A stretch of 64,000 bases of DNA from Astropecten irregularis. Taxonomy: Eukaryota > Echinodermata > Asteroidea > Paxillosida > Astropectinidae. The notes under the pieces were generated by a model. It searched no databases. It had not been told where the DNA came from and saw only the letters and a list, made by a program, of their open reading frames with translations. The position numbers and the translations under genes were made by a program. The stretch is taken from NCBI GenBank assembly GCA_963971285.1, contig OZ020258.1:13226614-13290613 (forward strand). The letters are read 5' to 3'. Shown here piece by piece: positions 1 to 64,000 of this stretch (position 1 is its first letter; each line of letters starts with the position of its first letter).

Positions 1-544
1 TAAAAAAAAAACAAAATAGACAAATTGAAAATGGCATGTGGCCAACTTGCACTGGTGTCAGGGCTAAATATTCACATGTTTTTTACTGACAATTAGTATT
101 CAAGAAATCTTTGGCAAGCAATTAATGCATTGCCGTCCGTCCCTAACGTGTGGGACCGTGGACGGATTTGGATCACCCTCTTTTCACAATGCCTTGTTCC
201 CAAAAAGTACATACAGGCCGAGAATTTATATGTGTGCACTTGTGTGTGTTGTATTCAGTTGCACGTTGAAGGGTCCAATGGTTTATAGAATAAAAAATAC
301 ACAAATTTGCATTTTCCATTGGGTGGCTTGAGTGAAAGAATTATGTAAAAATACAATAATCATTTACATGCATTCAAAATAACAGCTGTTGTTGAGTATG
401 AATGATTTTATCCAGACTCACAGCTGTGTCGGGTAGGGCATATTCAGAAGCTATTAATTTGAATGCAAATCAGATTTTCAGAGTGTGGACTGTGGACGTA
501 CACTTCATTGATTTGATCAATCAATAATAACAATAATTTATAAA
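1..544. other. Uncharacterised AT-rich sequence
   Basis: No exon, inverted repeat or RNA gene could be supported here. If the TM9SF4 gene continues leftwards, this is intronic. Confidence 0.4.
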
Positions 545-872
545 GGGATAACCCTAACCCACTTGAGCCTTTTATATAACTACCCTCCTCAATCCTTCAA
601 AATCCTCATAGGGACATAGTTATAAAACAGCATTCCTCCTCAATCCTCCATAATCCTCCAGTGATCTCACTTATACTCAAAATGAGAGGTACCTGAATCC
701 TGAATCCTTCAAAATCCTTCGGTGGCCATACCTCAAAAAATGCGTTTATCCTGAATCCTTGCAACTCCTCAAGTGGTCCTCACTTGAAAATGACATTATA
801 TCCTGAATCCTCCGAAATCCTCCAAACTACGAGAAGGATTTTGGAGGATTGAGGAGGGTTAGGGTTAAATAA
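545..872. repeat. Palindromic repeat with TAACCCTAACC ends and an AATCCTCC-rich core
   Basis: The left end reads GGGATAACCCTAACCC and the right end GAGGGTTAGGGTTA, in inverted orientation. CTCCTCAATCC near the left matches GGATTGAGGAGG near the right. The core is diverged short direct repeats of the form AATCCT(C/T)C. It is probably a small non-autonomous element. Confidence 0.6.
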
Positions 873-939
873 TGTATGAAATGAAATGAAATGAATGAAT
901 TCAATGGAGCTTGACTGGGATAGTTTTAGTCACCATCTG

Positions 940-1682
940 GGTCATTCCGTGTCAAATCAACCAATGGGGCTGCGGGTCACCTCTCCGATTTGGCTGAAAT
1001 TCATTTCTAACAATAATCTATGTATATAATGAACATATGCAAAAAAAAAAATTTCAACTCCAAGTCGTTTCGGAATTAGGGCCTGTCAAAGTGGGCGTGG
1101 TATCGCCCTTTAAAAGCGCGCGATTCGCATCATTGAAGAAATTGCATTTTGAAATGCCCTTAAGAGCACCTTTAAAATAAGATACACAGCTGAAAACTGG
1201 TACACAGGGTAACTTGCACTCAAGGAACTCAAATCTGGCCTTAAAACAATTGTATCTAATCCCCCTTTGTCTCTACAGGCAGCTCAAAATGCAAATTTAT
1301 TCTGCGGAAATAATAAATTTCCATTTTCAGGCCCCCCTAATACTCAGATTGATGATCAGAAAAGCTTCATATTACATATGTGTATTATAGAGGTACATAT
1401 GGTCACCCCCAAGCAAGCATATTGCCCTTACACATTCAAACAAAAATTGGCAATGCTCCAAAGTTGGTTCCAGACAGAAAATATTGAAAAAACGCAGAAA
1501 TTCCCGTTGACCTTTGACCTAGGCAACACTTACCCACCAACTTGAAACTTGCACTATTTATTTATACATGTCTGATCTACCCCTGGACCAAATTTGATCT
1601 TGGAGACTCTTCTCCTTCATGGTGAGACAGCATTTCAAAATTGGGGTATTTTGCCCATTTTAGCAAATCACATCAATGCTTA
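940..1682 (+). repeat. Left arm of the long inverted repeat
   Basis: It matches the reverse complement of about 5795-6541 with few differences, including the GTCAAAGTGGGCGTGGTATC block near 1085. The arm resumes after a nested 600-bp insertion, at about 2283-2340. Confidence 0.9.
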
Positions 1683-2282
1683 AGCATAGGCCCTATGCAC
1701 ATGGAGGTATACATGTATGCAATACATTATATGGAAAATTGCATTGTCGTTAAATTGATATGAAATTTACATCACTCTTGATGTAACTTGCACCCAAAGA
1801 AGTCAAATCTGGCCTAAAAGGTGGATCCCTCCCCTTTCTCTTGTTATTTTGTGTATTCATTCTCATTTTGTAGGCCTATTGTATCCAATGAAAGCCGTGT
1901 TGAGTTTTTTTACACCACTGCTTTGTATTAATTTTTATAGAGAAAATTAAAAGTTCTTTACTTTTATATCCCTTTGTTTCTTGGGTATGCACTTGTTTTG
2001 AAGCCAGATTTGTATCTGTAGGTACAGGACATTTAATACAAAACACACTTTTTTTTGGGGGGGGGGGGTGCCCCGCCCACTTTGACATTTTGTGTACCCT
2101 AGCTACATTATATGTACAGTACGTATCTTCAAATAATACCTAAAACACCTGTAAGATCAAATTGAATCCTTGTTTTCTGACAAGAGTGATGTATTTTTCA
2201 TATTACAACACTTTGGAATCAATAAAGACAAAGTAATTCCATGGAAAGATCCTTCCTCCATGCATGTGCATAGGGCCTATCC
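1683..2282. mobile_element. Nested 600-bp MITE with TTA target duplication (Harbinger-like)
   Basis: The ends are AGCATAGGCCCTATGCAC and, inverted, GGATAGGCCCTATGCAC. Both flanks are TTA (1680-1682, 2283-2285), and the right arm of the host element shows the empty site. A 3-bp TTA duplication is typical of PIF/Harbinger. No transposase ORF. Confidence 0.75.
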
Positions 2283-2379
2283 TTAGGGGGCTTACCAAAA
2301 TAGCCTTACCGTTCTTCCCGGGGGAAGTCCGCTGGAGTCCGCGGACTTTTTTTAACAAAAGAGCCCTTGACAACCACGG

Positions 2380-2600
2380 CCGCACGCGGCAAGAACGGTG
2401 TATGCTAATCAGCAAACATGAATATTCCTGTTCGGTCCGCGTCAGAACGCCATACCCAAATTGTGGTCAGGCATTTAAATATGAATGTCAGCTGGAAAGT
2501 CCGCGATCGGAACGGTGACTCAAAGATCTGTATGTAGCGGAGAGCCCAGCCAAGTTTGGCAGGCCGCGGTCGGAACGGCATATGTTCAATAATGGTCGGT
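2380..2600 (+). repeat. Left cluster of GTCCGCG...GAACGG subterminal motifs
   Basis: A roughly 20-base motif of the form CCGCG-(n)-GAACGGYRTATG recurs near 2391, 2438, 2500 and 2563, with related copies at 5560-5775. GC-rich against AT-rich surroundings, these could be protein-binding sites of the element. Confidence 0.5.
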
Positions 2601-2929
2601 GATGATTTTTTGCGAACGTAATTTTGATGCATGGTAGTTTATAACTGGGGCAAAACATTCCTAGGCAGACTTGTTGATTTGGTCACGGTATTAAAGGCAA
2701 GCCATGCTTCAAAAATGTTTTGTTTTTACCAATGGTAATTGTGGAAAGTGAAGTGTGTGGGAAGGAGAATAAAATAGAGGGAATTCAGAACTGCCAGTGT
2801 GTTCAAGTTCAAGTAGGAAACATTTTCCCCCGACGATAATATTTTTAACGAAATAAGGGGGATCGTGATTTCGTCTTCACGGCACTAAAGGATTTTCAGT
2901 GGCAGGTTGTATTCAATTGTACGGGATTG

Positions 2930-3175
2930 ATTTTTTTTTCAAGGGGATATGGGGTTTTTTTTGGGGGGGATTGGGGATTGTTCAGGGAAATTAATGGGGG
3001 TATTTTCTTTTAATAGGTAATCGGTTTTTTTTTTTGGTTTTTTTGGTTGGGGGGGGGGGGGGGGTTTGCCACGGGGATCGGGATTTTTATTATCAGGGGT
3101 ATTGGGATTTTTTTCAGGGGACCATTTTTTTCGTGCGAAATTTATATAACGAGATAGGGGCCTATGTGATTGTCT
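2930..3175 (+). repeat. G/T-rich low-complexity tract
   Basis: Long G and T runs occur, including about 20 consecutive G residues around 3050-3066. No coding potential. Confidence 0.8.
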
Positions 3176-3354
3176 GATAAAAAAATGATCACGGCCGACA
3201 AAATAATGACTGATCCGATCGTTTAAAAAGCCTCAAGTGGTATTCATGTTGTGTTCCGTTTCTGGCATCAACAAGTTCACGGCGGCCATGGCAGTGGCTT
3301 GATGCATAGAGTTGGATAACTATTATCCAACTCAATGGTCCGATGTCCGAAAGT

Positions 3355-3620
3355 AATTTCTCACCCCAAATATGTACCGAAATCGGCAGCGATCCACGCG
3401 GTACCGACGGCTACATTTACCTGACTGCACCACATAGACCTACACATAATACGTTGCACACTGATCACGTACACTTCCGGTCTACCTGGCTGACCGTGTA
3501 TTGGGCTTTACACGTGAGCTGAGACTCTTTCGCTGGTGCACGTTTACTTATGACATAGTGATTATTACGATGCGCGCGGATACCAATTGTGGAAATTTCG
3601 AGACCCCGAGGGACTTCCCC
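3355..3620 (+). repeat. Fragment related to the interior of the hAT element at 8289-9340
   Basis: TACCGAAATCGGCAGCGATCC here resembles TACCGAAGCCGGCAGCGAGCC near 8475. GGTGCACGTTT...GCGCGGATACCA resembles GGTGCACGTTG...GGCGGATACCA near 8670. This suggests a diverged hAT-related fragment inside the long-TIR element. Confidence 0.5.
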
Positions 3621-5754
3621 TTGAGCACGCAATCTTGTTTTAGTCAGCTACCCGGGTTATTGTTTCGAGTACAGTAATATTGGTACTGGGAATACGACAT
3701 GAACAAATTCAGTTACGCACGGTGCTGCACGTGCAGTCGGAACTTGGGCGATACGGATGAAAATTAGCCTATAAACAACATGATCTCATGGTTTGAAAGA
3801 GGAGTACATTTATATTTATAATATCAGATACCTAAACACCAAGGATGATTTTTTGTTCCTACCAGAAGTACCTTATTTATGATCCTTTTTTTTTTACAAC
3901 TTACTCGGCATTCTACACTGACTGACAGTCGGAACCTACATGTAGGCCTACTACGTACACTGCTATCATTTTCGGTATAACCAGCATACATCGACAAAAT
4001 TATCTCGAGGTCAGGTGAGTTTGCCTTAAACCCTGAATTTGAATTCCATCTCCTTCATGGATTCCTAAATGTAACTTATGATCCATAGTTATGATTATTG
4101 GAAAACTTTGACAGTAGGCCTATGCCAACTTACTCGTAAAAAAGAAGAAGTGTTCATGGCCTTATCATTTTCAATAAATTTACGTATCAGTACGTATCTA
4201 ATAAATACTAATGAATGTACATGTATATCTCATTGTTATTTCAGTATTGCAGATGACAAGACGAGTTGTCCAACGGTAGCACCAGTGGCAGAGAAAAGGC
4301 GAATCAGTGTCCTTACGTAACCGACCATCTAAGCCTACCATAAAGCAGTTTCTCCTCCAAAATTCCGCATTTAGGAATGCATTATCTATACTAATGTATC
4401 CAGTGTGGGGCATCTAATTTTACTACAATCATAATATTTGAAGAAGAAAATGACAAATGGTGTAAGCCCCTTATCATTACATACTATAATTATTTTTCCA
4501 TCATTCTTTTTTGCAGCAGGTTTAAAAAATCAATGTTACTTTTTTTTATACTTTTTGGCTATTTTGGTGTAATAATAATAATCAATATAAACTTATGCCT
4601 AGCGCAAAAATAATCAAGGCTGCGCTGTCCATAATCTTAATAAACTCAAATGACTAGATGTACCTGCAGTTTAGATTTGAATACAGATACAGGTGGTGAT
4701 TTCCGAATATCTAATGGTAACTACCGGTAATTATTCTGTAAACGACCACCCAGAGTTGTTTTTTGTATTATATGATTGTACTTATATGGATATATATTAT
4801 ATGGATCTGTGAGGTTATACGCAAGTTATGAAAGTGTGTACATGATTTCAAACAATTTGTGAAAATGTAATTAAAATTGCTTATCAAGTCCTTGCAGGAG
4901 TGACCTAGTCATTTTTATCAGAGTGCATGTACATGTATTTGTTCCAAATCCATTCTAAACGAGCGGCATTTGGAGAGAGCTTACTGGAGGTTGGTTTCGT
5001 GAAGAAGTAGACAAAATGCTTGGAGTCTTGTGATTGCTGTGCAGGTATACAGGTAAGTTCAGCTGACTCTGGGTGGGCAAAACTCCCTTCCACAAAGGTT
5101 TATAGTGGGGTTCCAAAATAATCGCTGTCGGGTTGAATGCCAATCGATCTCACTGAACTAGGTGACATGACAATCGACAGTAACGGTGACGCTCAGTTTA
5201 GTCACTCTTTTAAAAAGAAAATACGAAGTTTGGTAAAAACAAAAATAATAACACACATTTTTTAATAATATAATAATAAATACAGTTTCTACGATATGAG
5301 AGGCTACTTCATACTCTGGGACGAATTTGTAAGGGCACAATTTTGCATATGGGCGAAAACATGAACGTGATTTTGTTTACGGAAGCTTGGCGCCACTGAT
5401 TTTTCAAAATTGAACACCTGCTTCACAAAATTCCCAGCTGATAATGCTTCTTTACTGAAGTAAAAACTGCATGCTTTCGACACGCTAAAATCCACGGAAA
5501 GAACGTACAATATGGGAATGTTTCTCAGAGACGATCATTTTATACCAACATCGTCCGATCCGCGGTAAGAACGCAGTATGTTAATTATGTTAATCACGTC
5601 TGTGGGACTCGTGACGTAGTTTTTCTGCCACAATAGCGTCCGACCGGGCCAGCTCATTAACTCGTTGCGCGCTCGAGTGCACACGGCCGTGCAGTCCGCG
5701 AACTTCCCGGCCCCTTAGCAACGGCAGACTTGCCGTGAAAAACGCGGACTTTCC

Positions 5755-6541
5755 GCGGAATAACGGTAAGGCTATTTTGGTAAGCCCCCTTAAGCATTGA
5801 TGTGATTTGCGAAAATGGGCAAAATACCCCAATTTTAAAATGCTGTCTCACCGTGAAGGAGAAGAGTCTCCAAGACCAAATTTGGTCCGGGGTAGATCAG
5901 ACATGTATAAATAAATAGTGCAAGTTTCAAGTTGGTGGGTAAGTGTTGCTTAGGTCAAAGGTCACCGGGAATGTCTGCGTTTTTTAGATATTTTCTGTCT
6001 GGAACCAACTTTGGAGCATTGCCAATTTTTGTTTGAATGTGTAAGGGCAATATGCTTGCTTGGGGGTGACCATATGTACCTCTATAATACACATATGTAA
6101 TATGAAGCTTTTCTGATCATCAATCTGAGTATTAGGGGGGCCTGAAAATGGAAATTTATTATTTCCGCAGAATAAATTTGCATTTTGAGCTGCCTGTAGA
6201 GACAAAGGGGGATTAGATACAATTGTTTTAAGGCCAGATTTGAGTTCCTTGAGTGCAAGTTACCCTGTGTACCAGTTTTCAGCTGTGTATCTTATTTTAA
6301 AGGTGCTCTTAAGGGCATTTCAAAATGCAATTTCTTCAATGATGCAAATTGCGCGCTTTTAAAGGGCGATACCACGCCCACTTTGACAGGCCCTAATTCC
6401 GAAACGACTTGGAGTTGGAATTTTTTATTTTGCATATGTTCATTATATATATAGATGATTGTTAGAAATGAATTTCAGCCAAATCGGAGAGGTGACCCGT
6501 AACAATTTTCAGGATATTGGTTGATTTGACACGGAATGACC
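5755..6541 (-). repeat. Right arm of the long inverted repeat
   Basis: Uninterrupted counterpart of the left arm. It shows the pre-insertion sequence GCTTAAGGGGGCTTACC where the left arm carries the nested element. Confidence 0.9.
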
Positions 6542-6726
6542 CATCTGCCTATTCAGTAGCCTGAGTATCAGTGATACTCACCCGTTTTACTCCGTGTCAC
6601 TACGAACGTCTGATACATGCGTGCATACAAATTTTATTTTGGTCGTTTAAACCAAAAAAATAACCTTAAATATATCAAATTCTTGGAATTAGGAGCGCCA
6701 CATGTTTCCATCCTAGTAGGATCTTT

Positions 6727-7075
6727 AGGCCTTTTCACACTCTCTCCTTTTCAATCCGTGTTGAAATCAACAGGGATCCGCCCCGGTTCAGCCTGGCAAG
6801 TTTTTGAACCAGATCAAAGAGACACAACATTCAAACCAAGTATATTTATGGTGAACCGGTTCATACGACACAGATCACGTTGAATAATGCAGTTTGGAAT
6901 TGGGTTGAGATTTTCAACACTGCTCCTTACCAGGGTTGATTTCGATTTCGATCCGGTTCGGCCGTCCTACCCGGGTTGGCTCGGGAATGAACATTTTCAA
7001 GTGTGAATAGGGTTGAAAAATCTCGGGGTTCGATCCGGTTCCAACCCCAAGATTTTGGATAGTGTGAAAAGCCCT
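6727..7075. repeat. MITE with AGGCCTTTTCACACT ends
   Basis: The left end AGGCCTTTTCACACTCTC faces the right end GATAGTGTGAAAAGCCC as an imperfect inverted repeat. The interior contains further facing CGGTTC/GAACCG words. Its family is unknown. Confidence 0.6.
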
Positions 7076-7205
7076 TTTGTCAAAGCCAACCCTTCGAGTT
7101 TGGTGGGTAAGCCAGAAAGTGATGCCGTACTATTGCTACGTTAGCATTATTTATGCACTTAATATCATGCAGTGTCTTTGCAAAACATTAAAATCATATG
7201 TGTAC

Positions 7206-7331
7206 CTTGATCTCTACTTGTTCTGATTCCTTAAATTCCACAGGTGCTACGCCTGGAACATAAAATGCATGGCTCATCCGAACATGTGCTGCAGCTATGC
7301 ACAGCAACAGGCATTCCCGTAGTCTCAACAT
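7206..7331 (-). CDS. TM9SF4: TM9SF4-like first coding exon (signal peptide and start of lumenal domain)
   Basis: This exon encodes 42 residues. A hydrophobic leader (LLLCIAAAHV) is followed by HAFYVPGVAPVEFKESEQVEIK. The AFYVPGVAP...VEIK block is the conserved start of the mature lumenal domain of transmembrane 9 superfamily proteins, and it resembles TM9SF4 more than TM9SF2. On the minus strand the ATG follows directly after a good acceptor (TTCCTTTCCACAG), so a non-coding 5' exon must lie at higher coordinates. The donor is AAG|GTACAC in phase 0. TM9SF4 is a nine-span endosome/Golgi protein linked to membrane trafficking. No later exon (for example the conserved YEYYSLPFC block) was found between 1 and 7205, so the gene should continue beyond the left edge. 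The intron is occupied by the 5.6-kb element at 940-6541. The family assignment is firm; the functional statement rests on the family. Confidence 0.85.
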
Positions 7332-8280
7332 CTGTGGAAAGGAAGACAAGGAATTGTGACAATTAAACAGGATGTGTGTAGTCATTTTAAGGTGTACAAA
7401 AAAAACTAAGTTAAGTTAGATCTGAACCTGTGACCTCCAAGTTTATCGTAGCAGTGTACTACCAATCACACTGAGCTTTGTAGTCCTGCATGTATGTCAG
7501 CCATGACCAAAACAGTTATGCTGAGCTATTGATAAACTCCTTCTAAAGCCCTGTCCGCACTGAACTTTTTGGGGGGCAAAGTAACCGAGACGCTGGGTAC
7601 TTCACCCATTTTAAGTCCAGTGCAGACGTCTCATGAAGTCTACCTCCGGTTTTCCTCCCTCCACAAAAATCAAACACTTTCAATCTCAGGCTGTACTCCG
7701 TGATCATATGGGTTGATGTGGCTGGCAGCCAAGGGCGCCCATGAAAGCCTGCTACTTGATCACGTTGAAGTCGCATCCTTCGCAAATCAGCACCCCAGCT
7801 GCCAGTAAGGATGATTAGCCTCCCAAATTATTATTATTATTATGTACTGTAACACGGATGGGAACAGTGCTGTGTGAGTCTAGCGCCGCGCTGATTGGTC
7901 AATGCGGAGTCTGCGAATTCTTGAACCTCGGGTGACACCACAAAATATGGTCAAAAGGCGAAAGAATGTACAAATTTGTACGTTTTTGTTACCATTCGAA
8001 AGAGGTCTGTCAAATAATTCTAATTTCTAGTGGGCATTGCCGAGTATGTGCACATGCATGTCAGTTTCATTTATGAAAACTGCCATTTTTGGTCAGTGCA
8101 ATGACGTCACATAATGGGGGTTACCTCAGATTAGTACACTCAGGTTAGCTGGTACCCAGACCCGATAAAAAGTCGTATTTACGTGAGTTAGTTTACTGTA
8201 GAAGCTGATTACCAGCTACCCAGAGTGTACTATACTTCTACTTATCTCCAGTAATGCCACAAAATTAGATGATAGTAGTG
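7332..8280. other. TM9SF4 upstream flank, no further gene seen
   Basis: It should contain TM9SF4 intron sequence before the ATG exon and possibly its 5' UTR exon. No convincing promoter or exon was identified. An ATT microsatellite lies at about 7829-7842. Confidence 0.4.
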
Positions 8281-8288
8281 GCCTCTTG

Positions 8289-9340
8289 TAGGGCTGTGCG
8301 TTCTACCCGGGTACTCGAAACCCGACCGAAACCATCGAGTACCCGGCTCCATTTTTTCGATTCTATTACCCGTAAAAAATAACAACCATGCCCTTTTTCA
8401 TATAATACATCACTGACCTGCAAAATTTGTAGTTTTTTGCAATGTCAAAAGCAGATTATTTACCGCAAATCTGTACCGAAGCCGGCAGCGAGCCACAATT
8501 ATCGACGCAGTCCGGCCGCGATCTACGGTACCCGACAACGCGACGCACCCCGGCCGCGATGTAGGCCTACATGTACGGCAGACCATCGGAACCGACCGAG
8601 CCTACACCGTGCACACACAGTACGTACGGTGTATACAGTATGTAGTCTTCCTGCCCACACGTGGTCGAGACTGGTGCACGTTGTTTTGACATCGTGGCTA
8701 TTACGCGTTGCCGTGTGTGGGGCGGATACCAGTCATGGAACATTCGGGATTACCATGCTGACCATGTGCACAATGCATCGTGATTACGTCTTAATAATGC
8801 GTTTGTCGCCCTAGTAATTTTTCTCACGTTATTTCTTAAGATCTTGCACATGTACGTGAAAAGTGTGTTTCTTCTAATTGGCCAACTGGACAAAATTACC
8901 GACTGAAATTCAAGTAAGATTTAGCTGATCAGGAAAATGCGATTTACGGGGTGGTCAGAATATTTTACGGGGAACACGCAACGAAATAACAACCCTGACA
9001 ATGCATACATCGTGTTTGATGTCGGTGTTCGATGTCGGAAAAAAGATCACGCTAACTTTTGCTTGGCCTGTCATGTCGGTAGAAATAGCGTAAACTAAAA
9101 TTCGGCACCCCTAAAAAAAGCCGAAATCCGCTAAAGGTCGGGGTGTTTTGGGGAAGGTCTGGTAATTTTTTAGCACGCCTGGCTCGGAGCCCCGATACGG
9201 TACTCACCAACGGCCATTACGCAACATACTTCCGGGTTCTTAATTTCTTATGTTTTATATTATATCGCGGGTACCCGGGTACCCGCCCGTTTGGGCAAAG
9301 GGTACTCGGGTCCAAAATTACCCGTGAATGCACAGCCCTA
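8289..9340. mobile_element. Non-autonomous hAT element with 8-bp target duplication
   Basis: The ends are TAGGGCTGTGCGTTC and, inverted, TAGGGCTGTGCATTC. The flanks are a perfect GCCTCTTG duplication (8281-8288 and 9341-9348). The 8-bp duplication and YAGGG terminus fit the hAT superfamily. CCCGGGTAC-type inverted blocks lie just inside both ends. Internal ORFs show no hAT transposase motif. Confidence 0.88.
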
Positions 9341-9359
9341 GCCTCTTGCGACCGTTTCG

Positions 9360-9510
9360 TGCCAATAGCGCTTCGCACTAATGACGTCAGAAAATCCCCG
9401 GATGTCTCACGCACGTAGTGTAAATGCAAGGGCACACACGTTTGCATGGTTGCAATGTTTATCTGAGATCGGGTGCTATTTTTAGCGCAAGTGCGGAGCA
9501 CTTTTCCGTA
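9360..9510. repeat. Palindromic repeat, AATAGCGCTYCGCACT family, copy 1
   Basis: It shares the blocks GCATGGTTGCAATGTTT and GCTATTTTTAGCGCAAGTG with copies at 19806-19997 and 46033-46201. The ends are GCCAATAGCGCTTCGCACT and the inverted AAGTGCGGAGC. Confidence 0.75.
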
Positions 9511-9931
9511 AGGCATATTCGTGTAGGCCTAAGGAATTTTTTGCTGTGTCGGTGGTAAGGGGCGATTCGGTAAGGAGCGTTTCAGTTAGGAGACGAGTTG
9601 ACCTAACCGTTGTTAGTGTTACAAGTGACACTGTTGCAACGAATCTACGAATTTGACGAAACTAGATCATAAACGCCCTCTATCATCCGATTCCTAATTT
9701 CGGTACCGAATTTGCAAATCTGTTTAGTGGACTCGTTGCCAGTCCCCATCACATTGTTGATGTTAAGTAGACAAAAACTATATGACCATTCGGTCTCGGA
9801 TCGGCGGAAGCGAGAAGTTTAGACCAACTTAGTGCAGCGTGCAGTGCATGCTGCAGGACGATTTTAAAAAAATATTTAACTCCATGACCAGTGCCCAAAC
9901 CTCACAGTTTGACTGGGACCCGGTCTATTAA

Positions 9932-10308
9932 AGGCATTGCATACGTTTGGTAATGACTCTGAAAATTTATTGCAATAAAAACTTACTTGGTGAGAAGTAC
10001 AGCTGCTTTGGATAGTATAATGCATATTGAGAAACGTTCAATTCGAAGTACCGCGGTTATGGAAAAATATGTCACTTTTTATCTCCAAAAATTATGAATC
10101 TGAGAAGCGTTATGGCCGTAACGCTTCTCAGCCATTGACTAACTGTTCTTTGGCGTGAAATAACCGCTAGTAGTTTGTCGCCAAAATCTCAAAAACGCTA
10201 CCACCTTTTGAATTGAAACTTTCACAGGTTAGTTTTATGGTATATATATACAATTATATTGGTTTGAAACAAACAGTAGGCTCAAATTACCAAACGTATG
10301 CAATCCCT
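9932..10308. mobile_element. TTAA-flanked MITE (piggyBac-like), copy 1
   Basis: The ends are AGGCATTGCATACGTTTGG and, inverted, AGGGATTGCATACGTTTGG. TTAA lies on both sides (9928-9931, 10309-10312). It is nearly identical over its length to 23595-23975. TTAA duplication is the mark of piggyBac. Confidence 0.85.
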
Positions 10309-10312
10309 TTAA

Positions 10313-11960
10313 AAGATGGTGCTAGCAGTAGCAGAATGAACGTGAACGGACCTGAACGTGGGCCGTGGGCGACATGTTTTTAAAATTTTAGCCTCGCTGT
10401 CCACCTTACAATAAACATGCCTAAATCATGATTAAACCCAAGTTGTTGTTTTTTGTCACAAATCTAATAAACAACAAAGTAGGCCTAAACCAATATAGGC
10501 CCACTGGAAATAATGCCTTTTAAACCTGACCAAGAAAATCTCTGAACACTACAACGGATTTGAAAATCCGTCAACGAAACTGGGATTGGATATTTTGCGG
10601 GCGACGGCAAAAGTTCCAAAACGCTATTTTGCCGGTAAGGGTTTTCTGATCGGTCACTACCCGTGACGTATTTGTTGCTGGCAACGCGTGCGGGAACTCA
10701 CCGCTGATTTGGTCTCTGGCCCGTTCGCCTGGAGCGGTACTTTTTGCCGCCTTTCACGCAAGCATATTTCAACTCAAAATAAACAAGCGCTTCGTTGCCC
10801 TTGACGTTACTTCATTTGGCAGCTGCAGCCAGCGTGCGGGTACTTGTGTCTCGTTTCCAGTAGCTTATTTTTTGCTGCCTCTCGAAGTTGGAAATAGCAC
10901 GTTCAAGTTTCAACATCTTCGAAACTAGAAAATTTGTCGCCGACACATAACACGCCGTACGCTCGTCGTGGAAGCCATGATTATCTGAGCTGAGGTGCAC
11001 GCGTCGGTAGGAGATGATGTCATTACCAGCCAATCAGAAAACACTAAGGCCTACCGGCAAAATAGCGTTTCGGAACTTTTGTGAATATTTGCAAATCCGA
11101 CAATTCAAAGATTCGTTGCAACAATACTAGGCCTACTAAGTTCTAGGTGTACAACTACGAGCTGAGGTAATGGAGCTACACATTGTCAGTTAATTTAGTT
11201 GGCCTAACAGTAACACGTTATTAGGCCTAATTGGATGCAGCCGGTCCGCGGCGTTTGCAAAGTGGTGCACTGCAGTGTGGAGGTCACACCTTTTTCTATT
11301 GCAAATTTCTTTTCTTTTAACCTCTGAAAATGTCCATCACATGTGAGCAGAAAACCTGAAAAAGACTCAAAGTAATGCATTCATAATCACAACAACAAAA
11401 CAAAACATGAAATATTCACAATAAACGCCGACTTTCATCTTTAAATTTCAAGTTTTTACCTTCGTTTTTTAGTGGATCGCGACTTGTGTGTCGAAAATTC
11501 CCGTTGTCGACAACAGTCTGGTACCCAACTCAGTAAATCCCAACCATTATTTTTTGTATACAGGTGACTGGTACCAGACTACTCTAAAATGGCCAACGTG
11601 GAAAAATTAATATTCATGACGTCACGCATACAATAACCCAACTAAAACAATGTAATTTTTAGCCAAAGTTACCATTATTTCGTTTGATTAATATAAATAA
11701 ACGAATACAACAACGCTACTTCAGAAAAAGTTTCATATTTTTGTCAAACAAAACTGTTATCTTCACCATTCACTGAGTGAAATAAATAAATTTATATAAA
11801 TAGCTGGTTCCCGATCATATTGATTGCACACTAAACACGGTGGCGAATCATGCATGTGAATAGGATGACTGGTCTGCGCGGGTACCAGTAACATCCTTCT
11901 TTTCCCCACGCTGCGTGAAAATTTGCGAAGTGGACCAAAAGCCGCTAGCTCACCGCTGTT
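10313..11960. other. Intergenic region between TM9SF4 and RPS20
   Basis: No coding exon was recognised. It contains a GC-richer part at about 10560-11060, bounded by facing segments (AAAACGCTATTTTGCCGG near 10619 and CCGGCAAAATAGCG near 11054). A GTTGCAACGAATCT word at 9633 is inverted at about 11110. The divergent promoters of the two genes are expected here. Confidence 0.45.
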
Positions 11961-12011
11961 CAATTTCTGTTACTTTACAGTTCTTGATTACGTCGGCTAG
12001 CACCAGAAACC

Positions 12012-12014
12012 ATG
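12012..12014 (+). CDS. RPS20: RPS20 coding exon 1 (ATG only)
   Basis: The exon ends AAACCATG|GTATGA, so only the start codon is encoded before intron 1. The upstream leader (about 11960-12011) is pyrimidine-rich in its first half. The transcription start was not resolved. Confidence 0.85.
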
Positions 12015-15000
12015 GTATGAGAGTTTGAAGTTAATTTCTGTTTTAGTTTTATTTGGGTTGTTGTTTGGGACTCTTCAGAAAACATAGATTTAGGATCGGA
12101 TTCGTGTGTACACTATCGTGCCGCGTGTGTATTGCATGGGAAGCTGCGGCCTACCACATGAGGGCGCACTTCCTCGAGGCTGTAAATGTAATGGAAATTG
12201 TCTTGGTTCTTTCAATCTTTGGTTTGGTTTCCTCCTAGCTGCAGTAACTGTAGCCCTACATTACTCCTTGTTTACAATTCTGACGTTGTCCTTTTATATA
12301 CTGGCTAATTAATAATTTGAAAAACACAAAAACATGAATTCCCACCCCTTAAATGACTCAGAGTACATGCAACTTTTCCTCGGATCAGCTGATTTTCTCT
12401 TTTTTCTCTTCAATTTTATGCCATTGAAAATAGAAAAACACTGTACAAAGTCTTGCAAAGATTGGAATTTCCTTCGTTATTTGTTCAATCTGAGTTGCAT
12501 GCCTGATGACTGTTAATCGGCGATCTGTGGCATAATGACTCATGGTGTCGAATAAAATTTAATTATCATTTTTGCTCAATTTTGAGCAGAATTTTCCGTA
12601 CGTACAAAACAGTCATGAAAACCGTGACTTTGCCCATGGGGTTTTGTGAAATAATAAAGAAATACATTAGAATTATCTCTACGAGTCTAGCCTAAATTCG
12701 AGTTACGTACGTAGTTCCTGGAGACAACGGAGCGCATGGGAACCAGTCTACTCAGTACATTATGCAACAACTGTTGCATGAAAAAAGCAGAACGAGTATT
12801 CAAGTGAATGCACTCCTTCGATTCACTTTTTTCATGCAACAGTCGTTGTATAATGACCCATACAAATTACAAATACATGAAGCTTTGCCTGCGTCCATCA
12901 AATGTTTTCAAGCTTCCTGTAGTCTGTACATCATTTATGAATCAATGCCTGGAATTGTTATTGTTTTTTGCAGTCACACTACAAGGAGCCAGGGAAAGGG
13001 GCTGCTGAAGAGTCTACAGCTCACCGGATCCGCATCACTCTTACAAGCCGTAACGTCAAGAACCTTGAAAAAGGTACTCAGGATTTGTAACTTTGCACCA
13101 AAATGTTCTTATCTCAAGTGTTATGTTGTCTTTGTTTGTTCACCTCGACCCTGTTTAATGTAACTTAGGGGTTTTACGAAACCACGGAGGTTCAGGCTCA
13201 GACTCCATTTCACAAATCCATTCTGAAATAACAGGTATCAAAATAGTGGCTTTTGACTGCAGTTTGGAAGTAGATTTTTTATCTGGTTTGAAAATGAAAA
13301 CAGAGTTATCTTCAATGAAAAACCACAACCTATCAGCATATTGATGATGGAGCCAGAGCCTGAGCCTTCGTTTCGTAAACCCCCTAGCAAACCAGAGCAG
13401 TAAAAATGTAACGTGTAAGTTGTTGCTCTTGGCAATCGACACTAGTCTCCTGCATTTAGATTGTCGTCAGACCACTGGACCTGTTCCTCAGAAACTAGCC
13501 TTCTGTGTGGCATCACTTAACTACTCAGTGCAACAAACTCTATCCTTGTGTTCTGTGCTGGGTCTTTTTAAGTAGGATAGGTACTTGGAACAGATGTTGG
13601 TATGTATTGATTCACTGTACAGTACAACAAAGTCTACCCACTGCATTTTGTCGCATTAAGTTGCATTTGGTAGGGTTCTTGAAGATTACTCACTTTAGGG
13701 TGAGGGTTAAAGGCACAGGGCTCGAAATATCCACTAGACTGTGGACCGAGTCTAGTGATTTCAGAGTTGGTCTAGTAAAGTGTGTTCTGCACTAGTCCGG
13801 CTGTCTAGTGATTTTGTTTTCCTTGCACAAATAAAATGGTGTCTAAATTGATGATTTTTGACACAATATTGCATACAATTACAGTTTTCCTGTGTACATG
13901 AATGCCACAGGTCTTTTCTAGTGAAAAAGGGCACTGGAAAGCAGGTCTAGTAAAATGCTTCAGTTACTAGACCTGCTGTCCAGTGCCCTTTTTCACGAAA
14001 TTCGAGCCCTGAGGCAGCGTACAGGATTTGCAAGGCCTCCAAAAAAAATTGAGGTTGAGACAGAAAATGGACTCAACAGTTCGTAAACAGTGCAAACAGT
14101 CACCATGGGAAATCTTGGTTCATCAGATGCTAGGTTTTTCAAGGAAATCAAGATGTTCTTTTAAAAGGTTCTTTCGTCCGAACGATTTAGTAGCTTTTCG
14201 AAAGGTGGTGTAACCGTGAAGGATTCGGAGGGGGGCAAAATTACTTCGGCCGTATTTCAGCTATAAAGATGAACAAAGCATACATGAAAAAATTTCTCTG
14301 AGGAAGTTTAAGACCTTCACTTCTGTTTAAGTACCAAATTCACCCAAAAAGCACATCTTTGCAAATCCTATACGCTCCCTTTAAAGTGACTGTAAAAATG
14401 ACACACCTGGTAGCTGGCTTGGAACACATTTTTCTATTGGGAGGGACACTTTTTAAATGAAGTTTAAAAGCAGTGTTGATAAACACCCAAGCTTATTTGT
14501 AATTCTTCATTCTTAATTTGTGTTGAATTTCAGTGAATTTCATTTCTTGAAGATAACTCCTTTAGGGTTAGGGTTAAAGTGACTGAAAGGTTACATACAT
14601 AAAGCTGGCTTTAGGGATGAGATTTCTCGGATTGAAATCTTATTTCAGATTTTTTTGTTAATTGGTTGTCAGATTTATTTCCTCACAGGCTTTTTGTCAA
14701 AAATATAGGAGATTTTCAGAGTTCAGACTTTTTATGCTCCCTGTTAGCTGTTTTCAGACATTTTTATCATTCGTCAATCTCATCCCTGTGGCTTGGAACA
14801 ACTTTTTAAAATGAGATGTGTGAAAAAAACACCTAAGCTTATTGGTAATTGTTTATTCTTCATTTGTGTCGTATTTCAGTGTGTGCCGATTTGAAACGGG
14901 GCGCCCAGGACAAGAACTTGGACGTCAAGGGACCAGTGCGCATGCCCACCAAGACCCTGCGAATCACCACCCGCAAGACACCCTGCGGTGAGGGCTCCAA

Positions 15001-15641
15001 GACCTGGGACCGTTACCAGATGCGCATCCACAAGCGGCTGATCGATCTCCAGAGTCCGTCTGAGATCGTCAAGCAGATTGTATCCTTAAACAAACCTATG
15101 GAGCCCAGGCACGCAACTTTTTCCTTGGATCAGCTGATTTCCTCTTTTTTTCACTTCAATCTTTGTAAAGTGAAAAACACTGTACAAGATATGGTAAAGA
15201 TTGGATTTTCCTCGTTTTTTGTTAAGTCCAAGTTGCATGCCTGCGAGCTTATTTTAATAGCGCTGAATTTGCACAGTTAGAAGAGTACCGGTACTCTGGC
15301 GGTTGCAGGTTTGAAACCAGCTCCAGTCGATTTTTCTTTGGCCACCTCTCAATGGTTTAAAATAAATAAATATGAACAAAGACAATTTACTATTAGGGAC
15401 ACAACCAACATAGGGCTGGGTAGCTCAGTTGGTAAGAGCGCCCGTACGGTATTCTTGGGGTAGGGAGTTCGAAACCTGCTCTAGTGAATTTTTCCTCATT
15501 CACCTCTTGATGACGCACGCCATGTATAATTCACCATCTATTTTGAAATGAATTGTGTACTTTCCTTGACCAGTTTGCTTACAGACATCCATCAGCATCG
15601 AGCCTGGTGTAGAGGTTGAGGTGACCATTGCTGACGCATAA
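12012..15641 (+). CDS. RPS20: RPS20, ribosomal protein S20 (uS10), complete gene span
   Basis: The coding sequence is join(12012..12014, 12974..13073, 14880..15079, 15585..15641), giving 119 aa, the same length as human RPS20. The start is [20 protein letters not shown] and the end is [13 protein letters not shown]. Conserved blocks include [31 protein letters not shown] and [11 protein letters not shown]-like residues near exon 3's end. uS10 sits in the head of the 40S subunit. As in many ribosomal protein genes, exon 1 ends immediately after the ATG. All junctions are GT-AG with matching phases (0, 1, 0). The introns carry several MITEs and SINEs. The gene lies head to head with TM9SF4 and tail to tail with HMBOX1. 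Identification is certain at the protein level. Confidence 0.97.
12359..12504. repeat. Small MITE in RPS20 intron 1 (copy A)
   Basis: The ends are ATGCAACTTTTCC and AGTTGCATGCCTG, inverted. The body (GGATCAGCTGATT..., AACACTGTACAA) is shared with 15106-15243 in intron 3 of the same gene. Confidence 0.75.
12761..12853. repeat. Hairpin MITE in RPS20 intron 1
   Basis: TTATGCAACAACTGTTGCAT faces ATGCAACAGTCGTTGTATAA, giving a stem of over 25 pairs with a short loop. Its length is about 93 bp. Confidence 0.75.
12974..13073 (+). CDS. RPS20: RPS20 coding exon 2
   Basis: It encodes residues 2-34 plus one base. The acceptor is TTTTTTGCAG and the donor AAAG|GTACTC. It ends RNVKNLEK and continues with VCADL in exon 3, as in other animals. 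Confidence 0.95.
13168..13384. repeat. GAAACnnnGGCTCAGGCTC palindromic repeat, copy in RPS20 intron 2
   Basis: The left TTACGAAACCACGGAGG faces right CCTTCGTTTCGTAAAC. The shared core (GGTATCAAAATAG..GGCTTTTG, GAAAACAGAGTT) recurs at 16763, 36873, 37389 and 40392. Confidence 0.8.
13716..14011. mobile_element. hAT-like MITE with CAGGGCTCGAAAT ends
   Basis: CAGGGCTCGAAAT and ATTTCGAGCCCTG form perfect 13-bp inverted ends. AGGCA lies on both flanks. An internal foldback pairs GTGAAAAAGGGCACTGGA with TCCAGTGCCCTTTTTCAC. CAGGG ends suggest hAT, but the visible duplication is only 5 bp. Confidence 0.7.
14880..15079 (+). CDS. RPS20: RPS20 coding exon 3
   Basis: This is the core of the protein, from [18 protein letters not shown] to SEIVKQI. 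The acceptor is TATTTCAG and the donor ATT|GTATCC in phase 0. It has higher GC than the introns and is nearly identical to vertebrate S20. Confidence 0.97.
15106..15243. repeat. Small MITE in RPS20 intron 3 (copy B)
   Basis: The ends are CAGGCACGCAACTT and AAGTTGCATGCCTG, inverted. It is the second copy of the element at 12359-12504 and starts about 25 bases after the exon 3 donor. Confidence 0.75.
15290..15515 (+). repeat. Two adjacent tRNA-derived SINE copies in RPS20 intron 3
   Basis: The second copy (about 15374-15515) has an A box (TAGCTCAGTTGGTAAGAGCG) and a B box-like GAGTTCGAAACC, followed by the family tail. The first (about 15290-15352) retains only the B-box half. Confidence 0.8.
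15585..15641 (+). CDS. RPS20: RPS20 terminal coding exon
   Basis: It encodes [18 protein letters not shown] followed by TAA. The acceptor is TTGCTTACAG. The last residues match animal S20 exactly or nearly so. Confidence 0.96.
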   Translation, partial: TSISIEPGVEVEVTIADA

Positions 15642-15743
15642 GAAAAGGGTTCAACCTCGTCCTCAGTCCGTGATGTTTCAGTGCTTCAGTTTGTTGCTAA
15701 CATCATACATGGGTGACATGAGCTTTCACTAAAAAAAAAATCC

Positions 15744-15749
15744 AATAAA
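15744..15749 (+). terminator. RPS20: RPS20 polyadenylation signal
   Basis: A canonical AATAAA lies about 100 bases after the stop codon, just after an A-run, which is a fitting distance for the short 3' UTR of a ribosomal protein gene. Confidence 0.75.
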
Positions 15750-15905
15750 GTCACATGTCAATGTGAACTGAAAAGGACAACTTTGTTTTAGTCTTGTTTA
15801 CTTTGCATCAAAATTGACTCGTCCATTCACATTATGCATGTTGTACAGTATATACACACAATAGGCTACATACTGTATATGGTACCTATTAAAATAAAAT
15901 GTATG

Positions 15906-16206
15906 GCCCAGGCGCGATTCTAGGGGGGGGAGGGGGGCTGTAGCCACCCAAAATTTTGTCTAGCCCCCCCAAAAAAATGCAAGTGAAAAAAAAAATTCTT
16001 GAAAATACTGGATTTTTTCAGTTATTAAGCGCCAATGACATAAAAAAAAACGCGTTTTGTGGGCTATTATGTTCATGTTTTCGACCCCTAATAAGACATA
16101 GCAGAAGCGAGTGTTAGAAGAACCCAAAATATTGGGTCTTCTAGCCGCCCAAAAAATAATGGCTCTTCTAGCCCCCCCAACATTTTTACTCTAGAACCGC
16201 GCCTGG
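15906..16206. repeat. MITE with CCAGGCGCGRTTCTAG ends
   Basis: The left CCAGGCGCGATTCTAG and right CTAGAACCGCGCCTGG are inverted. Subterminal poly-C/poly-G tracts (TAGCCCCCCCAA) repeat inside. A partial copy lies at about 17258-17330. Confidence 0.75.
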
Positions 16207-16207
16207 T

Positions 16208-16733
16208 AAGGCCGTGTCCAAACAGATGTCTAGAGCTATGGTCTAGGTCTACAGCTACACCTAGGGAAGCACTTTAGCTTTTGGAATTCGGACGCAGCTT
16301 CGGCTACGTATTGCACCCTCAACTGATATTTAAGTTTATTTTTCTGACGTCATCGAATTATCGTCTGCTTGTTTGTTACGCGTCCTGCATTGAGCAAATG
16401 TTTGTTTACAACGGCCGATCGACTTCATCAGGATGGTTAATGATATGATGAACTCTTTCCAAGGACAGTAATTGTGACAGTAAAACCAGAACTGAACAAA
16501 AAACTCACATTTGTGAGTTTCCGTTGACCCCGAACAATTCAGCATGATCGCTCGCCATTTTGTTTGCGCGGATCAAGACAACACTTCTTACGGCTAGGTT
16601 TTGATGACGTTGTAGCCGTAGCTCTAGCTGTAGACAGCATTTCGGACAGCATTTCGGACAGCGCTTCAAAATGGCCGCCGTAGACAATAGCCATAGACCT
16701 AGCTCTAGACAACCATTTCGGACACGGCCTAAG
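16208..16733. repeat. Palindromic element with AGGCCGTGTCC ends
   Basis: The left AAGGCCGTGTCC and right GGACACGGCCT are inverted, with CTAGAGCTATGGTCTAGG / TAGACCTAGCTCTAG subterminal. The interior repeats GACAGCATTTCG. Related sequence appears at about 20010-20140. Confidence 0.65.
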
Positions 16734-16762
16734 TTAAGATAGCTTCTGGTTCCAGAGACTAT

Positions 16763-17575
16763 GGTCCTTTTCGAAACAGAGGCTCAGGCTCTGGCTTCAT
16801 TTCGTGTATCCATTCTAAAATAACGGGTATGAAAATAGAGGCTTTTGGCTGAGGCTCAGAAGTAGATTCTCTAGTTTGAAAAGGAAAACAGAGTTTCAAT
16901 GAAAAACCACAATCTATGGGCCTGTTTGTTTAACGCACAAGATTCCAGATTTGCGGATCCATGTCCTATGCAGGGTACGGTAAAATGGGACTTGGATCAG
17001 TAGGATCCGTGATCTTGTGCGTAAAAGGTTTACTATAATCCAAATTAGTATAGGGGTGAAAGAGCTTTAAAATTATTGCTTAATGCATAATTAATAACTA
17101 TATAAATTTATATGTTTATGTAAGTGCTTAATTTTAACTAAAAAGTTACAAAATCAGTACATGTATGCCCCGCCCCCTAAAAAAGCCCTCCTGGGAACCG
17201 ATCCACGCAACAATAGAGTGTGACGTCACATACAGAACTAGTATAGGCTCACACCACCAGGCATGGTTCTAGAGCCAACATTTTTGGGGGGCTAGAAGAG
17301 CCATTATTTTGTTGGGGGGTTAGTGTTCTGCATGTGACGTAAGCAAGGTTTTCGTCGCGAAAAGTGGGGTGCTAAATCATGGGTCTAAAATACCGCCCAT
17401 TTCTATATACAATATTTTTTAGCACAAACAATGATAGCCAGGTTGAGTTTTATAACAATACAGTTGTATTTAACTTAATATGTGTTTTGATTACAGTAAA
17501 CCTTTAAACAAACATGCCCTATATTTCCAGCATACGGATGTCATAGCTGGAGCCTGAGCCTTTGTTTCGTAAACT
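16763..17575. repeat. GAAACnnnGGCTCAGGCTC repeat interrupted by another element
   Basis: The halves 16763-16918 and about 17518-17575 match the intact copies. The intervening roughly 600 bp carries ends GGGCCTGTTTGTTTAA and TTTAAACAAACATGCCC, a nested insertion. Confidence 0.7.
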
Positions 17576-17917
17576 GTCATGTATTGGATCAACAACACAG
17601 GAAGCAATGTCTTTTGAACTCCCCTAATAAAGTGCTTAACACAAATTTTGGTCGGTGCAAAGATTTTTTCAGCAAAATAGGGGCAGCACTGCAAACAGAT
17701 CCTCATGTGATGCATATGTTAACTATCCGCAGTCTCTCAAATACATTGAAATAAAGACCACACTTCAAAAATATACAGCAATGTCAGTGTAATATAAAAT
17801 ATGTGCCACCACATAGTAGCACCAGTTTATTCAACAATTTCACACCAATTTCAATATTGATGTTCTTTGGTTTTTTGAATGAAGGACTTTCTATATTGGC
17901 TTTTTGCACTCTCAATG

Positions 17918-18058
17918 GGAAAATTTTGGAGAACCCGTTTAAGTCAACAGCGCACGCACGCGTAAAACAACGCGCACATGCTCACAATTGCGCAAGCATG
18001 GTTTGCATGTGTGCTGTTGACTCAAGACCGGTTCTCCAAAAGTCTCCCATTGAAGGTG
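17918..18058. repeat. Palindromic MITE, GGAGAACC family, copy 1
   Basis: TCAATGGGAAAATTTTGGAGAACC faces GGTTCTCCAAAAGTCTCCCATTG. Copy 2 is at 24264-24382. The core contains GTCAACAGCGCAC / GTGCTGTTGACT. Confidence 0.8.
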
Positions 18059-18098
18059 CCACATGTACTTGATAGGGTACATTGGCACGTGTCCTACC

Positions 18099-18210
18099 TG
18101 GGGTTGATTTCACCAAACTTGTATCGTAACTTACTATCAATTGTAGCCATGCGTAGTGTGTAGGATATGACGGGTTATCCTTCGTTACTCGAGTTATGAT
18201 CGTAGGGCAC
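18099..18210. repeat. GGGGTYGATTTCAC palindromic element, truncated copy
   Basis: It shares CGTAACTTACTATCAATTGTAG and GGGTTATCCTTCGTTACTCG with the intact copies near 50.6, 52.5 and 59.0 kb. The right end is missing. Confidence 0.7.
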
Positions 18211-18557
18211 GGACGTCATATAAAAAAAATTTGGACTCGCAATACTCCTCCAAGACCACATATGTCACTGAAACCACAAGTATCCATCTTAGAGGGCTGA
18301 ATACAAAGGTAATACAAAGACGTGCTCACTATTGTTCATTAAATCCATGGCAAAAATAGTTACCAAATACCACATTGTATCTGGCACGGTAAGATGAACG
18401 CTGGTTGATCCAAAAGCGTTGCAAGTCCAAATTGCGTAGGACATTGTGAAATAAACCCTTGGGCCCCAGATGTATAATGTACATCACTATAGAATGTGTA
18501 GAAACGCAAATGATTAACAGGTTTGTGCGTTTCTTGCTGCCTGCTCAACAGATGTCA

Positions 18558-18680
18558 ATAAGGGCCCGTTTGTTTAACGCACGGGATCCCAGATCTGGGG
18601 ATCCACGTCCTATGCAGGGTATGCAAAAATGGGATCTAGATCCGCAGGATTCGTGATCTTGTGCATTAAACAAACAGGTT
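18558..18680. repeat. GGGCCCGTTTGTTTAACGCAC palindromic MITE
   Basis: The left GGGCCCGTTTGTTTAACGCA faces TGCATTAAACAAACAGG. The same family as the insertion at about 16919-17518; both share GGATCCAYGTCCTATGCAGGGT. Confidence 0.75.
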
Positions 18681-18814
18681 TTTTAGTCATTATTTTACAG
18701 ACCATTAATGATATGCTTATGTTGACAAATTTGAGGCATAACATTGGTGAGATGATGGAGATTGCACAGATACAATATACATACTGGAATTTGTATCCTT
18801 GGCTTAAGTTATAG

Positions 18815-18903
18815 CCCATGGCTGGATTCGAACCCAGAATCTGTAGATTTATTACAAGATCTCGAGTGCGACACACCAGACCACTAGGCCACAGCACCTA
18901 ACA
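18815..18903 (-). repeat. tRNA-like SINE head (second family)
   Basis: On the minus strand GTGGCCTAGTGGTCTGGTG (A-box region) is followed by CTGGGTTCGAATCCAGCC (B box), with an extended middle as in class II tRNAs. It resembles 58345-58446. Treated as SINE, not a tRNA gene, because of mismatched stems and a repeated body elsewhere. Confidence 0.6.
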
Positions 18904-19091
18904 TATCATAAACAGCAAACACGTGTGCACAGTTCATAGACTCTCAAATCCAATCACAAACTTAAACTATTCGCAGTTGGAACACCCAACCTTCTCAGTA
19001 AAAGACTACAAAAAACAAGAAAATCCAATCTCGTCATTTCCCGAAAATGGGAAAAAAAAAAAAAAAAAATCCCCACTCCCCTCCTGGGTTA

Positions 19092-19435
19092 CTATGGTTT
19101 TTTGGTCATGATATCACTCTCTTGGACTGCCTCGATAAGTGTATAAATGGTATTGACTGCGCTGTAGGCTTTCCCATCGCTGGGTCGTCTCTGAACCTTC
19201 TCGTCTATCTCCTGGTCCCCTCCAGCGTGTCCCTGGTCACCATCTTGCCCATCATTGTCCATGTGCAGTTCCACCACCTGCACCTCTTGTCCGAGGCTGT
19301 CGTCCGGGTGGTGAGGGTCACTGCCGTCGTCCTGGTGCACCTCGATGACCTGGAGGTCCTGGGGGCTTGTAGAGGCATAGTGGGTGTGGTCATTCTGGGC
19401 TTGGTGGTTTGCGTTCACACTGTTCATATCAGTCC
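19092..19435 (-). CDS. HMBOX1: HMBOX1 terminal coding exon (acidic tail)
   Basis: It encodes 113 residues and a TAG stop. The tail is rich in Asp, His, Gln and Ser (for example STSPQDLQVIEVHQDDGSD) and ends ESDIMTKKP. The acceptor is TGTCCTTACCCAG. The vertebrate tail is also acidic but diverges in sequence; the VNTIYTLIEAV stretch may correspond to human VNHTILALARQ. Confidence 0.85.
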
Positions 19436-22400
19436 CTGGGTAAGGACAAGACAAATGGCTTTCGTTCAAAAAATATCCAAGACAAAATTTGACTAATTTC
19501 ATTGGGGAAGGGGTGAGAGTCCGTAAGACAATTATAATAACGTGCCCCTTTATATAGGAATAAATTATTCCTATATAAAGGGGCACGTTGAGCTTTGGAG
19601 GGGGGGAGTGTTGACCATTTTTGGGAGCACCCAGGCCGAAACGTTGGCAACAAGGGCAATGGGGTGAAATGGAAGTTATATTTTGTCATTTCATCATGAT
19701 ATTTTATCCTAGAACTTTTCATTTTTTGTTTCTGCCCCAACAAGTATGACCCCGTAAGTATACAAGGCCTAAGAGAATTCTTGTGCAATTTCCCTGTTAA
19801 AAAAATAATAGCGCTCCGCACTAATGACGTCACAAAAAAGATTTGGCTAGCGAGCGCATGTACAAGGTCCCCGGATGTCAGACAAACTTTGACACACACA
19901 CGTAGTGTACACCATACATGCACACATTTGCATGGTTGCAATGTTTGTCTGCGATCCGGTGTGCTATTTTTAGTGCAAGTGTGGAGTGCTATTGGCCAAA
20001 TCTAAATTCAATGGATATGGCTATAGCTATTGAGAGCCATTTGTAGACTTAAGCTTTTTAATATTTTTCACTGCGGACAGATGCACTGACCAAGCCATAG
20101 CTCTACCTTTAGCCAGAGCTACAGCCATAGGCCTTACTCATGGCGCATCCATTTTCTCACCTTTCTTGCATACCCTTCAGAAAAGATTACACCAATTCTA
20201 AAAAGAAAACGAGTACCAGACTATTTTGAATCCAAGCCTGAATTTGGTAGCACCATTTCGAATACAGGATGGATGCACTGTGAATTAAGGCCATTAACAT
20301 GGGTCTAGCTTTTATGTACCTAGTCTCTGGCTGAGGCGTTTCCGTCGATTGGAATCTTTCCGTCTGTTTGCAAACCAGTTGTATACCTTGGAGGAAGTCA
20401 CCCACTTGTTGTCTGGTACCGACTCTCCTTGAGAAAGAAAACAGGGACATTAATTTCAAGATCATTCCGAGCAAACGTGGTAATAGGGCTCAGCGCTCGA
20501 GCTATTTATAGAATAGTTACCTGGTTGTTCGGACAAATTTTACGTTTATGTGTAAGTTAATTGGGCAACGTGCGACTTGTTCGTCCTAACATCTGAATGT
20601 GACGTCAGGAGCGCAGAGCCCTATTGGACAGACTAATGACAATTCATACGCAAAATGCTTCGCAAGTTAGGAGGAAAAAGTAATGGACCTTTCCCATGAA
20701 ATATGTTAATTAGATACACGCACGCGCAAATGCATCACTGGTTGGCAAGCTCCATGCCCTCTGCGTTGTATCTGGCACGTACATGCCTAATGTAGCTGCA
20801 ACTTTCTTGCCAACCAGTAGTGCATTTGCGCATGCGCAAATCTAATTAGCATATTTTATGGGAAAGGTCCATTAGTGTAAGTACAGTATAGAGTGCTTGG
20901 AGTTAGGATGGCATTTAAGTGTATATTTACTTGCACGTTCTTGTCCTCTTGCCATTTATGCTCGGATCGAAACGCGTCTGGCCCTCCTAACTCCAAGCAT
21001 TTTATATATTTCAGGTCATTATTTTAGTCGAAAAGCAGTTTCCAGGAGTTTATTTCTTGTATAATTTATAGAGCATTAGAAGATAACAGAACATACCCGA
21101 GTGTTGGTATTCACTATTACAGGCCTCCGTAATCTTCTCTCGTTCAAAGTCATTAGGATAAGGATTCTTGTTATAGTAGCTCTCCAAGACGCGCACATGG
21201 GAGTCTTTCCAAGTGAACCGCTCTCTGCGTTTGAATGTCGGCAAGAAGTTCTCCCCGTTGGGACTGGGATAGGTGTGACACAGTTCAATGGACCGATTTG
21301 GGAGTGGTCCATTGTCAAGGTGATCAAATTCTGGTTGAGAATCTGCATGAGAGACCGGTATAAAAAGAAAAGACCCACATTAGTGAATGAATAGTGACCT
21401 GCTTTACATGTATCAATCAATGACATTACATCAGTTGATGGTAATCATTTCTTAAAGGTAGCATCATACTTTGGTAAGAAACCAAAACAGAAATGTTCAC
21501 AGATTTACGTATAACTTACATGGTATGAAGATGGTGGTGGTAGATGGTGTATTTATCCTGAAATTAGTAAAAATTTAGTAAAACAACGACCGAATATCTT
21601 CGGTCGTTGAAAAAGAGAAAAGACTTAAGAAACACTGTGGCTGTTTTTCACTGTTTTCTCAAAAAGTGGGCACCGTATGGGACTGACATTTTCACATAAT
21701 TATGACTGTTACTGTATCTGTCTTGATATATTTGCCCATGAATCTGTATTTCTTTGATAAAAACCAAAGTTCTTAATTATGTTTTATAACAAAATTGAGT
21801 TAGGAGTTTCGCTATTTTCTCGTGACTCAGATGTCTGATTGAGCTCAAATTTTCGCAGGTTTATCATTTCAAATACATGCTGGATCAGACAAAGTGTGAG
21901 TGCTGCTCTTTGACCTTAACCAATCATTTATTATACCTTTAATAATTGTATAAATCATATGAATGCAATCAATACATGTATAAATGTGATTAGACTTGCC
22001 TGAGTCTTCCATCTTTTTCTTCTTGCCGAGATACCATCGGTAGAGCAGTTCCTGAGTGGACCGCTTCATCATGAAACCATGGATGAGGAAAGATGAGATG
22101 TAGCTCTGACTGATTCCTGTTGCCAAGGAGATCTGGTTCTGGGATAGTCTGTATTTGTTCAGGAACATGCGGATCTCCGATTTCACGGCCATTGGTCCAC
22201 GTCTGTAAAATTTAACAAAATTCACATTTTTTTAAAAGTGATCTGGAAATTTTGAATAGGCCCTATGGAGGCTATTTCTATCAATTCTTATCCACACAAG
22301 GTCCAACGATTGAAGAGAAGCCACTTTATATGCTGACCTAACTTGACCTAGGGGACATGCCTACTACATTGAGGACAAGCGTAAGGGTTAGAGATTTCAT

Positions 22401-23441
22401 CCTCCAAACCAAAGGGCTACTTGGTACTAAAACTTAATTGAGTGAATTGTTTTCATTATATTTTTCCAGACGTACCATCATTAAAGTTTGAGGGAAAACA
22501 ATGCTGTGAAAACGCGCAAATTGAGATAGTATGGGCACGTCACAAGATCAACAGGATTTGCTAAAAATGATCCTTCAGGGTACTGTACAAGGGGGGAGGA
22601 GAAGAGGTAGACAGAAGAAGAGATGGGAAGACAGCATAACAGAATGGACGGGTTTCAAGTTAAGTGAGGCCCTCAGGCAGGCTGAAAACAGAGAAGCATG
22701 GAGAAAAGTGGTTGCTCGATCATCTTTGGTGCCCCAACGGTCATCTAGACTAAGGGACAAGTGAAGTGAATTCGAAGTGAAGAAGAAAACAACGCAGACT
22801 GGTACATACAACCTTTCAGATTACATCCATGCATAAATGATAAAGCCTCCAAACCAACTAACCAACCAACCAACAAAAACCACAAACAAACAAAAAGGGT
22901 CAATGGAATAATTCTACAGCAATTTCAGCAAAACACAATTTCTTTTTGCAATTACCGAAATAACATCTCCACGTCGTCATCGCAGACGTTCTGAAAGTTC
23001 TCCACTCCGCAGATGACTTCCGGAGACATCCCTTGCAGTATTCCCGATTCTCCCTGCATAGTCATTCTGTTGTCGCCGCATCCACCACCAACATGCTCCA
23101 CCATTGCCTCTGCGTCTCTTCCCTGCATACCTCCACCGGTCCCACTCGACACCGCCCCTGGACTGAAGGACGACACCCCGGGCCCAGGAGTGACCTGAGC
23201 TGAGGAAGGCAGCTTGCTGGACGTGGAAGCGTAGTTGCTTGAGCTTGGACTCCCCATGAGTGGGATGTTGGAAGCTTGAAGCTCAGCGTCCATCTTGCTC
23301 ATGGAGTCCAAGGCATGGATGATGTCCTGCTTTGTCAGGCCAGTTCGTAAGAGGCGGTGGAGCAGGGATATCTGCTCAATCGTGTAACGGGGCTCCGTGA
23401 ACGTATTCTTGCCCGGTGGTGCAGACATGATGTCAACGTAC
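19092..23441 (-). CDS. HMBOX1: HMBOX1 (HOT1), POU-like and atypical homeobox protein, complete coding span
   Basis: The coding sequence is complement(join(19092..19435, 20320..20427, 21097..21342, 22000..22202, 22956..23428)), giving 457 aa. Vertebrate HMBOX1 is about 420 aa. Domains in order: an HNF1-like N-terminal module (EPRYTIEQISLLHRLLRTGLTKQDIIHALD, about residues 12-42); a Ser/Gly/Pro-rich linker; a POU-specific-like helical domain (about 160-220, with ATGISQSYIS); an atypical homeodomain (about 263-338) with extra residues before helix 3 and recognition helix VYNWFANRRK; and an acidic, His/Asp/Gln-rich tail. In vertebrates HMBOX1 binds double-stranded telomeric repeats and acts as a transcription factor in the nucleus. 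All exon phases agree; the intron after exon 2 has a GC donor. The 23441 boundary is an acceptor 13 bases before the ATG, so a 5' UTR exon lies further right. The gene is head to head with UCKL1. Confidence 0.94.
19539..19589. repeat. Near-perfect 51-bp palindrome in HMBOX1 intron 4
   Basis: Two 24-base arms (AACGTGCCCCTTTATATAGG then AATA, and its reverse complement) flank AAT. It lies about 105 bases from the acceptor of the last HMBOX1 exon and would be transcribed as a strong hairpin. Confidence 0.85.
19806..19997. repeat. AATAGCGCTCCGCACT palindromic repeat, copy 2
   Basis: AATAGCGCTCCGCACTAATG faces AAGTGTGGAGTGCTATTGGCC. The core shares GCATGGTTGCAATGTTTGTCT with the other copies. Confidence 0.8.
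20138..20290. repeat. Repeat with GCATCCAT/ATGGATGC ends beside HMBOX1 exon 4
   Basis: TACCCTTCAGAAAAGATTAC and GACTATTTTGAATCCAAGCC are shared with about 45828-45930 in a UCKL1 intron. It ends about 30 bases from the exon 4 donor. Confidence 0.6.
20320..20427 (-). CDS. HMBOX1: HMBOX1 coding exon 4 (homeodomain helix 3)
   Basis: It encodes ESVPDNKWVTSSKVYNWFAN followed by RRKDSNRRKR, which contains the recognition helix and basic tail of the homeodomain. The acceptor is TTTCTTTCTCAAG and the donor CTAG|GTACAT. Length and phase match the neighbouring exons. Confidence 0.9.
20486..20628. repeat. AATAGGGCTC palindromic MITE, copy 1
   Basis: AATAGGGCTCAGCGCTCGAG faces GAGCGCAGAGCCCTATT. It is a reverse-oriented relative of 24533-24726 (shared GCAACGTGCGACTTGTT). 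Confidence 0.75.
20681..20874. repeat. Long-stem palindromic MITE in HMBOX1 intron 3
   Basis: TAATGGACCTTTCCCATGAA and its inverted partner ending GGGAAAGGTCCATTA extend into paired TTAATTAGAT and GCGCAAATGCA segments, then TGGTTGGCAAG/CTTGCCAACCA. Arms are roughly 75 bases. Confidence 0.85.
20894..21006. repeat. TGCTTGGAGTTAGGA palindromic repeat, copy 1
   Basis: TGCTTGGAGTTAGGATGGC faces GGCCCTCCTAACTCCAAGCA. Relatives lie at 35380-35545, 45045-45175 and 48647-48735. Confidence 0.7.
21097..21342 (-). CDS. HMBOX1: HMBOX1 coding exon 3 (homeodomain helices 1 and 2)
   Basis: It encodes FKRRERFTWKDSHVRVLESY followed by YNKNPYPNDFEREKITEACN, which aligns with the human RFTW...ESYFNENQYPDEAKREEIANACN region. 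The acceptor is CTCATGCAG and the donor TCGG|GTATGT in phase 1. Confidence 0.93.
21456..21938. mobile_element. TTAA-flanked AGGTAGTATCATACTTTGG element (composite copy)
   Basis: TTAA at 21452-21455 and 21939-21942. The left half belongs to the AGGTAGTATCATAC family. The right half (CTCGTGACTCAGATGTCTGA, ATACCT) belongs to the related family at 45227-45554. Lies in HMBOX1 intron 2. Confidence 0.75.
22000..22202 (-). CDS. HMBOX1: HMBOX1 coding exon 2 (POU-like domain)
   Basis: It encodes RGPMAVKSEIRMFL...LLYRWYLGKKKKMEDS. The acceptor is AATTTTACAG. The donor is TCAG|GCAAGT, a GC-AG type with otherwise perfect pairing to U1. The joined frame to exon 3 (codon GAT) is open. Confidence 0.92.
22515..22763 (+). 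pseudogene. 3' end of an RTE-type LINE reverse-transcriptase ORF
   Basis: Across one frameshift near 22568 the frames read YGHVTRSTGFAK, then GRRRGRQKKRWEDSITEWTG and REAWRKVVARSSLVPQRSS. The RRGRPxKRWEDxIxEWTG signature is the C-terminal tail of endonuclease-reverse transcriptase ORFs of the RTE kind. An in-frame TAG replaces the usual Trp before YGHV. It is a dead fragment, antisense to HMBOX1. Confidence 0.85.
22956..23428 (-). CDS. HMBOX1: HMBOX1 coding exon 1
   Basis: It encodes residues 1-157 plus two bases: the N-terminal HNF1-like helices and a low-complexity Ser/Gly linker. It ends VEMLF with donor CG|GTAATT. The acceptor (TTTCAACAG, exon from 23441) precedes the ATG, so 23429-23441 is 5' UTR. 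Confidence 0.92.
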
Positions 23442-23594
23442 CTGTTGAAATAATTGCAAACAATACAGCCTGGTTGGGTACAACTAAAGAATATTTGAAA
23501 GGCATTTCACAGTGATAGCTGGAAGCAGCGAGAATAATTGGGGTCAAATTTCTGAGGGGACACAAGTTGACAAGGGATGAAACCGTTTTCTTAA

Positions 23595-23975
23595 AGGCAT
23601 TGCATACGTTTGGTAATGACTCTGAAATTTTATGGCAATAAAAACTTACTTGGTGAGAAGTACAGCTGCTTTGGATAGTATAATGCATAATGAGAAACGT
23701 TCAATTCGAAGTACCGCGGTTATGGAAAAATATGTCACTTTTTATCTCCAAATATTATGAATCTGAGAAGCGTTATGGCCGTAACGCTTCTCAGCTATTG
23801 ACTAACTGTTATCTGGCGTGAAATAACCGCTCTAGCTTGTTGCCAAAATCTCACAAACGCTACCACCTTTTGAATTGAAACTTTCACAGGTTAGTTTTAT
23901 GGTATATATATACAATTATATTGGTTTGAAACAAACAATAGGCTCAAATTACCAAACGACCCGTATGCAATCCCT
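23595..23975. mobile_element. TTAA-flanked MITE (piggyBac-like), copy 2
   Basis: TTAA at 23591-23594 and 23976-23979. Near-identical to 9932-10308 apart from a GACC insertion in the right end and a few substitutions. Confidence 0.87.
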
Positions 23976-24061
23976 TTAAGTAATAAGAGGGTCACTAGTG
24001 ACAACGACTTATTGCACCGTGATTTAACATCAGACGGGCAATTTTGTTAACATCAAGATAA

Positions 24062-24264
24062 ATGGAGGGGGGGGGGGGGGTCACATGCCCCTCCCCCATG
24101 CCATTAGTTGGGAGGGGCCTTATCCCCCCAGACAAGGCTTCACAAGGCCAAGGGCCGTGAGGAAGGGGACCAGGCCGGCCAACCCTGCCTAAAACAGATG
24201 GCCCCTCCCATTGGACTTGTTGAAAAAAGGAATTCTTGGATGACACTGAACAGTTTCAAGTTAA
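24062..24264. other. G-run and unclassified intergenic sequence
   Basis: A run of about 14 G at 24067 is followed by CCCCTCCC-rich sequence. No gene seen. Confidence 0.5.
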
Positions 24265-24382
24265 TGGGAGACTTTGGAGAACCGATCTTCAAGTCAACAG
24301 CGCACACAATTGTGAGCATGCGCGCGTTGTTTTGCGCATGCGTGTGCTGTTGACTAGTAGACCGGTTCTCCAAAGTCTCCCT
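24264..24382. repeat. Palindromic MITE, GGAGAACC family, copy 2
   Basis: TGGGAGACTTTGGAGAACCG faces CGGTTCTCCAAAGTCTCCC, with GTCAACAGCGCAC / GTGTGCTGTTGAC inside. Confidence 0.85.
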
Positions 24383-24532
24383 AATTTGTGTGGATGATAT
24401 CATTTACCTATTGTCCCCCAAAATCTTCTTTGCTAAGTTAATTCGATTGCATTCTCTTTTGGCACTTGAAACCTAGCCAACACATTAGTTCATTACACCC
24501 AAAACATCTCATTATCAAGTCCATTTTCAATA

Positions 24533-24726
24533 GGGCTCCGCGCTTGTGACGTCACATTCAGAAGTTCGGACAAACAAGTCGCACGTTGCCCCATTCTTAC
24601 ACGTAAACGTTGTGATACTTGTCCAAACATCCGGGTAACTATAGCTGTCGTCTTGTCGATAATAAAGGCCGTATTCTATAAATACTAAAATATTAAATAG
24701 GCCTAGCTCAAGCGTGGAGCCCTATT
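24533..24726. repeat. AATAGGGCTC palindromic MITE, copy 2
   Basis: AATAGGGCTCCGCGCTTGTG faces AAGCGTGGAGCCCTATT. Contains TGACGTCACATTCAGAAGTT, also present inverted in copy 1. Confidence 0.8.
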
Positions 24727-24993
24727 CAATAATTTCAATACAGTTGAATAGGCCCCCTAATATAACTTAGCCTTAGGCAACAGTCAAGTTCATAGTCCAT
24801 AGAACAACTGACATGACTGAAAAATCTTACTTTTCATCTTACTCTTTAAGTTTTAGACCTGTTGCTTCATAATAATAGGCCTATATTCTTTTCACTTTTA
24901 AAATGTGAATTAGACCCAACTTCCACATACAAGACTTCACGTATCGACAGTCTCTATTTCTACCTCCATCAATCATCATGTCCATGCTACGAG

Positions 24994-25022
24994 TATTATT
25001 ATTATTATTATTATTATTATTT
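24994..25022 (+). repeat. (TTA)n microsatellite, probable LINE 3' tail
   Basis: About nine TTA units directly at the 3' end of the minus-strand LINE remnant. Confidence 0.8.
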
Positions 25023-25125
25023 ATTCGGCCAAATTCAAGAGAACAAGAGACAAAAAAATGTACAATCACAGATAACTAAAAGGGCAATAACAATAAGCAA
25101 TAACAAAAAGCAAGGGGTGTCAAAA

Positions 25126-25300
25126 GGGGGGGGGGGGGGGAGGGGTGGAGAGAATAGGGGATGGATGGAGTGGGGTGGAGTGGGATAGGGAGGGGTGGAG
25201 TGGGTTGGGGTGGGGTTGAGTGGGTTGGGGTGGGGTTGAGTGGGGAGGGGTGGAGTGGGTTGGGTGGAGTGGGTTTGGGGAGGGTGGAGTGGGTGATGGG
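25126..25300 (+). repeat. G-rich minisatellite (GGGGTGGAGTGGGTT-like)
   Basis: Imperfect tandem GGGGTGGAGTGG / GGGTTGGGGTGG units on the plus strand, with many G3-G5 runs able to form quadruplexes. It lies inside the LINE 3' UTR. Confidence 0.85.
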
Positions 25301-26345
25301 ATTGAGAAGAACAAATGCACATAAGAAGAGAAAAGCCAAACTTAGGACGGCCAGGATGAGCAAAAGTGAAGACACTGTGACTCGAAAGCCTGCTCATCCA
25401 ATCCAAAGATGGTACACATATCGTAATAAATAAAAATCATGAATATACTCAGATATTAAATTAAGAAAATATACAAAATAAATAGCATCAGTGTAAAAAG
25501 TAAAATAAATTAAGAGAACAACAAAACTAAATAGATAATTTGATAAGCAAATAAATTCATCCACAATGTAAGACTAATCTGTAAATGTAGTGTTGAAAAC
25601 AGAAAAGAAATACAGAATGATCTTCATACAGAAAATGGCAAGCACCAGATGGACTGGCAATGGATAATTAAGACATAAACAATGACTGTGGACAGGCCGA
25701 AGGATACATATAAACACTCACGTAATATCCCGGACAAAGTGACACTTGGACATAAAAGAAAAACAACAACAGGAAACACAGTGGTGATAGACAAGACTCA
25801 CAATGACGATAGACCAGACACACAATGACAATAGGCGGATGACATTGGACACTCATCTTACAAGTCCAAAAGTACAAGAAGTCCAAGAGCACAATATCCA
25901 AGGCAAAGATACTAATAAGACAACAAGAAAGAAAGACAACAAGAAGATAACTCAAGGAAGAACAACAACAGCAACCAGCAAACCAACGAATACATCAAAC
26001 ACAACAGATGGTAGAAGTAAGGATTGTTACTCAGGACAAGGGGATAAACAGAGGGGTTACAATTGAGGACAGACAAGAAAAACAAACAGCTTGACAAACA
26101 CACATTTCATCATTAAAAAATAAACAAATTCAACATGTCAGCAAAAAGCAATATGAAAAATTATGAATCTACATGGTAGTGAGCGGTTAATGCCCGATTA
26201 AAACATTGAAATGAGTCTAGTACAAGAGAGTCCTTAATATGAGTTGGTAGGTTGCACCATATGCGAGGAAAATGGTGAATTGGAGAGTTCTTAAGGCTAA
26301 GAGTTCTGGCATAATGGTGGTTACTGGTTGAAGGTGACTGTGTCT

Positions 26346-27399
26346 AGGTGACGGGTATTAACAACTGTGTGGGCTCGAATACTCTGACAATCAATGAGGC
26401 CATATACTTAGTACGACTAAGTCAAGTGCTGATGCCGAAATTGTGCACGCGTGATGCGTGCATGTTGATGATGCAGCCAATGGCAATGCCATGCCATGGC
26501 ATCGTGTCAACCATCATTCAATCAGCATCGTATCGGTGGCATGTGTTGCAGAACATCATGTCCATGAAAACAGCAAAATGCTGGTTCAAATATACAGTTT
26601 TCATGTTCGATTCCTCCCACGTATTTCATTTGCTTGGAACATAACAATCCAGCACTGCAACTAGCACTAGCGTGAGAAATATCAGTGTTTTGTTTACGTT
26701 TACTGACATTGACTGGTTTATTCGTTCGCGCGCTAGTTAACGGAATTGGCGCCACTGGTTATAAAGCAGTAAAACTAGGCAGACCCGTTTTATCCCAAAA
26801 CTTCTCGTTCGATTAACCACAAATAAAACTCCTTATCTCCCAATAAACAATGACAATGAAACTTCGGAAACCTCATTTAGAGCTACAAAGAATTCTTACC
26901 TTTGATTTGTACTCAATTCTCAAAGAATTGTATTTTTTCTTGGTGATCAACTATCGTTTACAGGAACAGAAAGCTGTGACCGATTATGTTAATTACCCCC
27001 GCCCAGTTCAGCAAACGTGGTTGGTTGAAATGGCACGTGTGGTTAAATCGGATTATTAAGGAAGTCTGGTACCCTATTATTCAACAATGGTCACTACACA
27101 CTAGTCAGGTTACCGACTATTATGGTTAAACGATAATAAAAAAGGGACCAACCTTTTGAAAAATAGTTTCTCCCAGAAATGACTTCAAATTTTGTTTTTA
27201 TTGCTTTAATGAGTATTATACACAACGTATAATATACTTTTTTCAATGACTATAAAGAATTGATGTTGTAGTTTTATTGTGCGGTTTTGATATTCATAGT
27301 TTGAATATTTTTTAAGGCGATTTGATTCTGTTTATTGGGGTGTTTATAATATAAAACACGTGCATAAGGCATCTAATGCATTCATGCGTGCAAGCCACG
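26346..27399. other. Intergenic region between HMBOX1 and UCKL1
   Basis: No coding exon recognised. The head-to-head promoters of UCKL1 and HMBOX1 should lie between 23.4 and 27.4 kb, but no element could be assigned with confidence. Confidence 0.4.
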
Positions 27400-27491
27400 A
27401 TGGCCGAAAAGATAAGTGGGTCAAGCGGCGCCGGAGGTGACCGTGCGGACAACATGGTGGACAGACCGAGGTCCGGAAGCTCTCAAAGCAG
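27400..27491 (+). CDS. UCKL1: UCKL1 coding exon 1
   Basis: It encodes [20 protein letters not shown] and a short Ser/Arg-rich stretch, a disordered N-terminus. It is GC-rich relative to its surroundings and has donor GCAG|GTATGA. The start is the first ATG after in-frame upstream sequence with no recognisable homology. The join to exon 2 keeps a Ser-rich frame. Confidence 0.8.
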
Positions 27492-30400
27492 GTATGAAAT
27501 GTGGTGGGCAATTTGACTGAATGTTTTGACGTATAAGTTGTCAAGTTGATAAAGTTACACGTCGTGGCATTTGTCTTCAAATTGTCTCCATTTTATTTTG
27601 ATTTGTGCCCTTTTTTTGTCAGAGTCAGAGTGGGAAGAATTTCACTGACCATGCTGATGCCTGGCCATTCACTTGTGCTTGTGTGCACAACGTCAAACCT
27701 ATGGGGACCGACAGAGGGCGTTTTGAGAAAAATGCATAGAGTTAAATAAAAAACTAACCGAACAAAGATTAGTCTCGAGATATAAAACAGTACAGACGTA
27801 TGAAGACCAACCGGAACACCAACCATGCACATGTTTTTGTTGACCAGTTGACCGGTCCCTGGTACCCGCACTTCGCGTATTACTACCTAATGGTTGGGAA
27901 CCAGCTCAATTGGTATGGCAGTGTGCAGCAGGTGAAATCCGCCTAGTCTTCTTCACAAGTCTCTCATCATGACAGGTTCGCTAAGCATGTGGGTCACGGT
28001 GGAGGTTATGAATAAACATTAATAAGTGCGTACGGAGCTCTAGAGGTGCCATGTGACTAGTCCTGAAATAAAATTATCTCGGGATGACGGCATAATAATC
28101 TTGAATCAGAATTTGTCATCCAGTGATAAATTATAGTCTTTTACCTTGGGTTATGCGTATGCTGGTTGGTGCTTCGATACTATAACGGTTGGTCTATTAC
28201 ATATACACCGGTTGTTGCTTCAATACGTATCAAGCCCCTGTACGGTTGGTCTTTTACATACGCCGGTTGTTGCTTCAATTACGTATGAATTAATTAAGCC
28301 CCTGTACGGTTGGTCTTTTTCATTGGGTTATGCGTATATTGCTGGTTTGTGCTTCGATACCTATAACGGTTGGTCTTTTACATACGCCGGTTGATGCTGC
28401 AATACGTATGAAGCCCCTGTACGGTTGGTCTTTTACATACGCCGGTTGTTGCTTCAATACGTATGAAGCCACTGTACGGTTGGTCTTTTGCATTGGGTTA
28501 TGCGTATGCTGGTTGGTGCTTCGATACCTATAACGGTTGGTCTTTTACATACGCCGGTTGATGCTTCAATACGTATGAAGCCCCTGTCCGGTTGGTCTTT
28601 TACATGCGCCGGTTGTTGCTTCAATACGTATGAAGCCCCTGTACGGTTGGTCTTTTGCATTGGGTTATGTGTACGCCGGTTGGTGCTTCAATACGTATGA
28701 AGCCCCTGTACGGTTGGTCTTTTGCATTAATTGGGTTATGTGTACGCCGGTTGATGCTTCAATATGTATGAAGCCCCTGTACGGTTGGTCTTAAATTTGC
28801 ATTGGGTTATGTGTACGCCGGTTGGTGCTTCAATACGTATGAAGCCCCTGTACGGTTGGTCTTTTGCATTGGGTTATGTGTACGCCGGTTGCTGCTTCAA
28901 TACGTATGAAGCCCCTGTACAGTTGGTCTTTTGCATTGGGTTATGTGTGCGCCGGTTGATGCTTCAATACGTATGAAGCCTCTGTACGGTTGGTCTTTTG
29001 CATTGGGTTATGTGTACGCCGGTTGTTGCTTCAATACGTATGAAGCCTCTGTACGGTTGGTCTTTTGCATAGGGTTATGTGTACGCCGGTTGGTGCTTCA
29101 ATACGTATGAAGCCCCTGTACGGTTGGTCTTTTGCATTGGGTTATGTGTGCGCCGGTTGATGCTTCAATACGTATGAAGCCTCTGTACGGTTGGTCTTTT
29201 GCATTGGGTTATGTGTACGCCGGTTGGTGCTTCAATACGTATGAAGCCCCTGTACGGTTGGTCTTTTGCATATATATAGGGTTATGTGTACGCCGGTTGT
29301 TGCTTCAATACGTATGAAGCCCGTGTACGGTTGGTCGATTCTTTTGCATTGGGTTATGTGTACGCCGGTTGATGCTTCAATACGTATGAAGCCTCGGTTG
29401 GTCTTTTACATTGTTGGTGTTTTTTCAAACCATTTGAAAAAATGATAACCAAATTTTTGAATCATGCCTATGAAAATAAAATATAATTCCGAGCGCCGGC
29501 TTTGTCCTTTAAAAAAAATTCCCCTTTTAAAAGTCTTCCAGTTGAATTTATATCCACTTAACTTTAAATACTAATATAATTAATATCACATTAATTAATA
29601 CACATTCATGGGCAAGAATATCAAGGAAGATACAATAATTAACGGTCATCTGTGAAAATTTCAGTCCCATGTGGCTCCCAATTTTGGAGAAAACAGTGAA
29701 AACGGCCACAGTGTTTCTTAAGTCTTTTCTCTTTTATTTTAATTTTATCTTTAAAAGTTAAATACAGCATTTCAGGCAGTAAAACTTTAACGGTATGTTT
29801 CTAACATCACCATCTGTATATATACCCTGTAATTAGTCATAGATAAAGCTGTGAGGATTTCTGTTTTAGTATGCTACCAAAGTACAGTATATGATACCTT
29901 TAAGTCTACCCTGACCTTCGTTGCCAGTTGTTCATGTTGGAATTTATTCATTCTAAGTCATTTTTTAAATACAGTTTGGTTTTGTTACAGTGCATTAAAA
30001 AAAAAAAAGTGAAATTAAATGAGGGACATGTAATAATATTATGCGTAGAAAAAAAAACGGATCACACTGTCAATTGTCTCAACATTTACAATGAGAGATG
30101 GGAAAACTCAAAAGCTACTCAAAGCTTAAACAATCCGAAGGTGGGGGGTATATGTTTGCATGAGGAAAGAGGACAAGTAATAGGGGAAGGGATGAAAACG
30201 GAAAATAAAATAAACTAGATGTGTTTGTTGACAAACACTGAGCTGTTTCGCGTATGTTTTTATAAATAATATGAAAAACAAACATGAACGCAATTGTCCC
30301 AGTACAGAGAAATTGCGGTGTTTTAATAGTCGTAAACAACTATAAGGAGCGTCGTCACTCGTCCATTAATATTCATATAGATACATGTACATACACGACC

Positions 30401-33400
30401 ATGAGAAACACAGAAATGGCAGAGTCTACTTTAGGCCAGCGCGCAAAGTATGTATGGTTGTGCATGGGCGGTGAAAACAGCAAAATGACTGATTTTCTAG
30501 CTCGTCGTACTACGTTTACATGAACACAATTGGCCCACTACTATGGATAGCCATATGAGCGGTCCAAGAATTTCCAAGGCCCGTGTTTTGTTTGTGTTAT
30601 GTTTGACTCTATGGCAACATTAATGATTAAAAAAAATCAATAAAAATTCAATCGATGACGTCATCGTGACGTCACTTCACATTAAGGATACTAGTACCAT
30701 TTCCTACTTACCCACCAAGTTTCATTTCAATCGGATATTCGCTTCTATGTGTTTCCGGGAAAAAATGGCAAAATTAATTATTCAAAAATCAATAAAAAAT
30801 CAGCCGATGACGTCATCGTGACGTCATTTCAGATTTCCAATACTAGTATCATTCCCTACCTACCCACCAAGTTTCATCACCATCGGATATTCCCTTATAT
30901 GTTAATCTGAAAATCGGCTTTTTGATGACGTCATCATGACGTCACAACTTTTTCGTATTTTGTGGCATGTGCCTATAGCCTAACAATCATTTTGCAGAAA
31001 GAATTTTGAAAATACCATTTGTCGTTCATGAAATATACAGAAAAGGTCCAAAAATTGAATAATTCGTATAAAATCACAGGATGACGTCATCAACACGTGA
31101 CTGCAATTTTTGTCTATAACACGTCCCCATATACTTACATACCAAGTTTGAGTTGCATCGGACATGCCGTTCCGGAGATAAAAAGCCCTAAAATTTGCAC
31201 TTTTATGATGACGTAATTGTGCACGTGATGACGTCACGATGACGTACTTACGCGGGACACTATTCGGGGTGATGGTCTAACTATGTGCCAAGTATGAAGT
31301 TGATCGGAATTGGCATAATGGTAGAAGTGGCTCTTAGAAAACCCCTGTGTTATGTCTATGGGAAAAAAGTGGAAAAAGAAAAAAAAAAAAAAAAAAAAAA
31401 AAAGGTAAAAAGAAAAAAAAAAATAAGAAAAACAAAAGCTGTCTCGCTGCATGCGAAACAGCTAATGAGAAAAAGATGGATGAAACAGAAGAAGACAAAA
31501 ACAGGAGACGGCAACATTTGATATTATAAGATAAAAAGAGTCAAGGTCTTCCTCTCGCCCCTCCCCTACTACCTTTCAATTCTCTTGCTAGCTCTGTTTT
31601 CCTAGCATAATAATCACTAGGAACGAGATGCTGCATATAAGCCCCCTTTCCTTTTCTTATTCTTTTTTTTTTAAGTTTATGGAAGTTTCAAAGCATATTT
31701 CTGTGCGTTTTTGCTGCTTTTAGTCACCGTTTCTATTATTATGTTGCTTTTGAAACAGCTAAGTTAATGGTTGCCTGTAAGGTTTTAAATTTGTTTGTAA
31801 ATGAAACAAAACTGACATCATCTGGTTTGGTTGTTTATAACGAGTATATAACCATGATGTTCATAACTTAATCCAGTTATGTACGTAAGTTAATTTTTCA
31901 AATGGACTATTTTATTTTCATTTTGATTTTCAAAGGCGCTAACTTCATACTTTGGTTTTTGTCAAAGAAATGCAGATTCATGGGCAAACATATCAAGAGA
32001 TAACTTCACAATCCAATACGGTGCCCGCTTTTTGTGAAAACACTAATTAAAACGTCTATACCCGATGATGGTATTTTTGATCTTTTGAGGATCAAAATTG
32101 TTTTTGGTCAATTGATTTTACTCTTTTCCGGATAAATACTGCCATTCAGGCAGAAACAAAATTTCTAGGTTTCATTACCATAACCTGAAAGTTATAGGTA
32201 TATCTATGAATTCAAGATTTCTGTTTCGATATATTATGTTACCAAATTATAGCAGGGCCTACTTTTCATGCATTGTAAAATTGGGAGAGTGAGGAGATTC
32301 CAACATGAGCAACTGACAACGAATTTTTGGGGTTGATTAAAAGTTATATTGGAAAAGATTTGGAAAAGGCTCCCAGTTGTTTAAACTCAATTGGGAAACC
32401 TTGTACTGTTAGATGAAAAAGAAGCGCTCCGTATTAGGTCTTCAGTTGCCAAAGTTGTCATTGCCAAATAATTCAAATGGTAGGCTTGAGGGACCCTAGC
32501 TCCTGCTGCTGTTTAGTTACGTTACTGCTGTTGCTCCAGATTTTCCTCAATTAATTCTGTCCCTTAAAAGCCACTCGGTGTTGCCGCAAATACCGAAGTT
32601 TTCAGTCCGACGACCAATAAAATAAAGGTTTCTAACGAAAGAGCCATGTTCAAGCATAAATACCTATAAATTCGAGGAATTAAATAATGGCTATTTCGAG
32701 GGAACATTTCGGGGGAACGAAATGATTTTGTGGGGACGAAAACATCTATTTCGTTACCTTGAAATAATTCATTTCACTCCCTTAAGAATATTTTGTTACC
32801 TCCAAATAAATTCCTTCCCTTGAAATAGTATTTTGTGACCTTAATTATATTTTGAGGAAAGAAATGATTTTGAGGGAACGAAATAATGTTTCGAGAAAAT
32901 GAACTAATATTTTAAGGGAATGAAATATTATTTTGAGGAAAAGAAATTAATTCTGGTTACTTTTTTTGCATGAGTATTATTTTTTTTAATTATTTGTAAT
33001 GATTATTCATATTCATTCATATTTATTCAATTAGTCTCGAGAGCACCTTTGACATAATTAATTACTTTTGGGCAATCCTTCTGAAGCTGATTGGATTCTT
33101 ATGTAGTTATTTTGTCTTGTCCTGTTCTACTGAAAGTGTAAATTATTGTTCTTGTTCTAAGAAACTTGTTTTTCCCGAGAAATGAAATAAATGCTAAAAA
33201 TATATTAAATTTCGAAAATATTTACCATTTCAATTCAGCTTTAGGGCTGCGATAGTGGCTGCAATAACCCAGAAATAATGAAAATATTTACAGGGAATGA
33301 ATCAATATTTTCTAGGGAACAAAATAGTATTTTGAGGAAGCAAAATAGTACGCTGCGGGAACGAAATAATTATATATTTTTTCTCTCAACTCTCTCCAAC

Positions 33401-36400
33401 TTTTATTTTGCCCGTGTCCCCTAAGAGGCACCATAGGAAAACTATTATGGTCATTGGCTTAAAGTAAGGGCAAGTAACTAATTTAAAGAAATGAATATGC
33501 ATGAGAGAGATCTGATTTCGCTAGACTGCTTGCTTCTTTAATACTCGTGATTATATGTATTTATGTTAATCAGAGAATTGTTGTTCTTGTTCGTCTCGTT
33601 TTCTTTTGAAGGGAATATTTCTCCTATTTAACGTAAATAGTTATTCTAAATGGCATGCTATTTTGAAGAATCAGCACAGCATGTAGTATCTTTCCATAAA
33701 CGATTGTATGTGTACTTTTTGTTATGACGACTGAATAGAGACTAACACAGTTGTACACATGCGCAATACAGCAACAACCAGTCCGGTTGGTATTCACACG
33801 TATGAGCCCATTCATGCCTCAAGATTAGGGCCTAGTTGACTATTGGGGTCACCACCAACATAGGGCTGGATGGCTCAGTTGGTAGAGCGCCTGTACGGTA
33901 TTCAGGAGGTCGCCGGTTCGAATCCCGCTCCAGTCAATTTTTCTTTGTTCACTTTTCAATGACTTAAAAAACTAACCGTTAGAGTGCGCGCTTCGTATTC
34001 AATGTGTGTGCTCTCGGCACTCTGGCACAGACGCACAGCCGCCATTTTAGTTGGGGTGACTGAGCAACCGCAGTACAGTCCAAAAACGGTACACGTATGT
34101 TACTCGGAGAACTGCGCGCACTGCGTGACGCGACATATATTTTTATGCACAGTGCTGCGCGCACGAACCGGGGTAAGAATATGTAGGCCTACGCACAATT
34201 TGAAACGGACGCGCGCGTTTTCCCTTGTTTCCTTAATGCAATGGCACTGGCCATGGTTCGAGCAACACGCGCAGAGTGCACACTCTAGTTTTTTATTTAA
34301 CTCTATGGAAAAATGGCTACCGCTGCATACACAGGTTTACACTTCGAAAAGTGCGCATCCGTGATAGTGCCTCGTTTTGAAGTCGCGATCAAAACCGCTA
34401 AAGTGTAAACCCGTGTATTCAGGTATTGTCTTCGACAATGGACTGGTTTACAGTATTTTTGAAAAGTGCGCATGCGTGGAAGTGCCTTGTTTTGAAGTTG
34501 CGATCAAAATCTAAGATGGCCACCAAGTTGTTAACTCGTGTATTCAAAGTGTATCATTGTAAATTTGTTGGTAAAAAAACACTGAAAATCTCACTTGCAG
34601 ATATGCTATTAAACACAGTGTACAAGTGAGATTGAAGTTCATCATGGCTTGCATCCAATTAAGTTCTTGGACTTGGAGGAAACCCTGTTTCCGTAATTGC
34701 CAATGGCCGTCAGTGGAATTCTTTCCGCCTAGCCCCCTGACATACCTGGCTGACTCGCCCCCCCCCCCCCCCCCCCCCCCTAGCATGCCTAGCTGACTCG
34801 CCCCCCTGACCAACTTGCCCTCTCCCCGACTTTTGTGTTTTTGTCATTATGACAATGTTTTTGTGACTCGTTGAGATAAAATAACTAAGTTAACTATTAA
34901 CAGTTAACGTAAGGCCTATTTTTTGTTTTATTCTTTGATAATGATGATCTATTAATTTTTTTTTCTAACATATTTTGTTATCGTTTTGTTTTAAAATGTC
35001 TGGCTTTTTGTTGACATTTTTTGTTGACTTGTTTTTATTATGACAATTTTATTTTGCTCGATGGTTTGTTTTAACATGGTTTTAAGTGTTATTGTTCACC
35101 ACAACTTGTGGTTGATTGTTGTTCTTGTGGTTTTTGGTTGTGGTTATTATTGATTGTTGTGGTTGTTGTGGTTGTGCTTAAATTACTTTCCACTAGGCCT
35201 AGGGTCAGGACCTAGTTTTTCATTGGTTTATGTGGTTGGACTGCTACGTTGAGCAAAAAATGATTTTGAAATTTATATGAGTTTAAGGTTGAGGAAAGGT
35301 TGAGAAAATCATAATTACTTCAATACAAGTAATAAACCGCCACAAACTGCTTATCTCCTTTCCTACATGTACCTGTGGCAGGATCTTTCTCAAAGGCTTT
35401 CTTGGAAGTTGGAGTTAGGAAAAGGAGGACCCGGCGTTTCGATCTAAGCAGGATCAAATGATATCTTTCTCAAAGTCAAAGGTTTGAGAAAGATCCTGCC
35501 AGTGCTAAGTGCTGATAGAAACTTCAGGTCCTCCTAGCTCCGAGTATATTTAAATAAAATTAAGACTAGTACCACAAGAAATGAACAATTGTTTATTTCT
35601 AGATTGCAAATTATACAAATGTACTATTTTCAGTACGGCTGTGCCTTTGACACATGTTTGAGTTTGACACCGTAATATTTTTTCTACCCAAATTTTCCAC
35701 CATAAAAATATATTAAAGCAGATTATTTCCAAAACATGCAAAAGTAGCTATAACATTTAAAAGTATTTAGATCTAATTGATGATTACAAGATTTCGTATG
35801 AGATTGTCCATCTACATTTGTTTAAATAAAGTAATCTAATGCGATGAAATTTAAAAATGACTAGCTATCGCAGATGTGTGAGAATTCAGCTTTTAGCTGA
35901 TTTCGGCTTTGTTGGTTTAGATTTTGACTCAGAATTTCAGCTTTTTTGTACACGTACTCTGTATTGAAAGGTATTGGAACTTAATTTCAGCTTTTGTCTT
36001 GCTGTTTTCAGCTTTTTTTTGTGTGTGACCACTCACACACCTGCTATTGACCACTCTATTTAATAAACAAATTTGTTTTAAGCAAGATGGGACAGATAAG
36101 ACGTGTATGTAGTTGTATCAGTGCAGATTCTCAAAATAAAATGTACATATATCTGTACGGTGTTCAGGAGGTTGCCATTTTCGAAACCCGCAACAGTAAA
36201 TTTGTCTTTGTTCACTTTTCAATGACTTTAAATTCAGTCAGTTCCCTTGTGGCTATTTGATGATTGATTATGTTAATTAAAAAGCCATCCTCTTTGAGTG
36301 ATCCACCATGTACCCTTCCAAGGTTGCAGCATTGCTGCGTGTATCTGTGAAATGATCCCTGGGATATGGCGATGTGTACGTGGTTTCATGGATTCCGACT

Positions 36401-39400
36401 GCCAAACGAACAAAGATAATTGACTATTGGGAACAGCACCAACGTAGCGCTCGATAGCTCAGTTGGTAGAGTGCCTGTGCGGAATTCAGGAGGTCGCCTG
36501 TTCGAATCCCACTCCAGTCAGTTTTTCTTTGTTCACTTTTCAATGATTTTAAATTCAGTCAGTTTCCCTTGTGGTTATTTGATGAGTAAAATCTATCTTG
36601 ATTCTTGACTTTGTGATGATAGCGCTAGCAGTAATGATGACACCTTTGATAGCAGCATAGGCTCTACACCCAGTTCACCATCTAAGACAAGGCAGAGGAC
36701 TACATCAACAGGCAGCATGCCAACCAACGTGCTGAAGACCACAAAGAATAGAACCATTTACACAGCGGGTAGGCCGCCCTGGTACGACTCTCATGGCGAA
36801 ATGAAGGAGGCATTTGTCATTGGTAAGATCGAAGACTCGGCCATCATTTATGTCTTTATAATATAAATCATAGGGCGTTTACGAAACAGAGGCTCAGGCT
36901 CCAGCTCCATTTCATGAATCTATTCTACAAAATATAGAGGCTTTTGGCAGCGGTTTGGAACTGTAGATTCTCTGGTGTGAAAAGGGAAAAAACACAACCT
37001 ATATATTTTCAGCATCTGAGCCTGAGCCGCCGTTTCATAAACGCTCCTAGGCTCTTTCAGAAATGTTGGTTTTGGCTGTGGCTTTGGCTTTGGGTCTTTT
37101 TCCAAAGGTGTCATTTATCAGGAATGATTCTGATCTTAAGATATATTTTTCCTCACTTAAATTCCAGTACAAAAAATAGACTCAAATTGGATTTTCAGGC
37201 TTTTTTATTTTTTTTATTTTTTTTTTACACTATTTGTTTTATGCTTCACAAAATCACAGCCATTATTTTGGCCAATCACCCTCAAGCAGTCAAGATTTGA
37301 TCAAGTGGGAAAAGTCCTTTTGGCTGATTCAGTGTAGCTTGGGATACTCCAACCTCAGTGATATCAGGGTGACTGAATTTATAAGACTTAAAGCAATTTA
37401 CAAAGCAGAGGCTCAGGCTCCGTCTCAGGCTCCATTTCATGAATCCATTCTAAAATAATGGGTATCAAAACAGAGGCTTTTGGCTGCGGTGTTGAAATAG
37501 ATTCTCTGGTTTGAAAAGGAAAACAGAGTTTCAGCTTCAATGAAAAACAACAACCTATATTTTCAGCATATGGCTGTCAGAGCTGGAGCCTGAGCTTAAT
37601 CCTCCGTTTCGTAAATGCCCTTAGTGTGAGTTGTGATGAGATTGATTGTCCTTTCACAGCAATGGTAATCAACAGCGCATATAAACCTTTGTGCACGGCT
37701 GTCTTTACTGCACAAATTACATTTGTAATTGATTGTATTATCCTAGTGCTACATTATTGATCTATAATTTGTACAGGTTTGTGTGGTGGCAGTGCATCAG
37801 GTAAAACAACAGTGGCTAATAGGATCATCGAGGCCCTGGATGTTCCGTGGGTCAGCCTACTGTCATTGGACTCTTTCTATAAGGTGATTACAGTTTCTAG
37901 TGGTTTTATCAAAGGATCAAAAGAGGTAGGGTTGTGGTGACACCATGTACATGTAATCTCTTCTGTGAGAGTGTGTGGTTCTGAGAAGAACCGATTTGAT
38001 GTTTTTTCTCTCGACATTCCAAACAGTGTGCTCTGTTCGGTTTCAGGAGAATGACTGGTTGTCTGACTTGGAGAATGCTGGTAATAAGGATGCACTGGAC
38101 TGGACTGCGTCCCCCAAGTCAGGCAACCAGTTACTCTCCTGAGGATGAACAGAGCACACTGTTCGGAACATCGAGATAATCCATCGGTTCTTCTCAGAAC
38201 CACACACTCTCACAGAAGAGATTACATGGTGTCACCGCAAACCTACCTTATTTTACTTGTAGTTCTTTCCAGTGTTGGAGTAGAGTCCTCAGATCCGAGT
38301 ACAGAGTGCTCTGAGTTCTCCGAGTATTTCAAGGTCTGAGTACTAGTCCGAATACATTGCTGTCGAGTCGAAGTCCTAAGTATCGAGTCTGAGTACATTC
38401 AAGGTCGAGTACAGGGCCGAGTTCAAGTCCACGTCCGCGTACAGAACCAACGCACAATGTCAAAAATTGCATTTTGTTTCTCAAAGATGTTCATAATTGG
38501 ATGTTGTGCCACTCTTTTCAGAAATTAATGTTTTTCAAACCTTGCAAATGACACTGTGCTGCTTACTCCATTTGATACTAAACTCCCGATGATCTTCATA
38601 CTCGTATTGTATAATTTATCATACCGGCAACATTATCAACCGTGAAACTGTAAGGAAAATGAAATTTGCACTAAATGGTTGAGTACTCCCAAGTACCCAC
38701 CTGTAATCTTTCAAGCATTGTTCATGTACAGTGTTTTCTTGCATGAGAAAAATCAGCTGACAACTGACTGATTTCCAGGAAAAATGGCATGAAATGCAAA
38801 TTGCAAATGTTTGTTTTTGGCTTGACGGTTGATCCTGAAATTGTATTGAACACAGAATGGCCAAAGCACGCAAGATTTAATCTACAAACATTCTCAAATT
38901 TCAGAACAGATCTGACAAAAGGTGGATTTGGGGTGAACTTTCAAGCTTGCCCTTTTTCACACACTGAAAAGACCAAGTTTATTTGTTCATTTGGGCCTTC
39001 ACCAAGGTCCATAACGGGACAACATCTTTTGAAATAAGACATCAGGAATCCATATTGATTTACATTGTGCAACCTATGCGACTTGTGCCTCATTTTGTCA
39101 TGGTAACCTGCATGTTCATAAGGATGTTCTCTCATAGATGTCTTATGTATTAATTGGCCATTGTTTTATAGGTATTGAATGAGCAACAACATGTAAGAGC
39201 CAACGAGAACGAGTACAACTTTGACCACCCTGACGCTTTCGACTACGGCCTGCTCATTCAGACACTCAAAAAGTTAAAAGAGGGCAAATGCGTTGAGGTA
39301 AGTCACTTTTGAATATGTAAACAGAGGTCAAAGGTCACACAAAATAAGACAAAAAAGTCCAATCAAAAGTCCATACTCTCATTACTGTAAACCTACCGTG

Positions 39401-42400
39401 ACCTTGATAAGATGTAACTTAAAAATAGCATATTTTCTTTTAGAAATGCACAATTTATTTTGACGTTTTGGTGTCTTGCAGGTACCAATTTATGACTTCA
39501 ATACCCACGCAAGAAGGAAAGAGAAGGTAATATACATTTTATTCTTTTTGGAGTCCACTGTTAATGGACCCCAGCTCTATGGTAATTACTGACTGACTTC
39601 CATGGGTCATATTGTTCATGATTGCACTTCTTAAGCCTATTTGTATGTTTAAGAATTGTGATCAGCAGTGATCCTAACCAGTGTTGGAGTCGAGTCCACA
39701 ACCTCCGAGGCCAAGGCCAAGGCCGAGTCATGGGTCTCCAAGGCCAAAGCCAAGGCCACGGTCACGAGCATTCGAGACCGAGGCCAAGGCCACCGTGTCC
39801 GAGGGGAGGCCAAAGCCAAGGCCGAGTCATGAGCATTCCAGACCGAGGCTGAGGCCAAGGCCTCAGCCTCCGAGGCCAAGGCCTCAGTGTCCGAGGCCAA
39901 GGCAGGTTGTTTAGTGCACACACAAGATATGTAGGATTTTTTTTTTACTCGGAAATCATCAGATTTTCATATAAACTTATTGCTTCACCCCCCAAACTTT
40001 GTTTGTGTTACATACTGTCTAGTGCGACGATCCACGTTTGAATTGTTGGAGAGTCCAGACTCAAAATGTGCAGGGTGAAGATTCAACTGCGAAAACCTTA
40101 AATAAGTGTTGGGAAATTGAGTCCAAACTGGCGGCCTTGAACTGGTCTCGGCCCATTTTCCGAGGTCAGGAGGTGCCGAGTCCAAGGCCATCCAAAATCG
40201 GCTAGTTTTGCCATTAAGTCAGACTGTATGTTTGTGTTTTATAAATTGATCTTGTTGTATGTCTTGCAGAAAACCATCTATGGAGCCAATGTTATCATAT
40301 TTGAGGGCATATTGTCCTTTGCAAAGAAAGAACTTGTGGATGTAAGTACATTACTGTATATTCTGTTTGAAGATTTTATTAATGGAAGGACCTTGAATTA
40401 GGCTCTGACTCGGGCTCCGGCTCCATTTCGTGAATCCATTATAAAATAATGGGTATCAAAATAGAGGCTTTTGGCTGTGGTTGAGAAGTATATTCTCTGG
40501 TTTGAAAAGGAAAACAGAGCTTCAGCTCCAATGAAAAACCACAACCTATATTTTCAACATATCAGGGATTTAAGAGTTCCGGAAATTTACGGATTTCCAG
40601 AAATGGCGTAATTAAAAATCAGTTTCCGGAAATGACAAATTGTTGTTTTCGACTGCGCTGCAATAATTCGCTGTGCCAATGCGCCGCGCTTGTTCATTTT
40701 GAGAGTAAAATAAAAACAATAATAAAGCATATCGTCTGGCTCCGTGTTTTGTGTACACATGTTTAAATGGGGCTAAATAGGGCAGGAAACAGACCTTACC
40801 GATAGCGCCCTCTGTTGACTATCAAACTGAATAGTCTGGTTCCATATAATTTTTGTCGCGTTAATGAATACAGTCGAACCTCATTAATACGAGCTCTCTT
40901 AAGACGAGATCTCGGTTAAGACGAGCATATCACGCCGGTCCCGACCGAGTTGTGCACGTTTCTATGGGGAAATATTTGCTTAATACGAGCACTGATAATA
41001 CGAAAAACCTTTTAATATGAGCGTTTTTGGCTGACCCAGTTGCCTGAAAGTCATTGTAAATAACCCATTCAATACGAGGATTTTTTAATCTGGCTTCTTT
41101 TGGAATCGAATCTTTGTACAGATTAATCAAAATCCCACCACCATCAAGTCGCCGTTGTTTCATGTTGCCGAAAGCTAAATTCACTGCAGCACTAATGCCC
41201 ACTAATCCCCTCCTGCGGTTTTACCATGGCTTGCCAAGTGGAAAGTGTAAACAAAAAACAGACAATGTACGGCGCGTCGTATTTTAGTTTTATTGTGCGT
41301 GATCAACATGGTTTTTTTTTGGGCTGTCACGAAAGTCAAAACCCGACCGAGGAAAACGGCGAGGTCTTCCATTTTGTCGATTCGTTTTCGTAAGGAGAAA
41401 AACTTCTTCATTTTTTCTTTCAAAAATCAAACCAAAGTCCACGCTAATTTCCAGACAATTTTACCTTAGTGATGACTTGTAAAAAGGATTTTGGTCACAA
41501 CAAATTCTTCAAAGTGTAGCCAACATGTATCCGAACAAAATAATATTCCATGAACGCACCGATACGATCTGACTGCGGCCCGACCAATCGACCGATGTTA
41601 CAGCTACACGTGGTCACCATGCACGTGATCGGATATTATGTGGCTAAACTGCAGCATGGGTTTCGTTCATGCAATGCTTCCGCTGATTGGTCACCGGTAC
41701 GACATAGCGCAAATTCTGTGATTGGCTACATAGAGGGGAGAGAAAAAAAAACAGATGTTGGGCTGCTAAAAAAAAACGACATCTTAAAAAAAAAACCACC
41801 ATGAACGCACTTAGTAATTTAAGTTAAAAAGGGTGCCCTCTCGTGTCCATCAAAATATCGCTGGTTCCCTGCGGTGCACATTGCTTCATACTGCACACAT
41901 TGTTTGGTAACCAACTTGTCTGAACGTGCGGTGCTAACGTTCGTCGCCGTCATCCACTCGCAATTTTCATGTCGTTTTCGTGCCGTCATTATTTTGATCA
42001 TTACATATTTATGTACTTGGTTTTTATTATTCTTACATATTGTAATTAAATCCCTTTTACATCTGTAACAATTCAACAAAATGAAATTTATCAATCAAAT
42101 TTATTAAGTATAAATTACTTCTAAAATGTAAACACGACTTGACACGTAATTATGGGTTACCAGAGGGATAGTGCATGCTGTATGTGCCGTGTTACTGCAC
42201 ACACGTGCATTTCGATTGACAAAATATGGATCCCGCATAATACGAGGCCCCGTTTAATACGAGCATTTTCGGTAGGTCCCGGCGACCTCGTATTAACGAG
42301 GTTCGACTGTACATTGGGATGTGGGTACTAAGCCACTCTCCGACTGACGCGCACGCGCTTCGTATAGATCGGCCTACATCGATCGAAATAGCAACCGCAC

Positions 42401-45400
42401 ATGTCAAAATGACTTTGAATGTTAGAAATAAAAAACAGAAGGAAGACATCGAGACATCCACAAGGGACAAGCTTCCAAAACCTTTGATACAAATAAATGG
42501 AAAGAAGTGGGAACCCTAAACACTGAAGCCCGTGAAGGGCGCCTGCACCCTATGCCTTAAGTCTCTCGTCTCGGTCATGCAATTTATTGGCCATCAGTGA
42601 TTTTCGGGAAATGACTTCGTGGGTCACTTACATCCCTAACATATGGATGACAGGGATGAAGCCGGGGCCTGAGCCGGAGCCGAGATTTGGAAAAGGCTCC
42701 TGCTCAAAATTTCTGCCCTAAGTTTTTGCCCTATCCATGAAAGGCTTCATATATACCACTTACACCTGTGTCTTTCTCTTTAGATTATGGACCTGCGGAT
42801 ATTCGTCGACACGGACTCCGATATTCGGCTGGCGCGACGGCTGCGACGTGACATCTCAGAGAGGGGGCGGGACATAGAGGGCGTCCTTAAACAGTACAAC
42901 AAGTTTGTGAAGCCGTCGTTCGAACAATTCATCGAGCCGGCCATCCAGTACGCGGACATTGTTGTCCCAAGGGGTAAGTGTTTATAAGTCATTGAACAAG
43001 GAGAATGGGAGACTTTTGATTAACCATTGTTAACCTAAAGAGGGCGCCCTTCACTATTCTTGGGAAACGTGTCGTATTGCTTTTGTGAGCGAATATTCAT
43101 CATAAACACAATCGGTGTAAAATAAGCACATGAAAGTGCCTGGTACATACTGTGCAGTGCCCGGTTGTGGTGGCAGGGGAGGACATGAGTTCCCCATGGA
43201 CAAAGAAATGCAGAATCTGTGGAGATTGGCCATCAAAAGAGCGAGTTTCTAAAGATCATGGTGGTCGACGGCAAACATCATATTGTTTTGCGCACAAAGT
43301 TTTTACTTTGGCAAGCGAGACCTAGCACATTATTCCTCGCCAAACATAAGAATTCACTTCACTTTGTGTTTTCGGGCATTAAAATTGGGGTGAGTCGCTT
43401 TGTGAAGCTAAAAGTTATGGTGATTGTAAATGTCCTGAATTTATTGTTCACAGCATTTTCTTGCATCTTTTGGAGAGTTTTTGGACAGTTGCCGTACTTA
43501 AAGTGTGTACAAAAGTTATCAGGAGAACGGTTGTTTGCTGCCCTCTTTCGACAGCCCGCTCCAAAAGTCTCCCATTGACTTGAGTGGGATTCAAGCCTGC
43601 GACCTCCAGAATACTGTACTGGTGCTCTACCAACTGATCTATCCAGCCTTTGGCTACGTTGGAACATCCAGATTTGACATACCACTATTAAACCTTGTAG
43701 CCGCACATAGTGTTAAACATAGAGCACTGCATGACCAAAGTCCGAAAACTTAAATTACGGAGCTGACTTCAATATGACAAGCTGATCAGCCATCCATCCA
43801 AGCCTGTATGTATGGATTAGTGGTGAGGAGTAACAATTGAAGAAAAGTGTGTTGCTCAAGGAAACGTGACCTATGATGCACTGGCTGAACACAATTACAC
43901 ATCCCGAAGACTGCTGCCATGCAAATTATTAGACACTTACCATTCATTCATGCGCAATCTTAATTTTCTTCTAAACACAAAAATAGCACAAATTTGTGCT
44001 ATTTTTGAAACATTTGGGGCCGATTTCATAAAGCTCTGCGACGCATCGCAAATCGAGATTATGAAATCGGCCCCAAATGTATCAAAAATAGCACAAATTT
44101 GACGCATCGCATCTATGCGGTGAGTCCATAGAGAAAGGATGCGTCTTAACTCTGCGATGCGTCGTAAGTTTTATGAAATCGGCCCACGGAACTATTTGTC
44201 TCTGAAAAGCCGATGCGTGTTGGGTTGAAACCCCACTGTTAACTATTAAGCCTAAACAAAACAAAGTTACAAATACACTTACTATAAAAATATAAACAAT
44301 AGTTTACAGTATATTACAACGGCAAGCCTTGAAATTATCAGAGGTTACGGAGGCCATGGCCTTTGTTGCCCGAATCTTGGCCTTCGTGCCCCTTCAAATG
44401 CTTCCATAGACATTATGATTTTCCAATGGAAGTGCCCCTTGCAATGGAAAAGTGGCCTTGCCCCTTTCAGAATCAAATTCAAGGCCTGCAACGGTTGTAA
44501 AACATTAGACCACTCAACCTCACAAAGCAACTTTTTTGAAATTTCGAAACACACATGCACTTTCCACTCGGTTTCTTTCATTGTAAATGAAGATTAAAAC
44601 CCTCAAATGACCAAACAATTTGTGTAAGTAGTGTGATTTTCATAAACACTTTGCTTTACACTCTTCCATTTCGTAGGAGCTGAAAATGATGTTGCTATGG
44701 AACTGATTGTGCAGCATGTGCATGACCAACTAGAAAAGGTGAAAATGTGTAAATATTTTTGAAATGTTTGAGATTCCTGTCATCATTTCCTGTGTTTGAC
44801 TTGTTTGGTTACTTCTGATGAAAGAATTAATTTGTCCAAAAAAGTGTCCCATTTGAGCTTACTTGGATGAAAACTCTAAACTGAACAATTATCATTGGGT
44901 CAAGGGATGGTTGGAATTTTGTAAAATGAAGCAAATGATTTGATTCGCCCTAGGTAATTGATCAAATATTTATATTAAATAACCAATACAAGTAATAATC
45001 TTCTGCAAACTTCTCTCCAACCAAAGTAATGACCTGAAATGTATCAAATGCTTGGAGTTGAAAAGTGAACAAAGTTAGGAGGGACTGATGTTTTGATCCT
45101 AGCAGAATATTACTCAAAGGCTTTGAGAAAGATTCTGCTAGGATGGAAACGTCAGGCCCTACTAACTCCAGGGGGAATATTGAATAAACTTGATACAGTG
45201 CAATTCCAAGCCAGTGATTCACTTAAAGGTATGATTGGAACAGAACCCACTCTTTGTCTGATCCAGCATGTACATGAAATTATAAACCTGTGAAAATTTG
45301 AGCTCAATGGGACACCTGAGTCACGAGAATATCTCGAAAACCTGACTCAATTTTTCTTAGAAAAAGAATGGTTTTGATCTTATCTGAGATCAAAAGTGTT

Positions 45401-48400
45401 TTCGGTCTTTGACTAATTTTTTGATACACATACCATTTCTGGTGGAAATATTTTAACAGCCTGTTTCTACCAACCTCATCTTCATACCCTGAAAGTTGTA
45501 CATAAATCTGTGAACATTTCTGTTTGGGTATGTTACCAATCCTGTACTGTACCTTTAATCATGAAGATTTTAATTTCCACGTACCCAACCACATAACCAG
45601 GATGTAGTCACTTCCAAAATTAATGATTTTATTTCTTCTTTGTTTTACAGCGAGGAATTATGTTTAGGTAAGTTGTATTTTGAAAATCTAACCATCCCAA
45701 ATATTGAACATTCATCCTTTGGTAGTGCAGAATTTTTGAAGGACATAGGTTCCACATGCCAAACATTGGCTCAGTCCTTTGGAAATGACGCAGGATTATA
45801 GAAATCAGGTGCTGTTATAAACCTTATTCACGGTGCATCCATCTTGTCACCTTCCTTCTATACCCGTTGGAAAAGATAACACCAATTCTAAAATGAAGAC
45901 AGGTAGCAGACTATTTGGAATCCAAGCCTTGTAATCTTTCACCTACAGTAGCAAGGCATTTGCTACTGTAGGTACCCATTTACACCTGAGTGAAGAGGAG
46001 CATTATGTGACAAAGCATCTTGACCAAAGATGCAATAGCGCTCCGCACTTGCGCTAAAAATAGCACCGGATCTCAGACAAACATTGCAACCATGCAAACG
46101 TGTGTGGGTGTGCGCGTGCATGTACACTATGTGTGTGAGACAATGTTTGTCTGACATCCAGGAATTTTGTGAAGTCACTATTGCGGAGCGCTATTGGCCA
46201 GGAGCTCAGCCAAGCCATATATCATCATTGTAGAGGAAATTTGTTTGTATTTTTATCTACCCAGATCCAAGTTACCCACGGCCCACGTCAACCAGCCCTT
46301 GCCAGAGACTCTTACAGTGATAGAAAACACAATTCAAGTCAAGGGACTTCACACGTTTATAAGGTTTGTGTTAAGGAATAATGTTTATCAGGGATGTGAT
46401 TTGTCAGGAAAAATTCCAATTTCGGGATTATTTTCCCTCAATGCCCTAGTAGCAAAGTATAGGAGACATTGATTTTTTGGAGATTTTGTATAATGTTTTT
46501 AAGGATTTTTACACTAGTCCAGTCACAGCCCTGGGGCCAATTTCATAGAGCAGCTTATAAGTACAAAATTTGCTTAAGCATGAAATGTCTTCCTTGATCA
46601 AACAAGATTGTACCAATTTTCATGTGATGTTAACTGCTTTTGACTTGTATTCAGTCATTGTTTGCTGCTAAGCATAACATTCACAAAGAGTTTTTGGTAA
46701 CAAACTGGTAACAAGGCTTTTGATTCTGAAGCAAATTGTTGGTGCTTAAGCAGCTCTTTGAAATTGGCCCCTGGCTTTTACGAAACTTTTCTTTATGTTA
46801 AATTGCAAAGCATATAAATAGAATGCGATGTTAATTTTGGTTAGCTGATAAGCCAGCACTTCATTCGAAGACAACTTGATTACAGTACAGTACAGGATTG
46901 GTAACGTACCCAAACAGAAATGTTCACAGATTTACGTATAACTTTCACGGTACGAAGATGGTGATTGTAGAAACACCGATAAAATTTGTGTGCCTGAAAT
47001 GGTGTATTTTTTCCTGAAATTAGTCTAATAAAGACCGAAAACAGTTTTGATCTTGGGGTAAGATCAAAACCTTTCTTCATGTTTTATAAGAAAAATTGAC
47101 TTGGGTTTTAATTATTTCCTCATGACTCAGATGTCCGATTGAGCTCCAATTTTCACAGATTTATTATTTCATGTACAATTCTACATGTTTGATTATAGAA
47201 AGTGTCAGTAATGTTCTGTGACCTTTAGGAATCGTGTATTGTACCTTTAATTCGAAGACAACTGTATTAATTCACACATATTGTAAATCATTGAAATGAA
47301 CTGTCCATTATTAAGTCATTGAAAAGTGAACAAAGAAAAATTTAATGGAGTGGGATTCGAACCGGCGACCTCCTGAACACCGTACAGGCGCTCTTCCAAC
47401 TGAGCTATCCAGCCCTACATTGGTGGTGTTCCCAATAGTCAGTTATCTTTGTTCGTTTGGCAGTCAGAAGCCACACACCGCCATATCCCAAGGATCATTT
47501 CAAGATACACGCAGCAATGATGCAACCAGTCAAATTCCCCTGTGGTTATTTGACATTATTAAGTCATTTTGTAGAATGCTGAAGTTATAATTGAATTTTG
47601 TTGGTTTTTCATCACTCAACAGGAACAAAGACACAAGTCGAGATGAGTTTATCTTCTACTCACAGAGACTGACTAGAATCCTGGTTGAGAGTGCACTCGC
47701 CCTGTTACCATTTGAGGTAAACTCATCAAAGTCTATACATGTAATTGTTAATCCTGGTTGAGAGTGCACTCGCATTGTTGCCATTCGAGGTAAACTCATC
47801 AAAGTCTATACATGTAATTGTTAATCCTGGTTGAGAGTGCACTCGCATTGTTACCATTCCAGGTAAACTCATCAAAGTCTATACATGTAATTGTTAATCC
47901 TGGTTGAGAGTGCACTCGCATTGTTACCATTCCAGGTAAACTCATCAAAGTCTATACATGTAATTGTTAATCCTGGTTGAGAGTGCACTCGCATTGTTAC
48001 CATTCCAGGTAAACTCATCAAAGTCTATACATGTAATTGTTAATCCTGGTTGAGAGTGCACTCGCATTGTTGCCATTCGAGGTAAACTCATCAAAGTCTA
48101 TACATGTAATTGTTAATCCTGGTTGAAAGTGCACTCCCATTGTTACCATTTGAGGTAAACTCATCAAAGTCTATACATGTAATTGTTAATCCTGGTTGAG
48201 AGTGCACTCGCATTTTTACCATTTGTGCGTAGACGCTTTGAAGCCATCTTGGGCGCTGTCATTTTGAATTTGTGTGCGTGTCTGTGGAACAAGAAAACTT
48301 TGACTGGAATGCCTGTCGAAGACACCATATGCAACGTGAAGTACGCGCGAACGGTACCGGTAGCGCATCTTCATGACGCTTGCAATCATTGCGTGACTGA

Positions 48401-51400
48401 AGTGCAGCGCGTGTGCGCGCACTGCGCAGAATTAACCGAAGGTGCTTCGGATTTTGGGCGTATTGGGCTTCGATAACGCACCTGCATAGAACACAAACGC
48501 AGATATGCAAATAGACGTACAAAAGACGTACACAATTTTGTGTTTTCCATAGGTTTGTGCACAAACATGGATGCGCCCAGCAGGCATCACTCTGTACACA
48601 GAGCTAGCACTCTAGTAATTTTAATATTTCTCTATGGGCTCTCCTCACTCCAAGCATAATATATATATTCAGGTCATTATTTTGGATGATGAGCAGTTTG
48701 CAGCAATTTATTACTTGTATAAAGATATAAATAATGTAAATAAAAGAAATAGCTCTGCTGAAAGAAATGATTATAGCAATTTAAGTTTTAGGTTGAAGTT
48801 CAAACCGTGAGATTCAATATATTAATGGGCATTTGTACTAAAATAGAATAATTTTTTTTCTTCATTTTGAAAATTTCATTTTCTTTCCTCTTTTGGCCGA
48901 TAAATAGGATTGCGTTGTGAACACACCACAGAACACCACTTACAAAGGACGAAAATTCACAGGCAAAGTAAGTTCCAAGATCAATATTTTTCAAAAGATC
49001 CAGGGGCCGATTTCACTAACGCTTTGCGATCATCGCTTAAGCCCAAATCCATCGCTAAACTGAAAATCGATCGCTACTTTGTGTAGCAATTTTATGTTAG
49101 TGATGGATTTGGGCTTTAGCGATGATCGCAAAGCGTTAGAGAAAATGACCGCAGGCCTCTTAAGCCCTAAGCAGTCTTCACTTGTTGTGAAGATAGCATG
49201 AGTGATTATCGTTTCACTTCTTGATGGAATATGAATTGAGAAAGAAATGAAACAGGTATCAGTTTCAAACTTTTTGACCAAACCAGGACTCAAACCCGAT
49301 ACTCGTGAGTTACTGCTCCAATAATCTAAGCTTTCCATTCCTATAATCAGCACTGAAGATGCCAGTCCAGACTGTCACAACAGTACAAAGATACAACCAA
49401 TCTTAATTATGTAATGCCTTTACTTAACGGGTTCCTGTAGTGCTTTTTTTCAGTCAGGTTATTTTATTGCCTTCATACAGAGAATGTACTGACAGATAAT
49501 GAATGGCAAGTCTTATTTTGGTTTCAAATCAAACTAGCATTTGGTTTTCATTTGAATGGCTTTGCAAAATGGGGGATTTTCATGCATGCTCATGTGGGGA
49601 ACCAACAGCAAACGTATAATGAAAAAACATACAAAATGAAGAGGCAAACTTTTACCCACAGAAATTATTTGGCAAAAAAATTAAACCACCAGTTCAGTGA
49701 AAGGAACATATTTGGCAAAATAAAACCCATTGAGGAGGAAAATGTCAGCCAGAAAAACCTGTAAGCTTTTTACCAGGCAGAAGTTGTTTATGATTCGAGG
49801 TTGGTTAAAGGTTTTCATCCTAGATAAACACAAACTTTACAGATTTGCATTTTTAATAGACAGCGTAAATTATGGTTGCGTTCATTAAGCTTCCATGAGT
49901 CGACACCAGTCAACCTCATCCCCACCCTCTTACTTGTTTTGTGCAGTATAGCACGACCATTCCCAGGTCAGGGCTGTCCCATGAAAACTATTAAACGAAC
50001 GCACCTTATGTCAGTGAAGTGAAAACAGTTCAACATTTCATGTTCATCTGGATAAAATAAGTTTTTCTTGACAACCTTTTCAAAATGAGTTGAATGTTTT
50101 CTTCTTTAAATTTTCAGTTGGATGGGGATCGTACTAAGGTCAGTTTTTTGTGCGTAGATATAACACTGGGTTTGTTGCGTTTGCTTTGAATACTAAACCG
50201 TTGCCGTGGCATTGCTTTGACCACAAAGTCAATGTTTTTTGCCACCGCCATTTTTTTCGGCATGCATTCATTTGTATGTTTTGAAAATCAAGAATTTTGT
50301 TCCTTCTGATTTTTTTTTTTTACAGTTTTTCAATTTCCATGATTTTTTTTTTAAGCTTATATATCTATTTTTATTCTGATTATATTTTTGTGTTATGATA
50401 ACAGATTGGTTAGTTTATGTTGAGTGTCATGAGCTTGGTTCTTTGAGCTGCTTAGCAAAAGTTATTGCCTCATGAAATGTGCATATTAAGCAAAAAGAAA
50501 ACATAAAGGAATGTGATGGAACAGAGCAAAATGAGTCATAAGTGTTTGACACTGATTCAGGACCACTAGAGAGTTGTTGAAAACAAGTCCTGGGGTCGAT
50601 TTCACCAAACTCATCGTAACTTACTATCAATTGTAGGACATATGATTGCATCCCTACGTAGGATATGATTTTTTACCCTTCATTACTCGCGTGCCAATCA
50701 ATCGTAGGGCTTCGTGAAATTGATCCCTGGGGTATTTAGGTTTTCACCCAATGATGCCCTTGAATTGTACCTTCAGATGTCGACCTGTTTGTTGCCACCC
50801 CCACCCCCCCAAAAAAATGAAGTTCTTTCTGATGCATGAATGAAAAAGGGGGTCGATTAACTCGATTTCACAAAGCCCTACGGTCAATCGTGACTCGAGT
50901 TACATGTACGAAGGATAACCCATCATATCCTATGTAGGGCTACAATGCATCATAAGTCCTACGATTGATAGTTAGTTACAATGAGTTTGGTGAAATCAAC
51001 CCCTCGACTTTATTTCATATAACTTAGGAATACTCCCATCTTGGATTTAGTAAAAGAAACAATGGTTCCCAGTGGTTCCCAAGTCCAAGGTAATCCATTT
51101 AAGTATTAGAACGTTTTTTATTTGTCATAAATTTTTCCTGAGTTATTCAGATTTTTTAAAGGATTTTTTTTCGGAATGGTCCTACCTGTATAACGGTTGT
51201 GTGAAATAGAGTCTGGGTCATCAATATCAACAGAGTACCAGTCATAGGAGATAGAAATCACATACACTTTTGGCTGGTAACTGAGTCAGACTTGTTTGCT
51301 CTTAGTTTAGTAAGTGGATTGTAGTAGCTACATGAAGTGATCCTATTGCTGCACATTGCATGCTTAGAGTGTTATTAAAAACACCACCACGGTTTGTTTG

Positions 51401-54400
51401 TAATTAATTTAAGCAGTTTTTTAATCAAGAAATTTATTGAAAAATGAACGAAGAAAAATTGACTAGAGTGGGATTCGAACCGGCGACCTCCTAAATACCG
51501 TACAGGCGCTCTACCAACTGAGCCATCCAGCCCTACGTTGGTGGTGACCCCAATAGTCAATTATTTTTGTTCGTTTGGCAGTCATAAGCCATGAAACCAC
51601 GCACACACCGCCATACCCCAATGATCATTTCACCAATACGTGCTGCAATGCTGCAACCTGGGAACGGTACATTTGGGATCACTCAAAGAGGATACTGCTT
51701 TTTAATAAATATAATCATCAAATGAAGAAATTTTAATGGCTCTGAGAACATCTAAAGCTACATTTCAGACCATGCAAATATGCAAATGCACAAACAAACA
51801 ACACTTCAGTGTAACAAGACAATGTGCACTTCCCTTCAACAAAGCCAACATTTCATTCAACTGAAATGTGTTGAATTCATTTGTAATTTCTCAAAATCAA
51901 GTTCAGAATTTCTTTTTTGCAAATATCATCGCAGTACTTTCACATTCCAGGATTCTCTTTTCTTTAAAGGTAGTATCATACTTTGGTAAGCGACCAAAAC
52001 AATAACGTTCACAGATTTACGTATAACTTTCAGGGTATGAAGATGGTGGTGGTAGAAACATACCGTTAAAATGTTTCTGCCTGAAATGGTGTATTTATCC
52101 AGAAATTAGTCAAACAACGACCAAAAATCTTTAAAAGATCAGAAATAAAAGAGCAAAGATTTAAGAAATACTGTGGTCGTTTTTCACTGTTTTCTCAAAA
52201 AGTGGGCACCGTATGGGACTGAAAGTTTCACAGATGGCTGATACTCTATCTTCCTTGATATTTTCGTCCATGAATCTGTACTTCTTTGACAAAAACTAAA
52301 GTATGATACTACCTTTAAATACCGGTCAAGATTTCTTTTAATCCTGATGATGAAGCCCAGAAGAATTATTAATTTATTCTTGTTCACACTTTATCAAACC
52401 TATCTAATGTGTGGCCATGGTGACAAAATTCAAAATGGAACACAGAACACCAAGCACTTTGTCTCAGACCTGGGGTCGATTTCACAAAGCCCTAACGATC
52501 GATTGCAACTTGAGTTGTGAAGGATAACCCATCCTATCCTACATGTACGTAGGGCTGCAATGCATCATAACTCCTACGATTGATAGTAAGTTACGATGAG
52601 TTTGGTGAAATCGACCCTCGGTGGCATACAATTTGTCTTTGTGTGCTCTATATACATGTATGAAGCATCTTTGCTTGAAAAAATGTATACTTGTACTTCA
52701 GAATATTTAGTTGTTCAACTTGCAAATGCGTTTTGTACTGAGCCACTTTATATTGGAACTTTGCACCCTTGCAAACTATGAGTACTAAGTAGATATATTG
52801 TGACTTTTGCACACAGCATTTAGTTAGTTTTTTGTTCAACTTCCAAAATGTGTTTTGTACTGAGACACTTTATATTGGAACTTTGCACCCTTGCAAACTA
52901 TGAGTGGATTTAGTATGACTTTTGCACACAGCACATGGATCACTTTTTAGCTGAAACATGTAATTTAGTTCCTTTAATGGTAGTATCATACTTTGGTAGC
53001 ATACCGAAACAGAAATCTTCACAGATTTACCTATTACTTACAGGGTATAAAGATGGTCATGGTAGAAACGTACCGTTAAAATATTTCTGCCTGAAATGCT
53101 GTACAGTGTATTTGTCAAGAAAAGAGTAAAACCAGTGACCAAAAATAAAAGAGAAAAGACTTAAGAAATACTGTGGCCTTTTTTCACAGCTTTCTCAGAA
53201 ATTGGGCACCGTATGGGACTGAAATTTGCACAGGTGACTTTTACTGTATCTTCCGTGATTTTTTGCCCTTGAATCTGTATTTCTTTGACAAAAACCAAAG
53301 TATGATACTGTAACTTTTAATCAATTCAGTTATGACTTGAGTTTCTTTTTTCACAATACATGTACTTGAATGAATTCAGTATGTTTAGTCTTATTCAGGC
53401 AGCTTTGTTTTTCTAAGAATGCTTTTTGCACTCTTGCCTCTAATAAGTTGTTTATCTATGTATTTATTTGTTTATGTATTCGTTTATTTTATCAATTTGG
53501 CTAATTTTACTGCTTCCTGTTTTGATGATTGCTGTGTTGGTGAATTATAAACTGCATTGCTCTTTTGCATTCTTAAATAGTTTGTTTTTAACCTTCCTAA
53601 ATTCCTGAAAACAAATTTCCTATCACTCAGTGTGTCAGCATTTTCTGCCAAGTCAGCAAGTGCCATAAGGTCGAAAAAAAAATTGTTGTGTTGCCCTGAG
53701 CGACCGACCGTAAAATGCCAAAACTTTGGGTCGGGATTTTGTTTTTTTCTCTGAGTCTTTAAGTATAAAAACTCACCATTTTTGACAGAAAATGTAAGAT
53801 TCAGTAGTAAAAAACGACCCAAGACCGTTGATTTAAAATCCCTGGTGACCATACATCCTGTATTTATTCTGAAATGTTTGAAAGTCGGCCAAAAAAAAAG
53901 AAAAAAATTAAAAATCGACCAACCGACCCAACATTTTAATTTTTTTACCTGAGGGCAACACAACAATTTTTTTTTCGGCCTAACGATATAGGCCTACAAT
54001 CTGAGCATTATCAGATTCAGATGATACTACTAGGTAACTCTTTCATCCATGGCATTAGATATTACATCGAGTCCTGTGTACTGCATCCAGCATGTAGTTT
54101 TTGCTTATCTCACAAAACCATTCAATTCTCTACATGATGTTTGTATAATGTCATGAATCCATGCATGGTGAACCTTTGTTTATAAGGAGGTACATGTGTA
54201 ACTGTTTCATATGTACAGAACATCATCATTTAGAACAAAGCCATGATTTTGAACACATTGGATGACACAAACAATTGATTAAGTACCAGTTTTTTGGGGT
54301 TATTCATCATTGACTGCGTTCACAGAATCAAGAAAACTAAATTTCTCAAATGAGAACCGGCCATGGGTTAGTGGTGCTTGCATCCTTGGGCAAGATGCTT

Positions 54401-57400
54401 TATCACATATTGCTCCTCTTCACCCAGGTGTAAATGGGTACCTTTGAGGGTAGAGTTTGTGTGTTTGATTAGCCTTCGTGCGCTTATAGCAGCTGGGGCT
54501 GTATACTCCCCAGGGAGTTGAGTTGGTTTCAGGAATGTTTAATAATGTAGCCCAATGACCAGGAAGATGATAATAATCTGCGCCTTTGAATGGAATTTTC
54601 CAGATACTGTGCGCATTATATTGCTCTGATATTATTATGTTTAATGTTTAAAGGTAGTATCATACTTTGGTTTTTGTCAAAGAAATACAGATTCATGGGC
54701 AAAAATATCAAGGGAGATACAGTAAAACTAAAAGTAATCTGTGAAAATTTCAGTCCCTTACGGTGCCAACTTTTTGAGACAACAGTGAAAAACGGCCACA
54801 GTATTTCTTAAGTCTTTTCTCTTTAATTTTTTTATCTTTTAAAAGATCAAAAAGATTTTTGGTCGTTGTTTTATTAATTTCTGGATAAATACACCATTTC
54901 AGGCGGAAATATTTTAGCGGTAGGTTTCTACCATCACCATCTTCATACCCTGAAATTTATATGTAAATCTGTGAACATTTCTGTTTTGGTCTCTTACCAA
55001 AGTATGATACTACCTTTAAACATGAAGTCAAAATGTCCATTGTCACACGTTTGTGGCTCAAAAGCTACAAATTGGTTTCCAGCTAATTCTGGTTTTCAGA
55101 ACCTTCATGGTCTAGCGGGTACCAGCTGACTAATACAGAATATTGGGCAAGATCAAGGAACAGCCATTAACTAACCAATTATTGGTTACCGTCTAATCGT
55201 GTGCATTGACGCTGATATGACAAAGTACCAGCAACCATCATTGCCAATGGTCATTGATTCATTGTAGGTTGCTATGCAGATTCCATGCGGTGTCATCATT
55301 TGAGAGGCATATTTCAATCTCATATATTTAAAGCTAACATGTAGGCCTACACGTTCAAGTGCACACAGGACAGTATGCAAGCATTTCATGCATGCACATG
55401 CACATGTTGCAATCATTGACCCTTTCACCTATGGGATTTTGTGTAGTTGTAAAAAATTGCCTCAGATCGCACATTCAGAGCAGCTAGAATTCAAAATTCT
55501 AAACCCCACGCCGTTAAATATCATACTTTGGTTTTTGTCAAAGAAAAAGAGATTCATGAGCAAAAATATCAAGGAAGATACGGTACCTGTCATTTGTGAA
55601 AATTTCAGTCCCATACATGTACATGGGACAAAATGGCCACAGTATTTCTTTAGTCTTTTCTCTTTTATTTTTGATCTTTAAAAGATCAAAAATAATTTTG
55701 GTCACTGGTTTTACTCTTTTCTGGATAAATACAGCATTTCAGACAGAAATATTTTAACGGTATGTTTTTACCATCACTATCTTTATACCCTGTAAGTTAT
55801 AGGTAAATTTGTTAACATTTCTATTTCGGTCTGCTACCAAAGTATGATACTACTTTTAAAGTGTCGCGTTTCACGCTCGCTTGTACCCCCTACCTTTCAG
55901 AAGAGATTGACACCTAAGAAAAATACTGAGGAGAAACGAATAGAAAGGGAAAGCAAAACGATAAAGGATTTTTTGTCACTAACACCCCCCACCTGCGAAA
56001 GCAATGCAGGCTATGCGCCTTGTTAAAGACCGTTGAATTGTGTTAAAGAGCTAAGATAACGTCACAACGTAAAATAGGGACGATACTCACGTTTGCCCCA
56101 CCGGACTGACAATGCTGGCTACACGCCTGGATTAAGGGATCTCCTTGCGCCGAGTATAAATGATCCTTAAGAGATAAAATGACATATTGGAAAACATCTG
56201 TCAAATGCAAACTACACATGGTGTTGTGATGCTTAAAGGTAGTATCATACTTTGGTTAGAAACCAGAACAGAAATGTTCACAGATTTACTTATTTATTTT
56301 TGATCTTTTAAAAGATCAAAAATAAAAGAGAAAAGACTTACGAAAATAATATGGTGGCTGTTTTTCACTGTTTTCTCAAAAAGTGGGCACCGTATGGGAC
56401 TGAAATGTTCACAGATGACTGTTACTGTATCTGTCTTGGTATTTTTGCCCATGAATCTGTATTTCTTCGATAAAAACCAAAGTATGATATTACCTTTAAT
56501 AATTCACCAGCGTGGAGAAAAATCAAGGAATCCCTCCTTTCTCCCTTATGGTCTGTCCATAAAGTGGCTTTTTTGTTTGAACTCTGTGCTCTTGCTCTGA
56601 TTTTTGACATTTTCATGTCAATATGCCATGTTACAGCATTCAGTTTTGTTGCAAAGCTTTGTGGTAGAACCACTTTAAAACTTCATTGTTGCTCATCATG
56701 TATTGATCAGCATTTTGTGGCAAATACTGTATGAAGAGATTCACTCATCTTCCATGTTTAAACTCCTAATTTTTATTTTACACAGATTTTTCCAAGTGCC
56801 GAAATGCTAAATTTGTCTTCATTATGTCAGAAAGTTTGCAGCATTTTGGAGTTTTTTTCCAATGAATCCCCATGTTAATAAGGACATTTTCCCGAAATGT
56901 TCTGTTGCTAACCATGCTTACGAAATTTACACACTTAATTTTTAAGTTCATTTTTCTGTGTATTTTGAGAATGAATATGCAAAAATAAGTATTCTGGGCA
57001 GAAAATGTACACTAATTTGGATGCAGTGAACTAAACTAATTGCAGGTGTTTGTTGCAAACTGTTTTTATGGAATGCAAAAATAATAACTCCCTTGAAGTT
57101 TTCATTTTTTTGTGATTGATTCTAATGTCCTTCAGATGATTATTTGATTATTTTAGCTGTGCGGAGTGTCAATACTTAGAGCTGGGGAGGTGATGGAGCC
57201 CGCCCTCTGTGACGTCTGCAAGGACATTCGACTCGGCAAGATTTTAATTCAGACCAATCTGGACACGGAAGAGCCAGAGGTAAATGTGAAACTCCTTCTA
57301 AATAATAACAGTCTTTGAAAAGTGAACAAAGAAAAATTTACTGGAGGGGGATTTGAACCAGCGACCTCCTGAATACCGTACAGGCGCTCTACCAACTGAG

Positions 57401-60400
57401 CTATCCAGCCCTACGTTGGTGATGACCCCAATAGTCAATTATCTTTGTTCGTTTGGCAGTCAGAAGCCATGAAACCACGCACACACCGCTATATCCCAAG
57501 GATCACTTCACCGATACGTGCAGCAATGCTGCAACCTGCGAACGGTACATGGGGGATCACTCCAAGAGGATACAGCTTTTTAATTAATATGATCATCAAA
57601 TAACCACAAGGGAAACTGACTGAATTAAAAGGCATTAAAAAGTGAACAAAGAAAAATTGATTTTCTTTGTTCACTTTTCAATAACTTTTAATTCAAATTA
57701 TAGATTAATTACGGCGCCCGCCGAGACAAGGGATTTGATTCACCCCACTGACCCCAGCTAGCTTGGTGACCTATCTGCATCTGCACTAGTAAGCAGGAGG
57801 TTGTGGGTTCGAATCCCACCTGAGCCAGTGCATGATTTTTTCATGTGCACTGAAAAAACACATAGTGAAGTGCTCATCTACGTCGGTGAAGAAGAATAAA
57901 TTATTTGCATTGTTCTAAATTCTCTTTGTGCAGCTATATTCTTAGATCAGTATTGTGTAATGTATACAAGATCAGACCCGAGGTTTTACCAGCGACACTC
58001 GTCACTTGTCAACTACAGTGCTATAGCGCCCTCTAGTGACAAGGGCTCTGAGGGTTGTTCAACATGGCTGCTTAATAATAATATAATATCAGAGCATTTA
58101 TAAACCGCACAGTTTCTAGAAAGTACCATTGAAAGGTGCAGATTATTATTATCCCCTGGTCATTGGTCTACATAATTAAACATTCCTGAAACCATCTCAA
58201 CTCCCTGGGGAGTATACAGCTCCGGCTGCTGTAAGTGCATGAAGGCTAATCAACCACAAAGCCATCTCTACCCTCACAGGTACCCATTTACACCTGGATG
58301 GAGAGGAGCAATATGTGACAAAGCGTCTTGCCCAAGGACGCAAGCACCATCAACCAATGGCCGGATTCGAACCCACAATCTGTAGATTGACAACATGATC
58401 TTGATCACGAAACGCCAGATCAAAGACCACTAGGCCATTGCACCCCACCCCACCCCGCTTGCGTGGAATACTTTTGCGATTAATCCTTTGTCGTCCTCGG
58501 CAGTCTTTGGGTCGATTTCACAAAGCACTGAGACTTATCTTAAATCATGAACTCATTTTCATTACTAAGCAAAGTGTGATGTCACAATAAAAATCACTAT
58601 GGTAACACAGACATCTCAAAGTTACTATTAATCTTAGTGTTTTGTGAAATCGACCCCTGCGCTAACAAAAACAGCACAATTATGAAACAAGATTTGTACA
58701 CAGAATTGCTCTCTCCTGTTCACAAACAGAATGATAAATTCAGTTGCTACGGAAAAATAGTTCATGTACCTGAGAAATGTTTGATTAACATTTACACACT
58801 TTGTGGACAGTCTGAATCCCAAGCAACGAACAGCAGAAGAAATCGGATAATATCTTTGGCAAGACTCTTCTGTCATTTACTGAAATTGTAACTTGTGTGA
58901 GCTCAATCAAGAATAAGCTGAAAAACTGGGTGTACTATTTTAACGGAAAACTGACACTATAAACTACATAAACAAATATGGCTGCATTGAGATGTCAAGT
59001 GTCCAACTATAGAGGGTGCAATTCAAAGTCACTGTCCTGGGGTCGATTTCACGAAGCCCTGCGATCGATCGTAACTCGAGTTACGAAGGATAACCCATCG
59101 TAGTGGGCCTATCCCACGTAGGGTTGCAATGCATTGATAAGTCCTACGATTGATAGTAAGTTACGAAGAGTTTGGTGAAATCGACCCCTGTCCAACTAAA
59201 CTGCAACACTTTGTATTTCTAAAAGATTGTTCTTCAGATTGAAACATATTGGAGACTTGGAGTTAAAGTTGTCATACTACCTTCAAAGTATCATACTACT
59301 GAGCATTTTTTCAATTTTTCTCGACATTTTGTGAAAAATATAAATTATTAGTATATAATCATCACTTTCCCTTCAAATCTGTTGTGTATGCAGCTGCACT
59401 ATCTCAGGTTGCCCAAGGAGATCGGCAAGGATCATGTGATCTTAATGGATGCTACCGTAGCAACGGGAGCGGCAGCCATGATGGCAATCCGAGTGCTTCT
59501 GGATCACGATGTACCTCAGGAAAACATCATGCTGTTGTCTCTCTTGATGGCCGAGTCAGGTAAGTTCTTCGTTTCTTCGTAAAGGGCCTTTACGAAACCA
59601 GGCTTGAAGCTAGGCTTGGGACTTATTTCGCCTCCGCCATTTGAGGCCCAGCATTTGAACATGATTGAGGCATGAGCCACAAGATGAAGCCTAAGAAAGG
59701 CTCAAGGCTTGAGGCTAGCTAAGGCTTGGGACTTATTTCGCTACCGCCATTTGAGGCCCACAATATTAAACATAGGGATTGATTCACATGACGAAGCCTA
59801 AGAAAGGCTCCTGGCTTGGGGCTAGGCTAGGCTTGGGACTTATTTCGCTACCGCCATTTGAGGCCCACAATATTAAACATAGGGATTGATTCACATGACG
59901 AAGCCTAAGAAAGGCTCAAGGCTTGAGGCTAGCTAAGGCTTGGGACTTATTTCGCTACCGCCATTTGAGGCCCACAATATTAAACATAGGGATTGATTCA
60001 CATGACGAAGCCTAAGAAAGGCTCCTGGCTTGAGGCTAGGCTAGGCTTGGGAATTATTTCGCCTCCGCCATTTGAGGCCCACAATATTAAACATAGGGAT
60101 TGATTCACATGACGAAGCCTAAGAAAGGCTCCAGACTTGAGGCTAGGCTAGGCTTGGGACTTATTTCGCCTCCGCCATTTGAGGCCCAGAATATGGAACA
60201 TGGGATTGAGCGAGATGATGAAGCCTAAGAAAGGCTCCTGGCTTGAGGCTAGGCTTGGGAGTTATTTCGCTACAGTCATTGAAGCCCACAATACAAAACA
60301 CAGTGATTCTGCCACTTGACGAAGCCTAAGAAAGGCTCCTGGCTTGAGGCTAGGCTTGGGACTTATTTCGCTACAGTCATTGAAGCCCACAATACAAAAC

Positions 60401-61348
60401 ACAGTGATTCTGCCACATGACGAAGCCTAAGAAAGGCTCCTGGCTTGAGGCTAGGCTAGGCTTGGGACTTATTTCGCCTCCGCCATTTGAGGCCCAGAAT
60501 ATGGAACATGGGATTGAGCGAGATGATGAAGCCTAAGAAAGGCTCTAGGCTTGAGGCTAGCCTAGGCTTGGGAGTTATTTCGCTACAGTCATTGAAGCCC
60601 ACAATACAAAACACAGTGATTCTGCCACTTGACGAAGCCTAAGAAAGGCTCCAGGCTTGAGGCTAGCCTAAGCTTGAGACTGGATAGGACTGGATAGATC
60701 AGTTTGTATGAGTACTGGTACGGTATTCCGGAGGTAGCTGGTTCGAATCCTGCTCTAGTCAATGTTTCTTTGTTCTGCTAGTCTTTGCTGGCTTTTATAG
60801 AGAAGAGCCTTCTAATTATAATGCCTGTCTCTTTGTCGGACATGTTATCTGTTTGTCTTTGGGGCTGTCGTGGGGTTTCTTTAGTTGGGCATGTTCTAAT
60901 GTTGTTTATTTGTTTACCGGTTGCTTTGTTTGTCTGTCTGTTTATTTGTGCGTGTGCTTGCCTATTTATTTGTTTTTCATATTGGATTCCTTATTTTTAT
61001 TTTGTGTATTTGTGTAGGTGTGCACACTGTGGCCTATGCTTTTCCCAAGGTGAAGATCATCACAACAGCAGTAGACCAAGAAATCAACGAGAACTTCCAC
61101 ATCATCCCAGGCATTGGTAAGTAAATAATGACCTTTTGACCTTGTATCTGATTACACGAAGCCCTACGATCGATCGTAACTCAAGTTACGAAGGATAACA
61201 CATGGTAGGCCTGCAATGCATCATACATCCTACGATTGATCGTAAGTTACGATGAGTTGCATTATAAGTGTCTATTATTATTAAAAATGTAAGATATTTC
61301 GTCCATTCTGCTGCAGGTAACTTCGGTGACAGATATTTCGGAACGTAG
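27400..61348 (+). CDS. UCKL1: UCKL1, uridine-cytidine kinase-like 1, complete gene span
   Basis: There are 15 coding exons: 27400..27491, 36623..36822, 37777..37883, 39172..39297, 39482..39526, 40270..40341, 42784..42973, 44677..44738, 45651..45667, 47623..47716, 48908..48967, 57157..57279, 59394..59559, 61018..61116, 61317..61348. They total 1485 nt and 494 aa; human UCKL1 is about 550 aa. The N-terminal half is a uridine kinase: P-loop GGSASGKT (101-108), DSFYK (129-133), and the Arg-rich lid [10 protein letters not shown] (235-244). The C-terminal half is a UPRT-like domain: GVSILRAGE and a PRPP-loop segment [15 protein letters not shown] (411-425). The family acts in pyrimidine salvage, phosphorylating uridine and cytidine; whether the UPRT half is active in animals is uncertain. 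The protein stops at NFGDRYFGT and lacks the acidic tail of vertebrates. All phases agree. The introns hold nearly all repeats seen between 28 and 61 kb. Confidence 0.96.
28146..29410 (+). repeat. 67-bp tandem array (about 20 units) in UCKL1 intron 1
   Basis: The unit begins GCCCCTGTACGGTTGGTCTT and contains TTGGGTTATGTGTACGCCGG and TTGCTTCAATACGTATGAA. Starts at 28844, 28911 and 28978 give a 67-bp period. Shorter units lacking the TTGGGTTATGTG part and an ATAACGGTTGG variant dominate the left third. The long ORFs across it are by-products of the repeat. Confidence 0.95.
29590..29899. mobile_element. AGGTAGTATCATAC-family element, left end lost
   Basis: The body matches the family (CATGGGCAAGAATATCAAGG, AACGGCCACAGTGTTTCTTA). 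The right end ATGATACCT is followed by TTAA at 29900. Confidence 0.7.
30214..31465. repeat. CRE-like TGACGTCA-rich repeat with AGCTGTTTCGC ends
   Basis: GAGCTGTTTCGCGTATG near 30240 faces CATGCGAAACAGCT near 31452. Between them GATGACGTCATCGTGACGTCA and ACCCACCAAGTTTCAT blocks recur with spacings of about 130-150 bp (30655, 30806, 30926, then weaker). A long A-rich tract sits at 31378-31438. No ORF of note. Confidence 0.6.
31466..31935. other. Unclassified UCKL1 intron 1 sequence
   Basis: AT-rich, no exon or clear repeat recognised. Confidence 0.4.
31936..32262. repeat. Diverged AGGTAGTATCATAC-family copy
   Basis: CATACTTTGGTTTTTGTCAA and CAATACGGTGCCCGCTTTTT match the family. Both ends are eroded and TTAA is not retained. 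Confidence 0.65.
32640..33400 (+). repeat. Diverged GGGAACGAAATAATATTTTGAGG repeats
   Basis: Short units containing GAACGAAAT, ATTTTGAGG and ATTTCGAGGGAA recur, clustered at 32690-32950 and 33295-33370. Confidence 0.6.
33836..33967 (+). repeat. tRNA-derived SINE (family 1)
   Basis: The tRNA-like head GGGCTGGATGGCTCAGTTGG TAGAGCG has a perfect B box GGTTCGAATCC, followed by the family tail TTTTTCTTTGTTCACTTTTC. This is the best-preserved head in the window. Confidence 0.88.
33968..34545. repeat. Locally duplicated CG-containing intronic sequence
   Basis: GAAAAGTGCGCATCCGTG...TTGAAGTCGCGATCAAAACC (34338-34390) is repeated as GAAAAGTGCGCATGCGTG...TTGAAGTTGCGATCAAAATC (34460-34510). No coding similarity was recognised. 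Confidence 0.55.
34755..34795 (+). repeat. Poly-C tract
   Basis: About 30 consecutive C residues between two CTGACTCGCCC flanks, a low-complexity expansion. Confidence 0.9.
34900..35300. other. T- and GTT-rich intronic sequence
   Basis: TTGTTTT and GTGGTTGTTG low-complexity stretches at about 35090-35180. No gene. Confidence 0.5.
35380..35545. repeat. Foldback repeat with GGATCTTTCTCAAAG arms
   Basis: GGCAGGATCTTTCTCAAAGG faces TTTGAGAAAGATCCTGCC, within GGAGTTAGGAAAAGGAGGAC / GGTCCTCCTAGCTCC. A relative of 45045-45175. Confidence 0.7.
36150..36590 (+). repeat. tRNA-derived SINE pair with shared body before UCKL1 exon 2
   Basis: A degraded head (36150-36235) and a good head (36447-36520, TAGCTCAGTTGGTAGAGTG and TGTTCGAATCC) flank a body (GCAGCATTGCTGCGTGTATC, GATATGGCGATGTGTACG) that reappears inverted at 47450, 51600 and 57480. 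Confidence 0.82.
36623..36822 (+). CDS. UCKL1: UCKL1 coding exon 2
   Basis: A Ser/Thr-rich segment ([16 protein letters not shown]) is followed by the conserved [19 protein letters not shown] and KEAFVIG leading into the P-loop. The acceptor is GATGATAG and the donor ATTG|GTAAGA. Confidence 0.93.
36873..37050. repeat. GAAACnnnGGCTCAGGCTC palindromic repeat
   Basis: GGCGTTTACGAAACAGAGGC faces GCCGCCGTTTCATAAACGC. Located 50 bases after UCKL1 exon 2. Confidence 0.8.
37389..37622. repeat. GAAACnnnGGCTCAGGCTC palindromic repeat
   Basis: TTTACAAAGCAGAGGCTCAG faces CCTCCGTTTCGTAAATGCCC; shared core GAAAACAGAGTTTCAG. Confidence 0.8.
37777..37883 (+). CDS. UCKL1: UCKL1 coding exon 3 (P-loop)
   Basis: It encodes [20 protein letters not shown] and [15 protein letters not shown], containing the Walker A motif and the DSFYK nucleoside-binding segment. 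The donor AAG|GTGATT is followed within 40 bases by a long inverted repeat. Confidence 0.96.
37920..38254. repeat. Long inverted repeat next to UCKL1 exon 3
   Basis: Arms of about 110-150 bases: TGACACCATGTACATGTAAT and GTGTGTGGTTCTGAGAAGAA on the left pair with TTCTTCTCAGAACCACACAC and ATTACATGGTGTCA on the right. The ends are AGGTAGGGTT / AAACCTACCT. The left arm begins 37 bases after the donor. Confidence 0.85.
38270..38460 (+). repeat. GAGTCCGAGTAC low-complexity repeat
   Basis: Diverged GAGTCC / GAGTAC / AAGTCC hexamers following GTGTTGGAGTAGAGTCC. The same opening occurs at 39681. Confidence 0.7.
39172..39297 (+). CDS. UCKL1: UCKL1 coding exon 4
   Basis: It encodes 42 residues from VLNEQQH to KEGKCVE, including the conserved [11 protein letters not shown] block of uridine kinases. 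Confidence 0.95.
39482..39526 (+). CDS. UCKL1: UCKL1 coding exon 5
   Basis: A 45-nt exon encoding [15 protein letters not shown], matching the conserved VPIYDFTTHSRK segment of the kinase domain. Confidence 0.93.
39681..39915 (+). repeat. AGGCCAAGGCC minisatellite in UCKL1 intron 5
   Basis: Tandem GAGGCCAAGGCC / AAAGCCAAGGCCGAGTCAT units. It makes long repetitive ORFs on both strands that are not genes. Confidence 0.9.
40270..40341 (+). CDS. UCKL1: UCKL1 coding exon 6
   Basis: It encodes [24 protein letters not shown], the Walker B-like VIIFEG strand of the kinase. Confidence 0.95.
40573..42637. mobile_element. Nested element with CAGGGATTTAAG ends
   Basis: CAGGGATTTAAG on the left and inverted AGGGATGTAAG on the right, flanked by AACATAT on both sides, with only one mismatch if 8 bases are compared. 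It fits hAT. It contains a further element at 40871-42309. Confidence 0.65.
40871..42309. mobile_element. pogo/Tigger-like element with TA target duplication
   Basis: CAGTCGAACCTCATTAATACG and the inverted CGTATTAACGAGGTTCGACTG are flanked by TA on each side. Subterminal AATACGAG words repeat. CAGTCGAACCTC...TA is typical of pogo/Tigger elements. No intact transposase ORF (longest about 90 residues). Confidence 0.82.
42784..42973 (+). CDS. UCKL1: UCKL1 coding exon 7 (lid)
   Basis: It encodes [20 protein letters not shown], then [24 protein letters not shown] and ADIVVPRG. These are the lid and the end of the kinase fold. The exon is noticeably GC-rich against its introns. Confidence 0.97.
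43572..43665 (-). repeat. tRNA-derived SINE fragment (family 1)
   Basis: On the minus strand: GGCTGGATAGATCAGTTGGT AGAGC and GCAGGCTTGAATCCCAC. Confidence 0.8.
43978..44190. repeat. Compound palindromes with GGGGCCGATTTCAT ends
   Basis: GGGGCCGATTTCATAAAGC faces TTATGAAATCGGCCCC. Outside it AAAATAGCACAAATTTG repeats. A second unit of GACGCATCGCA / TGCGATGCGTCG follows and ends TTTTATGAAATCGGCCC. Confidence 0.7.
44677..44738 (+). CDS. UCKL1: UCKL1 coding exon 8
   Basis: It encodes [20 protein letters not shown], matching the conserved LIVQHVHSQLE helix. Confidence 0.94.
45045..45175. repeat. TGCTTGGAGTT foldback repeat
   Basis: TGATCCTAGCAGAATATTAC and AAAGATTCTGCTAGGATGG pair within GTTAGGAGGGACTGATGTTT / AAACGTCAGGCCCTACTAAC. 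Confidence 0.7.
45227..45554. mobile_element. TTAA-flanked AGGTA...TACCT element (second subfamily)
   Basis: TTAA at 45223-45226 and 45555-45558. Ends just 93 bases before the 17-nt UCKL1 exon 9. Confidence 0.78.
45651..45667 (+). CDS. UCKL1: UCKL1 coding exon 9 (17-nt microexon)
   Basis: CGAGGAATTATGTTTAG encodes RGIMF plus two bases of an Arg codon. It has a strong acceptor (TTTGTTTTACAG) and donor (AG|GTAAGT). The frame only works if it is included between exons 8 and 10, and RG-M aligns with human RGMHTII. Vertebrates have about 25 more residues here. Confidence 0.87.
45828..46031. repeat. Repeat fragments adjoining UCKL1 exon 9
   Basis: 45828-45930 matches the repeat at 20138-20290. 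45965-46031 (TACCCATTTACACCTG, GACAAAGCATCTTG) matches the body of SINE family 2. Confidence 0.65.
46033..46201. repeat. AATAGCGCTCCGCACT palindromic repeat, copy 3
   Basis: GCAATAGCGCTCCGCACTTG faces TTGCGGAGCGCTATTGGCC. Core in the opposite orientation to copies 1 and 2. Confidence 0.8.
46532..46771. repeat. GGGGCCAATTTCATAGAGC palindromic element
   Basis: GGGGCCAATTTCATAGAGCA faces GCTCTTTGAAATTGGCCCC. Internal TTGCTTAAGCA words. Terminus related to the GGGGTCGATTTCAC elements. Confidence 0.75.
46884..47246. repeat. AGGTA/TACCT second-subfamily element, left end diverged
   Basis: Shares CTCATGACTCAGATGTCCGA and GGTACGAAGATGGTG-type blocks with its relatives. TTAA only on the right (47247-47250). 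Confidence 0.65.
47315..47570 (-). repeat. tRNA-derived SINE (family 1) with body
   Basis: On the minus strand: TAGCTCAGTTGGAAGAGCGC, B box GGTTCGAATCC, then the TTTTTCTTTGTTCACTTTTC tail. Body with GATATGGCGGTGTGTGG on the tRNA 5' side. It ends 50 bases before exon 10. Confidence 0.85.
47623..47716 (+). CDS. UCKL1: UCKL1 coding exon 10
   Basis: It encodes [31 protein letters not shown], the start of the UPRT-like domain. Its last 39 bases and its donor GAG|GTAAAC form the first unit of a 73-bp tandem array that continues into the intron. Confidence 0.95.
47678..48225 (+). repeat. 73-bp tandem array spanning the exon 10 / intron boundary of UCKL1
   Basis: Units start at 47678, 47751, 47824, 47897, 47970, 48043, 48116 and 48189. 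Each repeats ATCCTGGTTGAGAGTGCACT from the exon end, the GAG|GTAAAC donor (GAG or CCAG variants) and the first intron bases CATCAAAGTC. The last unit breaks off before the donor. The real exon holds only the first unit. Confidence 0.95.
48226..48640. other. GCGC-containing intronic sequence after the array
   Basis: A roughly 340-bp stretch of mixed composition ending CTAGCACTCTAGTAATTTT, similar to 34282-34310. No exon recognised. Confidence 0.45.
48647..48735. repeat. TGCTTGGAG-family fragment
   Basis: CACTCCAAGCATAATATATA and AGGTCATTATTTTGGATGATGAG match the right flank of the copy near 21000 and parts of 45000. Confidence 0.6.
48908..48967 (+). CDS. UCKL1: UCKL1 coding exon 11
   Basis: It encodes [20 protein letters not shown] in phase 0, matching the conserved DCVVQTPQG segment. 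Confidence 0.93.
49003..49150. repeat. GGGGCCGATTTCACTAACGC palindromic element
   Basis: CTAACGCTTTGCGATCATCGC faces GCGATGATCGCAAAGCGTTAG, with AAGCCCAAATCCATCGCTAA / TTAGTGATGGATTTGGGCTT inside. The left outer end carries the shared CCGATTTCAC terminus; the right outer end is degraded. Confidence 0.85.
49151..50117. other. Unclassified UCKL1 intron 11 sequence
   Basis: AT-rich with no homology recognised. TAAACGAACGCACC / GGTTGCGTTCATT words occur at 49870-50003. Confidence 0.4.
50118..50138 (+). other. Candidate 21-nt in-frame microexon in UCKL1 intron 11
   Basis: TTGGATGGGGATCGTACTAAG encodes LDGDRTK. It is flanked by a pyrimidine-containing acceptor (CTTTAAATTTTCAG) and donor AAG|GTCAGT, and its length is a multiple of three. 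If included it would insert LDGDRTK between KFTGK and [10 protein letters not shown]. No comparable residues are known to me in vertebrate UCKL1, so it may be chance. Confidence 0.3.
50591..50732. repeat. GGGGTCGATTTCAC palindromic element
   Basis: GGGGTCGATTTCACCAAACT faces CTTCGTGAAATTGATCCC. Core CGTAACTTACTATCAATTGTAG. Confidence 0.8.
50852..51004. repeat. GGGGTCGATTTCAC palindromic element
   Basis: Opposite orientation to the preceding copy, ending GGTGAAATCAACCCC. The left end has a small internal duplication (GTCGATTAACTCGATTTCAC). Confidence 0.8.
51430..51720 (-). repeat. tRNA-derived SINE (family 1) with body
   Basis: On the minus strand: GGCTGGATGGCTCAGTTGGT AGAGCGCC and GGTTCGAATCCCAC. 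Body GCAGCATTGCAGCACGTATT extends to about 51720. Confidence 0.87.
51968..52314. mobile_element. TTAA-flanked AGGTAGTATCATAC element (type copy)
   Basis: TTAA at 51964-51967 and 52315-52318. AGGTAGTATCATACTTTGG faces CTAAAGTATGATACTACCT. Internal ATCTTTAAAAGATC is self-complementary at the centre. Best example of the family. Confidence 0.88.
52473..52620. repeat. GGGGTCGATTTCAC palindromic element
   Basis: GGGGTCGATTTCACAAAGCC faces GTTTGGTGAAATCGACCC. Confidence 0.85.
52700..52935 (+). repeat. Direct duplication of about 120 bp
   Basis: TTTTGTACTGAGCCACTTTA TATTGGAACTTTGCACCC (52731) is repeated at 52853 with one change (GAGACAC). Both are followed by ACTTTTGCACACAGCA. Period about 122 bp, two copies. 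Confidence 0.8.
52978..53316. mobile_element. TTAA-flanked AGGTAGTATCATAC-family element
   Basis: TTAA at 52974-52977 and 53317-53320. Ends diverged (TGGTAGTATCATAC / GTATGATACTGTAACT). Confidence 0.78.
53668..53987. repeat. Palindromic element with AGGTCGAAAAAAAAATTGTTG ends
   Basis: AATTGTTGTGTTGCCCT faces AGGGCAACACAACAATT, with ACCGACCGTAAAATG and GGTCGGGATTT against AACCGACCCAACATTTT inside. The ORF across the minus strand is a by-product. Confidence 0.82.
54355..54600 (+). repeat. SINE family 2 body fragment
   Basis: ACCGGCCATGGGTTAGTGGTG, then GGGCAAGATGCTTTATCACA and CTCCCCAGGGAGTTGAG. The inverse occurs intact at 58100-58446. Confidence 0.75.
54652..55015. mobile_element. TTAA-flanked AGGTAGTATCATAC element
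   Basis: TTAA at 54648-54651 and 55016-55019. Inverted orientation of the internal asymmetry relative to 51968-52314. Confidence 0.87.
55517..55855. mobile_element. TTAA-flanked AGGTAGTATCATAC-family element
   Basis: TTAA at 55513-55516 and 55856-55859. The left end has lost AGGTAG. Confidence 0.8.
56237..56495. mobile_element. TTAA-flanked AGGTAGTATCATAC element with internal deletion
   Basis: TTAA at 56233-56236 and 56496-56499. About 90 bases shorter than the type copy; the central TGATCTTTTAAAAGATCAAA is retained. Confidence 0.85.
56500..57156. other. Unclassified UCKL1 intron 11 sequence
   Basis: No exon or repeat family recognised before exon 12. Confidence 0.4.
57157..57279 (+). CDS. 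UCKL1: UCKL1 coding exon 12
   Basis: It encodes [20 protein letters not shown], then [21 protein letters not shown], the UPRT core with the GVSILRAGE motif. Confidence 0.96.
57312..57690 (-). repeat. tRNA-derived SINE (family 1), full unit with two tails
   Basis: On the minus strand the head TAGCTCAGTTGGTAGAGCGCC and tail are followed on the far side by the body and a second tail (AAAGTGAACAAAGAAAAATTG at 57645), which then faces its own inverse at 57660-57680. Confidence 0.87.
57768..57850 (+). repeat. tRNA-like B-box fragment
   Basis: GGAGGTTGTGGGTTCGAATCCCACCTGAGCC looks like a tRNA T arm, but the 5' half is not tRNA-like. Probably a SINE relic. Confidence 0.5.
58100..58446 (-). repeat. 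tRNA-derived SINE (family 2), near full length
   Basis: On the minus strand: head TGCAATGGCCTAGTGGTCTT and GTGGGTTCGAATCCGGCC, then body TCCTTGGGCAAGACGCTTTG, GGTGTAAATGGGTACC, CTCCCCAGGGAGTTGAG, ending CCAGGGGATAATAATAATCTG. The tail AATAATAAT suggests a LINE-assisted 3' end. Confidence 0.8.
58507..58659. repeat. GGGTCGATTTCACAAAGCACT palindromic element
   Basis: Ends GGGTCGATTTCACAAAGCACT and AGTGTTTTGTGAAATCGACCCC, with the core GAGACTTATCTTAAATCATG / TTACTATTAATCTTA unlike the 50.6-kb subfamily. Confidence 0.8.
59038..59190. repeat. GGGGTCGATTTCAC palindromic element
   Basis: GGGGTCGATTTCACGAAGCC faces GTTTGGTGAAATCGACCCC; the intact-ended copy of this subfamily. Confidence 0.88.
59394..59559 (+). 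CDS. UCKL1: UCKL1 coding exon 13 (PRPP loop)
   Basis: It encodes [20 protein letters not shown], then [20 protein letters not shown] and the [15 protein letters not shown] stretch. ATGAA is the PRPP-binding loop of the UPRT fold. Confidence 0.97.
59585..60690 (+). repeat. 107-bp tandem array (about 10 units) in UCKL1 intron 13
   Basis: Unit: ACGAAGCCTAAGAAAGGCTC, GGCTTGAGGCTAGG, TTGGGACTTATTTCGC, CGCCATTTGAGGCCCA, then a variable ATTAAACATAGGG or CAAAACACAGTG part. Starts at 59791, 59898, 60005 and 60112 give a 107-bp period. At least three unit variants alternate in blocks. Confidence 0.95.
60695..60780 (+). repeat. tRNA-derived SINE head (family 1), degraded
   Basis: GGATAGATCAGTTTGTATGAG and GGTTCGAATCCTGCTCTAGTC, then TTTCTTTGTTC. 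It abuts the 107-bp array. Confidence 0.75.
61018..61116 (+). CDS. UCKL1: UCKL1 coding exon 14
   Basis: It encodes [32 protein letters not shown], the end of the UPRT domain. The acceptor is TTTGTGTAG and the donor ATTG|GTAAGT. Confidence 0.96.
61148..61259. repeat. GATCGATCGTAACTC palindromic element lacking outer ends
   Basis: CGAAGCCCTACGATCGATCG faces CCTACGATTGATCGTAAGTT. It occupies half of the short last intron of UCKL1. Confidence 0.75.
61317..61348 (+). CDS. UCKL1: UCKL1 terminal coding exon
   Basis: It encodes NFGDRYFGT and [12 protein letters not shown] is the conserved UPRT C-terminus. No clear AATAAA was seen shortly after the stop, so the transcript end is not defined. Confidence 0.93.
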
Positions 61349-61530
61349 CTCGGAGGATAAGGGGTCACTAGAAGATCGAAGATCATGCACAAGCTCTTGG
61401 AACTTTCTCTGGACGATATCTAGGATATGGCAGAGCTCTGATATCCGCCAAGCACATTAAGTATAATGCAGAGGCAGGTTTTGTACAGTTTTTAACCATG
61501 GACAGTCATTTTCCTTCTTTTGGTTTATAA

Positions 61531-62245
61531 AGGTAATATCACACTTTGGTTTATGTCAAAGAAATGCAGATTAATGAGCAAAAATATCAAGGAAGATGCA
61601 GTTACAGTCATTTGTGAAATTTTCAGTCCCATACGGCACCCACTTTTTGAGAGAACGGTGAAAAATGGCCACAGTGTTTCTTCAGTCTTTTCTCTTTTAT
61701 TTTTGATCTTTAAAAGATGAAAAATAATTTTGGTCACTGGTTTTAATCTTTTCTGGATAAATACAGCATTTCAGGCAGAACAATAATTTTAAAGATACTG
61801 TCATACTTTGGTAGCATATCAAAACAGAAATCTTCACAGATTTACCTATAACTTACAGGGTATAAATATGGTTATGGTAGAAACATACCATTAAACAAAT
61901 TTGTCTGCCTGGAATGCTGGATTTGTCCAGAAAAGAGTAAAACTCTTTGAAAGAGAAAAGACTTGAAAAAAAAAAAAAAGACTTAACGAATACTTTGGCC
62001 GTTTTTCACTGTTTTCTCAAAAAGTGGGCACCGTGTGGGACTGAAATTTTCACAGATGACTGTTCCTGTATCTTCCTTGATGTTTTGGCCCATGAATTTG
62101 TATTTCTTTGACAAAAACCAAAGTATGATGTGACCTTTAAAGGTATTTTCTACCATCAACATCTTTATACATGTACCCTGTTAGTTATAGGTAAATCTGT
62201 GAAGATTTCTGTTTCGGTATGCTACCAAAGTATGATACTACCTTT
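61531..62245. mobile_element. Cluster of AGGTAGTATCATAC-family copies downstream of UCKL1
   Basis: A copy at 61531-61788 is followed by TTAA, a full copy at 61793-62136 and TTAA, then the right end of a third at 62141-62245. Adjacent copies share single TTAA sites, as expected from insertion into existing termini. Confidence 0.78.
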
Positions 62246-62539
62246 ATCTTGGTTTGATAATCCTAAAGGTGTATTAGAAAACTTTCAGATTAAGGTCAAT
62301 GAGGGTATTCTTGTTGTTGGGTTATATTTACCTGGGTACCAGCGGAACGTATTCATTTCTTCAGTGGTAACGCACTATGCAGATATTGCAATATATTGTT
62401 ATTTCTCTTCCAAGTGCAAGAGAGTTGTTTTGTGTTCAAATTAATTCTGTTGAGTTTTCTTAGTTTGTAGACAGTACTGCTTTCTTGTTGACGTACGGAA
62501 AAGATTTCATTGTGTATATTGTCTTAATACGCATTTTTG

Positions 62540-63002
62540 TGGCCGCCATGACACATGACATAATGGGTGAATCACAACCAATAACTACATACAGTTATTG
62601 CGCTGTTCGCGGCAGTTGACCACTGTTTTAATAACTTTTTTTGTACATTTCACTTGATTTTCTAATTATCATATACTAAAGCAAGAAAAGATTTTTCAGA
62701 AAAAATCATGCCACTATAAAAACACAAAAATGAAAATGTGCGCAGATTTGTGTTGTACGATGTATTGTTATATGTCATTATAATGCACGTGCAAACATCG
62801 CATAACGAAACTGCGCAGATATTTGTGTATTTGTGATGTACGATGTATCAAACATCGCAAATATTATGTGGGAAGACATTTCTGATGTTCGATGTTCCTC
62901 ATGCGCCACCTTTCTTTGCCGTCTTGCGCATGATGTTCATAGTTAATTTCACACTGTGAGTAAAGTAATGCGCGCCCCATGTGTCATGTGTCATGGCGAC
63001 CA
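62540..63002. repeat. Inverted-repeat element with TGGCCGCCATGACACATGAC ends
   Basis: The left GGCCGCCATGACACATGACA faces ATGTGTCATGTGTCATGGCG. The core repeats CGATGTATTG / CAAACATCGCA / GATGTTCGATGTTC. Confidence 0.65.
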
Positions 63003-63083
63003 CCGCATTTTGCACTGGATACGAAACCACACTATAATTCTCCCACAGTCTGCTGCGACAATCGGTTTCTTTATTATTTTCAT

Positions 63084-63320
63084 TGAAAAGTGAACAAAGA
63101 AAAATTGACTGGAGCAGGATTCGAACCAGCGACCTCCAGAATACTGTACCGGTGCTCTACCAACCTAGCTACCCAGCCCTGTGTTGGTGGGGTCCCTAAT
63201 AGTCAGCTATCTTTGTTGATGTTCGTTTGGCAGTCCGTCATTCAGGAGGTTGCTTGTTCGAATCCCGCTCTAGTAAATTTTTCAATGACTTGATATATTC
63301 CATCAGTTTCCCTTGTGGTT
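63084..63320 (-). repeat. tRNA-derived SINE (family 1)
   Basis: On the minus strand: GGCTGGGTAGCTAGGTTGGT AGAGCACC and GGTTCGAATCCTGCTCCAGTC. A second B-box half (CTTGTTCGAATCCCGCTCTAG, plus strand, 63255) lies at the other side, forming an inverted pair. Confidence 0.82.
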
Positions 63321-64000
63321 ATTTGATGATTATCTTTTTATTATTATATTATTTTGTCATACTTATTGTCATAATGCTATAATATGACTGATATGTTTTA
63401 GTCGTCAATAGACATTTTGCACTTTCGTACAACAGGAATCTATTCCATAGTCCATACTTGGCAGATGTCCAAAAATGCACTAGGCCACCAGCGCTTGACT
63501 GCATTATCAAAAGGAAACCATGGTTTATCTATTAAAGTGTTTGCTTATTCATATCTATATTTTTTGCGGTTACTTTCTTTGGTTGTTTTTAGCGTTTGAT
63601 TTATGATAATCGATCTGCAATTGGAAATATACATAGATGGTATTAAAAACAGTAATCATGATCTTTGAATACAACTTAGAATTCTGGAAAAAAATATACA
63701 TTGTTTGTGTGTTTTTGTGGTTGGTTACTTTGTTTTTATTCATTCTGAACCTTCAATTTTGATTTCTTTTGTGTAAGGTTGTCACCGCTAATCAAGGAGC
63801 AAAGTTCTGAGAGCTTATTAAAACCCTAACCCCCTAGGCAATTGTACTAGGAAGCATACTGAACCAATGAAACATACTTTTGTTGGTCACATGTTTGGTA
63901 GGGATTGGTACTGAACCTGACAAACTTCAACAGGCCCCAGCTATTGGAGTTTGATTCACTTGGTATGGATGTGTCTATGCCTTGATGCGTAACTGTAGGC
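63321..64000. other. Uncharacterised intergenic sequence to window end
   Basis: No exon or repeat family recognised. Confidence 0.4.

Follow-up and report, generated by a model that had tools for sequence, protein, structure and literature searches.

A 73-bp tandem array repeats the 5' splice site of a UCKL1 exon in Astropecten irregularis

The window analysed here is a 64,000-nucleotide stretch of the Astropecten irregularis genome (assembly GCA_963971285.1, contig OZ020258.1). It contains a UCKL1 gene, of which parts of twelve exons were followed from about 36.6 to 59.6 kb (up to 59559). The exon translations, joined by eye, matched PF00485 (PRK/uridine kinase, E 1.1e-60) followed by PF14681 (UPRTase, E 9.9e-54), and the C-terminal part aligned, at E <= 0.001, to 8 distinct sequences of solved UPRTases. 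We take this pair of domains to be the defining mark of UCKL1, and the kinase followed by the UPRTase domain in one joined product supports that identity. As far as it was traced the remainder of the gene looks intact, with both domains recognised across the twelve partial exons. One 94-nt exon at 47623..47716 (+) encodes part of the UPRTase domain and is defined by its reading frame, an acceptor (CAACAG/G) and a donor (GAG/GTAAAC). Exon tracing and frame place the next exon, of 60 nt, at 48908..48967 (+), and the intron between the two is 1191 nt long and in phase 0. The initial annotation labelled the upstream exon as exon 10. The exon/intron boundary stood, whilst the number depends on 5' exons beyond those traced, the exon being the ninth traced in the window.

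This boundary lies within the first unit of a 73-bp tandem array. Reading the array unit by unit, with its limits set by periodicity, we placed it at 47677-48225 (+), a length of 549 bp. Tandem Repeats Finder called 47677-48223 (period 73, 7.5 copies, 96% matches, 0% indels, score 1010). Seven full units (47677..48187, +) are followed by a broken eighth of 38 bp (48188..48225, +), which stops just short of its donor. Every full unit comprises the last 40 nt of the 94-nt exon followed by the first 33 nt of its intron, and unit 1 is the genuine exon end, in reading frame. The initial annotation was thus right that a real seven-donor array exists and that the amplification took in the exon end along with the intron start; its start moves by one base, from 47678 to 47677.

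The units are not all alike. Units 3, 4 and 5 are mutually identical, unit 2 equals unit 6 and has two differences from units 3-5, and units 1 and 7 each have four differences from every other full unit. Units 1, 2/6, 7 and 8 carry variants of their own, making the outer units distinguishable. Among units 1-7, all seven variable columns fall in the exon part, the 33 nt of intron being invariant (P 0.015, or 0.049 once adjacent columns are merged). Five of the seven variants are synonymous, against an expected fraction of 0.25 (P 0.012). Two of these five are unique to unit 1, the real exon under selection, and in a recount without them the synonymous variants were therefore 3 of 5 (P about 0.1, calculated by hand). 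The pattern is a hint of constraint beyond what pure neutrality would need, and we do not build on it. A search of the whole assembly (475.7 Mb, 168 contigs) with the array gave one first-look candidate, the window itself (C22:13226614-13290613), and matched neither a second copy nor a second allele anywhere in this single assembly, in a tool whose repeat counts are lower bounds. A dispersed satellite was rejected on this single matching place.

On its right the array is fused to a MITE-like transposon (48225..48640, +), recognised from its copies elsewhere in the assembly. This high-copy element has inverted repeats of about 40-45 bp and lacks one end at the array junction. The 425 bases that follow the array gave 40 scored places at 85-100% identity, the window included, from 1379 first-look candidates. 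We could read the left edge at 9 of 19 other fetched loci, and at all nine the element continues into all or part of an inverted repeat, about 40-45 bp long, that is absent in the window; the remaining loci were matched at the right inverted repeat only (8) or were uninformative (2). At the junction, unit 8 (...CCATTTG) directly abuts GTGCGTAGACGC inside the transposon. A deletion probably removed both donor 8 and the left end of the transposon, and the array would formerly have extended at least into an eighth unit. Since the right end of the array is joined inside a transposon lacking its left end, such a deletion accounts for the broken eighth unit, and was preferred to the alternative that the broken unit marks the end of the original duplication.

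Other repeats were seen in the window. UCKL1 holds a second array (59609-60681, 107 bp x 10.1) that starts 50 nt beyond the last traced exon's donor (59559) and contains no GTRAG donor on its + strand. Complex overlapping arrays with periods of 37, 55, 67 and 167 occupy 28136-29393. These two large arrays suggest a minisatellite-rich genome. A tRNA-like repeat family is represented at 47313-47527, with copies at 57310, 36322, 51436, 33837, 63080 and 15374, in three of which ARAGORN called a tRNA-Thr. The next UCKL1 intron contains a MITE-like segment (49011-49144) with an 82% match to its own reverse complement.

The seven full units present seven donors in the pre-mRNA sequence. Donor 1 (GTAAAC, 47717..47722, +) is that of the real exon, and its copies start at 47790, 47863, 47936, 48009, 48082 and 48155. 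The donor context is GAG/GTAAAC in units 1, 2, 6 and 7 and CAG/GTAAAC in units 3-5; all seven [GC]AGGTAAAC sites on the + strand of the window lie inside the array. On a generic matrix, the donors of units 1, 2, 6 and 7 score 2.42 and those of units 3-5 score 3.46, and no other GT in the intron scores 2 or more, in agreement with the initial description of seven near-equal donors. The predicted duplex of the 9-mer with U1 is likewise stronger for the CAG donors of units 3-5 (-8.3 kcal/mol) than for donor 1 (-6.9 kcal/mol). With the fourth-lowest score among 11 UCKL1 donors, donor 1 is weak yet unexceptional.

Translating each product that the seven donors could give set donor 1 apart from its copies. 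Donor 1 keeps the frame and is alone in reading into the next exon. All six products of donors 2-7 end at the same in-frame TGA (47759..47761, +), which lies upstream of the end of the exon made with donor 2 (47789), and inclusion of a 73-nt pseudo-exon met the same stop in all five cases tested. Because the first added repeat already contains the TGA, the truncated protein is identical whichever of donors 2-7 is used, and a third added unit is of no help. The earlier proposal that the frame shifts unless three units are added was thus overturned, and frame rescue by three units was rejected. Alternative exons split by tiny introns were also rejected, the intron part of a unit being only 33 nt. 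By the usual rule, a stop upstream of several exon junctions leads to nonsense-mediated decay. The TGA at 47759 is so placed, and decay is therefore expected; each downstream donor brings a premature stop, as a decay-coupled alternative donor does. The protein from any mRNA escaping decay would have the kinase domain but just the beginning of the UPRTase domain.

We favour, at a probability of roughly 0.6, the reading that the array is a minisatellite of recent origin in this one gene, tolerated because the productive mRNA comes from donor 1. Its single place in the assembly, the ordered unit variants, the transposon junction, the shared stop and the otherwise intact gene all support this. The array would have grown and been homogenised through slippage or unequal exchange, and its ends appear old and its middle young, the middle units being the most alike, as either process would leave them. 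A deletion into the transposon would have trimmed the eighth unit. The gene would tolerate the array with most productive mRNA made with donor 1. Some transcripts may use donors 2-7, meet the stop at 47759 and undergo nonsense-mediated decay; alternatively, they may yield a kinase-only protein cut early in the UPRTase domain. The array would then be at most a mild drain on UCKL1 output, like the one-unit-retaining transcripts of human ABCA7, although 'mild' may be too kind given that the ABCA7 array has effects beyond leakage.

With 23 boundaries in 23 kb, a 548-bp array placed in this exon-rich stretch meets about 0.5 boundaries on average, so that, judged by position alone, overlap with an exon boundary is unremarkable even without selection. 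Against dominance of donor 1 stands the higher score of the donors of units 3-5. Where equal donors compete, the intron-proximal one is as a rule favoured, which would likewise predict use of the later donors.

A different reading starts from the exon itself, where folding and a complement search revealed an element at 47642..47655 (+) whose 14 nt complement donor 1 (47714-47727), two of the pairs being G-U (GATGAGTTTATCTT with GAGGTAAACTCATC), and complement its copies too, apart from small differences. This element would mask a lone donor but, with at least two units, would pair mainly with donor 2 and leave donor 1 open, so that the array helps splicing and copies are favoured. When exon and array are folded together (z -2.15, with 1 of 100 shuffles folding as well), 47642-47655 is paired with a donor. 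The pairing was noticed only after this fold had been seen, and the control counts that follow are therefore post hoc, which weighs against the reading. The complement was reached by none of 2000 dinucleotide-shuffled exons and by 5 of about 2930 segments taken at random from the window (of 3000 drawn, those falling in 47000-48400 were skipped). Among the 535 GTRA sites on the window's + strand, 2 reached it, donor 1 and a site at 49099. The ten other UCKL1 donors had complement scores of at most 7, compared with 13 for donor 1. This rarity favours the reading, whilst the helix at 49099, a site lying within an inverted repeat, is longer still than that of donor 1 and speaks against it.

Partition-function folding of the real array at 12, 20 and 37 C gave a probability of pairing between the element and donor 2 of at least 0.87 in 44 of 45 settings and 0.35 in the other, in line with a decoy role for donor 2; two further folding settings gave 0.75 and 0.94. 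Across the 45 settings, donor 1 is predicted to be about 0.34-0.43 unpaired. When the 3' end was allowed to grow, the element was predicted to lie on donor 1 first and to shift to donor 2 once this is made. Adding a second unit made donor 1 freer, to 0.35-0.43, in 33 of 35 sequence contexts, and only 1 of 150 shuffled exons equalled the gain from one to three units; both results favour the reading. Against it, the values vary widely with context, donor 1 being 0.07-0.44 unpaired when only one unit is present and pairing of the element with donor 2 ranging from 0.02 to 0.95 with two units. Limiting the pairing span to 150 nt also left the element on donor 1 (0.90). The ten other UCKL1 donors, which presumably are spliced, have predicted unpaired values of 0.17-0.61, so masking need not make a donor fail, and the one-copy ancestor that the argument requires is hypothetical. 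Taken together, we consider it unlikely that copies were favoured by drawing the element from donor 1. Slightly less likely, as a model, is a self-correcting splice site in which the copies draw the masking element away and the array switches the real donor on, each copy itself being a dead end via the shared stop. If that were true, array length would act as a dial on UCKL1 output. The predicted pairing between exon and donor is testable by silent changes.

The same stop could instead serve regulation, with a controlled choice between donor 1 and donors 2-7 setting the level of UCKL1 through decay, as in Hps1. The likeness is that the productive site is upstream and weaker than those of units 3-5, and that the downstream sites give a stop, as the accessible text on Hps1 describes for its donors (PMC4222953). 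However, the middle units are identical and hence young, and in ABCA7 the retention of one unit is independent of array length, according to the portion of that report available (PMC5954066). We regard a regulated poison extension as distinctly improbable.

That the assembler inflated a single copy is very unlikely. The identity of units 3-5 would fit such an artefact, but variants distinguish units 1, 2/6, 7 and 8, the end of the array is fused to sequence within a transposon, and the array is short and was matched once, in place. With outer units that differ and an array of only 549 bp, an artefact looks less likely. Splicing in chained steps, in which the AG/GT of each unit acts as acceptor and donor around a zero-length exon and the intron is removable in multiples of 73 nt, is the least credible reading: units 3-5 do read ...TTACCATTCCAG/GTAAAC, and pyrimidines make up 0.69 of the 16 nt scored, where four correctly placed true acceptors have 0.56-0.69, but the intron is only 1191 nt and no trace of such steps would remain in the mRNA.

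Our preferred reading, a tolerated young minisatellite, places the UCKL1 array amongst known donor-spanning minisatellites, in unusually regular form. Its unit holds the authentic donor of a coding exon plus exon sequence, as in the human CBS subtype. Use of later donors in the human CBS VNTR was reportedly described by Lievers in 2001. This VNTR, named c.1444_1467+7, has a 31-bp unit, by its name 24 exon and 7 intron nt, and 16-21 copies, as given in the accessible part of PMC2630376. Like the UCKL1 array, it has a unit spanning an exon/intron boundary, a donor in every copy and substitutions between units; unlike it, the unit is shorter, the copies are more numerous and copy-number alleles are known (PMC2630376, same portion). 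The same text describes a further CBS variant, c.844_845ins68, in which a duplicated intron/exon junction creates two close splice sites, one of them strongly preferred (PMC2630376).

The human ABCA7 VNTR in intron 18 has a 25-bp unit that opens with the two donor bases of exon 18 (PMC5954066, from the part available, as throughout this paragraph). Its transcripts show canonical splicing alongside retention of one unit with a premature stop, and stop-bearing transcripts rise when decay is blocked (PMC5954066). With array length, skipping of exon 19 goes up and expression goes down, whereas unit retention is not length-dependent; in one brain region, alternative transcripts exceeded the canonical in 90% of cases (PMC5954066). 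As in UCKL1, an authentic donor is repeated and use of a later one brings in both a unit and a stop, in ABCA7 by adding one unit and shifting the frame, the product being subject to decay (PMC5954066). The ABCA7 unit differs in beginning at the GT, without exon sequence, and in the skipping of exon 19 that tracks its length (PMC5954066).

Hps1 resembles UCKL1 in that a weaker upstream donor is productive and a downstream donor adds a stop coupled to decay; it differs in having two donors under Ptbp1 control, and the portion of the paper available mentions no repeat array (PMC4222953). In DOK7, as far as the accessible text goes, competing donors are governed by strength, distance and bound proteins (PMC5585400). 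The Rogers model of intron gain by tandem duplication of AGGT, applied to potato RdRp and the 24-bp repeats of fission yeast, likewise has AGGT in each copy, but the UCKL1 copies enlarge an intron (PMC4974935, available part). The same paper cites genes of fission yeast in which AGGT segments are repeated and an intron spans several of the copies (PMC4974935).

The initial annotation called the layout unusual, which was only partly right given its precedents in human CBS (PMC2630376) and ABCA7 (PMC5954066), each as described in the text available. ABCA7 was the sole addition to CBS among the listed papers on donor-spanning minisatellites judged by title and the start of the abstract, a coverage mostly outside subscription papers that gives no measure of rarity. 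Donor choice among equal donors has been studied largely with constructed genes. Seven near-identical natural tandem donors, of which one is productive, would offer a ready test of spliceosome choice among equal donors, and the donor-spanning minisatellites of human CBS and ABCA7 would extend to another animal gene.
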